NCBI GenBank assembly: GCA_006384855.1
Contig: VCJN01003326.1
Span: forward strand, 1 to 64,000
Direction of reading: 5' to 3'
Origin: Tetraselmis striata
Taxonomy: Eukaryota; Chlorophyta; Chlorodendrophyceae; Chlorodendrales; Chlorodendraceae
Length of the DNA stretch: 64,000 nucleotides
The number at the start of each line of letters is the position of its first letter. The first letter of the stretch is position 1. The position numbers were made by a program, and so were the translations under genes. Under the pieces are notes generated by a model, which worked only from the letters and a program-made list of their open reading frames with translations, made no database searches and had not been told where the DNA came from. Shown piece after piece: positions 1 through 64,000 of the stretch.

Positions 1-69
1 CACACGGAACCTCCAACTCAATGGCGTGAAACAGCTCATTACTCTCGAGACCGCAAACAAAATCAGTAG

Positions 70-265
70 AATATACCTTAGCATTTAATGTAGAATGGAT
101 TCTCGGATCAGAAAAGTGATTGTTTGTTTTGCAGCTATGGGTCGGATATTCCGTGTAGTATTCGTGGTGTAATGTATTTCCAGTTGTTTTCTCCCTTCGC
201 GCAGGGGGGGGGGGGGGGGCTGTCACAGACGATATTATGCCGCGAACCCACAGCGTAATTACAAT
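70..265 (+). repeat. Dispersed repeat family A, copy 1
   Basis: This AT-richer stretch matches 15885-16100 in the same block order: an AGAATAT start, a TTGTTTTGCAGC block followed by GGGTCGGA, a TATTCG(T/C)GGTGTA block, TTTTCTC(C/T)CTTCGCG, a G-run, and ACCGCGAACC-like sequence. The copies are clearly diverged and have no visible inverted ends. The class is unknown. Nothing else is recognised in 1-466. Confidence 0.6.
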
Positions 266-466
266 CTATGAGCCTAATTCAAGGATAAACTTAGAGAGAG
301 AGGGACCTTAAATGGAGCTGAAGGGTATTTTATAATATAAATAGGGTATCGTCGGTACCCCATGCCGGCTCTGTCCAGGCCGATGAACTCGGGCCATAAT
401 TTACGGGAGGTAGCCCGAATTCCTGCGCCGGAGCAAGTGTGGATAATCGCTAACACCATACCAACT

Positions 467-539
467 ACATCCCTTGTCCGCTCGGTAGAGCGGTCGTCTC
501 GTGTGCGAGAGGTACCGGGTTCGATTCCTGGCCGATGTA
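467..539 (+). tRNA. tRNA-Thr(CGT)-like sequence, probably the SINE head
   Basis: The 73-base stretch folds roughly as a tRNA. The acceptor arms ACATC and GATGT pair at five of seven positions. The D-arm is GCTC-GGTA-GAGC with an abnormally short loop. The anticodon stem TCGT/GCGA carries loop CTCGTGT with CGT at the anticodon. The T-arm is CCGGG-TTCGATT-CCTGG. The tiny D-loop, the two acceptor mismatches and the repeated copies elsewhere argue for a SINE promoter (A and B boxes) rather than a working tRNA gene. Confidence 0.35.
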
Positions 540-725
540 TTTCGGCAATATCGGCCCGGCGTGTCCCGGGTTTACTCGGTTGATGCATTAGCCCTTCGGG
601 GTTCGAATGAGGCAATGGTCTATGGGCTATGCCAGACCTACGACTGCAGTTGGCGCACGAGGTCAAGTGCTGGGGCGGCTTCGGCCGATGTCCCGGGGCG
701 AACTTTACTTTACTTTACCATACCA
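467..725 (+). repeat. tRNA-derived SINE, copy 1
   Basis: A tRNA-like head (467-539) is followed by a body containing GATGCATTAGCCCTTCGGGG and ending in a short TTTAC simple repeat. The body recurs at 50583-50750 with about 85-90% identity by eye, there behind a degenerate head. A further head copy lies at 29400-29476 on the minus strand. Head, conserved body and simple-repeat tail are the known layout of SINEs. The family assignment is inferred. Confidence 0.6.
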
Positions 726-884
726 ACTCGGGTCCCGGCGCACCGACAAGCACACAGAATGCCAGCCTCAAATAAAGGTGTTTGCATGCATTTATTTGCA
801 TTCGCTGCACGGGCGACAGCGCGGCCGTACGCACACTGCGCCACTCCCCCCCCCCCCCCCCCCCCCCCCCCCGGCTGTTGAGGT

Positions 885-1016
885 CAGGTTCAGACGCAGA
901 CGATCAAATGCAGACGAAACTATGGTGGAAATGTAGCGAATTTTCTCAATGGTCGCACGCAAGCTCACTCTGAGGCTTGAAAAAAGGGTCCTTATCGGTG
1001 AGTCGGCACCTGTAGT
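885..1016 (+). mobile_element. MITE family B, 3' part of a copy
   Basis: Shares the order GACGAAACTAT, CGCA(T/C)GCAAGC, GAGGCTT, GGGTCCTTAT, then a CGGCACCTGTA end with 10735-10894 and 18860-18965. The complete copy at 2816-3128 shows the family's inverted ends. The 5' end is not recognisable here. Confidence 0.5.
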
Positions 1017-1109
1017 TCTGCCGTAGTTCAGTCTACACCTGACGGCACCCGAACACAGGCGGCACATGCACCTGGCTGTACCCAACGCCCGCCTCTGGCA
1101 CCCGTCAAG

Positions 1110-1382
1110 CTATACATTATAGCCGGGGGTCTCATGCAGAGAGGCGGGAGTTACCTTGGGCGACAGCATCATCGGCGACGGGCCCCCGCCCATCCGGCCG
1201 GACATCCCGCCCGACAGCGGCGAGGGCGGCACGCTGCTTCCCAGGGAGCTCGCTAGAGGGGAGAAGGTCAGCACCTCCGCGGTGTCGTGCGGCACTGCGG
1301 CCTCCTCGGAGGACGCCGACACGTCCAGCGCCAGGGGGTTGCTCATCGCGAAGAACCCGGCGGGCCCGTCTGGCCGCGGTTT
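1110..1382 (-). CDS. Orphan Ser/Pro-rich coding exon, hypothetical
   Basis: After a CAG acceptor (at 1383-1385 on the minus strand) an open frame begins KPRPDGPAGFFAMSNP and stays coding-like (Ser, Pro, Gly and Met rich) to either a GTAACT donor at 1154 or a stop at 1110-1112. Phase is 0 at the start. It lies downstream of the PLAC8 gene on the same strand, but the last PLAC8 exon ends in a stop and offers no clear phase-0 donor, so this is more likely an exon of another gene whose other exons I cannot find. No domain is recognised. The stretch 1390-2215 upstream holds a long G-run and three short palindromes but no gene. Confidence 0.35.
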   Translation of the reverse strand, partial: KPRPDGPAGFFAMSNPLALDVSASSEEAAVPHDTAEVLTFSPLASSLGSSVPPSPLSGGMSGRMGGGPSPMMLSPKVTPASLHETPGYNV

Positions 1383-1482
1383 CTGAGGCTTGGAGGAGGA
1401 GGGCCTGTTACGGGCACGCGGCGAGCTTCAGAGTACGACAGTGGTATCTCCACACCTCGACGCCGGATTTGATTGCACACTC

Positions 1483-1518
<36 letters not shown>

Positions 1519-1588
1519 CGTGAGGTTATCCGAAACAGTGCGATGCACGACGAGTTCACTCGGCTTACTGTCTACTGAAGCTGAACGC

Positions 1589-2191
1589 GGTCACATGTGA
1601 CCCCTCCCCCTCAAATTTTCCAACAGGTATTAAAGCGCCTAGAATACAACCACTGGTCTTGCAAATCATGGATGTGTATCACGCAAATCATGCAGAATTA
1701 CGTCATCGCTCCTGCGCATGGTAGACACCCCAAGTGGGCCCGGCTGCCCCGTATCGAGTAATGGACGACGACCGCTCCCACAATTAATTTCCCCGGTTTG
1801 TCCAACAGCTTGAGGTCACATGTGACCGGTGCTCATTTGCCACTTCGCAAGCCCCCTATTCCTGCGTTAAAGCATGGTGACCGTTGGCACCTTTACTGAG
1901 CAACATGTAAGGAACCGCCGTCTTCAATCCATCCCGATGTGGTGCCAAATAACGTCACAGACGTGCACAGAACGACGTCAGCAACGGCCGACCTCCAAGT
2001 GTGGTGGCACGCCCCACATTCCCGGCTTTGATCTACGCCGTGCTCAACTATTTTGCCCAATTGCCTAAGACACCATACACCACCAGAAGCCACTTCCCTT
2101 AGCCGATTTTCAAGCATGCACTCTAAATAAAAGCCCTAATGCGAGGAGTTCATATGCGACCTATTGCGCATGCAAACGGCCACATGTGACC
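1589..2191. repeat. Three copies of a CACATGTG palindrome
   Basis: GGTCACATGTGACC occurs at 1589-1602 and 1814-1827, and GGCCACATGTGACC at 2178-2191. The surrounding DNA holds no gene. The core is an E-box-like palindrome. Whether these are regulatory sites or ends of decayed transposons cannot be told. Confidence 0.4.
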
Positions 2192-2216
2192 TGTAGCTTC
2201 AATAGACAATATGCGT

Positions 2217-2280
2217 TACGGGCGCCGACGCACCAATAAGAACTCTTAGCATAACAAGCCTCAAATTATAATATTTTCGC
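2217..2280 (-). mobile_element. MITE family B, fragment
   Basis: Read on the minus strand this shows GAGGCTTGTTA, then TTCTTATTGGTGCGTCGGCGCCCGTA, the 3'-end pattern of the MITE family complete at 2816-3128. Only the end is recognisable. Confidence 0.4.
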
Positions 2281-2419
2281 ATCGCCAGTGTCCTTACTAC
2301 CGCGTCGGCGCCCGTACGCCCGGATGCTGACCTGGTGATAATCGGAAACCGGAAGCCTCTCTGACTACTCTGATCGTAACCTGATGGAAAGAAACGCCCC
2401 TGATACACCTCCCGCAGCG

Positions 2420-5400
2420 TCAACAGGGAATGAGGAGAGCAGGGTCTCGCCTGCCCTCCTTCTCCGCCAGCGCGTCTTCCAGCGTCTTCATGCCGCTGCC
2501 GCCTACGCTCGGCACCGCGCCGCTAATGGACGCGGGCGGCGTGGAGGGCTCCGCCTGCACGGCCGCCTCCTCCTCTGCCTGCAGCTCCTTCTTGCCCACC
2601 TTCTTCTGCAGCAGCCGCTCCTTCAGCGACAGCTTCTTCGGCTTCTCGGCGGCGGCTTCCCGGCGATCCGGCTGAGGGTCCGCTTGCATGGATGGCCCGT
2701 CGCCCGCCGCGGGCCGCTCCCGAGACCGAAACGGCCCACCCTTCCGAAAGCCCAACGCCGCCAGCTTGCTGCCGCTGCAATCCACGGATCAGCAGGTGAC
2801 CAGCCAGTCGATAAGTACGGGTGCCGGCGCTCCGATCAGAGCCCCTATCATGAGCCACAACTCTAGATGGCATGCAGCGTATGCGACTATTCCCTACAGC
2901 ACCGTTGTTGGCACGCATCCCACGGTGTCCCTAACCCCCCCACCCCCCTTCATAGGGTCTACGGGTGCCGCGACCTGGATGTACGACTGCTGCGAGTAAG
3001 GAGCTGCCCTGCCCGGGCAAAAAATGGTCAAGAGGTCCAACGTAGACGAAGCCATAGCGTTATGATATGTTGTTGCATGCAACCCCAGCCTGAAGCCACG
3101 GGCTCCCGCAGGTGCGCCGGCACCCGTATGGCTACGGACGCCGACACGCTTGTGAGGAAATTTGACGGAGCGGGGGCGAAAACGATCGATCAAAGGCAAT
3201 GGTCCCTAGGTTCCGACTTGAACGGCAGGTGGTGTGTCCCGATGCCGACACCATCAATTCATTGAGGACGTTCAGACGGCGCGAATAGCCGCAACTCTGG
3301 CGGATGGTCCTGTTGGGTGCACACGCGGCTCGGGTGTGGGGCTTTCACCCAGGGTTCACCGGCAACTGTACATCACCACTCCTTGCCATATACTGCTGCC
3401 CCCCCCCCCCCCCGCCCCGGTCAATATGGTGCGTACCGTTGCTGTGGCTGTTCGGTGTCAATGGGGCTCTCCTCTGCGGGCTCCTCCCTTGCCCGCGGCG
3501 GTGGCGGCGGCTCCTCTGGCGGCGGCGGCGGCGGCGGTGGCGACAGCGACTGAGGTTGCACAGAGCGGGAGCCGCTGACCGCCGACTGCCTCAAGGTCTT
3601 GGGCTGCTTCTCCGGGCTGCTGTCCATGTCGGACAAGATGCCGGCCCAGTAGTTCTGCTGCGGCGTGGCGGCGCCCGAGGCTTCCGAGGCGCTGGAGTGG
3701 GCTGGGCCGGAGGAGCTGGAGGGGCTGGATGAGCTGGAGGGGCTGGAGGACGGCGCGGCGCTGCGCTGCGCGGAGGACGCCTGCCGGCTGCGGCGTGACG
3801 CCTGGCGGCTCAGCGGCGCGCTGCGGCGCCCGCCGGGCGGCTGCGGCGCCGCGCCGTCGCCGTCGCCGGGGCTCAGGATGTCGTCCCAGAAGCTGGGCCC
3901 CGGGGACCTGGGCGGCGTCGTGCTGGGGCTGACCCCACCGCCCGCCCCCTCCCCCTGCCCCGTCCCCCCGACCACCCCCTCCCCGCCGGACGACGTCGAC
4001 ATCGCGGAGCTGCTGCTGGCCCGGGCAGCGGACTCCTCCGCACGGGACTGCTCAAGCTTGGGCCACGGCGCGCTCACCGCGCTTTCATTCAGCGCCAGCG
4101 AGATGCTCTCCATGCCCACCCCCGACCCCGACCCCGACCCTGACCTCCTCCTCCTCCCCCGCCCCCTCCGACGAGCCCGAAGACCCGGGCCCCCTGCGCG
4201 CCAGCTCCGTCTGCCCACCGCGCGCGCCCCCGCCCCCACGCTCCATGGACATGGACGACAGCGGCGAGTCGTCGTACACGGGCACGCTGAGCGGCAGGGC
4301 GTCGGGGGCACTTGTTGTGGAGCTCTCCCTGTGCAGATGCACCCATGTTTAGGTGACGCCATGGAGTCCTCTGCGCTGTGCCCTCCGCGCAGTGCCCTCC
4401 CCAATAACGCCCCCCTCTGGCCATGCAATGGCATGCAGATACGCAACGTGTCTGTGTGTCTGGTATAAGCGTGAGGTCGGGTGTTTTGGGGGGGGGGGGG
4501 GGGGGGCAGCCGGTATCTCACCAGCGCCTCTGCTCCTGGAGAAAGCCGATATGCTGATGCAGCGCGCAGCAGGGACAGCAGCAGGCGGGCCAGAACCACT
4601 GCGCGGCAGCCCCACACATGCACAGCCACCCGTCTGCGTCAGCGCAGTCGATGAACGACAGCTGACGCATGCCGCCAAGCATGCAGAGTGAGCAAACATT
4701 GGGCACGGGCACGACTGAGGCAAGGGAAGAAGGGGTTTGGGGGGGGCGGGGGGGGGGGGGGGGGGGGGGGGGTCACCTTCCGGCACGCATCGCCCCCCTC
4801 GATGTTGTACTTGCGCATGATCTGGCACCGCTGGAAGGCCGTCACGACGCCGAGACCCACGCATGGGACGCACACGCAGGGGACGCCCAGCGTGGCGCAT
4901 GCCACCGCCGCGCCGCGCGGGCCGCAGCCGAGGCACCCTGCGGCATCCTCCTGCTGCATCATGCTGATCACAGAGCCCAGCGTGAGCCAGGGGCAGCACA
5001 GCGCCTTGGGGAAGAAGCCTGGGAAGCAGCTCTGAGGCGCCACGCAGGAGCTTCGGGTACTCAGTAATTCCTGTTTCACCCCCCAGGGCCATCACACAGC
5101 GATGCCGGCTGCATGCTGCGTGGAGATTGTTGGACGCGCGCGGCCCGGGGGGGGGGGGGGGGGGGGGGGAGGGGGGGGGACTTCCCACCTGCGCACTCTC
5201 CGTGCCATCGCCGCCTGCCTGTTGCCTCCCTCGGCAGCTAAACAGCCCCGCTGCGTGGATGGGTCCGCGAGGAGCCAGCCATTAGGAAACGCACCCACAC
5301 TAATGAGGGGCAGGTGATTGTCAGCCGGGAAACGGCAGTGGCTGCCTCGCTGGAAACCCGTCGAAATATGCCGCGCCTCACCTCCCCAGACATACACCTC

Positions 5401-5763
5401 CGCCTCCTGCTTCAGTCCCGCCGGAGGGGGCGCCCGCCCGCCGCGCGCCAGCACGGTGGTTACCGGCGACGCCGGTGGGCCCACATTCGCCTCGCCCGCG
5501 CCCCGCTCCGCCGCGCCACCCCGCCCGCCCCAGAAGCGCCGCCCCGGGCTGGCCGGAGTCGCTCGGCGGTGCGTCGTCGAGGTCGTCACCGGCGTCGCCA
5601 CCACGCCCTCGTCGTCGCTGCCGCTGGCGCTCTCGCTGCCACTCTCGCTGCCCTCGGTGCCGCCGCTGGCCGAAGTGGAGCCCACGTCCTCGTCCATGAA
5701 CTCGATGTCGTCCAGCTCCACCTCCTGCGCAGGCGGCCGACGCTGCCGGCTGGACACCCTCAT
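2420..5763 (-). CDS. PLAC8-domain protein with long disordered tail
   Basis: Six exons on the minus strand with matching phases: 5763-5382, 5018-4777, 4661-4522, 4328 to about 4110, about 4110 to 3437, and 2774-2420 (stop). The PLAC8 domain spans about residues 122-255. It begins near VYVWGGFFPKALCCPW, carries CCVPC-like cysteine pairs and RKYNIEGG, and ends with CCCPCCALHQHIGFLQEQ. PLAC8/FW2.2-like proteins are small membrane-associated Cys-rich proteins linked to organ size and metal transport in plants. Here the domain is followed by a Ser/Pro/Gly tail with two similar motifs, FWDDILSPGD and YWAGILSDMD, and a Lys-rich stretch KPKKLSLKERLLQKK. A frame change within a GTCGGG repeat near 4110-4150 is unexplained: either a tiny intron or a sequence error. 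Four of its five introns contain long C-runs. The start is the first ATG of an acidic N-terminus (ELDDIEFMDED). Confidence 0.7.
2816..3128. mobile_element. MITE family B, complete copy
   Basis: A 313-bp element with perfect 15-bp inverted ends TACGGGTGCCGGCGC / GCGCCGGCACCCGTA. It lies inside the last intron of the PLAC8 gene. If the outer TA is the target duplication the insertion type resembles Tc1/mariner-like MITEs, but this is inferred. Subterminal motifs (GCATGCAA, GAGGCTT-like) recur in copies at 885, 2217, 10735, 18489, 22206 and 23068. No coding capacity. Confidence 0.75.
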
Positions 5764-6495
5764 CCTCGGTCGCCGCTGCCGGGGGAGAGGAGCACGGGCG
5801 TCGGGCGCTGACTGCCGTGGTGGACTGACGGGGCGCCGCGCGGGGGTCTCGCGCCTGCGTGACGACTGCGCCTGCTGTCCTCGCGCGACTTGACGGTGAC
5901 ATCCGGTAGCGACTATACTTGCGCGCCGTTGGTCCTCCTGCTCACGACATCGTCGTGCTCGTTGACCGCGCTCGCGCGGCGCGTAGCAGTGGCAAGAGTG
6001 GTTCCGGAGCCTTGTCGGACGCGACGCGTAGGGTTTGCAGGTGACCCGTCAACAAAATTCAGGGTCACATGGGTTTCTGATTTTTTCTGGGTTTCCTATG
6101 TCAGGCATATCAGTACGTGATGCACACGGAATCGTTTCGGTATTTGATATCGATGCCCTATATAGGGATTATACCTTGCGGCGCGACAGAAGTGCGACGC
6201 GCGCGACTTCCAGCTTGATGCTGTAGATAGCTACTGACCGCCTGCTTGCGCTGGCCACTTGGCCAGTAAGGATTAAGGCTGAGGGATCCTTGCAACCCTG
6301 CTTGTATCTAAAAATTATTATCCTTACTATATCTGCAAATAGCAGCGACCAAAAAAGTTGCTACCCGGTACACCAGACGATTGCGGGCAGCGAGCGGGCG
6401 CAAGCCAAGCCAAGGGCAGCCCCAGCGAAGTGCCACCCATACTCATAGTCCAGCGCACCCCCGGCTTCGCTGCGAGCACCCGGGATTTAGCCACC

Positions 6496-7196
6496 ATGAT
6501 GCGGCACGTGGCCAAGCACGCGTCCTATAGTGACAAAGGCAATAGGTGCGCGTGCTGCGCGCCGCGATCGCCCACCGGCGCGCCCCTTCAGTATCGGACG
6601 GGCCTGACTAAACTCACCTCCGGCGGCTGGCGCGCCCATCTCGCATCTGCAGGTATGGCAGTCTGAATCAGGACGCGGTGTTTGTGGAGAAGGTGGAGGG
6701 GGCGGGCGGGGCCGGCGAGCATCCGGCGTACGTGGCGGCGGTGCTGGACGGGCACGGCATGCTGGGCGAGGAGAGCGCCGACATCGCGGGAAAGGCCGTC
6801 GTGCGCTACCTGGTGCGAATGCTGCAGAAGCGGACGGGGGGCGCGGGCCCGCTGCCGCGGGAGGAGGGCGCCGCGCTGATGGGTAAGGCCTTCGAGCGCG
6901 CGCACACCGCCAGTCTGCAGGTGTACGAGAGCCCTCCGAAGACGTACGACTACCCCAAGGCGAGCCCCCCCCCCCACCCCCCCCCCTCCCGGGCTGCGCT
7001 ACTCGTGCGTGGTTTTACCATCCCGCCAGGCTTATCACTTAGGTAGCAATCATTCTGCAAGCTGCAGCTGCTTGGTCGCTCGCGCCTCGGCCTGTCGCTC
7101 CTCGTGTACCAGCACTGACACGGCAGCCATAGTGTGACACTGAACCAGTGGCCCGGCGCTTGGTTGGCCCCGCCGGATCCTGTGAACCTGCCTCAT

Positions 7197-7231
<35 letters not shown>

Positions 7232-8138
7232 ACGCGACGCACTCACTGCTGGTACCGTAAGGCACGTGCAGGGAGCAAAGCAGTGCAAGTCGTACACGCT
7301 CGTAAAGGTAGAGGGCGAGTACTGCTACACACACGGCAGACATGTGAGCCACCTGCCCGTTTCCCCTCTCCACTTTCCCTCTGCCTGCTGCTGCGGTGGG
7401 GGCCCAGGCGAGGGGGGGGGGCGGCCCTGAGCTGTGGCGGGGCGTGGGCGGCGTGCAGGAGGAGCGGCTGGTGGAGTGCGGCACCACCTGCACGGCGGCC
7501 GTCATCCAGGGCGCGCACGTGCTGCTGGCTCACGTGGGCGACAGCACCGCGGTGCTGGGCTACGCGGACGACGAAGCACAGGACTACGAGGGGGAGGCGG
7601 CCACGGCGGACCACAGCTGCCGGAACGAGGCGGAGGCGGAGCGCTTGGCGATGGTGCCGGGCGCCGTCATCAGCGACGACGACCCGCCCTACCTGCGCGT
7701 GGGGGAGGGGGACTGGGCGGTGCGCAGCTCGGCCCCCCCAGTGCTCCCCACGGTGCGCGGCCTTCACTCCCCCAGGGAGCACTGCCCTCATGCCCTGTGC
7801 GGCGGCGCTGGTGTGGGGTGGCGCAGGGGTACGAGATCGGGATGACGCGCGCGCTGGGGCACCGCATGCTGCCCAAGTACGGGCTGCTGAGCGAGCCGGA
7901 GGTGACGCACCTGGAGCTGGAGCCGCGGCACTGCTGCCTCATCATCGCCAGCGACGGGGTGTGGCCGTACGTGCCGCCCGGCGAGGCGGTGCGGCTGGTG
8001 ATGGGGGAGGTGGACAACGGGGCGTCCGCGGCCGCCGCCGCCAAGGCGCTGGTGAAGCACGCGGTGGAGATGGCGATTGACAGCGAGGACTGCAACGCGG
8101 ACAACACCACTGCCGCCGTCTTCATCTTCGACTTCTGA
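6496..8138 (+). CDS. PP2C-family protein phosphatase
   Basis: Five exons: 6496-6545, 6653-6959, 7272-7343, 7459-7719, 7827-8138, giving about 333 residues. PP2C enzymes are Mg/Mn-dependent Ser/Thr phosphatases. The family landmarks appear in order: SDKGNRYGSLNQDA; VLDGHGMLGEESAD with the metal-binding Asp-Gly; LVECGTTCTAAVI; LLAHVGDSTAVLGY; ADHSCRNEAEAERL; IGMTRALGH (His where Asp is usual); IIASDGVW with a metal-binding Asp; and DNTTAAVFIFDF at the end. The start follows GCCACC, a good initiation context. Intron 2 would use a GC donor (AAG|GCGAGC), and the exon-4 donor could instead be at 7753. Introns 2 and 3 and the 3' region carry poly(C). The substrate is unknown. It is transcribed divergently from the PLAC8 gene, with about 730 bp between the starts. 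Confidence 0.85.
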
Positions 8139-9178
8139 CCTGCGGGCCCCCCCCCCCCCCCCTTAACTCTGCAGCAGCGTGCATGATGGTCCCGCACATG
8201 GGCCCGCCGCTGTCGGCGCCAGGCCCCCTCCATGGCCCCTCACGTTGCACCCCGCAGAGCGGGCACTGCATTCTTCCCCCGCCGCGCGGCTTCTCTCACA
8301 CCATGCATAGGATGACTGCGAGCACACAATATGTGTCCTGTCATAAACAAGCGTCCCTGAATGCGCACACAGCGATGTTTCCATGAATGCGCGCCACGAA
8401 TTCATTTGTTGAAGATTTTCAACCATCTTGACATCTTGTTCCGCGTCGGCAGCTTGCCGCCCGCACATGCTGCAGCTGCTTCGTCAACCTACCTGTGCCG
8501 GAGGTTGGGGGGGGGGGGGGGGGGGGGGGGCCTATTACTATTACCATTATTATTTTTTAGGGTTTTAGTACTATTTTTACTTTTATGTAGTACATATACA
8601 GTACTGAGTAGGGGCCATGCTAATCTTCACTCGGGTGCCGGGGGGGTCACTTCACGCGGACTGTTTGTCCGTGCCTTTTGACATGATATCGCCTTCTGCT
8701 GCTAGCTCATGTAATAATGTTTTGACATGTTGTGTGGGGCGGGTGGATGTGTGGACAGGCTGGATGTGTGGGGAGACATGACATACTGAGTGTACTTACT
8801 TGCTACATGATATTACAGGAGCATACAGGAGTGATTCCGGGTCTGTATTCTCCGGGTTGCAGAGGTGCCGGTTATACTGTTATTACTGCCTGCTATTACG
8901 GTACCATCGACCTCACCAGTACTGCCACGTGTTCTACTCGGTACTCGCGTTATTGACGACCCGCGATGAGATTGCATAAGATTGCATAAGATTATACAGC
9001 ATAAGATTATTTCCGGATAGATATCCGGATTCATTACGAGGGGTTTTCTGTATCCATTACGGGCGGTTTGTTTTTATTTTCGTCGGGGGGATTCCCAGGA
9101 CGCAGATACCGGTTACTTGGTTATTTTCGGGCATTCCGGATCTATCACGGATTCATGACGGATTCGTTACGAGGAGGT
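8139..9178. other. Intergenic region without a recognisable gene
   Basis: Contains C- and G-runs, an 18-base exact match to the U6 core (GGGGCCATGCTAATCTTC on the plus strand, 8612-8629) and short direct repeats of GATTGCATAA near 8970-9000. No TGTAA poly(A) signal is seen close to the PP2C stop. Nothing else is recognised. Confidence 0.6.
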
Positions 9179-9179
9179 A

Positions 9180-9226
9180 TATTGGACCATTTCTCGATTT
9201 GTGCGTGTCATCCTTGCGCAGGGGCC

Positions 9227-9258
<32 letters not shown>

Positions 9259-9278
9259 TCAGGTGTTCTCGAGAGAAC
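9180..9278 (-). ncRNA. U6: U6 spliceosomal snRNA
   Basis: Read on the minus strand, the RNA starts GTTCTCTCGAGAAC (the 5' stem-loop), then ACACCTGATAAAATTGGAACG, the ACAGAGA box, AAGATTAGCATGGCCCCTGC, and CACGCACAAATCGAGAAATGG. These are hallmarks of U6, the catalytic snRNA of the spliceosome, and the core matches plant U6. A TATAAT box sits at 9306-9301, i.e. -28 to -23, as in Pol III-type U6 promoters. There is no T-run after the 3' end (CCAATATACCTCC follows), which is odd for a Pol III gene, so a pseudogene or unusual termination is possible. Confidence 0.9.
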
Positions 9279-9300
9279 GATTCATGTGGTCGTTGCAGCG

Positions 9301-9306
9301 ATTATA
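9301..9306 (-). promoter_or_regulatory. TATA box of the U6 gene
   Basis: TATAAT on the minus strand, 23-28 bases upstream of the U6 5' end, the usual position for the TATA element of Pol III-transcribed U6 genes. No plant-type upstream sequence element was recognised. Confidence 0.5.
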
Positions 9307-9467
9307 GATGCGTTTGTAGTTGCATTGTTTGCGATTGCGGTTTAGTATGTTATGAGCATTATCTATCGTAAGATTTTATCAAACCCGTCATCGTCGCCGT
9401 CGGATCTGCGAGTGGATGCCCCGCCCTGGCGGCTCGCTCGATCGCTCGCGCTCGCTCAGCCCGCGAT

Positions 9468-10234
9468 ATGGATGGCGCGGGCGAAGGGGGCGGACCCCAC
9501 TCCAGCCGCTCTGATGAGGGAGGTATGTTTGCTGCTCGTCCGCCAGCGCAGCGGGCCGGGGCTACAGGGTGGGAGGGGTGCTTAGATCGCCGGGGGGGGG
9601 GGGGGGGGGGGGGGGGTGATGGTCTGGCAGCGCATTGCCTTGTATGTGGAGCCACGCTGCGCAGCTCACACCGTTGCATGGACGTTGCACCCACCAGCAC
9701 TTTGCCCTTAGTGGGTCACAACTCACAGCACAACCCATGGCGGGCATGGCGGCATGGCGGGTCACCTCCTGCATGTGGCAAAGCTAGGTGTGTGTTTGTT
9801 GGGGGGCGGGGGGAGGGGCTGCTGGAGCTTCGTGCATCCGCTGCTCCGGAGAGGCGCTACCAAACACACTCAACCACAAATACCGCACGAGCGAGGGGGT
9901 TGCTTCAACAGCCCACAAGGCCATAACATTCCAGGGCGATAGGGGGGTACCTGCCCCCGGGAAGCCCTTCGCATGAAATGCGGGCAGGGTGTGTGCACCG
10001 GGAGGCAGAGCCGCAGCGATCGTGAAATTAAACTCTGGTTTCACGGCGCCCCGGCTATCAGCACCGGCATCGCCAGCACTGTCGACAATGGAGCTGGAGC
10101 GGTCGGACGGTCATGCGCGATTGGGCAGTGCTGGAAATGTTGAGGATGGCGAGCGGGCTGGGGCCGGGATTGAACCGACAACCCCGCAAGCTGGAAGGGC
10201 AGCCCAGGAGGTCAGTGACGACGACTGCCCTTGA
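9468..10234 (+). CDS. Small acidic hypothetical protein
   Basis: Two exons, 9468-9522 and 10077-10234, join in phase (GGAG|GTATGT donor, CGCCAG acceptor) to give about 70 residues, starting MDGAGEGGGPHSSRSDEG and ending QEVSDDDCP. No domain is recognised. The intron holds a G-run (so not the C-on-coding-strand pattern). The gene starts about 190 bp from the divergent U6 gene and ends 50 bp from the end of the convergent gene on the other strand. The only support is the phase match and the composition. Confidence 0.35.
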
Positions 10235-10286
10235 CCTTCCACACCCTGCATGACGAGAGCGAAGGCCCGCGGAGCGGGAGGGGGCG

Positions 10287-12185
10287 TCACGCCTGGCGGT
10301 CGGCCCGATTGGCGCTCAGCTGCAGGCGCGCCGAGCGCCGCAGGGCCGAGGCGGCCTTGGGGGTGATGGCGGCCGGCGGCGGCGTCTGCAGGTTCTGGGC
10401 ATCAAACATGCGGATGAGGTTGGCGGTGGTGGTTGGCGGCGGGGTGGTGGACGGTGTCGGCGCCTCCGCCTCCGCCTCCGCGTGCCGTGCGGGGCGGGCG
10501 GGCTGCTTGCCGCCGGAGCGCGCAGGCTGCCGGCACGTCTCTGCCTCCGACTCGGGCTGGCTGCCCGGATTAGGAGGAGAGGAGGAGGAGGAGGAGGCTT
10601 GGACACCTGGCTCGGAGGTGCGGGCAAGCCTGGCCTTCCCGCCCTGAGTTACGCCCGCCTCCTCAGCCTGCAACATGAAGCAGGTGCAACGCAAGGATTA
10701 TGAATGTGCCTTGCCGCAGTAGCATGTGCTATGGAACAAGAACACTGCGAATACGACGCTGCCCTGCCTGCCAGAGGTGAAATATAGGCGGAACGACAGC
10801 GGGTCGGTGGCGAATGTTTTTTTTTATATGTCGCATGCAAGCCCAATTCGAGGCTTCTGATAAGGGTCGTTATAGGAGCGCCGGCATCCCTGTAGCAGGA
10901 ATAGATTCAAGCTTCATACTGCATAACTCACACACAATGACATTTCCTCATTACATAATCTCACTAACTCATGCTCGCCCAATCGACGCTCAATCGATGC
11001 CCAACTCATGCTCGCCCATAATCGATGCCATCACTGCCCGCACGAGCATGTGGGCATAAAAGTATATTGTCAATCCATTTGCTACCCACAGAAAGCTAGC
11101 AGACTTTGTCCGAGTACGGCATAACCGCTGTGATTAATACACGGCATGCTGTACAACGACATGGGGTCATTTGCTGGGTGATGACCCTCCCCCCTTCCAA
11201 GCCAGTTGTTTTTCGTTTGTGTATCGTGTGGAAAAGGCACAGGGACACGCGGCAGCGCCATTCTGATGGGGTTGGCGGCGTAATTCTGATTGGGGGGGGG
11301 GGGGGGGGGGGGCGCACTGGCGGGTGGGCGCCATCCAGCTCCGCCTGCGGCGCGTACGCATAGTTGCACTGATTGAGCATCGCCTCCAGCTGCTCCCCCG
11401 GCTGCGGCTTGCGGGCCGAGCGCCGCACCTGCGCGATGGCGCCACACCGAGGAGCCGCGTGTCGGCGTGGCCATCAGCACGTGCTGCTTCCCTTTCCTGC
11501 TGCAGAGATGGCGCATGCCGCTGGAGGCACCCACCTGCGTGAGGACGACGCTGGAGCCGAGCTCCTCCGCCGGGCGCTGCTTCACTCGCACCGGCGTCAG
11601 CAGCTCCAGGCGCCCCATCGCCTCGGCCGTGGACGCCAGCTCCGGCACCGCGCCGCCTGGAGAGCGGCCAACCACGCAGCACCGCCAGATCAGCGACGCT
11701 CGACGCGCCGGCAGAGTGCTACCACTCATGGTGCTACTTCCCGGCACCTCCAGGCCTGCCCGATGTCCCTGCCAGACACGGCTGCCAGCTCACCCGCCAG
11801 CGCCTTGAGCTCCCGCATCAGGCGGGGCGCAGTGCCGGGCGTCTTCACGCGATGGGGGCTGCCGAGCTGCCGCACGCGGCGCTGCGGCGTGGCGGCCGAG
11901 TCGGGGGCCGCGGGCTCCGGGGCGTCGCCAGCGGGGGTGGCGTCAAAGGACAGCTCCCGCGCCGGCGTGGGCCCCTCCGGGGGCGACTGCCGCGGCAGCG
12001 GTGCGGTCTCCGCCTGGCCAGCTGCCACGTCCGGCGACGGGTCCATGAGGAGGGCCTCCAGTGCGTTGTGGAGCGCGGCTGTGGGGCGCGCGCCGCGCTT
12101 GATGCCCGTCCGCAGAAGCGCTGCCGCGGACTGTCAACAACGTCGATCATCGAACGGAAAGATTTAGACAGAGGATCGGAAGGGC

Positions 12186-12216
<31 letters not shown>

Positions 12217-13089
12217 GTGTGGCGAGCCAAAGACATTGCGGTCGACGGCGGTTGCGGGACCTTGTCGTCGCCCGCGTCATGCTTGGCCTCGGCGCCACGT
12301 AGCCAGTACTCCGCGTCCGTTGCGTTAGGCAGCCGTCGCAGCGACGCCGCTGACAGCGGTGCGTCGCTGGGGGGCAGTTGCTGTCGCCAGGACTGTCCGC
12401 TCGGGGCGCGGCGGAAGCTGAGCGGGGTCTTGGGGTTGCGCTCGCCGAGCTGGCGCGCGGCGGAGTCGGGGTCGAGCGGCGTGGAGGGCGGACGGCTCGG
12501 AGCGGCTGCGGGCGTGGCGCTTTTGGTGGAGTCTTTTTGAGGGCAGGCGATGCGGGAGAGGGGGCAGGTTCCGGCTCAGCGCAAGGGCAGGCAGCGTTGG
12601 CGTCGGTGTGTCGTGAACAAACGTCCGGTGGCGAACGCGAGGGTGCTTACCGAAGACAATGCGGCGTGCGCGCGGCATCTGCGGGGTGCCCTGTTCCTCC
12701 TGCATGCAGAGTCGGGCGTCAGCTGCAGCGCTGTATTTTTGCCCTTGAGTGGGATAAGCAGGGCGATCCATAACTGAGTTGGTGCCTAAAACGGCCGCCG
12801 CACAGTGCGTTGCTGTTGCCAGTCCTGTCCCGGCGCCCGTGGGACGAAACCAAAAGGGGGGAGGGCGCACCGACTTGGCACCTGGTGCGTACAGCTGCAC
12901 CCCCTGCTCCCGCGGCTGCAGACCGGCGGGGAGAGCAGGCTGAGAGGCTGGCGCGGCCGGCTGCGGCGGTTGGGGTGCGGGCGCGGACCGCTCCACGTGC
13001 TGGTCGAGCGCGAAGTTGCGGTTCCACTGCGGCAGCTGCAGCAACGGATCGACCGCCAGTCGCCGAAAAGGCGACGCTGGCGGGGCCAT
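10287..13089 (-). CDS. Uncharacterised basic Pro/Ser/Arg-rich protein
   Basis: Seven exons with fully consistent phases: 13089-12871, 12699-12651, 12532-12261, 12130-11794, 11656-11535, 11428-11318, 10667-10287, encoding about 496 residues. The donor after exon 3 (GTCCCG) is weak. The protein is largely disordered. It has ELLTPVRVKQRP followed in the next exon by VRRSARKPQPGEQLEAMLNQ and YAYAPQAEL, and a second ALRRSARL near the C-terminus. The VRRSxR then Y-x-P-x-x-x-L arrangement is reminiscent of the C-terminal region of spindle-associated CKAP2/HURP-like proteins, but that is only a resemblance judged from memory. Introns 3 and 6 contain long C-runs on the coding strand, and intron 6 carries a MITE copy (10735-10894). 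Confidence 0.6.
10735..10894 (+). mobile_element. MITE family B copy inside an intron
   Basis: Contains GAACACTGCGAATACGACGC, CTGCCCTGCCTGCCAGAGGT, GCATGCAAGC, CGAGGCTT and ends GCGCCGGCATCCCTGTA. The first two blocks recur at 22225-22280 and partly at 18500-18600, and the end block matches 2816-3128. It lies in the last intron of the minus-strand gene. Confidence 0.55.
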
Positions 13090-14794
13090 GATGAGACCCT
13101 GCGGACCGCAGACTAACACTGCCCTGCACGCGCGGTGGAAACAGTCGTCAGTGCCTAGCTGTTATCGGACGGACCGAGAAAATCCTCGTCACCGGCCTCC
13201 ATCACCTGTGCCCTTATTTTCTTTATTAGTATTTGCCCTTCTGCCGCCGAGACGGGGCTTCTAGCGCGGGCACCGCGATCCGCGACCACCCGCCCTTCAG
13301 CACCATATATCGACCTGTCCGAGTAACCCTGCCCATTCCCCCTGCCTTTTGCCCCTGCCCCGAGTATAGCCCATTGTTGTGATGTGTGGCTGCTGTTGTG
13401 CTGGCGTTGAAGTTCCACCGCGCCGCGGCGTTGACTGCTAGTTTTGCCATGTTTGACCGGTCGCCCCCGCGACGGCCCACGACGCCCCGTTCCGCCCCCG
13501 GCCTGCCCCAGCCAAGGCGGCCCGGCAAGCAAAGTTCAAATACCCTGGGAGTGGCGCTCACTTGCTTCCTGCCAAGCCTTGGTGCCGTCCACTCGGTGCG
13601 TTGCTGCCAACGCTGCTACAGTGTTATCTATCTCAAGGCTGCTGGGAGTTCGAGACGGGCGGACTGTGCTCGCCTGGCAGATTCACGCAACAGACCTTCG
13701 CTCCGCCAACAGACCTTCATCCATCTGCTCACCCTGACCATCTCGCTCACCACGCGCCATGCGTTGCTGCGGCACCTCATCCCGTCATCCCATCACAGCA
13801 TGATTCCCATCGTCCGCCCGGGCGCGCGGCGTCCCGCCCCCGAAAGGCGCCGCGCGCGCAACATCGCCTCATCGCGTTCGCGCTGACGTACCGTAGTTCT
13901 TGGTAAAGTACTCGTACGATCGTAACGCAGTTAAGTACGAGCAGCATTAGATAAAGATTATTTGAAATTCGTTAAAAATCCGATGATATAATCGCTAATC
14001 TGCTTAGGGTTTCCTTACCCGCTGCTGTACTGACCTGCTGTATCCCAGATATGGGATACAGGTGAAGGTAGAGAGGGACGGTACCGGTAGGGCGCGGCGG
14101 CGGCGGTCCGCCCCGGCTCCCCTCTTGCCGGCCGCGCGTCACATGCGCATGCTGTAGTTGCACCGCGCGCTCAACCTTTCTTCGGCGCTCTCGCCACTAC
14201 CCGCGCGCCAACCCGCTAGCAGCCACCTACCGCTCCCGGCTCGTGCGGTTATCCGCGATAACCAACTCGCTCCCGGCTCGTGCGGTGGGCCTACAACTGC
14301 GAACAGTTGGGCAGACAGGAGGAGTAAGCGGCGCCAGAAGTCATCCGCCTGCTGCCTCGCCGACGAGGTACCAGCATAGCCCGCGCGACATCCCGCACCG
14401 CCCTCGCCCGGTTGGCAGTCGCGGCCAGGCGACCTCGAGCTGCCAATCCTGAATCATACCCCCCCCCCCTTCCGCTCCTGCCTCCCTCTAACCCCTCCGC
14501 CACCCATATGGGCCCCACAGATGCCGTGCTGCATGCACCCGCATTCCGCGCAGGCCGCCACCGGATGAAATAAATAAACTCGTTCCTCGCCGGCTGAGAC
14601 ACGGCCATCTAGGGTACTGAGGGAAGAGGGAGCTCGCACGCGGAGGGGGGGGGGGGGGGGGGGCATTGAAGCACTCCATCACTCCATGTGGTTTCCCTTT
14701 TGATTCCGCGGCATGCGTGCTGAGCATGCCGCCTGCACCTCCGGGATTGCAGGAGCCCGGAGCAGGACAGCGCCGGCGCAGAAGGGGGGCCACG
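13090..14794. other. Upstream region between divergent genes
   Basis: This 1.7-kb stretch lies between the start of the minus-strand basic-protein gene and the first exon of the long plus-strand gene. A short open frame from ATG 13449 begins MFDRSPPRRPTTPRSAPGLP and could be a 5' exon ending at a GTGCGT donor (13594), and a CAG acceptor at 14752 lies in frame with the next gene, so the long gene may start further upstream. I could not connect them convincingly. A G-run lies at 14645-14662. Confidence 0.4.
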
Positions 14795-17700
14795 ATGGGC
14801 AAGCACAGCAGCACAGCGGAGACGCTGCAGCGGCGGCGCTCCTCGCAGGGGTCGGTGGGCTCCTTCGACCTCGGCGTCGCGCGCCGGCTGAGCCTCGGCA
14901 GCGTGGGCACCTCGCTGTCTGGCTTCAGCGACGGATCGTATGAGGACCTGCAGGTATCCGCACCAAGCAGCTCCCCCGTCGACCCGCCTCCTCCCTGCCG
15001 CGCCCCCGCTAGCTGCTCGACATCGCGGGGCACAGCACCCGGGCACGGATGGCGCCTGCGGTGGGCTGACTCGGCGCATGCGCGGGCCGCTGTGTCACCT
15101 GCAGGGCAGCCCCTCCTTCAACTGCGAGGTGGAGATGCAGCTGGCGCACGACGGGCCGATGGTGGCCGTGGAGGCCCGCAAGAGGTACGCCCAGCTGCCT
15201 CCTCCACTCACCGTTACCACGACGCCGCAAATTTCCGGCTCTGCTCCCCCCCCCCCCCCCCCTCCTCCTGCCCCCCCACCCCTTCGCTGATCGCTCTCGC
15301 ATGCCCCGCCTGCAGCCGCCCGCAGCACAGCCGCGGCGGGCGGGTGTCCGCGGACGGCTCCAATGCGCGCAGCGCCGGCAGCGCCGCCAACTTGCAGGAC
15401 AGCTTCGACGACTGGCTCAGCCCCGGGGCGCAGCTGCACCTCGGCCCCAGCCGCCGCAGCGACTCCGAGGCCAGCGCCGCGCCGCCCGGCTCGATCGACT
15501 CGGCCTTCAGCCTGGGCGCCCCCCTCGGCGGCGACGGTGGCGGGGGGGCGGCAAGGTCCGGCAGCGAGAACGGCGCCCCACCCTCCCCCTCCCCCTCCCC
15601 CTCCCCCTCCTCCTCCTCCTCCTTCTTCACAGCAGACACCACCACAAGCGCCGCAACGAGCCGGGGCGCCGGGCTGCGCGCTTCGCCGCCCAGGTGATGC
15701 TCCCCGCAGCCTCGCCCACATCCCGCACGCGACGGTGACTCGCCAAATGCCTCTCATCCTTGCGAGAGGTTTCTGCGTACCAATGATACGTGTGGCCGCA
15801 AAAACGGATTTACCAAGACGAGAGAGAACCCGCCCACCCCCAACGTGGGCACCTTTATCCTCCTGATATCACGCATACATTGCGTTACAGAATATCGGAA
15901 CATTAACATTGGGTTCACGGGTCGGGAAAATAATGCATTGTTTTGCAGCATTGGGTCGGAAGATCGGTGTGGTATTCGCGGTGTATTCAGATGGATTTCT
16001 TCGAGATGCATGTAGTTTTCTCTCTTCGCGTGGGGGGGTGGGGAGAGGCAAGGGGTTCAAACGACAATGTACCGCGAACCGAATGTGTGGTTACGGTAGT
16101 AGAACGAGCATGAGGATGTGGGATCCAAGTGGGGCGCCGGTGTGATGTTTAAATGGATAAGTGTATTGAGTTAATGGACAAGTGTATTGGCAGCGTGCTG
16201 TAGGGTCCTTTCACTAAATGCGGTGGTCGCGCCCCCCATTGTTTTGTGATGCGGCACGGTGTTGTGCGCTGCTGAGGTTGTGCGGGTGTGTGCGGGTGGG
16301 CCGGGTGCCAGGATGCCGGACTGGGGCAAGCGGGAGCTGGACGAGGTCGGGCTCGGCGGCAGCGGGGGCGGCAGCCTCAGCTTGAGCAGCGAGACGGGCA
16401 GCCGCGACTCGCTGGCGGAGCTGGCGGCGCTGCAGGCCGCCATCCTGCAGGAGGGCGGGGACCACCGGGGGTGGGCGCCCCGGGACCAGCCGCCGCAGCA
16501 GGGGGAGGAGCCGCAGGAGCAGGAGCAGGGGGAGGAGGACGACGAGGTGGGGCGTGGCTAGCATTCCGCCACAGTGAGCCGGGCCCTACATGGCGTGGGC
16601 GGTCGTGCCACCGCGGCGGTGCGGCTGACGGCTGGCTGCGGTCTGTGTGCCGGCTTCAGGGTGAGGAGGAGATCGGCGGCGGGCTGGGCGGCGACTGGGA
16701 GCACACCATGCGGCTGGGCAACAGCATGCTGGCGGCGCTTGCCGACCCGCAGCTGGGCGGCTTCCAGCTGGCGGTGCCGGCGGAGGGCGGCGAGGCGCTG
16801 CCGGTGCATATGCTCGCCACCCCGCGACTCTCTGCCATCGCCGAGGAGGCCGAGGAGGAGGCCGAGGAGGGGGAGGGCGAGGAGGAGGGCGAGGAGGGCG
16901 ACGGCGCGGAGAGCTCAACGACAGCGGGCGTGGAGGCGGCGCTGGCGGCCGCGCTGGAGGCGGCTGAGGCGGCGAGCTCGGTGAGCGGCGCCACCACGGC
17001 AGCGGTGGAGTCGGCGCTGGCGTCCGCCATCGAGGCGGCGGAGGTGGCGAGCTCCTTCAGCGGGGCCACCACCGCGGGCGTGGACGCGGCGCTGGCGGCC
17101 GCGCTGGAGGCGGTGGAGGCCGGGAGCTCGGTGAGCGGCGCCACCGCGGCGGCGATCGAGGAGGCGGCGGAGGCGGTGCGCGGCCTGCTGGGCGGCATCG
17201 AGGAGGAGAACGAAGCGGGCGAGGGCGAGGGCGAGGGCGGGGTGGCGGATTGGGGAGGCGGCGGGGGTGATGGGGAGGTCATGGGCGGGGAGGAGGCGGG
17301 AGAGCCGGCGGAGGTGTTCGCCCCAGAGGCGGCGGCTGATCACCTGCTGGCGGGAGGGGAGGCGGCGCTTGGCGTTGCGGACGCGCCGGGAGAGGGCGAA
17401 CGTGCGGCGGCGTCAGAGACGGCGGCCGGGGGGTCTGCCGCGAGCGGCGCGGCGGAGGCCGAGGAGGCCGTCCTGTCGTCCGTGGGGAGCGCCCGCTCTG
17501 CCGCCCGCCAGGGCACCCGTCAGCAAATGGAGGGGGCGCAACCGCCCGCGCCGTCAGATGCAGCGGCGACAGCGGAGGAGGAGGGGAAGGAGAAGGAGGA
17601 GGAGGAGGAGCAGGAGGAGGAGAAGGAGGCAGCGGCGTCCAGGGAGGCGCGGGCCTTGCCGGCAGTCCAGCCCCTGGACGGCTGTGCGTCAGCTGCAGAG

Positions 17701-20700
17701 CTGCCACGTCCAGCTCGGGAGGCGCCTGCGGAGGAGGTGCCCCCGCAACCTCAGCACCTGCGCGCATCCCCCCCCCCCCCCCCCCCCGCCCCGCGCCTCC
17801 ATGTTACCCCCTTTACACACGTGCACACATTCATGCATGCTTGCCTGCCTGCGCCTCGTCCCCACCGGCTGCGCCCTCCCATCCAGCCGCTGCGGCTCCA
17901 CGCCCCGAAGCAGCCGCTGACGCTCCCTTGACCTTAACCTTGCCTTGCTCCCCCCCCCCCCCCCCCCCCCCCGGCCCCCCCGTCCCATGCAGCTCCCTCA
18001 GGAACCGCCACAAAGTGCCCCCCTCAACTCCCCCGAGACCGACGTGAGCCGCTTCCTTATGAGTCCGCCCGCCAGCAGGTGCCCCGCCCCACCGCCAGCG
18101 ACCGAACAATCGCCCAATTTTTCCTGCCTCACTGTCCTCACTTGCTGACCGGCATGCGATCCGCCTGCTGCGGTGCGCCCGCCAGGTCGCCGCCACCACA
18201 GGCCTCCGCCCCCAGGCCCGCCGGCGCGCAGGGCGGCCGCCCGGTGATGCCGCCGCCCCGGCAGCCGGCGCTGCTACCCCTCGCCAGCGGCAGCTGGATG
18301 GCGGGTGCGGGGCCATGCCTGCCCCCCCCCCCCCCCTCCCCCCCCCATCCAGCACCCCCTTTTAGGTTTAATCCCCTACTACCCCGATGTGCCTTTGAGT
18401 AAGCACCGACATTGCTAGCGATCCAACCGCCGTACCGTCACTTTGGCACCTCAGCCTGCTGCGGGTACACAGCCGAGGCAGATTCCCAACGGTGCCGGCG
18501 CGGTAATAAGCGAGTAACAGTGCGAATATCGGTCATAGGCGGTGGGGCGGGGCACCTACCACCCTGCCAGAGGTCAAATACCGACGACACTATGCACAGC
18601 ACGCGTACCGGGCAGGTAGGCGTGCATTTCAAATCTACGCCCTTCATGCATTCGTGTATTATTCATGCATGTAAGAATGCCGGCAAATACTAATGATAAT
18701 GCCCATATCTATATGATTGTGGGTATTGACGCGTACGGCTTAAATGCGTCGTTTACAACATCGCCCACCCTTCCAATTTTCCAGGTTTAGCCTTCCCATT
18801 TTGCATGGTAGGGGCAGCTCGTATTGATTTCGGGTCCTTGGGTCTGTAAGCGTGAAAAAGTACGCCTACACGCCGATTCCGTACGCTGTGGAACGAAACT
18901 ATAGCGGATGTTCTTACGGGTTGCATGCAACCCCAAGCCGAGGCTTATAACAATATAGGTTTTTTCCAAAGGCGAGACGACCCCCGTGCAGAACGGTGTG
19001 CTGGCATGAAACCAGGGAAGTGGCGCACTGGCAGGGTGTAGTAGGAGAGCGGGACTGCTTGGATGCTTTGTAGTCCGTCCGGTGTGCATCGGCCGGATGG
19101 GACTGAAAGGAGTCTCATGCCACTCCGAGGCACCGCACCGGCAAACCCACACCAGCAGCACTGCCCTGCGAAGCGACCACGGCCCCCCCCGTTATGCGTG
19201 TGGCTGTGAAGGGCTTGGAGGCTTCATCATTATGAAAACCGCCGCGGCGTCAATCGGCAGCTTCAATAATCCACCTCGGATCCTTGCGATTTCCATTCCG
19301 TGCTCCGGTAGTCATGCGCCCCCAACGCACCGACAAGCCAAGCGGTGCCCCCAACACGCTGCCGCGCCTGGCGTGGACAGCCCTGCATGCCAACCCTAGT
19401 CAACACTGTTTAGGATTTTAGGTTTTTAGGGTTTTCTGTGTACACGCAGTGAACGAGCCGGTGACATTTGTGTCTTTCTCGGTGGCGCGGGTCCATTCCG
19501 CGAGCTGTTGCCCGCGTGCCTGGCTCTGATGCCGCCCCTTCCCCCCCTTCCTCGGTATGATGTGCCGGCAGGCGTGCCGGGCTCCGGCGGCCGCGTCTTC
19601 AACGTCTCCGCGACCGACATGGGCGGCGAGGCGTCGGACCCCAGCGTGTGGCCCGCACCCAAGGGCGCCGCCCGGGGGTCCGTCCCGGCCGGCTCGGCCT
19701 CCCTCATGGCCTCGCGCTCCTTCGCCTCGCCACATGTGGACATGGCCCTCGTCGGCATCGGAGGTGCCCCTGGCAGGTGCCCCCCCCCCCCCCCCCCCCT
19801 TTTCTTCCCACACGCGCTCTTTGTGCTTGCGGGTGGGGCGTCTGGTACGCCAATGCATCGTGCTTTGCTGTGCTGGCTGTCAGGCGCATGTGGTGATGTG
19901 GTCCAGTGCTGTGGGAGCGCTGCCGGATGTGTGAACTGTGTGTCAAAGCAGTGCCATTGGGATCCTTTCCGCTGTCCCCTCCGTGCGGTGGAGACAACTA
20001 CCGTGGCTCCCCGTGACAACTCCGGAGGCTTCCCGTATTCGGTTTTTTTTTGGGGGGGGGGGAAGGGGGGTGGGGTAATGCATGGAGGTGGGTGGAGACT
20101 GTTGGGAAACACAGTACGAAATTTGTCATGGCGGCTCAACGGCAACGTGCTGGGTGTTGTTGGCTCGGCAGCCGGGCCGGCTCCGCCGCGGACCGCAGCA
20201 CCTGGGCGAGCGCCTTCGAGCTGGGGGAGCAGCTGGTGGGCGAGGGTCGCCGGCGGGCGGCCTCTCCGGGGCAGCGCGCGGCGCAGCGGTACGCGTCGGA
20301 GATGCGGCAGCTGCTGGGGGAGGACTGGCTGGGGAACGAGGACGGCGGGGAGGAGGCGCTGCCGAAGGAGGTCGAGGCGGCGCTGCGCCGGTCGTCGGCG
20401 GACCGGCGGCGGCGCCAGCAGGTGGCGCCGGAGGTCAGTGCGGCACGCGCCCCTCTGCCGCCCATCCCCCACCGCCTTGTCTATCGAAGAGAGAGAGAGA
20501 GAGAGCACTGTCAACTACTGGTAGTAGCAAGTCCCCCCGCTGCTGAGATCTTGTTGGCATTCCACTGTGCAAGTATGTCACATGCATAATAATCCCCAGG
20601 ACGTACTTGGCATGGCAAACAATTTAAGAGTAAACGAGCGTTTTTTAAGTGGCCTAATGTAACCCACGAAGGATTAATATTGAAACCCGAAACGTGTTAT

Positions 20701-21277
20701 CGTTTCGTCGTACCGTATTATTAATAATCATCCTATCATTCATTATCTGTCCTTTCAGGGTATCTGTTACTGGTATACGGTGTAAATTAACGTGTCTACA
20801 GCGCGTATATACTGGTGAGGATTGTAGAATAAAGTGTATAAATCAATATTAAGTGTAGACATGAATGATCGCATATCCTTAGTACCGCGTCCAAAGAGTT
20901 TACTGCGATGGAACTCCAGCAACTATAAGAACTATCGCTTGTAAGCGATAAGAATTATGGCTTCTTTATTTCGCTATAGCGATAAGAACTGTGCGCTTAT
21001 AAGAACTATAAGCGCAATAATAATAATACAGTCCAGGAATAATACAGAGTAGCGGAAATACAAATAGGAAACGTTAGAAGGGTGGCAAATAAACACGGCC
21101 AGGCACCGCCGTTTAGAATAGATTACCACTTGCGCGCGCGTTATAATAAGCCTCACAGTGAGCGTGCATGCACCCTATAAGACCATTTCCGCTATACTGT
21201 CGTCTAGCTTTGACCTCTCGCAGACAGCGCAGGTTATTATTCGCAGTGGCCTTATTCCCGCTCCGAAACCCTATACT

Positions 21278-21330
<53 letters not shown>

Positions 21331-23587
21331 GTAGGGTGGCACATGTCGATTGCGGCACATCCTACCTGGTGGGCGAGCTTGTGCTGCAACTCGCAGGTTG
21401 TACTGGCTTAGGGATTAATAGGGCTTAGAGTTTAGGGTATACGCCTGTGTCGAGTGGCGCCTCGTGTGTCTTGGCCTCATTTTCCGCTCAGGCAGTGCGC
21501 CGCGCCGCGCCTCGGTTGCAGCAGAGTGGGAAGCGTTGCAGGCAGTGCCGCCCCCTCCCTTCCAGTGCAGTAGCTCTTTCCAAGGATGACGCGGCGCTGA
21601 CATTGTCTGAGAAGCCAGGGGTTGCGGTGGTGGTGAACGGGCATGGTGGTTGATTGCGGGGCAGCCGGTGGCGCAATTGCCGGTGTGCCTTCTTGTGGAG
21701 TGGCGCCTCGTGGGGGATGCCCGGGGTCCACATCGGGTTTCGGGGGTTATGGGTGGGGGGTTGTGTTTTTTAGGGTTTTAGGGTGTAAAGCCCCATAAAC
21801 CCTAAAGCCCCCAAAATTTCCTCCATAGCCCGCTGCAACATGGCGCTGATGCCGGCTGGCCGTTGTAGAGTGGGGAGGGGCGCCAGTCTCGCCTAGCTGG
21901 GCCAACTACATGCGGAGGCATGCTTTGAGGCTGACGATTGCCCCTTTCCCCGGCCTCCCCACGGGGCCACTCCCCCACCCCCTCCCCCGCCCCCAGAAGC
22001 AAGCCTGGCTGGAGCGCTCACCATACGCCGCCGCCCACCAGCGCTCACGGACCCCCACCCCTGGCACCGAGCGCCACGGCGTCCCGCTTCCGAAGAGCGG
22101 CGCCCGGCCGAGGCTGGGGCAGCCCCCGCTGCGGCCGAGCAGCGGCGCGGCGGCCGACAAGGGCCGGACGGTGGGGAGCCCGACCCGCACGGTGCCGCCC
22201 CTCGTGCACGGGTGCCGGCGCGGGAATATGAACACTGCGAATGCGAAGCTGCCCTGCCTGCCAGAGGTCAACTGATGCGGAACTATTTGAATAGGTTTCA
22301 CTAGGTTGCCGAATTGGGGTAGGATTCTTATTTGTTAGGTTGCCAAATTGATTATTTTAATGAGGTAGGGTTCTGCTGGGCTTCATTAGGTTGCCGAATC
22401 TAGACTTTCAAGGTAGGGTTCTTATAGGTTTCATTATGTTGCGAATTGGTGCTTATAATGAGGTAGGGTTCTGCTGGGCTTCATTACGTTGCCGACTCTA
22501 GGCTTTCAAGGTAGGGTTCTTATATGTTTCATTATGTTGCGGATTGGTGCTTATAATGAGGTAGGGTTCTGCTGGGCTTCATTACGTTGCCGACTCTAGG
22601 CTTTCAAGGTAGGGTTCTTATAGGTTTCATTATGTTGCGAATTGGTGCTTATAATGAGGTAGGGTTCTGCTGGGCTTCATTACGTTGCCGACTCTAGGCT
22701 TTCAAGGTAGGGTTCTTATATGTTTCATTATGTTGCGGATTGGTGCTTATAATGAGGTAGGGTTCTTTTGGGCTTCATTAGGTTGCCAAATTGAGGCTTA
22801 TTAGGTAGGGCTTCTAGGTTGTATTAGTTAGGTTACCAAATTGTTGCTTATAATGGGGTAGGGTTATTCTGGGCTTCATTAGGTTGCCGAAGTGAGGCTT
22901 ATAAGGTAGGGCTCCCCTGGGTTTCGTGGCTTTGGTTGCCGATTTGAGGCTGATGATAATCAGGTAGGGTGCTTGTAGGTTTCATTAGGTTGCCAGATCA
23001 AGGCTTATAATATTAAGGTTGGCGTCTTATAGATGGGCCGGCGCCCATATATATAAAGCCATTGTTCTTATAGTAGATTGCGAACAAGCCAAATTTGAGT
23101 CTTATTATAATACGAGACGAAAAAAATGCTGTTATACATGCGCCGGCACCCGTATTCCATATTGGTATCCACCTGTAGTTAATGTGATCTGTGGGGTCGG
23201 GCAGGGGCCGCCATGAAAGTGCCCGGGGGGGGGGGGGGGGGGGGGTGATTTTCTCATCGATGCACACGCGGAGGATGGTTGACAGGCTGGAGACAGGGTC
23301 CCTTGTCATTTCTAGCTGGGTGGGATACGTGATGGTACCACCTGTGATGTGCTGATGTGTGACACCGTGTGATCACGCGGCAGCCTCTGGGAGTTTTATT
23401 GCATCCGTAACTGCGCCAATCAGCCACCTTCCAACACAGTGTATGTGTCTAGATAGCGTCTCCCTTCCCGGCGCGTGAGCCTCGATATCATGTACTAATT
23501 CAGATGTATTCTAACACAGGACGCTTTCTGGAATGGGGCACCTTACTCCCATGATGTCATGATAATGATAATTAATAATAATAATGT

Positions 23588-23618
<31 letters not shown>

Positions 23619-26600
23619 GTGAGACCCCAAAGACGGGTCATGCCGTCCGTTTAGCACCGACTCCCCAACCATCACTGACTGAGCCGGTGTGCGCCTCCCG
23701 GCAGGTCCAGAGCGCAGGTCCGCTCACGTGGCACTTTTGCCGCCCAAACAGCTCCTCCGCCGCCGCCGCGTCTTCGGTGATGTCTCCGCCGCTTCCGATC
23801 GGGCGCAGAGCAGAGGCACGTCGCCGCAGCCTCGGCATCCCCCCCCCCCCTCTCTGTGTTGGAGCTGGACGTAAACATTTATGTCTGTGTGTTTGCATTT
23901 GTTTACACGCATGCATCTCGATGTCGACTCGAGGCGCTGCGATGTCGACTGTATGATCGCAGCATGACGCTCTGGTGTGCGCCACCTGTCCACCCGCAGA
24001 CCGCCCCGCGACCCGCCACGCCAAACCAGCACGCGTCCGAGGCGCCCTACGGCACCGGGGGCATCATGGCTGACTTCGGCCGGCGCTTCTTCTCGCCGGA
24101 CGCCAAGGCGCTGCGGCCGCGCAGCCCCTCCCGGCGCGTGACGCCGCCGTGTGTGCAGCGCCCACTCACTGCCGACTCGCCAGCCTATGAGGTAACCCGC
24201 CACCTGGCGGCGGGCACCCCTGGCGGTCCACTCCGATGCGCTCACACCCCGCATCGCTCGTCGGAGCAATTGCAGCCGGGTTGGGTTCGATCTGCTGCCT
24301 GCTGTCCTTAATAGCTCAAGGTGACGGCATTTTCCCGTTAGCGCCGTGTCGTCGAGATCATCTCTTGTCGCTCGCCGCGCTCTCGTGTCAGCGAGTGCCA
24401 GTTGCTATGTGCATTGCCGACTGTGCCCTCGTCAAGTCGGCTCAGCCGGCCATCGTCCCTCAACAGGCGCCGACAGTCGTGGCTCAGTCCCGCTTGTTGG
24501 TGGACACCTGCAACTAAGAGGTTACGAATATTGGTGGTCGTGTGTTCGACTGTTCGCGCAGCATTTATCAGTCTTAGCGCTTGCCGTGCCATTTGTGTCG
24601 CCGGGTTTGTGATTATCGAGGGGTGTCGTTTGGCCATGCTCTCGTGAGAGCATGATATGTTTCAGTTTCCGTGTTGCTGTGCGTGTTTTTGACAACGTCC
24701 GTGTGCCACCTGTGGTTTGTTATGTATCCGTCACTGTAGTGTATGAGTGTATGATGCACGGTGCTATTCGTCGTCGTGAAAAAACGAGCTTTGCATTCGC
24801 AGTGTGCACCTTGTAGTATTCGGATTCGCTAGCGTCCTGACTCGTCGGTCTCTCGTTCGTGGCTGCCTTGCCGCAGGTGAAGAGTCGAGTGGCGGAGGAC
24901 CTGGCCAAGCTGCAAGCGGCGCCCCGCCCATCGTCGAGCGCCGCCGTTCACGCTCGAGCAGTCGGGCTGACCACGCGGCAGCACGGCAGCTCGCTCGGAA
25001 CCCAAGCGTGGACGCAGATTAGCGCGCGCAAGGGGGCTGCTGGTGCGCTCTCCAAGCCGCCCAGCGGCTCAAATGGCAAGTCGACTGGGCGCAATGGCAG
25101 CTATCGCGCAGCAACAGCGACGGCCAGCGCGGCCGAGCGGGTGGGGGCGACCCTCGTCGTTGTCGCATCCTATCGCGTTTTCCCACCGATTCCATGCGAT
25201 GCCCCGCTATTGTCCCGCGTTGGCGTACGCCAATACACTGACTGTGCCGCCCCCTGCTCTCGCAGAAGCTGACGGGACGCAGCACCGTTCTGCCGCGGCG
25301 GGCTGACAGCGGCGGTGGTTACCCCTTTCATGGGAAGCGCCTCAGTTTCAGCGCCGGCCCGACCGTCCGCCGCCAACACACCCCATCCCCACCGCATAGC
25401 CGCGAGGCGACGAGGGCGACGGCCCTCTCTAATGGCCACAGCCATGCAGGCTCACATCGTCGCCGCAGCGAGCCGTCGGACGCTCCAAGCCTGAGCCCCG
25501 CGCCGACAGGTCGCAGCACTATTGTGCCAAAGTACTCGGCGCCGCCTGGCTCCAAGGTCCACCCCGGCGTTCGTAGTGCGATGGGCTACACCTACACCCG
25601 CTCCGCCGACTTTTTCGCTGAGGTGAAGGTGCCGGAGCGGATCGGCCGGGAGAGCGCGACACAGCGCCGGCGCACTTCGGATGAGCGCGCCTGGGAGGAG
25701 TCGCGCCGCGCGGCGACGACTTTGATGTCGTCGCAAGGCACATCGGAGCAGTACCTTGACAGTCGCCCGACGGCATATGTCGATGGCAGCATCGCGGAGA
25801 ATCGTCAAGCCACGGCAGAAGATGCAGGGCCCGGCACCACAGCATCATTCGCCGCCGAGCTGTCGACTTTGGGAGACGTCGACGCATCGCCGGACATGCT
25901 GGCCCATCAGACGGAGCCTGCGGGTAGCGACGCTGTCGAGTTTATTGCCGTTCAGGGTCCCGACGAACGGTCATCGGCGATGGCGGGTGGGGACTCTGCG
26001 AGTATCGCTCCATCGATCGCTCTTCCGACAGAAGCACCCGAGCTCGGTGACGGTGAGCGGCGGGCTGTAGCGACTTCCGGCTATGGCGACGGCAGTCAAA
26101 ACGCCACAGCAGCGCCGACAGTCGCATTCGGTAGTGAACCGGCGCTCGATATCGCGGGAGCGCCGCTCACAGCGACGAGCGCGAGTGCAGCCTCTGACAT
26201 GCTGTTTCCGCCGCCAGCTCCTCAGCACGGCAAGGAGGCCACTACGCTGGCGACGACGGCGACGGCGAGAGCGGCGGATCGGCCGATAGCAGGGTCGATA
26301 GCTGCCGGGGCGTCGCCTCCAAAGCCCGAAGCGCACCCACCATTCGACGCACATAACCGCGAGCGTACGACGACGAGCGCGGCGGCGGGCCTCGCACCTG
26401 TGGCCAAGAAAATCGCACCCGGGGGAGGTGCCCTCTCTGCTGCGCCCCATCAGCCCACAGCGGACCCGAGCCAGGTTGATTTCCCTTGCGAGGACCGGGC
26501 GGCAGCGGAGAGTGGGCATGCTAGGGTTGACAAGGCGCCCGCGGAGCTCGCCCAGCAGCAGCTCAGCGCCGGTACTGAGGGGCCCGGCGGTATCTCGCCG

Positions 26601-27974
26601 CAGGCCAGCAGCCACAGGAATCTCGACACCCCGGGAGCTCGGGCGCCGCACCGGCCGGCCGGGCCGCGGCCGGTCTCGTTGCAAGTGAGCACAAAGCCGA
26701 CGTCGCGGTCGGGCTCATCCCGCTCGGCATCACCGTCGCCGTCGCCCGGCGGGGGGCGGCCCTCCCCGGATCTCGTCGCGCCGCCCAGCTGGAGCGCGGA
26801 GGCGCGCGCCGCCGACAGCCAGCCGACAGAGATGCGCAAGTACGGCGCGGAGCTGCGCTGGCCGGACAGCCCCACCATGGCGCCGCCCTCGCGGGACGGC
26901 TCCGCCTTCAGCCTGGCCGGCAGCGAGCGCTCCAACGGCTCAGCCGGCGCCGCGATCAAGCACAGCGTGGCCGAGTCGCTGGGCCCGCCGACCGCGTCGC
27001 GCCACGGCAAGCACGGCGGCGCGGCGGGCCGGCGCGAGGAGGGTGCCACCTCGCCGCCCTCGCGCTCCCGCAGCAGCAAGTCGCTCGCCGGCGACGACCT
27101 CGCGCCCGAGTCCTCCGCCGCCTCCTCCGAGCCGCTCGGCCTCTCCGGCCCTTCCGCCGCCAGCTTCATCCACTGGAACACCGCCGACAAGCCACCACCG
27201 CCAGCCTCGACGTCGACGGCGCCTGCTGTGGGCGTCTCGCCCGGCCGCCGAAGCACCGCCGACACGGTGTCGCTGCGCGTTAATTCCAACACCGGCAGCT
27301 GCGCGTCCGATCACGCTTCTACAGGTGGCAGCGAGCCGTCGCTCTTATTCGGCGGAGTCTCGCCAGCACGCGAGGCAGCAGGCTCCGGTCCCCTCCCGGC
27401 GGCGCGGCCGTTCGGAGCCGCCTCCATCCGGCCGCCGCCCCTCCCACCCGCACGGACGCCGCCGCCCCTGGAGTACCCTGGGACGCCTCCGGCCCCGGCG
27501 GATCACGCTGCGCCGTCGCTGGCCCTCACGGGCAGCTACCAGGCCGCAGCCGCCGCCCGGCTGGCTGCCCAGCAGGGGCAGCAGGGGCCGGCCACGGTGC
27601 CCGCCTACTCGATCTCGCCGACGAGCAGCGTCGACGGCGGCGACCTCGCGGGCCGCTACGCGGCCGCGGTGGACCGCAGGGTGGACACCGGCATGCGGAT
27701 GCTGTCGGGAAGGCAGGCGATGATGCGGCCGGCCTCGCCCGCGCCCTTGCCTGCGGGGCCAGCGGCCGCCGCCGCCCCCTCCCTGATGCAGACGTACGCC
27801 TCCGTGACGGACGCCAAGCTGACGTCGTCGATGCGGCAGCGGCCCGATGCACCCGCAAGCAGCAGCGCTGCCGCATCGCCTCTGGCTGCAAGCGACCTAC
27901 TCATGGCCAAGTACTCCACCGCAGCGACCAGCAGCTTTGACCGGCGGACAGAACAGCTCGGCTACACCTCATGA
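14795..27974 (+). CDS. Very long disordered Ser/Ala/Pro/Arg-rich protein, 14-exon chain
   Basis: Exons: 14795-14953, 15105-15184, 15316-15693, 16312-16546, 16660-17736, 17993-18078, 18186-18304, 19572-19776, 20172-20433, 21997-22191, 23705-23776, 24000-24191, 24877-25140, 25266-27974. Every junction is phase-compatible, giving about 2,010 residues. No catalytic domain is recognised. The start (MGKHSSTAETLQRRRSSQGS) has a good context. Exon 5 holds three 25-residue Ala-rich repeats and acidic Glu runs; the 2.7-kb last exon is Ser/Pro/Ala-rich and ends with four degenerate Tyr-centred repeats, then QLGYTS. The composition suggests a scaffold or cytoskeletal protein, which is inference only. Introns carry MITEs, telomere-like repeats and a 98-bp tandem repeat. 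Phase agreement arises by chance once in three per junction, so two or more separate genes remain possible, most likely split at the large introns near 18.3-19.6 or 20.4-23.7 kb. Confidence 0.5.
15885..16100 (+). repeat. Dispersed repeat family A, copy 2
   Basis: Diverged copy of 70-265: AGAATATCGG, TTGTTTTGCAGC followed by GGGTCGGA, TATTCGCGGTGTA, TTTTCTCTCTTCGCG, a G-rich run and ACCGCGAACC in the same order. It lies in the intron between exons 3 and 4 of the long plus-strand gene model. Confidence 0.6.
18489..18965 (+). mobile_element. MITE family B copy in an intron
   Basis: Starts with GGTGCCGGCGC, then CAGTGCGAATATC and CTGCCAGAGGTCAAATA. It ends with GGTTGCATGCAAC, GCCGAGGCTTATAA and a TATAGG block. 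The 3' terminal inverted sequence is missing. It lies in the 1.27-kb intron between 18305 and 19571. Telomere-like TTTAGGATTTTAGG / TTTTTAGGGTTTT follows at 19408-19436. Confidence 0.5.
20580..21430. repeat. AT-rich intron segment with (TA)n microsatellite
   Basis: Low-GC DNA within the large intron 20434-21996 of the long gene model. It includes TA repeats at about 21284-21326 and clusters of AAGAACTATAAG-like short repeats near 20915-21020. No coding signal. Confidence 0.6.
21766..21806. repeat. Interstitial telomere-like inverted repeat
   Basis: TTTTTAGGGTTTTAGGG is followed 14 bases later by AAACCCTAAA, forming an imperfect palindrome of TTTAGGG-type units. Similar palindromes lie at 28141-28160 and 50966-51006, with weaker ones at 19408, 29881-29920 and 36362-36400. 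Confidence 0.6.
22206..23050 (+). mobile_element. MITE family B copy expanded by internal tandem repeats
   Basis: The left part shows CACGGGTGCCGGCGCG, CACTGCGAATGCGAAGC and CTGCCCTGCCTGCCAGAGGT. The right part shows AAGGCTTATAAT and GGGCCGGCGCCCA. Between them lie about 740 bp of tandem repeats. The ends are imperfectly inverted. This reads as one family member whose interior was expanded, though insertion of the tandem block is equally possible. Confidence 0.5.
22300..22990 (+). repeat. 49/98-bp tandem repeat
   Basis: GGTAGGGTTCTGCTGGGCTT starts at 22363, 22462, 22560 and 22658, with a variant at 22756: a 98-bp period made of two related half-units, each beginning GGTAGGGTTCT and carrying TTCATTA(T/C)GTTGC. 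The half-units diverge toward both ends. The TAGGGTT core is telomere-like. It lies in an intron. Confidence 0.85.
23068..23156 (+). mobile_element. MITE family B, 3' end fragment
   Basis: ATTGTTCTTATAG and AAATTTGAGTCTTATTATAA are followed by GCGCCGGCACCCGTA, the exact 15-base terminal sequence of the complete copy at 2816-3128. It is adjacent to the expanded copy ending near 23050. Confidence 0.55.
23586..23614. repeat. (CA)n microsatellite
   Basis: An uninterrupted run of about 14 CA units in the intron before the exon at 23705. Confidence 0.85.
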
Positions 27975-28000
27975 AATGTTTTCCTTGAAGAAGAAAGGGC

Positions 28001-28163
28001 GGGGGGGGGGGGGGGGGGGGGGGGTCCTTCGCGTGCTAATTGTGGCCGCGCGTGCGCAGCACTATTTAATATTCAAACACAAACTGTTCAACTTACCGAT
28101 TTTCAGGCTCTTAGGGCTTATGCTTCATGGTTTTGGGGATTAGGGTTTTAAACCCTAAACCCG
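28001..28163 (+). repeat. G-run, repeat family C copy 1 and telomere-like palindrome
   Basis: A G-run is followed by GTCCTTCGCGTGCTAATTGTGG, CACTATTTAAT and AAACACAAACTGTTCAA, which recur at 29638-29715. The segment ends in TAGGGTTTTAAACCCTAAAC (28141-28160), a telomere-like palindrome. It begins just after the stop of the long gene. From here to 29088 no gene is recognised. Confidence 0.6.
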
Positions 28164-29088
28164 GTGACATCGCATCGCCAGGTGGGTTATTGATGCGGGC
28201 AGACATGCCTGGAAGTAGAAGCCCGGGCGGTGCTCCCAGGGAGAGAGGGCGGTTGTAGTGCGCAGAATGCCGTGAAACCGTAGCAACTGTAGCGCTGCCA
28301 GACAAAGCCTCGAGCGCCGTCACGCTGTCTCCAGATCAATTGGCAAGATCCAGACCCTTTCCGGCGCTGCTGTCTTGGAGACGGCCCATTTGCTTCGCCG
28401 ACCGGATGGTGATACCCGAGCAGCGGGTCGAAGCTGCACCTAGCGGACAAACAAACCATTGCCCGCCTGGAGCTCTAAGCTGACAAGTCGCGGAGACGGA
28501 CACAAGCCGCAATGTCATCGCTAAAAGGTTGAGGAGGGCTGCAGGGTTACAGGAAGGAGGAGGGGCTGGGCACCACATGAGGGTGGCCGGTAGCTTGATC
28601 TGCAATTACACAATGTGTTTCCCATGGGGGCTAGAGGTATCAGCAGGCCTCAGAACAACTCAGTCTGGGCGGAGGAGAGCAGCAGACTAGCATGCTGTAA
28701 AAACAATGGTCCCACGTGTCGTGCGGAGCCGGGCGGAGCAGACGCTGACCCGGGACCCCAGCAGGCGTCCGGCCCCCCGAGCTCCGGCTGCCCTACTCGT
28801 CTCATGGAAACTGGCAAGAACTGATAACGGTCCCATGGAAAATGCCCCGCAACAGGAAGCGCTCGCTGTTTTCTGCATTGCCGGCGCGCCGAGTCGGAGC
28901 ATGTTGCACTTTGTTGCATGCTGATCGGTGTTGGTGTGCCAAGGATCATACGGGAGTGCCAAGGATACGCATCGACGTCTTCTTCTCGTTGGTCGTAAAT
29001 GCACAGTGGTCAGCGGCTTCGCGTGCACGTCGTCCCGCATTTATCGCAGAATGTGGCATGTGGGATGTGACATGGGCCTCGCTGCTTG

Positions 29089-29385
29089 CCAGACTTAGGC
29101 TTACGATCAATAAGGTATGTCGCCCGCGCCGGAATTCCATGATGCCGCCGCCTCACTTGGGCCTGGCGGCGACATTTCAGTGATGTCCCCGCCCGCCTGT
29201 GAACCTCGCCAGTGAAAATATACTCCTCCACAGAATAATCTAGCTGCCCCAGGACGCAGCTGTACTCCCTGCCACAAAGCCCAGCAGCTGCCATGGAGGC
29301 AGCTGTACACCTCACCACGAATAAGTCCAGATATGATGATGCCCAGCAAAAATAAGGGAGTAGTAGCTATACACTTCGCCACGGG
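29089..29385 (+). repeat. About 300-bp direct repeat flanking the satellite, copy 1
   Basis: Nearly identical, with a few changes, to 35998-36298. Both contain GCTTGCCAGACTTAGGCTTA, GGAATTCCATGATGCCGCCG and AGATATGATGATGCCCAGCA. The two copies bracket the satellite block on the same strand. No clear inverted ends or coding capacity. Confidence 0.85.
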
Positions 29386-29399
29386 ACGAAATTGCCGAA

Positions 29400-29476
29400 A
29401 ATATATCGGCCAGGTGTGGATACCGGGACCCCTCGCGTACGAGGACGATCGCTCAACCGAGCGAACAAGGGTTGTA
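29400..29476 (-). repeat. tRNA-like SINE head, minus-strand copy
   Basis: On the minus strand TTCGCTCGGTTGAGCGATCG, CTCGTACGCGAGG and CCTGGCCGATATATTTTCGG match the head of the SINE at 467 block by block. The T-loop is degenerate (GGTATCCACACC instead of GGTTCGATTCC), so it is not a functional tRNA. The SINE body does not follow it. Confidence 0.55.
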
Positions 29477-29637
29477 AACTACCTATTGTCGTACCCTAGC
29501 AGCGCTAGCATGTCCCACAACAATGTACTCGTCTAAGATTCGAGCAATGTTAAGCTACATGTGTAGTGAACTCGTTACGCCAGTAAGAATAGTAGGTGCG
29601 TTTTAGGTAACCTCCCCCCCTTCCCCTCTAGTCTGGG

Positions 29638-29895
29638 GGTCCTTCGCTCGCTAATTGTGGCCGCACTATTTAATTTAAACACAAACTGTTCAATTTACCA
29701 ATTTCCAGGGTTTTAAAGTTTGCACACTGGTACGAGGCTTTGCGTACACGTCGTCCCGCATTTATCGCAGAATGTGGCATGTGGGATGCGCATGGGCCTC
29801 GCTGCTGGGAATGGGACAAGATTATAGCGTGAACGGTAGAGGCCACTATACTTCACTTATGACTCACTGAAAATGGGACAATTTACTAGCTTTAA
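29638..29895 (+). repeat. Repeat family C copy 2 plus a segment inverted at 35903-35981
   Basis: 29638-29715 repeats 28024-28090. 29735-29800 repeats part of 29015-29090 (CGTCGTCCCGCATTTATCGC). 29812-29895, with CGGTAGAGGCCACTATACTT and AAAATGGGACAATTTACTAG, is the reverse complement of 35903-35981. The region is a mosaic of short duplicated pieces. No gene. Confidence 0.7.
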
Positions 29896-30104
29896 ACCCT
29901 GTGCAGGTTTTTAGGGTTCGCGTGTACTGGCACAAAGTACATGATCACTTGGTGGCGGCGGAACGAGGCACAGGCGGCGGGTCGAGGCAGGTTCTCCAGA
30001 GGTAGGTAGGTAGGTAGGTTGCCGCGAAGTCGAGGCAGTTCTCCGCCTCCCACACCTGTCTAACAGTTCTCGCTGAAACAAGTAGGAAGTAGGGCTGCGG
30101 GGTT

Positions 30105-30610
30105 AGTATGGGTTCCCCCTTGCGGGCTATACACGAACTTCGCGCTGCACTTGGGGAGGTGCGGGAACTCATTCAAGATCATGAGGGAATGTTGAGTAGG
30201 GAAGTTCTCGAGATGGCAACAAGTTGTATCGGGTCTGCCGTCGGGTGTGCCCGTCTCCTCGCGTGGGGCAGCCTTGCGTGATGTTGCGACCTTGGAAGAG
30301 TCGTTAAGGGGGGGTGGCCAGCGCCCCCCTGCGTCTTTGGCCGAAGTAGTGGCGTCTGAAGAGGGTGCCGCAGGCAGCCCCGGTATGCAAGGCAGCGCTA
30401 AGCGTTCCGACACGGCAGTTGCATGGGCCACACGGCCCATCCACCCCGGCTGGGGCTGAGGTGCAACCACACCATATCGGTCACTGGCTTCCTGCCGAAG
30501 ACGGCCACACTGAATATGCCGACTACAAAGCGGTCAAGTCGGTAATCTCAGGCCTCTCTACTAATTGGCGGTTCTTGTATGCCTCGGCGGCTACAAAGGT
30601 ATGCTGCCCC
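30105..30610 (+). CDS. Possible degraded coding fragment
   Basis: From ATG near 30108 a frame reads MGSPLRAIHELRAALGEVRE and continues as a helical, coiled-coil-like stretch to a stop about 60 codons later. In other frames further coding-like pieces follow: LRDVATLEESLRGGG, then HTEYADYKAVKSVISGLSTN ending at a GTATGC donor-like site near 30600. This could be a frameshifted gag-like ORF or exons of an unknown gene bordering the satellite. No family is recognised. Confidence 0.2.
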
Positions 30611-30649
30611 TCCTCAAACAATTTCCGCGTGCAGGTAACAGTCACCTGC

Positions 30650-32515
30650 GGTTGAACCAACGGATACATTGCAGCAAGGCCGCCCACCTTGCGACTGGCG
30701 TCGCTTCTTTTGAGGCCGGTTGCGACTATGCGGCAGCAAGGCGAGGGGGTACGTCGCTCGTGCAGCTAGCAGTCGGGGGGATGTGGGTAGGTTGAACGCG
30801 CGATGGCGACATAGGTAGCAAGCCATAAAAATGCAAAGGTGGACAACAACATTATGTCGCAGCAAGGCCGACCACCTTGGCGACGTGTGTCGCTTCTTTT
30901 GAGGGCGGCTGCGACTCGTTGGCGGCGGGCGAGGAGATGCGTCGCTTGTGCCAGCTTTTGCACTCGGGGGCTGTGGGTCGAATGTGCGATGGCGACATTA
31001 TAATTAGCAAGCCGAAAACTGAAACAGCCCAGCATAGCCTAACCTCGCAGAAAGGCCGCCCACCTTGGCGACTCGCGGCGCCTCTTGCAAGCCGGCTGCG
31101 ACTCGTCGGTAGCAAGGCGAGGTGGTGCGTCGCTCGTGCCAGCTTTTGCACTCGGGGGCTGTCGGACGAACGTGCGATGGCGACATAATTAGCAAGTCGG
31201 AAACTAACGAAACAACCTAGCATAGCCTTACAGCATCGCGGTAAGGTCACCCACCTTGGCGACTCCCGGCGCCTCTTGCGAGCCGGCTGCGACTCGTCGG
31301 CAGCAAGGCGAAGGGGGTGCGTCGCTCGAGGGCTGTGGGTGGAACGTGCGATGGCGGCATAATAATTAGCAAGCCGGAAACTACATGAGCCTATATCCCA
31401 TAGCCTCACATCACAGCAAGGCCGTCCACCTTGGCGACTGGCGTCGCTTCATTTGAGGCCGGCTGCGACTCGTCGGCAGCAAGGCGAGGGGGTGCGTCGC
31501 TCGGGGGCTGTTGGGTCGAATGTGCGATGGCGACATAATTAGCAAGCCATAAAAATGCAAAGGTGGACAACAACATTATGTCGCAGCAAGGCCGACCACC
31601 TTGGCGACGTGCGTCGCTTCTTTTGAGGGCGGCTGCGACTCGTTGGCGGGGGCGAGGAGATGCGTCGCTTGTGCAAGCTTTTGCACTCGGGGCTGTGGGT
31701 CGAATGTGCGATGGCGACATTATCATTACCAAGCCGAAAACTGAAACAGCCCAGCATAGCCTTACCTCGCAGAAAGGCCGCCCACCTTGGCGACTCGCGG
31801 CGCCTCTTGCAAGCCGGCTGCGACTCGTCGGTAGCAAGGCGAGGTGGTGCGTCGCTCGTGCCAGCTTTTGCACTCGGGGGCTGTCGGACGAACGTGCGAT
31901 GGCGACATAATTAGCAAGTCAGAAACTAACGAAACAACCTAGCATAGCCTTATAGCATCGCAGTAAGGTCACCCACCTTGGCGACTCCCGGCGCCTCTTG
32001 CGAGCCGGCTGCGACTCGTCGGCAGCAAGGCGAGGGGGTGCGTCGCTCGAGGGCTGTGGGTGGAACGTGCGATGGCGGCATAATAATTAGCAAGCCGGAA
32101 ACTACATGAGCCCATAACCCATAGCTTTACATCACAGCAAGGCCGTCCACCTTGGCGACTGGCGTCGCTTCATTTGAGGCCGGCTGCGACTCGTCGGCAG
32201 CAAGGCAAGGGGGTGCGTCGCTCGTGCCAGCTTTTGCGATTGGGGGCTGTTGGGTCGAACACGCGATGGCGACATCATTAGCAAGCCGAAAACAACAGAA
32301 GCCCAGGATAACCTTACATCGCAGCACGGCCGCCCACCTTGGCGACTGGCGTTGCTTCTATTAAGGCCGGCTGCAACTCGTCGGCAGCGGGGGCAGGGAG
32401 TGCGTTGCTCGTGCTAGTTGTTGGAATCGGGGGCTGTCAGTCGAACGTGTAATGGCGACATAATTAGCAAGCCGTATAAAAATACAAAGGTGCACCACAA
32501 CATTATATCGCAGCA
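30650..32515 (+). repeat. Satellite array, about 184-bp monomers, block 1
   Basis: Ten tandem monomers of 173-194 bp, phased by GCGATGGCGACATAATTAGC at 30802, 30988, 31176, 31350, 31526, 31710, 31898, 32071, 32265 and 32451. Other conserved blocks are CAGCAAGGCCGCCCACCTTG and GAGGCCGGCTGCGACTCGTC. Positions four monomers apart differ by 721-724 bp and are the most alike, so a four-monomer higher-order repeat of about 722 bp is present twice. Long reading frames through it on the minus strand are by-products of the repeat. Confidence 0.95.
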
Positions 32516-32865
32516 CGGCCAACCCCCCCCCCCCCCCCCCCCCACCCCCCTCTCCACCCTGCCCTCCATCCCGCCTTTTCCGCATCTCTTACAATGGGCA
32601 TGGTGGTTGTCGCGCCTTTAGCCTCCGAGCCGCTGGCACCCGGCACGCCCTCACCACCGCCTAATGCTAGCGCTTGTCCAGAGAGTGTGGCTGCCGACGC
32701 GCCGGCTCCCTGCCCGCCGCTCTCCCCCGCGTGGCTATCGCTAGGCGTAGGCAAGCCCTCGGCCGCATCGCCAGCGGCAGCCGCCAAACTCGGCGACATG
32801 TCTGCCGCTGGCGGGCCCTGCCCCTGACCCGCCACTTACTGCGTATCGGCCCAACTAGGTCCAAT
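32503..32865 (-). pseudogene. Broken copy of a conserved minus-strand ORF within the satellite
   Basis: This non-satellite segment is duplicated at 35005-35350. On the minus strand both translate to SRRVAA, GPS.ADT, then VAGQGQGPPAADMSPSLA and GESGGQGAGAS. Here a TAA stop (minus strand, near 32836) interrupts the frame just before VAGQGQG, where the other copy has TCA. A poly(C) run lies at 32523-32543. The protein family is not recognised. Confidence 0.4.
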
Positions 32866-33300
32866 GGCCAAGGCCGCCACGCGACGAGAGCGTTTGGCAT
32901 GCGGGTTAGGAGCAGCGCCGCGAGGGGGTTCGTCTCTCGGGCCAGCTTTTGCGCTTGGGGGTCTGCGGGGGCCAACGTGCGATGGCGACTCAATTAGCAT
33001 GCCGTAAAGTAACAAGTGCGCAACGGCAACAAAGGTGCAGCGGGTCCAACCCACCTTGGCGACATGAGGCGCCTCTGTCGAGGCCGGCTGCGACTCGGGA
33101 GCAGCGCTTCGAGGGGGTGCGTCGCTCGGGCAAGCCTCTGCGCTCGGGGTATGCGGGGCCAACGTGCGATTTCGACTCTATTACCGAGCCGTAAAGTAAT
33201 AGGTGCGCAATGGCAACACGTGCAACGGGGCCAACCCACCTTGACGACTCGCGTCGCCCTTGTCGAGGCCGGCTGCGGCTCGGCAGCAGGCACGCGAGGG
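32866..33300 (+). repeat. Diverged satellite monomers
   Basis: Two or three monomers related to block 1 (CACCTTGGCGAC, GGCCGGCTGCGACTCG, GTGCGTCGCTCG, AACGTGCGAT) but clearly more diverged. They end abruptly at GGGTGCGTCAACACGACTGC. Confidence 0.8.
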
Positions 33301-33900
33301 GGTGCGTCAACACGACTGCCATACAACACGACTGCCACTCCGAGTACCAGGTCACCCAGGCGCGCATTGTCGCGTATACCAACAGTAGGCGAGGACTGCT
33401 GCCCCAACCTTGTCGCTTCTTGCAAGCCGTCCACAGAGTTTGTTGTCGACTGAAGTGCGTTTCTGCGGGCGACAATGGGGTTTCCTGCGACTGCGACGAG
33501 TCCAGAAGGTGCCGGCAGTGCAGCCACCTTTATCTATGGCGGGCACTTTTGCATACATCACCAGGGTCTCAGGCTCCGCTGCGCCCGGCACCACTTCAGC
33601 GGTGCCCACCCCATAGTAGAGCTGGCGATCCTGCGCTCCGCCCTCTTCCTCACGTCTTGGGGAACGATGGACCATGACCGCGGCGGCTTGACTGCAGCGG
33701 ATGGGACGGACTTGTGCGGTGCTCCGGGGGAGGTGGGTGAAGAGGAAGTGACGGGAGTGGCAATAATCGGCGGCGGGATCGCTCCTCACGGCCGCGCTTG
33801 GAGCCAGCACCACCCCGCCCGCGTTTGCCCTTGCCTTTTCCCCCTTTTTGCTTCTCCCTGCACAGGCGTCACCAAAGGATTGCCGCAACTGTGAGCAAAC
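33301..33900. other. Non-satellite island inside the array
   Basis: A 600-bp unique segment. On the minus strand an open frame includes MVHRSPRREEEGGAQDRQLY and YGVGTAEVVPGAAEPETLVM, which look coding-like, but its start and end run into satellite sequence. Plus-strand frames are less convincing. It could be a captured gene piece or retroelement remnant. No family is recognised. Confidence 0.3.
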
Positions 33901-33904
33901 TGTG

Positions 33905-35000
33905 AGGGTCGTTCGGGCCTTTTGCAGCGGGGGCAGCGGGTGCGTCGCTCGTGCCAGATTTTGCAGTCGGGAGGTATGGGTCGAATGTGCGATGGCGTCT
34001 ACATAATCAGCAAGTCGGAAACTAAAAAAACCCAACATAGCCTTACGTTGCAGCAAGGCCGCCCACCTTGCGACTGGCGTCGCTTCTTTTGAGGCCGGTT
34101 GCGACTCGCCGACAGCAAGGCGAGGGGGTGCATCGCTCGTGCAGCTAGCAGTCGGGGGGGGGGGGGGGGGGGGGGTCGAACGCGCGATGGCGACACATTT
34201 AGCAAGCCATAAAAATGCAAAGGTGGACAACAACATTATGTCGCAGCAAGGCCGCCCGCCTTGGCGACGTGCGTCGCCTCGGTTGAAGCCGGCTGCGACT
34301 CGTCAGCACCGGGCGAGGGGATGCGTCGCTCGTGCAAGGTTTGGGACTCGGGGGCTATCGGTGGAACGTGCGATGGCGGCATAATAATTAGCAAGTCGGA
34401 AACTGCAAAAAGCCTAGCTTAACCTTACATCGCAGCAAAGCCGCCCACCCTTGCGACTGGTGGCGCATGCGAGCCGGCGGCGACTCGTCGGCAGCAAGGC
34501 GAAGGGGGTGCGTCGCTTGTATGTGCCACGTTTTGCACTCGGGGGCTGTGGGTGGAACGTGCGATGGCGACATAATTAGCCAGTCGAAAACTAAAACAGC
34601 CTAGCATAGCCTTGCATCGAAGCAAGGCCGCCCACCGTGGCGACTGGCGTCGCTTCATTGAGGCCGGCTGCGACTCGTCGGCAGCAAGGCAAGGGGGTGC
34701 GTCGCTCGTGCTTTGCAATCGGGGGCTGTGGGTCGAACACGCGATGGCGACATAATTAGCAAGCCGAAAACAACAGAAGCCCAGGACAGCAACATTACAT
34801 CGCAGCAAGGCCGCCCACCTTGGCGACTGGCGTTGCTTCTTTTGAGGCCGGCTGCAACTCGTCGGCAGCGGGGGCAGGGAGTGCGTTGCTCGTGCTAGTT
34901 TTTGGAGTCGGGGGCTGTCAGTCGAACGTGTAATGGCGACATAATTAGCAAGCCGTATAAAAATGCAAAGGTGCACCACACTACCACAGCATTACATCAC
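33905..35000 (+). repeat. Satellite array, block 2
   Basis: Six monomers of 180-195 bp, phased by the same GATGGCG(A/T)C marker at 33991, 34186, 34372, 34563, 34743 and 34932. The last two monomers and the following segment match 32200-32865, showing a block-level duplication. A G-run interrupts the monomer at 34157-34175. Confidence 0.95.
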
Positions 35001-35052
35001 AGCACGGCCACAACCTCCCCCCCCCCCCCCCGCCCCCCGCCCTCCATCCCGC

Positions 35053-35556
35053 CTATTCCACAGCTCTTACCGTGAGCATGGTGGTTGTCGCCCCTTTACC
35101 AGCCTCCGAGCCGCTGGCATCCGGCATGCCCCCACCCCCGCCTAATGCGAGCGCAAGTCCACAGGGTGTGGCTACCGACGCGCCGGCTCCCTGCCCGCCG
35201 CTCTCCCCAGCCTGGCTATCGCTATGCGTAGGCCAGCCCTCGCCCGCATCGCCAGCGACAGCCAAGCTCGGCGACATGTCTGCCGCTGGCGGGCCCTGCC
35301 CCTGACCCGCCACTGACTTCGTATCGGCCCGGCTAGGTCCAACGGCAAAGGCCGCCACGCGACGAGAGCGTTGGGTGGGGGCACATCGAGCAGACGCAGC
35401 CCTTGGTCGAGCGGGTCGGGCGGACCGGCTGGCAGACTCTCGAGAGGGTGGCCGCGTGCGGGGGGGAAGCGGGGGGGGGGGGGGTTTGCTAGGCACCTCC
35501 ATCGCGATGGGACCTACCTCAGCCTGCATGGCAGTAACCAATAGCGTGACCTGCAA
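35053..35556 (-). CDS. Conserved ORF next to the satellite, intact copy
   Basis: A 167-codon open frame starting MQVTLLVTAMQAEVGPIAME, with a basic/Pro middle and an acidic Gly/Ser C-terminal half. Its last 110 codons are matched by the broken copy at 32503-32865 with many differences, so the sequence has been duplicated with the array. The antisense frame is also open in both copies, so coding on this strand is not proven. It could be the N-terminus of a retroelement gag-like protein. The family is unknown. Confidence 0.3.
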   Translation of the reverse strand: MQVTLLVTAMQAEVGPIAMEVPSKPPPPPLPPRTRPPSRESASRSARPARPRAASARCAPTQRSRRVAAFAVGPSRADTKSVAGQGQGPPAADMSPSLAVAGDAGEGWPTHSDSQAGESGGQGAGASVATPCGLALALGGGGGMPDASGSEAGKGATTTMLTVRAVE

Positions 35557-35902
35557 GTCTCTATAGCTGCCTACTCACCAGCCGTGCAGACCTACGCCGA
35601 AGGTAGGCGGAGTCCATTCATGTCACGGATCCGGGCGTTCGCGCCTTTTTGTGTAAGTTAAGACCCTGCATGCCTGTGTCGCGTGGGATCCTTTCCTATG
35701 AATAGTCGCTAACTGTGTGCCACGGCCCGGTTTGGGTTCTGGGCAGCCTTGGCGGTGGTGGAAAGGTATACTAGTAGCGACTAGTAATACTGCGCAGCTC
35801 CCCCCTCCACTCGAGTGGGCGGGATAAGGGATGGCGGCGGCGACGGCGAGTACAGTACTTTGCGCTGTACATGTATGTCTGTAGTACATTGTTTGGCGCG
35901 TG
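35557..35902. other. Region without recognisable features
   Basis: Mixed-composition DNA between the satellite-associated ORF and the flanking repeats. No coding, RNA or repeat signal was recognised. Confidence 0.5.
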
Positions 35903-36298
35903 AGCTAGTAAATTGTCCCATTTTCAGCGCAGTGAGTCAAAAGTGAAGTATAGTGGCCTCTACCGTTTACGCTATAATATTGCGCTTTTCCCCTCGATGC
36001 TTGCCAGACTTAGGCTTACGATCAATAAGGTATGTCGCCCGCGCCGGAATTCCATGATGCCGCCGCCTCGCTTGGGCCTGGCGGCGACATTTCAGTGATG
36101 TCCCCGCCCGCCTGTGAACCTCGCCAGTGAAAATACACTCCTCCACAGAATAATCTAGCTGCCCTAGGACGCAGCTGTACTCCCTGCCACAAAGCCCAGC
36201 TGCCATGGAGAGGCAGCTGTACACCTCGCCACGAATAAGTCCAGATATGATGATGCCCAGCAAAAATAAGGGAGTAGTAGCTATACACTTCACCACGA
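35903..36298. repeat. Right-hand flanking repeats of the satellite block
   Basis: 35903-35981 is the reverse complement of 29812-29895. 35998-36298 is a direct copy of 29089-29385. The two are adjacent here but about 430 bp apart at the left side, so the flanks were rearranged after duplication. A TAGGGTATTAAACCCTA palindrome follows at about 36372-36390. Confidence 0.8.
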
Positions 36299-36299
36299 A

Positions 36300-37118
36300 G
36301 TCCTACAATTCGCCACAAACCTCATGAAGGGCTTGACTGTGTGACACTTCGTGCCCTGTCTAGGGTTGTGACTAGGGTATTAAACCCTATACGTTCAGGT
36401 CCCCTATCTGGGGTTACCAACAGGACCTGAAACACTATCTTATCAGGTAGATCTTGGGCTGTCTCGGTTTATGTGCGCCGCGGATCTGGCAGACGCTACG
36501 GCAGCGGCAGCCCTTGCTTCAAGGTGGTGGCTGGCAACCCAATAGTCTAGTCCGCTAGACTGTGGGCTGTGGATGTGTGGTATATGTAGAGTGGTGGTAC
36601 AGTAGTATGGGGGTTGGGGGTGGGTGGAGGAGTAGGGGCAACTACTCCAAATAGGTGGTGGTATCTGAATGATGTTGTCCGTTTGATATGTGTGTAGTTG
36701 TGGTACATGGCATAAGAGGCTGGGGTGGTTGGCGTTGCGTAGGGGAGTAGCAACCCGCGGCATACAGCTATACACCCACCCTGCTTTATGCTATGATGAT
36801 GATAGTATGCGGTTTTAGTTCTTATTATAGGTATATAATGTATAAGGATTGGGAATTAGGGTTGAACAATGTGCGGGGTTTTTACAACGGGTTGGGGGAT
36901 AGGGTAGCGTAAACACAGACCATATGACCCTTAAAACAACGCACAGTATCCACGGGTACTAACGGTAACAACGCACATTAGTAAACCCCTAAACAAAAAC
37001 ACTCACCCCCGCATCCCCCAAGACCCGGAACGAAAAACGTACGAAACACACTATTGAGGGGTGGCTGCAAGTAGGAGCAATTCATAGCCCACACAGGGGA
37101 TAGCCCAATAACCCCTAA

Positions 37119-37152
<34 letters not shown>

Positions 37153-38190
37153 CCCCCGCCCTTTCTAGCGCGTGATGATGCCCTCTCTCTCACTCTCTTG
37201 TCGGGGCCCGGCCATGAAACCTACCGATGACACACCTGAGTATACTCGCTATGTTTGCATAGCTCCTGGAGCGCTGGAGCCGGTATACGCTTGCTAGGCC
37301 CACGTACCAGCATTTATCATGGAAAGTATAACACGTTTTGTGCCACTAACGCAATGTTGTTATGTGTTCATTCGTGACACATAATCGTTTCATAGCAAGA
37401 GTATCAGAGTATGTGTAGCCCAAGCACTGCATGTGTCGCCGAGTTTTTGCAATAGAAGATGCACGAGCTTTCTGCAGCAAGAGCCTTAGTTCTATACTTA
37501 GAAATATAAATAACAGGCTGACGACATATGAAAAGAAGTGTATAAGGCATACATAAACTAGATGACTGGGGAAAATAATGATAATCACATTGTCTAAATA
37601 TCATCATACCTATTATGAATAATTAAGTGCGCGATATTTATTTGTTGTGTATCGTTTTAGTGTGTTATTTCGTGATGGACATGTGTACATGTAATGGAAC
37701 CCATTATGATTGCGTATTAGAAATGGAGTGTTTTACGATATTAAGTCGTTAGACATCATGAGTATGTCACTTTTTTACTCTATTAGATTGTTAGCGTGTT
37801 AAGTACAGCACATAATACAGGACCGGGACATCATTAATGAATTGCGTCGTGATCTGTGTGCAGTACTCGCGCTGTATTCTGACATAACATATTTCAAAAT
37901 ATTACTATGTCGTTCTACTTTCTACTCCGTAGTTAACACGGGGGGGGGGGGGGGGGGCAACACGATAATATACACAGTGAACCCAATTAATCGTGATTAC
38001 GGTATAAATGGGGATAAACACATCGCATTATTACTAATGTCCGCATGTACATGGATAGTTTGCACCCGCAAATGGATTCAGCGAAGCATACGCATCATGC
38101 AACTCCATAACTGGAAATGTGTCACAGCGCCATTGGCAGCACATTGTTAATATTCATATATATTTCTTATCATAATGATAATTTTCCTGT
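36300..38190. other. AT-rich region with (CA)n, no gene seen
   Basis: Low-GC DNA with a (CA)n run at about 37121-37151 and a G-run at 37939-37956. Open frames are short and without coding character. It separates the two tandem arrays. Confidence 0.6.
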
Positions 38191-38194
38191 CGGT

Positions 38195-40430
38195 GCCGCT
38201 GTCACTCCGAAACCACGCCAGCGCCCAACGACGCGGTGCACGTGCATGTCGATGCGAGTGCTGCACGATACAGCATGCGCGGGCGCTAGACTGGCATCTC
38301 GTACAAACGGGCTGTGGATGGGCTTCGCAGCACCGCATGCTAGGGGTGGGAGGAGTGGCGCGGTGCAGTACCGCGTGGTCGTTGTATACGTCACTGCAGG
38401 CCACCAAGTAGTTTTGCACGTGCCGCGATTGCTCCGAAACCACGACGGAACCCGACGACTCCGATTGCGCGTCTACGCGTCACAACCGTCGGTTGCTTGA
38501 GCGGCATGACGTGTGGCTGGCCGGGCTGTGATAGCCGTCACGGCGCGGGCATGAGGTCAAGGGAATTGAACGGCGCGCCGTAGCCGCTTGATATTTCTCG
38601 GCCTTCCGAGTTTGGCGCGTCCAGCCATCGCTCCTAATACACGCTAGCACCCAAAACGACGCGGTGCGCGTACACGTGTCGACACGACACATGGGCGGCT
38701 GCTAGACTAGCATCATGTACATCCAGCCTATCATTGATGTGCTGTTCCCGCGTTCGAAGAGTAGAGGCGCGCGTAGTCGCGGTACGACGTGGACGTATAT
38801 ACGTTGCCGCCGGGGCGAGTTTTGAGCTGTGCCACCATCACTTTGAGACCACGACGGAACTTGACGATCCTGATTGCGCGTCGACTACACGTCGCAATGG
38901 TCATTTCCAGGGCGGCATCACGTGTGGCCGGGCTGTGGATAGCCGTCATCGAGGTCGAGGTCGGAGGAGTGGGGCGGCACGTCGTAGCTGCTTTATACTT
39001 CTCTGCCTTCCGAGTCTAGCGTGTGCCGCCATCGCTCTAAAACCACGCTAGTATCCAAAACGACGTGCGCGTGTCGACATGACACATGAATGGCCGCTAG
39101 GCCGGCATCACGTATAGCAGACCTGTCATGAATGTGCTTATTTCGCGTTTGAAGAGTAGTCGCGCTCAGTGTAGCACGACGCGGACTGTATGTATCGCTG
39201 CCGGGCGAGTTTTTGGCCGTGCCGCCATCTCTCCGACACCACGACGGAATCCGATGACGTCTCGCGATTGCGCGTCGACGCGTTGCAACCGCCCGTTCCT
39301 AGACTGGCAGAGTGTGCACTTAGGCTGCGACTAGCCTTTAAGTAGCGGGCTCGGGATCGGAGGAGTGGGACGGCGGGCCGTAGTTCCTTGATACTTCTTG
39401 GCCGTTCGAGTTGGGCGAGAGCAGCCGCCGCTCCGAAACCATGATGGAAACCAAGACGACGTGTTGCACGCGTGTGCGTATCGACACGACACATAGGCGG
39501 CCGCTATATTGGCATCACGAACATCGGCTTTTCCTCACGTTCGGAGAGTCGTAGTGGCACGCGGTGCAGCAGTACGATGTGGTCTACATACATCGCTGCC
39601 GGGCGAGTTTTTGGCCGTGCCGCCATCGCTCCGAAACCATGACGGAACCCGACGACTCCGGTTGCGCGTCGATGTGTTGCAACCACCGGTTCCTAGACGG
39701 GCATAGTGTGCGCCTGGGCTGCGGATAAATCACGGGCTCGGGATCTGAGGAGTGGGACGGCGCGCTGTTGTAATACTTCACACATGTCGGCCTTCCGAGT
39801 TGGGCGAGAGCCGTCGCCGCTCCGAAACCATGCTGACACCCAAAATGACGCGTTGCGCCCGTGCGCGTACCGACACGACACATGGGCGGCCGCTATATTG
39901 GCATCACGTACAGACGGCCTATGATGGATATGCTCCATCTCACGTTCGGGAAAGTTGTCGTGGCACGCGGTGCAGCAGTTTGTGCCGGTATGGACCTATG
40001 CTGGTGGAATCAGGACCTTATTTCCGCCATGCTCGTACAATCGTACCCCAAGGACGTCGTATGGATTGTACGATGTGATCCATACAATTGCTGCCGAGCG
40101 AGTTTTTGGCCGTGCCGCAAATCGCTCCGAAACCACGATGGAAACTGACGACTGCGTTTGCACGTCAATGCGTCGCAACCGCCTGTTCCTAGATGGGCGG
40201 GGTGTGCAGAGGTGTGGATAGCCTTAGCGTCATGGGCTCGGGACCGGAGCAGTGGGACAGCGCGCCGCGGCGCACTGTTGCTTCATGCACGTGACCTTTC
40301 CAAGTTTTGCCCATGCTGCTATGGCGCCAAAACCATGCGGCAGCTGATCATACGGTGCGGGTACATGTGTCGATGCAACGCATGGGCGGCATGGGTTGGC
40401 ATAATGTACAACTTGCTGCGGACGGTTTGT
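38195..40430 (+). repeat. Second tandem array: alternating half-units of about 200 bp
   Basis: CGCTCCGAAACCA-like starts recur at about 38204, 38441, 38625, 38846, 39031, 39225, 39430, 39628, 39820, 40123 and 40325. Two half-unit types strictly alternate. One continues GACGGAACCCGACGACTCC, TTGCGCGTCGA and GTTCCTAGACGGGC. The other continues CACCCAAAACGACGCG and GACACGACACATGGGCGGCC. The full period is about 400 bp with roughly five and a half copies. Not related by eye to the 184-bp satellite. Confidence 0.85.
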
Positions 40431-40670
40431 CCATCACTGACCGGAAGGTTGCAGCCCTTACTTCAAGGCAGTGCCTGGCATGCTGAGAGTCTAGCGGGCG
40501 CTGTTCGGTTTGAAGTGATGCAAGCAGTAGAGCCCCCCCCCCCCCCCCCCCCCCCGCCGCTTTTCACCTCTCCTACCTTCGCCTTCTCCTTGCCCCGGCG
40601 CTTGACTATCCGCTCTTGTCAGGGCCGAACTCGCATACTTACCAATGATATTTCTGAGAACGCGCTGTCT

Positions 40671-40675
40671 TTACA
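40671..40675 (-). terminator. TGTAA poly(A) signal
   Basis: TGTAA on the minus strand, 28 bases after the stop of the renalase-like gene. TGTAA is the usual poly(A) signal in Chlamydomonas-type green algae. Confidence 0.5.
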
Positions 40676-40702
40676 TAGTGCCAACCCCGGTAGAGCCGCT
40701 AT

Positions 40703-42689
40703 TCACTTGCTGAGCTCACCAGCCAGCACTTCCGCGGCGGCAAACCCACTGAGCGCGGCGCGCTCCAGGTCGTCCACGTCCTCACTGCCACCCGCCTCCA
40801 CATAGTCGCCGCAGAAGAGCAGGCGCGCGCCGGGGCAGGCTGCCTGGTGGCTTGGCAGCAGCGGGCGCCCCGGGAAGGCATTGCCCCAGCGGTGCAGGTG
40901 TGGCCCCCAGGCAGCGCCCTCAAAGGCGGCAGCGCTCAGCCCGCCTACCCCGACCACGCGCGGGCGCAATGCGCCCAGCAGCTTCCCCACCACCTCACCC
41001 TCCTCCGCCGAGCTCCCGCCCGCAGCGCCGCCGACGCGCGCCGCCGTGCTGGTGGAGCCAAACACATGTGTGGCACCCTCCGCAAAGGCATGGCTGGAGT
41101 GCAAGACCACGGTGACGGTGTCCGAGTCCGGTAGCGCGCGCACCTTAATAAATGCAGAGGGAAAATGCCACCATTTAGCACAAAACAGCATAGCAGAAGT
41201 GGCAATGAAACGAATGCTGCGGTGTATCTGGGATATCAGTGTTTGGATTCCTCGCACAATTAGGGGGAAAACTTATTCGACTCTCCATCCCATACCTAAA
41301 CACACTGCCTCTCTGACTCAAGTGCCGGGGTTTTGGAGGGCTGGGCACAGATTGCTGCCGGCATGGACCACCTACTTCCTATAAACTGAGGAAAGGCATG
41401 GGACGCCGACAAAGAGAATTGTCCCCTGCAGACATGGCTGCTGGATGGCATCGTGCAAGGAGCAGCCGAAGCACGGCGTTACGTAGAAAGGTCGTCAGCA
41501 TGGGACGGAGGGGGGCAACGAGGCATCCGCTGTTTGGCCCTCTGCGCCACCTACCATGAGCTTGCCCAGCACCGGGTCGTCCTCGAAGCGCGCCAGCGAC
41601 CAGGGAAGCGCCGCCCATTCCTGCGCAGCCGCCCCGGTGAAGGCCATCATGACGGCGGTGACGGGGCGCGCGGTGGTGGGTGCCATCGTGTGAAGCGCCG
41701 CGGTGAGCGATGGGTCGCCAAGCTTAGCAGCGGCCTCCACCAGCGGTGGCGGTCCCCCAAAGGCCGGAGTCCAGCGGGGGTGCGCAACGCCGTTGCCTGC
41801 CACCACCAGCCAATCAAACTCGCCCAAGGAGCCGCGGTCGCGGCCCAGGAGGTGCCAGCTGCCGCTCCCATCGGGCGACGGAGGCTCAATGCCGGCGATC
41901 ATCGTGCTGAAGCGAGGTGTCAGCCCCGGCCAGGCGCCCACCAGACCTGCACACAGGCCGTTCATGCCCGGGATGCCGCGGTAGCGGGAGGCGCCAGGAG
42001 GGCAGTCCTCTGCACGGGAGCGACCAACAACCGGACGCCCGAGTCGGTAAGCGATCCGAGTCAGTCAAAAATCGAGTCTGTCAGTATGAGTCAGTTTGTT
42101 TTGAAGGGCCGGAACTCGGCAGCCCAATCCGTGAACGATACGCGCCTAGGGCGCCCACAATTCTCATATCCGAGCGTCCCGGCGCCCAGTCGTGTGAGCT
42201 CACCGGACTTGAAGTCCCAGATGGCGCCCTCCTTGGCGTCGTGCGCCGGTTCGTGCAGCGTCCCGACAACGTCGTCGAAGGCCGTGACATAGCCGTCCGC
42301 CGCGAGGCTGGCGTTGATGGCTTGGAACCGTTCGCTGGGCGGGACGAGGGGCAGCAACACACGGCCACTCGTCACTGCGGACGGCATATAGGTTGGATAT
42401 CCAGGGTTGTGCACTGCCGCGCCGCGTCTCGTTACCTGCGCGCCTCGTAGAACGGCACGCCGTGGTCGCACTGCATTCCCGGCATTTCACGTGACGCCCG
42501 GCTGGCCGCTCGGCCGCCCACGCCGCGCCCCATCTCGAACAGCGACACCTCCAGCGGATGCCCCCTAAGGAGCGGCGGCCCGCCTTCCGTCGCCATCTCG
42601 CTGGCTGCGCGCAGTCCGGCCACGAAGGAGCAGCCGCCGACGCCGCCACCCAGCACCGCCACGCGCAGGGGCTGCCCCGGAACGGCCAT
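40703..42689 (-). CDS. Renalase-like FAD-dependent amine oxidoreductase
   Basis: Four exons: 42689-42436, 42367-42204, 42009-41555, 41143-40703, about 437 residues. The N-terminus has the FAD-binding Rossmann motif VAVLGGGVGGCSFVAGLRAA and then VSLFEMGRGVGGRAASR and CDHGVPFYEAR, the signature of renalase/amine-oxidase-like flavoproteins. The middle carries YRGIPGMNGL and FDWLVVAGNG. The C-terminus has WGPHLHRWGNAFP and LLFCGDYVEAGG followed by ERAALSGFAAAEVLA, the FAD-contacting end of the family. The exact substrate is unknown; algal and cyanobacterial homologues are mostly uncharacterised. The exon-2 acceptor is doubtful: a GAG site fits the frame while the nearby CAG does not. It is the only ordinary gene inside the repeat island. 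A TGTAA signal follows the stop. Confidence 0.8.
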
Positions 42690-43315
42690 CGAGGTATTCG
42701 GCGACGCAGGCGATGTTAACGTAAATTCAAAGGCTACACGAATACCAATAAACTATCTTGCGTGGCTCGGTCTCTGTGTATGTGGTCGTCCCTATGTGCA
42801 GACTCGCGCCGTCCGTCTGTCGTGATTCTGGCTCTACCGGGTAGCGAGTTCTGGTGTCGTCAAGTTGTCAGCTGATAGCGGTTTCTGATGATGCAAAGAC
42901 AGCAGGTTGGCATATGTCGTTGATTGATCACGGGTGCTGCGCGCATCGCAGTGCATCGCCATGCTGCGCCCTCACCTGTCGACCTGTCGTAGCAGCAGTG
43001 CGTCGTCGTGGCGCGATGCACCTAGTCACTGCAGTGGTCGGTCGAGCGACAGCCGCCGCCGACCGCTCCTTGATTTTGTACGAGCATTTATATCTAAATA
43101 AGGACGAAAGATTGATGTGATGTTAGTCGCTGTTATAACGCATACCATGTAGTGGATTAGCGTAGACGTGGCACCTCTTGCGGGATTGTATCATCGGTTG
43201 TTCCTGGTACAGTACTCATAGTATCTGTATGGAATATGAAAACTCGATTCTTTCTGGAAAGTCCTAGTACCGTTCTGGCACCTGAAAGGACTACAAACAT
43301 GTAGTAACATGAGCT
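42690..43315. other. Upstream region of the renalase-like gene
   Basis: No gene, repeat or RNA was recognised; presumably it holds the promoter of the minus-strand gene. Confidence 0.4.
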
Positions 43316-43460
43316 AGCTGCAAAAGGCGATCAGGAAACCACCCGAATAGGCAATAGAACACGTCCACTACAGCAATTGCGCAGTGGAAGCAGCACCATA
43401 AGAGGGTGTGGAATGAGCACATGCGCATGCAAACGCATCAGACTTGGCCGTCTGCGCTCC
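43316..43460 (+). repeat. Dispersed repeat family D, copy 1
   Basis: GCAAAAGGCGATCAGGAAAC, AGGCAATAGA, ACGTCCACTACAGCAATTGC and GCATCAGACTTGGCCGT occur here and, reverse-complemented, at 61095-61240, about 90% alike by eye. Transposon class unknown. Confidence 0.75.
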
Positions 43461-43724
43461 GGCAAAGAGAATGCCGCCCATCAACTAAGGTACCATGCAC
43501 GCAAGTTGAGACTCGCTACAACAACCCCCGCCGCGTGCGCGACATGTGATGGTCGCGGAACTTAGCGGGCTACCCTGGCTGACAACAAAGTTTCGAAGAG
43601 CCTGCACGGACTGACCACGAAGGAAGCATGAAGTCGGGGCGGAAAGACCGCCAGGGAAGTTGCGCACATCAATTAACACCGCGAAGATGTAGACCACCGT
43701 TAAATCGGATTTTCCGAGTACTCC

Positions 43725-44639
43725 TCAACCACAAAAGGGTAGTATCGGTGAACACCCTGCACCGGGGCGGAAGACGCCCGGTCCGCCGCTAGCTTGTTGC
43801 GCTCCGCCTCGGTCGCTGCGATACCCGGGGTGCACCAGCCAGCGGGGGTTGTTGCCCCAAGTGGGGGTCGTGGAGGACACGCACGCGAAATCGATCATGT
43901 AATCGCCCCCACACTCCCCCAGCGTCAAATCTGACGGCCGCGAACGGTCCGTTGGGCGCAGCCCTCTCGTCTCAAGGGTCAAATCGCCGACTCCCGAGCG
44001 GTCCCCGTCGAGCACCGCCCCCACTTCAATCGCCACGGAAGCCCACAGATTCTTCAAAGCGGTATGCACGCGGTGCTTGTAGTTTGCAACGGGGCGGATG
44101 GGCAGATGATCCACGACGAAATTTGTGGCATTCCGGTTGGAGCCATCCGTAGAGCGAAGCCATAAAGGGTCAATACCACACGTGGGGCCAGGGCATACAC
44201 GTAGTCGTGACAAGCGCGGAACCCCGGCGCGGACGACGGCCCAGCACCCGCGCGCAACGGCGGCCGAGTAAGCAGCATCCATGGGGAATCTTGCGGGCTG
44301 AGTCGTGATCCAACTGGAAAAGCGATAGGGAGCCCGGCGGCCCGCACGCGCTGCACAGCACGCGCAGGGTTTCACGTTGCGAGGCCGCGGCACCAATACG
44401 CAAGAAGCCAAGCGCGAGGGCCACGAAGTCACGAAAGCGAATCGCACGGCTGAGGTGGCGTTGGACAGCCATGGTCGTCGTGGGTTGATCATCGGAGGCA
44501 GCACCCGAACCCGTACCCGAGGGCGGAGCTGTAGTACCGCCTGGCTGTGGTAAGTTCTAGTAGGGAAGGAGTTGCCACTGACGGAGGGGGTGCCACTTAT
44601 TCGCGGGACGACAGTATCTTGAGAGCTACAAAAGCGCAT
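43725..44639 (-). CDS. Retroelement-like C-terminal fragment, ORF of 304 codons
   Basis: A long open frame on the minus strand. Its second half, with NYKHRVHTALKNLWASVAIE, a gap, then RSRPSDLTLGECGGDYMIDF, resembles the small domain often found at the end of algal non-LTR or related retroelement polyproteins: a basic helix with H-x2-H-x-A, a Glu, then RPxDl...ID, a possible PD-(D/E)XK-like nuclease. The first half (Arg/Pro-rich) shows no reverse transcriptase, so this would be a truncated remnant. A neighbouring frame (44472-44170) is also coding-like, suggesting a frameshift. The assignment is from pattern memory only. Confidence 0.3.
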   Translation of the reverse strand: MRFCSSQDTVVPRISGTPSVSGNSFPTRTYHSQAVLQLRPRVRVRVLPPMINPRRPWLSNATSAVRFAFVTSWPSRLASCVLVPRPRNVKPCACCAARAGRRAPYRFSSWITTQPARFPMDAAYSAAVARGCWAVVRAGVPRLSRLRVCPGPTCGIDPLWLRSTDGSNRNATNFVVDHLPIRPVANYKHRVHTALKNLWASVAIEVGAVLDGDRSGVGDLTLETRGLRPTDRSRPSDLTLGECGGDYMIDFACVSSTTPTWGNNPRWLVHPGYRSDRGGAQQASGGPGVFRPGAGCSPILPFCG

Positions 44640-44862
44640 GTTGTGACGGTATTCGCAGCACTCGTACCACCGATAGGACGCGATTGCTGGGCAGCAGAGG
44701 CGGCCTCACCAGTACCAACTCCATGGGGAGAGGCCGTAAAAGGAAATGTGGTGACGCGCAGTCCTCCGCTAGTGATGGTACCCTACGGGCCGTAGTACCA
44801 GCTGATGGATCCGGTCCAGCGGTGGTTGTAGCATTACCGACCGTAAGTAACTAAAAGATCTC

Positions 44863-45366
44863 GTGGGCGTGCCCGTACGCGGCGCGTGTGCGCGCTCCAC
44901 ATCTGCTTGCGGTAATGTGGTGAGGGCCCATACATTCTCGTATACGCGGCGCGTCTCGGACTACAAACATCGTCCCCGCATGCAATACATACCGAACGTT
45001 TCAACATGCAATCGAGTCTGGTTTTGCCAAAAGGGTGCGGAGGCTGAAGCGGAAAGGCGCCATTGTATGGCTAGGAAGGTTCAGCAAAAGGAGGGGAATG
45101 TCGGAGGAGGAGCCCGCATGGCGGAGGCGGAAAACGGGAGGGCGCTGCCGAAGGCAGTGAGCTGGAAGGTGGCAGACGAGCTGTTGGTGGCTGTCCAAAG
45201 TAGCTCCCCGGCCGGGAGCGCATGGCTCGTGGGCGATGGGGCAGCCCGTACTAAAACCCGATGGTACTACTTCATCCCTAGCTGGTTATTAAAACCACGA
45301 ACAGACCGTACGGGTCGCACCAGGACAGTTAAGGTCGTTATGGAAAGCCCATATAAACACGTTTAG
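44863..45366 (+). CDS. Hypothetical ORF between short direct repeats
   Basis: A 167-codon open frame with a Glu/Ala/Lys-rich middle (EAEAERRHCMARKVQQKEGN) and MAEAENGRALPKAVSWKVAD. A direct repeat, TTTCAACATGCAATCGAGTC plus TGG(T/G)TTGCCA, occurs at 45000-45032 and again right after the stop at 45370-45402, as if the second half of the ORF had been duplicated or inserted. No family recognised. Confidence 0.25.
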   Translation: MGVPVRGACARSTSACGNVVRAHTFSYTRRVSDYKHRPRMQYIPNVSTCNRVWFCQKGAEAEAERRHCMARKVQQKEGNVGGGARMAEAENGRALPKAVSWKVADELLVAVQSSSPAGSAWLVGDGAARTKTRWYYFIPSWLLKPRTDRTGRTRTVKVVMESPYKHV

Positions 45367-46204
45367 AACATTTCAACATGCAATCGAGTCTGGTGTTGCC
45401 AGTTTACACGCGGTTCGTTTACGATTGCAGTTGGGCAGTTTGCAGGCGTGCCGACCAGACGAAGGCGGAAAATGTCTTTTTTGAGTTGTAGAAGGGTTTT
45501 CGCGCCGAGAGGTTAAACCTCGATCGAGGCGCAGGCGCATAACAGACTCGGACGGCGGGAGATGTTGACGCCGACGCGACATAGGCCGGACGTGTCGCGG
45601 AATTAAGGCGCCGTCTCCCGACGCCGTACAACACCCTAGAAGATTTGCCGCGCGCCTTAGTGGCGTGTGGCACGAGCCAGAATTGCAGGTCATTAGATTC
45701 AGGGGGTAGAAGTGGCCAAGTTGGCGACGAGCGCCCAGCAAAGCAGCTGCACATGCACCAGTAGGACGAGTATAGATGCGCGCACGAGCGCGCGAGCGCG
45801 CCGCGTAGAGACGGGTGAAGTACGGGTACGCCGTACGCGCCGCGATGGTAACTGCTCATGTACTGCTGGCGATAATGCACGTTACGAGGGCCGGACACGC
45901 AACATCGCGCGATGACAGCGATGTCAAGCCGCTGCCATCACCAACGGTGGTTGTTTCTCCCCCTCGCGCGACGAAGGGCGGCGGGTGAAACGTACGGCGC
46001 TGACGGGCGCGGGAACGTGGCACCTTGTGTGGTCGTGTCGTACCGGCTTTTAGGTGTGTCGGGATCGGTTGTCGGCGACGTCGCAGAACACCCGCCGACT
46101 CGGTAAGCTGTCGCCGTGGGTCTTTCTTCGCGGAGAGCGGCGAGCCGGCCGCCGCTGCTGCACCAGCAACGGATGCTGACCACCCCACAAGGCGCAAGCT
46201 TAGG

Positions 46205-46990
46205 ATGACGCCACGAAATGCATCAGTCGCGTTAGGTGGCGGAGCTGTCCCCCGACGGGCAGCTCGTGTTGTCACAGATGAGATGTCGTGACGTCGGGAG
46301 CGGGTTGGCCGGTGTAGAGGCCCTTGTAGCCTATGCCAGCCAGTAACGATGCCAATGATGTCGCGGGGCGAGGGTGACGACGAGGCGGCCGCTGCTGCTG
46401 CACCAGCGACGGTCGCCGAGGCTCCTAACCTAGAGTCGGCCAGGGGTAGTTACGTACTCCACGAGACGTCAGGCACGCAAGGTGGTAGAGCTGCCTCCCG
46501 GCGGGCAGCTGTAGGTTGCCGTGGTCCTTGTGACGACGACGTTGCAGCAAGAGGCGTCGGAGACGCGTTGGGACGAGCCACACATAGCGCATGCTAGGAT
46601 GACGCCACGAAATGCACCAGGCGCGTTAGGTGGCGGAGCTGTCCCCCTGCGGGTCGGAAGCTCGTGTTGTCACAGATGAGATGTCGTGACGTCGGGAGCG
46701 GGTTCGCCGGCGTAGAGGTCCTTGTAGCCTATGCCGGCCCATAACGATGCCAATGATGTCGGGGCGAGGGTGACGACGAGGCGGCCGCTGTTGCTGAACC
46801 AGCGACGGTCGCCGAGGTTCCTAACCCAGAGTCGGCCAGGGGTAGTTACGTACACCACGAGACGTCAGGCACGCAAGGTGGCAAAGCTGCCTCCCGGCGG
46901 GCAGCTGTAGGTTGTCGTGGTCCTTGTCGCGACGATGCCGTTGCAGTAGGAGGCGTCGGAGACGCGTCGGGATGAGCCGTACAAACGCCT
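46205..46990 (+). repeat. Tandem duplication of about 394 bp
   Basis: 46205-46598 and 46599-46990 are near-identical (ATGACGCCACGAAATGCA, GTCACAGATGAGATGTCGTG, GGCCAGGGGTAGTTACGTAC), with a weaker partial third unit before them (GGCCGCTGCTGCTGCACCAG near 46146). On the minus strand parts stay open but no protein family is recognised. The stretches 45403-46204 and 46991-47990 hold no recognisable gene; C-runs lie at 47419-47445. Confidence 0.8.
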
Positions 46991-47991
46991 CCCACTGCGA
47001 CCACAACAAACGTTGTGGTCGCATGATAAGGGCGAGGGCAACGAGCCCTCTCAAAACACCGGCGCATGAGCGGCGCCACCCTCGTAACGGACCAATTACG
47101 CAAGTAGTTACGGAATAAAACCACAACGTGCAACGACCGCGTTGATGCCACGACGCCGTGCTGCGAGGACACGCGGACAGGTTGAAGTGTCTTGCGGGAC
47201 AACAAATGGTCGCCCCACGATACGGACGTCCTCCTTCGTCCGCGCTGATTTGTTGCGGTACGCGCAGTTGTCGTCGTTGACAACCGTGACGAGCAGCGGC
47301 CATGGTGCCGATCGCGCCCACCTAACCTAACCTCAGGAGTTGACTACTGCGAGAGGGTGCTCCACTGCGGGAGCCCCGAAGGTATGTACTGCGACTCGAC
47401 TTCGGGTGTTGAGGTTTAACCCCCCCGCCCCCCCCCCCCCCGCCCAAAGGGGACCCCCCAGCTCCAATTCCTTGCCGTGCTACGCGTATCGCTACCCGAA
47501 AAATACCGCGCCGGGGAATTTATTAATAGTCAGCATAATAATTTAAGGAATGACCTGCTGTATATTAATCCTTACCGGTATTCGGAGGTACTGTACGAGT
47601 ACAGGCACACCGGTAGACCGGTATACCGCATCTTATATCTTATACAGGTATTATTTATGCCGTCTGCTGCGCGCGGCTCCGCTGACGACGTGGCGAATCC
47701 GGCCTGCAGCTGCTGACAGTCTTGGTGGCAGCGCCCGCCTCCGGACTAGGGCCCCGAAAAAGTTGCTGCCAGCACGCGCGGGATGGCACCATTCGCGCAA
47801 AGGAGGGCAGATGTTGTTGCTCACATCCGGGCTGGATTCTTCTCCAACGCGCTAAACCCCAACCCATTCACAGCGAATCCCGTCTCGGATTTTGGACACA
47901 TATCGAGGTGCAAATCATCCCGAGAGTGTCACGGAACTGTGATTGTCGACCTCCGCCCCCGGCCCCCTCCCCCAGTTGGTCCGTTGCCGGC

Positions 47992-48398
47992 ATGGCGCCA
48001 CCTTGCCTCGCTCTCCGCCTCAGCGCGCGGCCTGCTGCGCCCAAACCTCGTCTGGGGAAATCAGATTTCAAGGCTCAGCTCCCTGCTGGAGCTGCACGCC
48101 GCCCCAAGCTTCCGAGGCTGAGGCCCGTGCTTCGCGCAGTCGAGAGCGAGGCGGGGGCCGCCCAGAAGGCGGAGAGTATGGAGTTTCCGGAGGGCGGCGA
48201 GTTGGCAACCGCCGTGGCTTCGCCGCAGGCTCCCGCGCTGGCGCCGGCCCCCCGCGCAAGCCCGGAGGACGTGCTGGCAGACATGGCCAAGTTCCTGGAG
48301 AAGGACCTGCGCCGGCTCGTTGACACCGGGGTGAGGAACCGGGCCACTCGCTGTGCGGGGTCGCGGAAGTCGAGCTACCCCCCCTCCCCCCCCCCCCG

Positions 48399-48433
<35 letters not shown>

Positions 48434-50410
48434 GCGAGCGGTGACATCTGCCCCCTCCCTGTATTGCGAAAGGGTGTCTTCTCACTTTTGATTCTCGTGC
48501 AGCGTCTGACTGATTCCAGGTACAGTAAGGACATCTTGTTCGCGGATCCGACCGTGAACGTTCGTGGGCTGGACACGTACAAGCTGCTGATGAACAGCAT
48601 GCGCTTCCTGTTCAAGTGCAAGTTTGACATTTACAGCACGCGCATCACCGGCCCCGACCAGGTCACCGTCACGTGGGTGCCCCAAACATAAATTGAACAG
48701 CGTTGCAAACGATACTAGTCAGCAAGAAATCATCTTTGCCTGTAAATTTCACAAGCTTTTTTTGCTACTATTCAAAAAGCGTCACACCGGACTGCATGCT
48801 GCAGGTGGGCAATGACCTTGACTCAGGAGCAGCTGCCATGGCAACCGGACGTCGTGCTGTCCGGCAAGACCATCTACGGCATTGACGTGGATCGTGCCCT
48901 CGTGCTGTCGCACGTGGACGAATGGGATAGCGCCGACCACAACAAGTTCTTCTCGGTGCGGTTCACAGCGGCGCTGATGTGTGTGAGGCGGGCGCCAGGG
49001 AGGCGCAGCGATGTATGCATCGGCGCCACGGCCTCACTGCGGCGGCTGACAGGCACCCCACTTGTCCCTCAATCCCGACTGCAGATCGACGCATTTCAGG
49101 ACATCACGACGCAGCTGTTCAAGATGAAAAACACGCCCAACCTGGAGGCCCCGCCCTACACAGTGGTGCGCCGCCGCAAGAAGTACGAGATCCGCAAATA
49201 CACGCCGTTTGTGGTGGCGGAGACGGTGCGCTGCGCTCCTATCCCTATGACCCCCCCTTTTCTTCGCTCTCTGTGCTTCGCTTTGCCATCGCATCTACAA
49301 TTTGGCAGGCTGAAGTAGATACTGGTTGCGGCAGGCAATGGCGGCGGGCGCGGGCCCCGCCAGCGGTAGCGGCTTCAACGACCTGGCAAAGTTTATCTTG
49401 GGCGGCAACGACAAGAGGCTCAACATGCCGATGACGATGCCGGTCTTCTCCACCGCGGCGCAGGCGGGGGACAGCGGCAACCGCATGCAGTTTGTGATGG
49501 GGTCGCGGTACGCGGCGCCGGAGGATGTGCCGGCGCCGGAGAGCTCGGGCGTGGTGTGCCGCACGGAGGACCCCGGCTTGGTGGCAGCTATTGAGTTCTC
49601 AGGGTGGCCGATGGACTTTGAGGTGAGCCTGCCGTGGAGAGGGCGCAGTGCATTCCGCAATTACAAATCTGCAGCGCCAAGTAGGCGCTGGATTCGCGAA
49701 ACCCTGCGTTTGCGGCAAAGCGCGCCCGCAGTGTGGGTCTTAGCCGCTGCTGCTGCGCGATGCCAGGTGGTGCGGGCCGAGCAGGAGCTGCGCAAGATGC
49801 TGCTGGCAGACGGGCTGGCGCCCGAGGAGGGCTACAAGGTGGGTGACGCGAGCGGCTGTGCAGGGAGTCTGGGCAATTTGCGATACCTGCTACAGTTCCC
49901 CGTCGGCGGACCGCTCCGTCAACTGATAGTATTCCACTACACCGGTTACGATACGAGAGGACCAGCCCGTTGCTTCTCCCCACCCCCGTGCGTATGTGTC
50001 TGGGATTCGGTCACCTTCTGTCCTGGCCGTGGAATGTATAGCATAGAAACCACATTAGTCCCAACTTGGACCGCCCGGAAGTCAGCGGCAGACAAAGACA
50101 AACAAGTACATCGCGGTTTTCGATACGCTGGTATGAATACGCAGTGTCAGTGTTTCTCTAAAAAGTTGAGTTTATTTCCACTCGGGCGGATATATCAGTT
50201 GGGGATTGGCATCGACCAGGATTTAAAGCCCTCGCATCTTCCAGTGCTGGCCCAGTGATCAGGCCCTAACTCCCCCTCCCTGCTGTGTCGCCGTCCCCGC
50301 CCTCCCCACTCCCCTCCCCTCACCAGCTGGCACGGTACAACGACCCGACCACGCTGCCCATGTTCCGGCGCAACGAGGTGCTCATCAAGGTGGGGAGCGT
50401 CGACTTTTGA
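47992..50410 (+). CDS. SOUL heme-binding protein with DUF2358 domain, probably plastid-targeted
   Basis: Seven phase-consistent exons: 47992-48330, 48503-48672, 48805-48955, 49085-49225, 49335-49622, 49767-49838, 50327-50410; 414 residues. The N-terminal about 60 residues are Ala/Arg/Pro-rich without acidic residues, like a chloroplast transit peptide. Residues about 100-215 form a DUF2358 domain (YSKDILFADP, VRGLDTYKLL, LPWQPDVVLSGKTIYGID, LVLSHVDEWDS). Residues about 220-410 form the SOUL domain (PPYTVVRRRKKYEIRKYTPF, VAAIEFSGWP, LARYNDPTTLPMFRRNEVLI). The same two-domain order is known in plant HBP5-type SOUL proteins, which bind heme or tetrapyrroles. Intron 1 has a 30-base C-run. TGTAA follows 68 bases after the stop. 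Confidence 0.9.
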
Positions 50411-50477
50411 GGCCGCGCAACAGTCATGACGGCAGGAGGCTTTGCCGCATGTTGGCTTAACACATAGTTCTTTACTT

Positions 50478-50482
50478 GTAAA
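50478..50482 (+). terminator. TGTAA poly(A) signal
   Basis: TGTAA 68 bases after the stop of the SOUL/DUF2358 gene, fitting green-algal poly(A) signals. Confidence 0.5.
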
Positions 50483-50514
50483 CGATCGTAGTGTAGTTGT
50501 TATCAGCAAATGTC

Positions 50515-50750
50515 GAAGAAACTTGGGGCAATGCCATCGGCGGAGGCCTCTTTCGCGAGAAGACCGGGGGTCGATCACGACCGGGCGTGTCCCGAGTGTA
50601 CCATGGTTGATGCATTAGCCCTTCGGGGTTCTAATGAGGCAATGGTCTACGGGCTAATATGCCAGACCCACGACTGCATTTGGCGCAATAAGAGGCCAAG
50701 TGCTGGGGCGGCTTCGGCCGATGTCCTTAAGGGCAAACTTGACTTAAGAT
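50515..50750 (+). repeat. tRNA-derived SINE, copy 2
   Basis: A degenerate head (TCGCGAGAAGACCGGGGGTC then GATCACGACCGG) is followed by a body nearly identical to 555-705: GATGCATTAGCCCTTCGGGG, GAGGCAATGGTCTA and AGTGCTGGGGCGGCTTCGGC. The copy at 467 has a better head and a longer insertion between head and body. Confidence 0.65.
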
Positions 50751-50965
50751 ACTTCAAATGGCATCAGCACGTGCCTTCTGTGTCAGGCCTGATCAACCCG
50801 CCCAACTACCATGCCGCTGCCAAGTCTTTATGCGTGGAACGAGGGGGCATAGAGAGCGAGGGGGTCGTCGCAATTACGCTGAGGGAAGCCATGGCCCAGT
50901 TTTACTTCCGGCATGGGATCCCAATCTATTATGATGAAGTCACTCCAGGTGTTGGTTTCGGGCTA

Positions 50966-51006
50966 TTTAGGGTTTAGAGGGTTTTAGGGTTTCAAAACCC
51001 TAAAAC
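50966..51006. repeat. Telomere-like palindrome
   Basis: TTTAGGGTTTAGAGGGTTTT and AGGGTTTCAAAACCCTAAAA form an inverted pair of TTTAGGG-type units with a tiny loop, in the space between two convergent genes. Confidence 0.6.
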
Positions 51007-51121
51007 ACCCGTGTCATGAACTGAAAATCGGTTGCAACGGGCGGAATTGCCGCTTTCATAGGCACGGCTAGAGGGGGTGAAGGGCATGCAGGCATGGTGG
51101 CGGGACAGCAGCCCAGGGGGG

Positions 51122-53031
51122 CTACTGCTTTAGCAGCAAGTCGTAGTGGTTGCCGCCGCAGAAGAGCAGGCGGACCGGCTTCCTGGCCTGCGCGCGCCCC
51201 GGCAGCGAGTCAGAAAGTGGCCGACCGGTAGCCAGCGGGAAGGGCAGCGAGCCGCAGGGACCCGAGCGCACGCATACCCGCCCAAACACGCGATGAGCCG
51301 CCTAATACCGTAGCCACTTGTTGGACGGCGAGTGCTTCTTGAGGTTGCAGCCATATCGAATTCAAAGCACGTAACTGCGCAACACTGAATACGCTCTGCG
51401 CTGTGATATGTCGTAGAACCGCATCATTTGTGATGGCATTGGTAGTGTCCATGCCGGGATCCCTCCTCAAGATAGCTGTAAATGGGACACCGCCGCCCTG
51501 GCTGATGCGAAAACAACTTTGGAAAGTAGAAACGCGGCAACGCGAAATGGACCACTGAATTGATTGTGCTAGGGAGTGTTATTGTGGCCGATGTACTGCC
51601 TGTTTTGGGCCTCTTCTCCTTGGCTGTGTGGAGACACGCCCGAAGGTGCATGTTTCGCCCTGTCTCTAGCTCATGCGATCGCTGAGTCGATATCCCGAGC
51701 AGCTACACCTCCACCCCTCCCGGCCTCCACACTGTGATGGAAACCAGCGGCTGCGCGCATCTTACCTTGTGATCCTTGCCGGCCTTGAGGTACTCCTCCC
51801 CGTAGCGCATGATTGGAACATACCTGTGCCGCAGCAAGAGGTCCATCCGTCTCAGGAGCCACGCCGCAGTGGCGGGAGATAGGGCGAGCCAAGAAACAGG
51901 GGGGGGAAGAAGCAGGGACGAGTGTGGGCGGGGAAGGGGGGGGGGGGGGGGGGTATACCCGTTGCCGGCGTTCATTTCGTCCTCTGGCATGTACACAACC
52001 AGTGGCACCTGTGGCGCAGATACACATTCCCAGCGGTCAAAAGCAAGCCCACCTGTGCTCCGCCCTCTGACATAACCGGTTCCATGTCATGCGCATGCGA
52101 CCCCGTGTGGCCTATACATCTGAAGCCCGACGAACCTTGAGCATCTTGGAGAGGACCAGCAGCTCAGGTTCGCCGCCCCAGAAGGAGGGGCTCTCTAGCC
52201 GCTGGCAGTATCTGCGCGGCCAGGTTGTGGGGAGGGGTCCGTCAGCTGGGTGGGCGAGATGTGCAAGCGATGGTGGGGGATCTCCCGCGTGATAGGTGAT
52301 GCTCACCGGGGCAGGTTGTCCTCCGCCTGCACCGCCTTCACAGCCTCCTTGAAATCATTGCGGCGCTTCGGCGTGCGGCACAGCGCCTCCGCCACAGCCA
52401 GGCGCAGCTGGTCCGCCTCCGTCTGACACACGGCACAGGGCATTTCAGCGTCCCGTCCGTGAGGGGCCAAGGTCCCTTGTACCCGCAGTCACGGGAGAGG
52501 CGAGTGGGCGCTGCTCACTGTCTCCGTGGATGGCTTCAGCACCGCCCCCTTGTTGCGCGCCATCCCCTGCACGGCGACGTTCCTTGGCTCAGTGTCGCCA
52601 ATCTCCCATCCCGATCGCAGCAGTGATAGTGCGACCCGCTATAACGCTTGCCCTACAATATGCCCCTTCCCCCCCCCCCCCCCCCCCCCCCCTCTCCGCA
52701 CCTGCGCCAACGCACGGAACATGCAGCGGCCGTCGCCCTCAATTTTGTATCGCCGCAGGCGGAGTGGCGCCTTGGCTTCCGCCAGTGAGAACAGCGCCAC
52801 CGGCGGCCGGCGGTCCTCGGCGCGCATGCCGCCGAAAGCTCCCAGCGTCAATGAGGCCCAGCCCACAGGCGGACGTCCGGCCGCGGGTCTATCCCAACCA
52901 AAGGTGAGCGTCGGCGGCGTTGGCGCCATCGTTGACGCGGAGCCGGCGGCGGCGCAGTCCGCCGTCGCTGTGCTCTCTCCGCTCAGGCCGGACGCCAGCA
53001 GCCCAGACGCCACATGAAAGCGTGGCGCCAT
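51122..53031 (-). CDS. OTU-family cysteine protease (deubiquitinase-like)
   Basis: Seven phase-consistent exons: 53031-52702, 52566-52519, 52422-52307, 52211-52136, 52008-51959, 51823-51766, 51187-51122; 247 residues. OTU proteases cleave ubiquitin chains. All catalytic landmarks are present: KIEGDGRCMFRALAQ with Asp and nucleophile Cys; EADQLRLAVAEAL; the YCQRLESPSFWGGEPELLVL block; VPLVVYMPEDE; and FCGGNHYDLLLKQ with the catalytic His at the C-terminus. An in-frame ATG further upstream (53199) would add 56 Ser/Thr/Arg-rich residues resembling an organelle transit peptide. Intron 1 has a G-run on the coding strand; intron 5 has a C-run directly after its GTATAC donor. The substrate chain type is unknown. 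Confidence 0.9.
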
Positions 53032-53827
53032 GTTAACAAAGGATTGGTGAAGTTGGCGGGATTCGAAGAAGCTCAGCGTGGACTCTGGACAGGAGGGGGT
53101 GGCTTTGCGGCACGGTATGATGGTGGAGGCGAGGGTGCTGGTTATTGAGGGGCTCGGCCTGCTTATGCTCTTACTCTTAGCGACCAGGTGAGGGGACATG
53201 TGAGGAACCGCCGTAAGCCCGTAACCGCTGCAGCACTACAGGTAAAATCCAAGGAAGGATTAATAACATGTAAGCAGAAAGGATTCGTTAGAGGTCAGTA
53301 TTAAGGATGATTACATAATTATGATGCGGCTTGCTGTGTTGATCTTTTAGCACGTACCGGTACTGCTTTAATTATATAGCGGTGGATTCGTTACTGGTTT
53401 TTTTGTAATTCATACCAGTACCCGTACTCGCGCAGTACGATTATCAGTGACTATACCGATATAATGAATACCGATATAGTGAATATACCGATATAGTGAA
53501 CCGGGGGGGGGGGGACGGATTCTTAACACCGGGAAAAATCCCTATGTATACCCCTATAATAAACTTACCAATATAATAAACTTACCGCTATAGTGAACGG
53601 GGGGGGGGGGGGGGGGACACAATGCCCCAAACTATACCAATATAGTAAACTTCTCTACATAACGGCAGTGTTGCCGACGCCGAACCCGGCCGTTGGCGTG
53701 TTCCGATAGCCGGTACCGTTCCAGTACGGGCGCAGAGGCCTCTACAGCCACTCGGCGGCGGCGGCAGCGGCGGCACATTGCGCCCACCGCCACTCAACTG
53801 CCCCACCGCGTCTGTCGCCATCGCGCC

Positions 53828-55415
53828 ATGGCGACGCCCACCGAGCAGCGCTGTTCCTATCTAGACAACTGCAGGATAAGGCCTAGAGGGCCTCAACCCA
53901 GCCTAGAGCGCTGTGGCGCGCAAGGGTGCAGCAACTTCCTGCACCATCTCTGCCAGGCGGAGTACGAGGCTGCCCACACGGAGCTCGATCCTGGCGAGTT
54001 GAACAAGCGTTGCCTGCCATGCTTGGCCAAGCCCAGTAAACAACCCGCACCCCAGCACGCTCCCACAGCAGGGGGCTTGCAACCGACTCGCCGTAGCCCA
54101 CGCGTCGCTGCTTCGTCGCAACGTCTTTCGCAGTCGAGACTATCCTTGGGCGGACCGAACTCAACCGCCGCAGCGTCCAGCCCCCCCCCGGTGCGCTCAT
54201 CACCGCGCCTAGCATCGCGCCAGCAGTCAGCCGCAGCCGCCAGCCAAGCAGCCGCGGGCTCCAGCCTATTAGCGACCAACGACTCGACAGCCAGACAGCT
54301 AGACCTTAGCGCAAACGACTCAGCCGCCAGCGAGGCTGCCAGTGACGATGAGCTGCATGCGAGTGATGCTGAGCAGCAGCCGCGGCGTCGTGGGCGGCAG
54401 CCAGGGCAGCGAGTAGCGCCTGGGCAGAAGCGCACCTCCCTTACTGTCGACCAGCAGGTTGAACTCCTGAAATATGTCGAGAGCTTTGCAGTCGGCGATA
54501 GGCCTAGCTTCGTTAACATTGCGATGTGGGCGAAAGAAACCTTCACGCTGAAAGCCCCACCTTCCAAGGGCTATATTTCCAAGCTATTGAAAGCCAAAAG
54601 CACCCTCTTGAGTAAGTATTTTCCTTGCCTGCTGTGCACTTGTGAATACATTAAATATTGCTTATCTGCCGCCGCTGCCTATGCACTTTCTTTATATGTA
54701 TTGCCAATGTGCCGTTGCTAACATTCACTCATGTTGTGTACAGGCACACACTCCTCTCTCAGCTCTAAGAATGCATCCCGCAAGCGCAAGCGGTTTGCCT
54801 ACAGCGAGCCGCAAGCGCGGCTGGAGGAATTGCTGCTGGATTGGATACGCCATCACGACGCCACTCATGGAGGCAAGGTTCCATTAAGTGACATGATGAT
54901 TCTGGAGCAGGTAAGCCCGCGCGGTGTATGTTTAGAGTGTTGTGTGCTACTTTATTTGTTAGTCAATGGCATTGCCGTATGCAGTGTAGTGATGCGTGTT
55001 GTGTGCTTTCATTCAGGCCAAATTGCTTGCAGCGGGGAATGAGTTGGTGTTTGATGAAAAAAAGTTCAACTATTCTAGCAAATGGTTGCTGAAATTCAAG
55101 CAAGCCAACAACATCAACCGGATGCGCTTTCACGGCGAGGCAGCCGACGCAGACCTGGAGAATGTGGCTGTTGTCCGTCAGCCAGAGAGGGCACCCACAT
55201 TGCAGGAGGTTAGGGGGCTTGTGGAGAAAGTTTTCTTGTTTGTGACTGAGAATGCGGAACGAGTGAACGCATCAGTGATGGTCCGAGACTACAACAGTCT
55301 CTTTGCTGTGGATATCCTGCGTGAAGGCTTGGCTGCCATGCACACGTCAAACCGCACACGGCAGGCCTCCGTCCGTGAATTCTTCCCTCCCGCTCCCCGC
55401 CCCCCAGCACCGTAG
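53828..55415 (+). CDS. Pogo-derived DNA-binding protein lacking the DDE domain
   Basis: Exons 53828-54611, 54744-54910, 55017-55415 join in phase; 449 residues. Residues about 9-65 form a Cys/His-rich, probably zinc-binding module (CSYLDNC, ERCGAQGC, HHLCQAEYE, RCLPCLAK). A Ser/Ala/Gln-rich linker follows. Residues about 200-260 form a psq/CENP-B-N helix-turn-helix (KRTSLTVDQQVELLKYVESF), and about 280-360 a CENP-B/Tc5-type second helix-turn-helix (ARLEELLLDWIRHH, KWLLKFKQANNINRMRFHGE). A pogo transposase would continue with about 200 residues of DDE nuclease; here only about 75 remain, ending RQASVREFF, a PIP-box pattern (Q-x-x-h-x-x-F-F). PCNA-binding motifs are known at the ends of pogo-type transposases. 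The start ATG has a good context; TGTAA lies at 55450-55454. Confidence 0.8.
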
Positions 55416-55449
55416 TCACTCCTGCCCTCTCCGGCACCTTAGAAAGCCA

Positions 55450-55454
55450 TGTAA
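55450..55454 (+). terminator. TGTAA poly(A) signal
   Basis: TGTAA 35 bases after the stop of the transposon gene. Confidence 0.5.
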
Positions 55455-55758
55455 AGTAATCAAGAACTCTTGAAACACAAATCCAGAGTCACATGTTGCC
55501 TTGCATGGGCACAGACTGCTACAGTGAACGGGGTCACCGTTACAATAAACAATAGTACCGATTTAGTAAACCGTTTACTATAGCGGTCGGGTGGGCCTGC
55601 TTATAATGAACACCGATATAGTGAACATACCGATATAGTGAACGGGGGGGGGGGGACGCAATGTTTATTATATCGGTATAGTCACTGTACTGGATGCTCG
55701 AGGATATCCGGCTCGGCGGGCGGACAGCAGACGCTCCCCGTAGTCGGGTGGCGGGCGG

Positions 55759-55797
55759 CGCGGGCGTCGGCCGCGGGCGTCGGCCGCGGGCGTCGGC
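55759..55797. repeat. Three perfect 13-bp tandem repeats
   Basis: CGCGGGCGTCGGC is repeated three times head to tail just outside the right end of the pogo-like element. From 55800 to 56650 nothing else is recognised. Confidence 0.9.
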
Positions 55798-56656
55798 CCG
55801 ATTTATCCATGCCAAGTCAGCTGAGATGCAAAATGCCCGCTGATTAATCCTCGGTTCTTTCGCGGTATAAAAATAGTCCTTAAGTATTTATACCGGTAGT
55901 AGGCCGAAGGAATAGCTCTTCGTGACTACGCGCGTACCAGCAACAGTACCTGTACTGTGTATAGGTTTGGCGACGAATCCCGTTGTACCCGTAAAAAGCG
56001 GGTGATTCAGCATTTTCTTGTCCGGCTTTTATGATATGCTGGTATATTTTTGCGTAGACAATAATCCTTGTTATTAGTCGCTAATTGGATCCACGAGCAT
56101 GACAAACCATTTGCAAGTACGGATTACATGTCGGAAAATGACGATTCCTTCGTCATTCTGCCATCATTTATTCATTTCTACCAGTTCAGTAATGTCGATT
56201 ACTCTGCGACACTGCGAGTCCGCGGACCCCGACTACGGTACAGGTAATCCTTAGCTAGCGACCAGTCGCTCACGGAGCGATGATTGGCGACGACTATGGA
56301 TTTATTATGTGTCTCCTTTCTTCAGTACCTGTACCCTGTAGCAGGATCAATGACGCGAAGGTTCTGGAAGCATGCAGCAGACTACAGATATAATTGCAAC
56401 TTAGGAAGCTACCGAGCTAAGGGCGGATGGATATAGGATTGGGTCAGCAATACAACAGGGCAGGATACGATGAGGAAACCACCAATAATACTGTACACGC
56501 TTCCGGCGCTCCATCTGTTGCCCACGGGCGGAAGCCTCAGCCCCACGTCAATACAACCCATCAATACGACCCCGGGCGAGCATCAGGCTGCTCAGTATAT
56601 CTCTCCCTCTCGCACGCCTTATAGGACGCCCTCTTGGTGAAACACGCACCACTTTT

Positions 56657-57742
56657 ATGATGGCGTCGCGCCACAGCGAGTTTCTGTCTATGGACGAAAT
56701 GCTCCGAATGCCGTTCGACTCACTACGACAAGAGGTCGCCGGCTCGACAGGGAACACTATGCGCAGCGCGCTGCCTGCTGCGTCAGGAACCCGGGCACCT
56801 GGCCCAGTGGTAACTGTTACCTCGTCCCGTGGAGCGCTGCCAGGCGCGAGAGCACCAAGTTTGCCGATTATGGTGAGCACCGCGATCGCTCCGCTGCCCC
56901 TCACATAACAGGGACGGGAGCAGTCAGCATCGCTTTCCACTACCAAAATACCGCGTCACTCCCCCCGTCCCCTCCCGACGAAAGTAGTACCGCAAGGACA
57001 CGTAAGGACTACCGCAACTACTGTGATTCAAACAAGAACTAAAACAGGGCCCTCGTGGTTTGCCGCTCCAGGCTTTCACTCTGACCAGGCTTGCACTGCT
57101 CATAGACACCTGACGCCGCATAGATTTGTGCATGCAGCCTGGGCATGGGCTTGATGCCTTACTTAATTCAGTTTTAGAGTGCAGCCATCGCGCACTAAGC
57201 ATCCTCTGCCTCGCCTGGCTGCCGCGTTCAACCCCTGCAGGACCACCCAAATCTGGCCATGTTTTTCTCGCCCATACGTCACGGCACTCTGCGCCCAAAC
57301 ATGGGCCCGTTGATGTCCATGGCGATGGCTGGTCAGCGCCCGGGGACTGGCCTGGGGATGTCGTACGAGCAGATGCTTAGCCTCGACAAGAGCAACGTCA
57401 AGCGGGGCGTGAAGGCAAGAGCTCTGAACCGGCTCTCCAGGGTAAGGCGTTCTGCATGCAGCAATATACGGTATCCCCAATCGAAAGACCTATTTTCAGG
57501 CCAGCAGAAACTGAGATGGCGCGGCAACGCTTGCACAGGGCCGCGCCCGCGGCACAACAGCAGCGCAGAAGTGCGGCATCTGCCTGGGCAAGCTGGGCGA
57601 TGCGCCCAGCACGGCCAGGCTGCCGTGCACTCACGACTTCTGCGAGGGGTGTGCGCGGCAGTGGCTGGCGGAGCATGCCACCTGCCCCGTCTGCCGCTAC
57701 GAGTTCCCAGAGGCCGACACCCAGATCGTGGGCACAGCTTGA
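56657..57742 (+). CDS. RING-finger protein, probable E3 ubiquitin ligase
   Basis: Three exons, 56657-56872, 57241-57441 and 57539-57742, all phase 0; 206 residues. The last exon carries a complete C3HC4 RING: CGICLGKLGD, then LPCTHDFCEGCARQWL, then CPVCRYEFPE, ending QIVGTA. RING proteins of this size bring E2 enzymes to substrates. The N-terminal two thirds are Met/Pro/Gly-rich (MDEMLRMPFDSLRQE, MSYEQMLSLDKSNVKRGVKA) and not recognised. The start MMASRHSEF follows an AT-rich leader. No long C-run is present in its introns, unlike most neighbours. The substrate is unknown. Confidence 0.85.
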
Positions 57743-58758
57743 GGGGCATGCTGTGTACTCGGCCCGCCGCAGTCACCATGCCACCAAGTCACATTAGCCT
57801 GCCCCCCCCTCCTCCCCTGTTCCTCTCACTCACTCACACGCCCTTCATCCCATTCATACTCCCCATTGATCCCAGATGTGCCGAGCCTGTAGAGCTCGCA
57901 CCCAAACCATAGGACGCCTCACTCAGACTCCAAGTCAGGAATGACACCTATGCCTGATATCATGTACAAACTGATACAAAATGTTTCGAAGCACAGCTGC
58001 CCGTGCGCATGCTAGCCGAGCTATTCCCTCCGCAGCGCCCGGCCCAGCGGTCGCAGGCCGCTCCACGACTCATTCGCCCCATCATGGTCGCACGCAGCAT
58101 GTCCGCAGCGCCATCGATATCAGCCCAAGGTAGCGGGCATGAAGTGCAAGCATGGAATCATGCTGCGTAAACATCGACCGCGGGTTGCAGTGCTGCCATT
58201 GCTGTTGTTGAAGTGCGGTGGAAGAGAAGTAAGCATGCTTGGAACTCTCATCATATCCCAAGACGCTAACTTTTTGGCTATTTTCCGCCTAAGCTGATCT
58301 CAGGACCTGCTGTATTCCCGGACTCTACGGCCCATGCACTGTCCGCCGGTACCTCCTCGATGTCCAGCCCACCCTCCTCACAATGATGGGGGCAAGTATG
58401 CAGGAGGCGTCGCTGCTCGGCGGGCAGCCGGCGAGGCTCATTGAGCTGCCAGTGTATGTCGTTTTCCGCCCCCGGCACAAGACGGCAGCAGTGAAACTCT
58501 TGCAGCGTCCCTACCGCGGCCGTTTAGGCAGCGGCCCAATTATGGAAAGCCCTGGGTAGGCGACCAGCTGCCAGTTGAACGGCTCGGGGCTGAACTCGAC
58601 ACGTGCAGTTGAGATCCACATGCTATGTCAAGTCCGTTCTCCATCAACAATACTGCGATTCCAAATATCTAAGAGGTCTAGGCTGGGGGGTGAAGGGGGG
58701 GCAAGGCGCTTGCTCTCAGGCACACAACATGCGATGAGCCCATGACACGGGCGTGCAT
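57743..58758. other. Intergenic region between two convergent genes
   Basis: The RING gene (plus) and NIPA-like gene (minus) end toward each other here. No further gene, RNA or repeat is recognised. Confidence 0.5.
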
Positions 58759-60635
58759 CTAGCCAAATAGGGGCTGCCGCGGCGGTGGCCCCTTATTTCG
58801 CCCCTTCTCCGCCGCCGCCGCCGAGTCCAGCTGATCCTCCCGCGTGGGCTTTGGCCCCACGCGCAGCAGCCCGCTCACGTTGCTTGTGTCCAGGGTGCGC
58901 GTGCAGTAGATGAGCAGCACCCCCGCTGCCATCGTCACTAGTGAGCACAGCTCCGTGCCGACCTCCTGCACCACCAGCGGCACCTGACACACACACACAG
59001 CGGCATCTCAGCAACCCCAGAAGCCGCCAGCAAATACGCCTTTAAGTGCAACAACCACACTGAAATTGAGAATACGCAATATAAAGGCGTCAGCCCTGGG
59101 AAACGTCCCCCCCCCCCCCCCCCCCCCCCACACACACACCAATACACACCCCATCTTTCTTTCCTTCTGTTTCTCTCAAACGAGTCCCTTGGCATGTGTA
59201 TTCAACGCACCCGGAACATCAGCATGTAGCCGCCAAGCGCCGTGGCGTTGAACACCACAAAGTTGAGCGGCGTCGCCAGGCCGCTGCGCTGCGCGCTCCC
59301 CGCGCGCAAATTGTAGTTCTGCTGCAGCAAGTAGCACGCCAAGCAGGCCTGCCGGGGCAATCAGGCAGTCCCAGAGGAAGAGGGCGGCGAGGGAGGAGGG
59401 GGTTCAGCTGATATGTACGCATCGATACTCTGAGGTGCGCTCGCATGGTAGGGGCATGATAGGCGCCTCACCAGCGGCAGCAGGCACACCACTGGCTGTA
59501 CAGATCGGGTGTCCCCTGCCAGCGCGAGCCTAACGCCGATGGCCAGCACCTACACGGCAGCTGGAGGTCAGGCACCCGCACCAGCAGGACCCTGTGCATG
59601 CGCGAGGCCTGCCCCATCCCGAGCCTGGGCATGCCTGCCCCCATGAGCACCCACCCGTTCACATGCGCGGCAGCGCGCACCTTGGCCGCCATGATGGAGA
59701 TGGACCCCAGCAAGCCGCTGATAGCAGCGCATGCAAACGGGCTGCCCGAGCCATGCGCCGGCACAGCGAAGCACACGAGAACAACCAGCGCCAGCATGAC
59801 AGTGCCGACATACGCCACAAAGCCTGCATGCGGCGCGGCAGAGCTCAGCAATCCCTCCAGTGCCCATGGTGAGCTTCACCGCTTTCCTGAGCCTCCATGC
59901 GCGGTGCTGCGGCTCAAGTAACCCCCGAAGCTGCCAGCTCCTGCAGGTGATCACCGCACCTGGCTCTTGCGTCTGAAGCCAAACATCGCTGAAGGCGCGG
60001 ACGAGGGGCTCCTCGGGGACGGTGAGGATGAGGGGGAGGCAGCCAGCCGCCCAGAGCACGCAGCCCAGCGCACCGAACATGTTGAGCGAGTCCTGCCTGA
60101 GGGCATGCGCGGCGAGTGCGGCCAGCACGATGGAGCTGCTGGACGCGAGCGGCGCCACGAGCGTGAGCGGGGAGTGCGCCAGCGCAGCGAACTGCATCAG
60201 CTCCGCGCTTACTGCGGCGCCTCCGCTCGTCCACCACGTCGGGTCCCGCACCGGCAGGCGACCCTCCCCTGCTTGGCGGGGCGTGGCGGCAGCTGACATC
60301 AGAAACAGCAGACAGCTGCAGGGAAAATTGCTCTGCCCACATACTGGCAGATGGTACTTGAAGAGGGAGAGGGAGGGGGAGGTGACCCGTCATAGAGGGC
60401 GTGCAATCTGCCGGCAAGCACTGGGCAAATGCAAGGAATGCAGATGTGGCGCACCCACGCCGCCGCCGCTGCTAGCTCGCGCGCGCCGCCGGGAGGACAG
60501 CAGGCTGCTCATGGCGAAGAGGGACGCCGAGGCGAGCGCGAAGAATACCCCCGCCGTGGCTTGCGTCAACGGGTACGACTCAGGATCCCCTGACGACGAT
60601 GGAGACGGGGGCTCCTCCTCGTCGTGGTCCGCCAT
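58759..60635 (-). CDS. NIPA-like magnesium transporter / drug-metabolite transporter family
   Basis: Six phase-consistent exons: 60635-60455, 60268-59960, 59823-59681, 59549-59472, 59348-59211, 58983-58759; 357 residues. NIPA proteins are multi-pass membrane proteins that carry Mg2+. After an acidic N-terminus (MADHDEEEPPSPSSSGDPES) come about nine hydrophobic segments in the family order: GVFFALASASLFAMSSLL; RDPTWWTSGGAAVSAELMQF; LTLVAPLASSSSIVLAALAA with the usual PL pair; MFGALGCVLWAAGCLPLI; FVAYVGTVMLALVVLVCF; ACAAISGLLGSISIMAAK; TPLNFVVFNATALGGYMLMF; LVTMAAGVLLIYCTRTLD. It ends in a short hydrophilic tail. The substrate is inferred from the family only. One intron has a G-run on the coding strand. 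Confidence 0.85.
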
Positions 60636-61094
60636 GCCAGGCCGTCCCGCTGAGAAGGCACGGCTGCGAGCTTGCTGGATATGTAGCTGTCGGGGGTGTG
60701 TCGAGAGGTTCTGGGACGGCAGGTTTGTAAAACAGCTCTCGGGCTGCGTTATGTCGAATATTTATAAGCGGTTTTGCCTCCCCACTTGTGTCTCACGCTT
60801 CGGCCCATCGAGGGAGTCCCCCGCTGCGCGTCGACAGCCACCTGGATGCTGCTCACGGCATGAGGGTGGGGATGGAGATCGGTGCTTAAGGATGGTGAGC
60901 TGAGCGGGTGAGAAGGGTGGGAGGCCCCGGTGCTGGCGCTGGTACGCGGCTGGTAAACGCTGGCTGTGGCGCTGGCGAAAGAAAAGTCTGCAGTACAAAT
61001 CCATCGGCTGAAGGTACCGGTGCTGGTACCCGCCGCACCGATAGCGGCTATATGCTGCCTTTTAGTGCAGACGGCCAGGTCTGAAGGAGGCGAA

Positions 61095-61240
61095 AAAAAC
61101 AACGGCCAAGTCTGATGCGTCTGCCCGTGCTCATTCCGCACCCTCTTCGTTCTGGTGCTTCCACCGCGCAATTGCTGTAGTGGACGTTCTCTATTGCCTT
61201 TTCGGGTGGTTTCCTGATCGCCTTTTGCAGCTCATGTAAC
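61095..61240 (-). repeat. Dispersed repeat family D, copy 2
   Basis: Reverse complement of 43316-43460, with small differences. It lies just upstream of the foldback MITE. No coding capacity. The stretch 60636-61094 upstream of the NIPA-like gene shows no other feature. Confidence 0.75.
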
Positions 61241-61276
61241 TATATAGTAGAGTATGCTGCCTTTTGGTAATCCTTA

Positions 61277-61440
61277 GGCCTGTATGACACGGGACGTGCT
61301 CTACCGGTAGACCGCTCTACCGCCGTAATTTCTACACGCAAAGCGCGCCACGTCGCAAAAAGCAAACGGCGCGCTTAGCGTGTAGAAATTACGGCGGTAG
61401 AGCGGTCTATCGGTAGAGCATGTCCCGTGTCATACAGGCC
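61277..61440. mobile_element. Tourist-like (PIF/Harbinger) foldback MITE
   Basis: 164 bp, almost entirely inverted repeat. Arms of about 70 bp beginning GGCCTGTATGACACGGGAC pair with only three mismatches around an 18-base loop. It is flanked by TTA on both sides (61274-61276 and 61441-61443), the 3-bp target duplication of PIF/Harbinger elements, whose ends also begin GGCC/GGGC. No coding capacity. A transcript would fold into a long near-perfect hairpin. Confidence 0.85.
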
Positions 61441-61443
61441 TTA

Positions 61444-61838
61444 ATTCACGCCACTATGCTGTATTATGTCAGGTGAACCCCCAAGGCCCGAACCCCAATG
61501 GGCCTGAGGGGCCGCCGGCGCGTAAAGCCGTCATCATCGGCTGCTGCTGAGCAGGTACCGGTATGATCTAAACTAGTTTATGGGGTTTCCTCCCTTGACC
61601 TAACCGCTCTTGAGCTACAAGTGCTGCTAAGTGGTACGGGAACTAGATAGCTAGGCACCTGTTGTTGCGCCCTTTTTGGGTGCAGCACGAGTAGACATAA
61701 AAGCAGCCAGAACAGCTGAGCCTGCCATCTTCCAGTTTTCGCTGCGATCCACGCAGCGATGTTAAAACTGTCTCGTAACCTGTTGCGAGCAAGGTCACCC
61801 CAGGTTGTTCAAGACCACACCCGGCTCACCACCCGTGT
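61444..61838. other. Leader of the DIRS-like element or unique DNA
   Basis: Contains the small inverted pair GCTGCGATCCACGCAGC (61741-61757) and no gene. The 5' end of the retroelement is probably within this stretch but its terminal repeat cannot be defined because the 3' end lies outside the window. Confidence 0.4.
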
Positions 61839-61871
61839 GTGATATTCTCATCCATGCGCCCGTGCGTTACC

Positions 61872-62759
61872 ATGCCAGATGGAGAAGAACCCGTCGTTGA
61901 GCCGACGCTCGAGTCGCTACACGCAGACGTGAAGGCCCAATCTACATTACTGCGAGAGCTTGCTACAACAATGGCCCAACTTACGGCTCGTGAGCGCGTT
62001 GTTGATGGAGAAGGAGCACATGGTTCCGGTTCCGGGCAGCGCCTCGCGGGACAGCCGGCATGCAGCGGGGGAGCCGCACAGCGCCCCGACTTGCTAGAGC
62101 TAGCCCAGAGCGGCCGTGTCGGAGCAAAATCCGTGAGTGACGAGGATGACTACCTTGCGGTGCCAGAACTACTGCATAGAGCAGAGTATTGTTACGAGGC
62201 CGTTCGACCGGTCAGCCGGGTGCCTTGGCTCTTCCCCCTGAGCACCGACCTAACGATTGAACGAGAGTATCTCAAGCAGGATGACCGGCGTCTGCCGGCC
62301 CAGAAGGAGTATTTGTGGATGTCGTGTTTCGGCGCCCACATGGCCGCACTTTTCGTGGCTCTCGACGAGCTGCTGCTGCCTTACGTCCCTGCTACAAAAC
62401 AAGACTTCACCCCCTACCTCGCGAGAGCTCGGAACCACGCCGAAGCCATCGACAAGGCGTTTCGCTTTCGTTTGGCCTTCCTACAGAGGCTTAATGAGGT
62501 CAAGCGTGTGCACGGTGACCAAGGTGTTCTGGACGTGCTGCGAGCTCAACACTTTCAGCCTGCTTATGAGCATCTGGGTTCCGCGATTTTTGGGGACCTC
62601 ATGAGGGACTACTACGAGCGTCGCGTCTTCGAGGCGACTGTGGCCAGCAACGCAAAAGCAACCGCTAATGCTCGGGTGGCGGTAGTAGATGCAGGTCGAG
62701 GTCGTGGACGAGGACGTGGCGGTGGACGCGGGCGTGGCCGCGAAGGTGAGCACGAGTGA
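61872..62759 (+). CDS. Gag-like ORF of a DIRS-type retroelement
   Basis: One exon; 295 residues from MPDGEEPVVEPTLESLHADV to a Gly/Arg tail (RGRGRGRGGGRGRGREGEHE). The acidic N-terminus is followed by a short coiled coil (LRELATTMAQLTARE), a low-complexity linker and a mostly helical domain (residues about 100-270). RG-rich tails are common RNA-binding ends of gag proteins. It stands immediately upstream of a tyrosine-recombinase ORF, the main reason for calling it gag. An earlier in-frame ATG at 61854 is possible. Confidence 0.6.
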   Translation: MPDGEEPVVEPTLESLHADVKAQSTLLRELATTMAQLTARERVVDGEGAHGSGSGQRLAGQPACSGGAAQRPDLLELAQSGRVGAKSVSDEDDYLAVPELLHRAEYCYEAVRPVSRVPWLFPLSTDLTIEREYLKQDDRRLPAQKEYLWMSCFGAHMAALFVALDELLLPYVPATKQDFTPYLARARNHAEAIDKAFRFRLAFLQRLNEVKRVHGDQGVLDVLRAQHFQPAYEHLGSAIFGDLMRDYYERRVFEATVASNAKATANARVAVVDAGRGRGRGRGGGRGRGREGEHE

Positions 62760-62856
62760 CGGTGTGGGGCGCCTTTCGTCGGAGCTGCTGGAGCCTTGCG
62801 AGGCCACTTTTCGGTGACCGCCGCAAAACGCACCCTTGCAGCTCATCAACGGCGGG

Positions 62857-64000
62857 ATGAGCGCCCTGTGTCTGGACCAGACTCCCCCCACCTTACATAC
62901 TTCATTTAGACCTTCCTCGGTACGGCGCTTCTTACAGCTACAGCCGAGTGCGGCTCAACCATCCGCACACCTGCACATGGCGGCTCAACCAACCGCCTCC
63001 CGTACCATCCCAACATTGAGCCCGTCGGTTGTTACATTGCGTGTCACAATTGGTTCGCAACGACCAAGCTTCGCGCGTGTACGTTACGCGCGTGACAGGC
63101 GCTACGAGCGCGAAGGGCGCGCGAGGCGGCCCTCCTACCTGAACCTAGCCCCGCAAACCCGTACTGGTGCTATTGCAAACCCGTCGATCAACTACCGGCC
63201 AGCCGCCGGGAATCTAACCGCTGCTGCCGAGTACTTTGCAAACAGTAGTCGCATCTCTGGAACTCTGTCGGTAAAACGACGCACTTACGTAATTGACGAG
63301 CCCGAAGCTGTCGCTCCGTCCCTAGGCTGCTTCACTGCGATCTCGATTGCAGGTTGCTTTCGGCTCAGACGAGCTAGGACAACGGACACTCGACATGCTC
63401 TCCAGCTCCCTCACCGCTCAGACACTCAAGAGCTACGCCTGCAGATTGTCTCAGTTCGCGGAGTTCTGCCACGACTCCGAGAATATCAGCCCGCTGGAGG
63501 CGACCACTGCTACTGTCGTCCGGTACGTTGTTTGGATTGGTGAGCGAGGGCACATTGGAGCTAAGTCACTGCAACCCTACCTGTCTGCAATCAACACGTT
63601 CTTCGAGCTGCACAACCTCGACCCAATCGCCAAGGACAGCCTACACCTCACTTCGGCAAGGCGTGGGCTGATGCTGCGGCAGCGCCGTCTAGAAGCCGCC
63701 CCTTTGCGAGTTTCTCTGCCTGCTGATATAGCGTACCGCTTCGTCACAAAGGCCGAGCTGATTGTGTCTGCTCCCACCCCAGAGTACCAACACGACTTCC
63801 GAGCCCTCGTGGCCTCGGTTGTCAACTTCATGTTCTTTGCCAGAGGACTTACTGGCGTCTCCTGCCGAGTGCGGGATGTGCATGTCGACGATTACAACAT
63901 GACACTGCAGGTGTACCGCGAGAAAAGCCGCGCTGGCCGACGGGGACCCGACGACCTGCGCGTGCTTCTCCTTCCGTCCGGTGTCAGAGCACCCCCGAGT
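62857..64000 (+). CDS. Tyrosine recombinase of a DIRS-like element, runs off the window
   Basis: Exon 1 (62857 or 62977 to 63270) and exon 2 (63353 to beyond 64000) join in phase 0 across an 82-bp intron (GTAAAA...TTGCAG). The first part is basic and unrecognised. From AFGSDELGQRTLDMLSSSLT the protein shows a phage-integrase-like N-terminal domain (TLKSYACRLSQFAEFC, RGHIGAKSLQPYLSAINTFF), and then the start of the catalytic domain with the first catalytic Arg in NFMFFARGLTGVS and a DVHVDDYNMTLQVYREKS strand-lysine region. The H-x-x-R and Tyr would lie past the edge. A reading frame without the intron is closed, so it is an intron or a frameshift. A Crypton is an alternative, but the gag-like ORF favours DIRS. 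Confidence 0.75.

Follow-up and report, generated by a model that had tools for sequence, protein, structure and literature searches.

An open-frame, DDE-less copy of a pogo-like transposon in the green alga Tetraselmis striata and its full-length relatives in the same genome

The catalytic spacing of pogo-superfamily transposases covers the range DD29-56D in the parts of the survey by Gao et al. (2020; PMC7386202) that were available, and among green algae Fot-like pogo elements are listed there for one species. Tc1/mariner elements are reported as absent from Chlorophyta in the accessible sections of Dupeyron et al. (PMC7325037). A PIP-box and an interaction with PCNA have been reported for the Drosophila pogo transposase (Warbrick et al., 1998, as cited in the excerpt at hand of a review, PMC5371812). 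P elements which carry an internal deletion and have kept the DNA-binding domain can encode repressors, according to the available portions of two papers (PMC12393704; PMC7776569). Among the literature titles and abstract openings searched, no published description of the family presented here was found.

The element was identified in the window, the whole stretch of DNA analysed (64,000 nucleotides, contig VCJN01003326.1, positions 1 to 64,000). It spans 53445-55687 (2,243 bp) and contains on the + strand a gene of three exons with GT-AG introns, the spliced open reading frame of which has 449 codons for amino acids. Its features are the following (window coordinates).

53445..53468, + strand: left terminal inverted repeat, 24 bp, 96% complementary to 55664-55687; full-length copies have the same ends
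53454..53649, + strand: left subterminal TACCGATATAGTGAA-type repeats and G-tracts; 6 matches with at most 3 mismatches, the first beginning within the inverted repeat
53828..54611, + strand: exon 1 with ATG, PHD-like module, low-complexity linker and putative first helix-turn-helix (HTH)
53852..54022, + strand: N-terminal C-x5-C, C-x4-C, H-x2-C, C-x2-C module (PHD-like); PHD_NSD with E 0.25, below cut-off
54407..54610, + strand: putative first HTH, from conservation in divergent relatives; without Pfam match
54612..54743, + strand: intron 1, GT-AG, 132 bp
54744..54910, + strand: exon 2; the HTH_Tnp_Tc5 domain begins at about 54821
54911..55016, + strand: intron 2, GT-AG
55017..55415, + strand: exon 3; HTH_Tnp_Tc5 ends at about 55121 and is followed by the deletion junction, the C-terminal tail and the stop
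55180..55181, + strand: deletion junction; 1,200 bp (DDE domain, intron 3) absent in comparison with the full-length copy L010; 2-bp AG microhomology
55362..55385, + strand: PIP-box QASVREFF, C-terminal motif retained in divergent relatives
55450..55454, + strand: TGTAA polyadenylation-like signal (sequence motif)
55556..55655, + strand: right subterminal repeats and G-tract, from repeat matching
55664..55687, - strand: right terminal inverted repeat, 24 bp, 96% complementary to the left end

The inverted ends are intact, as stated in a preliminary description of this DNA, at a length of 24 bp (96% complementary) instead of the 20 bp given there. Repeats of the TACCGATATAGTGAA type are present at both sides of the element, and G-tracts follow them at both ends (53499-53515, 53600-53618, 55644-55655). 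The TA target duplication of the window copy is imperfect, with one extra T at the left. TA/TA flanks were found in 20 of 24 copies, namely those of the 38 mapped copies (see below) in which both ends matched the exact pattern. The family has the TA target duplication and the short inverted ends of pogo elements.

A Pfam scan of the spliced protein, with matches reported up to E 1, identified HTH_Tnp_Tc5, the CENP-B-type second HTH of pogo transposases, at residues 288-352 (E 2.6e-8, above the curated cut-off). The N-terminal Cys/His module gave the sub-threshold match to PHD_NSD, and no DDE family was detected up to E 1. The preliminary description had assigned both DNA-binding domains to the protein. 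This holds for the second; the first is without a Pfam match and remains putative, based on its conservation at 11 divergent places (32-50% identity); at seven of these a DDE match lies no more than a few kb away. Comparison of the two HTH regions with PDB sequences yielded a best E of only 0.81, and an NCBIfam scan a single chance-level match (E 0.13). An open three-exon gene with good splice sites and a TGTAA signal at 55450 could be confirmed, as could the presence of a PIP-box in the absence of a DDE nuclease. The catalytic domain is indeed skipped with the frame kept, but the protein does not pass 'almost directly' from the second HTH to the PIP-box, since about 80 residues lie between them.

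We searched the genome to which the window belongs (G000; 224,097,584 bases, about 224 Mb, in 2,903 contigs) with the element. The DNA search gave 74 matches with 40 of 159 candidates scored, so that copy counts are lower bounds. The preliminary description had proposed to look for longer copies that share the ends and encode a DDE domain. Such copies exist: five full-length ones were found, on contigs C2197, C284, C884, C2385 and C2552. They match the left part of the element up to its position 1737 and the right part from 1736; extra sequence of about 1.2 kb separates the two parts, and each aligned piece is 94-99% identical to the window copy. In the copy on C284 (L010) the extra piece is 1,200 bp long and includes a 114-bp intron 3. 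The loss relative to L010 therefore amounts to 362 codons plus this intron, which preserves the reading frame. Exons 3 and 4 of L010 contain DDE_1 (Pfam, E 2.1e-22), and the catalytic D residues are spaced by 112 and 43 residues, which corresponds to DD43D. The DDE_1 domain with DDxD, as known from pogo, is thus a property of the autonomous form represented by L010, and was lost from the window copy by deletion. A DDE exon hidden in the window copy, named beforehand as the observation that would speak against a nuclease-free protein, was rejected: none is found by Pfam, and the full-length sisters place the missing domain at 55181|55182. The full-length element of the family is about 3.45 kb long and has four exons encoding the PHD-like module, the putative HTH, HTH_Tnp_Tc5, DDE_1 (DD43D) and the PIP-box.

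The missing DNA alone, used as query (26 matches, 24 of 24 candidates scored), recovered the same five copies as complete matches together with partial ones; among the five it is 99-100% identical. In a protein search with the DDE part (38 matches, 47 of 47 scored) these five appeared at 99-100%, a partial copy of the same family on C127 at 93%, and divergent sequences at 35-64%.

Comparison with these five copies identifies the window element as an internal-deletion copy: its ends are those of the full-length copies and the inner segment is gone. We consider it, with a probability of about 93%, to be a young, internally deleted and non-autonomous copy of the full-length (about 3.45 kb) pogo-superfamily transposon of this alga. 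The deletion would have arisen by incomplete gap repair or by a slip at microhomology, as is usual in cut-and-paste elements, and the copy would be mobile only by means of a transposase supplied from elsewhere. The open frame would be a by-product of recency and of a one-in-three chance. The 449-residue protein, if it is expressed, would probably bind the element ends and could compete with the transposase.

One feature of the missing piece speaks against a simple deletion: it can be written as GT...AG. In L010 the deleted segment (L010:1952-3151) begins with GT and ends with AG, so that in full-length copies alternative splicing might remove the DDE segment (donor CAG|GTTTTG, acceptor GATGGAG|CC), a 3' cDNA fragment then having converted the window copy. 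Introns 1 and 2, still present in the window copy, would survive a cDNA conversion biased to the 3' side, which counts in favour of such an origin. Donor and acceptor are, however, unlike those of the element's own introns (donors GTAAGT, GTAAGC and GTAAAG), and the acceptor lies within a purine-rich run. Moreover, the GT-AG match was spotted after the fact. Among 59,353 enumerated break-point pairs with 2-bp microhomology in L010, 397 (0.7%) allow such a reading; if each of the about 24 mapped junctions had this probability, the chance of one would be roughly 15%. With so poor a splice-site context, and given how many junctions there are, chance is the better answer, and we regard conversion by a spliced form as very unlikely. 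Equally low is our estimate for the further-reaching idea that the nuclease-free protein is a regular family product of GT-AG skipping, fixed in the window copy, where it would act as the element's own repressor and bind both the ends and PCNA. Were it true, the nuclease-free protein would be the only intact protein still encoded by the family's mapped copies in the assembly.

A collapsed or mis-joined full-length copy might produce the same picture in an assembly, and repeat families with homopolymer tracts that vary among copies, as here, invite such errors. We nevertheless consider an artefact highly improbable: the junction is clean at a 2-bp microhomology, the flanks are colinear with a second contig (C2187, see below), and similar deletions are common in the family.

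To analyse these deletions, we mapped the window copy and 37 further loci, 38 copies in all, on L010. Five are full length and 33 are internally deleted, with about 24 junction classes; four of these classes recur (2, 2, 4 and 5 copies) and the other 20 were seen once. Copy sizes range from about 0.8 to 3.6 kb, and a few mapped copies are also without part of one end. The search with the PHD-like module points to additional short copies, so that the mapped counts are again lower bounds. Junctions were read in 29 of the 33 deletion copies, and 11 of these have 0-4 bp of shared sequence. The remaining 18 rows display apparent gaps of 1-85 bases, partly because the extension ends at the first mismatch; the window junction, which is among these 18, was read by eye and again in the comparison with L010. 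Two short classes, of about 0.81 kb (L022, L033, L034 and L036) and about 0.93 kb (L024, L025, L037, L042 and L045), comprise four and five mapped copies; they are MITE-like derivatives, probably moved in trans.

Several candidates for further DDE-less forms were rejected. An amplified DDE-less subfamily is not supported, the window junction having been found once among the 38 mapped copies (with 40 of 159 candidates scored, more copies may exist). C947 and C599 were considered as another DDE-less lineage, but in both the beginning of exon 4 is still present and contains an in-frame stop. The place on C1619 matches exon 1 only and has several stops, so that none of the three looks like a retained DDE-less gene. 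A check for relatives in viral contigs gave three pattern matches, of which 0 were confirmed.

Among the 38 mapped copies, the frame is open from the ATG to the PIP-box in the window copy only. All five DDE-bearing copies carry at least one lesion in the assembly, be it stop codons that come too early, a changed splice donor or an exon 1 whose length shifts the frame. That the sole open frame is DDE-less speaks against a simple deletion copy, as such a pattern is expected if the DDE-less protein were a useful product. However, C-tract lengths in exon 1 vary from 9 to 19, and lesions of this homopolymer type may partly be assembly errors. In three of the five full-length copies (L010, L011 and L015) a 452-residue stretch in exon 4 covering DDE and PIP-box is open despite the broken exon 1 or splice site. 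Judged by the identity of about 97-99% between the full-length copies and L010, and by the empty counterpart of the window insertion, the family probably produced transposase not long ago; this may have come from an unassembled copy or from one of the five that is misread. In an alignment of 12 copies, 2,065 sites could be compared; the window copy has five private substitutions there, of which one is coding, a missense change. With this single coding change, the open frame requires no selection, and the number also gives no power to test for selection on the protein.

The precedent of the P elements suggests that the in-frame deletion protein might be expressed, bind the subterminal repeats, hold PCNA and reduce transposition of the family, as a repressor of the KP type. 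The HTH regions and the PIP-box are undamaged, as are the start, the stop and the splice sites, and the predicted protein would have kept the DNA-binding part (the second HTH by Pfam, the first putative) and lost catalysis. Both HTH exon parts are retained, among the deletion copies, only in the window copy and in L013, the frame of which is broken; 31 of the 32 other deletion copies are without at least one HTH exon part. The window junction was found just once in 38 copies, a homologous locus is without the insertion, and the private changes are too few for showing selection. A junction seen once, an empty site and the youth of the copy give no support for a retained function, and we consider a repressor role unlikely, although less so than the splicing or assembly explanations.

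The empty site is found on contig C2187, where both flanks of the element adjoin each other (left flank 96%, right flank 93% identity). It reads CGATTATTGGATGC, while the window has CGATTAT-element-TACTGGATGC; this fits an insertion into TA, with one extra T at the left and one C/T difference. Window positions 35992-63715 are colinear with C2187:23412-52300, in pieces of 89-98% identity interrupted by insertions and deletions. An extra piece (28665-29383) overlaps the same stretch of C2187 and may be a repeat, and off-diagonal repeat matches occur within the colinear comparison at 43307-44883. Judged by its colinearity, C2187 would be either the other haplotype or a recent duplicate of the window region. 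The absence of the element from the colinear locus makes the insertion recent or polymorphic and argues against domestication. A gene on the way to host use had been proposed in the preliminary description, and an open frame without nuclease would agree with it. Yet the inverted ends are intact rather than lost, both arms are 97-98% identical to the full-length L010, the homologous site is empty, so that the gene is not fixed, and youth is evident from the one private coding substitution. These observations contradict domestication, which we rate as the least probable of all explanations considered.

The remaining peculiarities of the protein are features of the family. The Cys/His (PHD-like) module distinguishes it from other pogo elements, as had been claimed, but it was not added to the window copy, for the full-length copies have it too, as do divergent pogo relatives of the same genome. 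In the whole genome the module gave 142 matches (150 of 189 candidates scored). Sixteen of these rows are in 164-residue frames with 52-53% identity. One of them, on C44 (L057/L064), matches exon 1 only and no other pogo exon; a neighbouring 313-residue frame resembles the hAT dimerisation domain below threshold (E 0.0012). By sequence, the module may be common to different transposon superfamilies.

The PIP-box was analysed at 11 divergent loci. The motif Q-x-x-[VLIM]-x-x-[FY]-F is present in all six relatives with an aligned C-terminus (L048, L049, L051, L052, L053 and L056), the aligned C-terminal pieces being 34-52% identical. In L055 the motif occurs although its C-terminus did not align, and neither motif nor alignment was seen in L046, L047, L050 and L054. 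The presence of the box in divergent relatives makes it a property of the lineage, not of the window copy. Given what is reported of Drosophila pogo in the excerpt cited above, the motif is to be expected and not peculiar to this copy.

The apparent 'transposon without nuclease' is thus explained as a deletion copy of a normal element, of which five sister copies in this genome bear the nuclease. It belongs to a recently active pogo family of a green alga, the transposase of which joins a PHD-like module, two HTH regions, DDE and a PIP-box. The size range of about 0.8 to 3.6 kb and the empty homologous site would facilitate the study of activity and of mobilisation in trans.

Compared with known systems, the family resembles the pogo superfamily (pogo, Tigger, Fot-like and Lemi elements, as far as described in the available parts of PMC7386202) in HTH_Tnp_Tc5, DDE_1 with DDxD, TA target sites and short inverted ends, and its DD43D spacing falls within the DD29-56D range given there. 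It differs in the N-terminal PHD-like Cys/His module, in the three introns of the full-length gene and in its green-algal host. An rbcL gene on C1177, closest among solved structures to 1gk8 (Chlamydomonas), agrees with such a host, as does the TGTAA signal. With the Drosophila pogo transposase it shares the PIP-box, which in the window copy is part of a truncated protein and is putative from the sequence. An internal deletion that leaves the DNA-binding part and the ends in place is common to the window copy, KP and similar deletion derivatives of the P element (PMC12393704 and PMC7776569, in the portions cited). KP belongs to another superfamily and has been studied as a repressor, whereas the junction described here was seen once. 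To this extent KP may serve as a fair analogy for the window copy.
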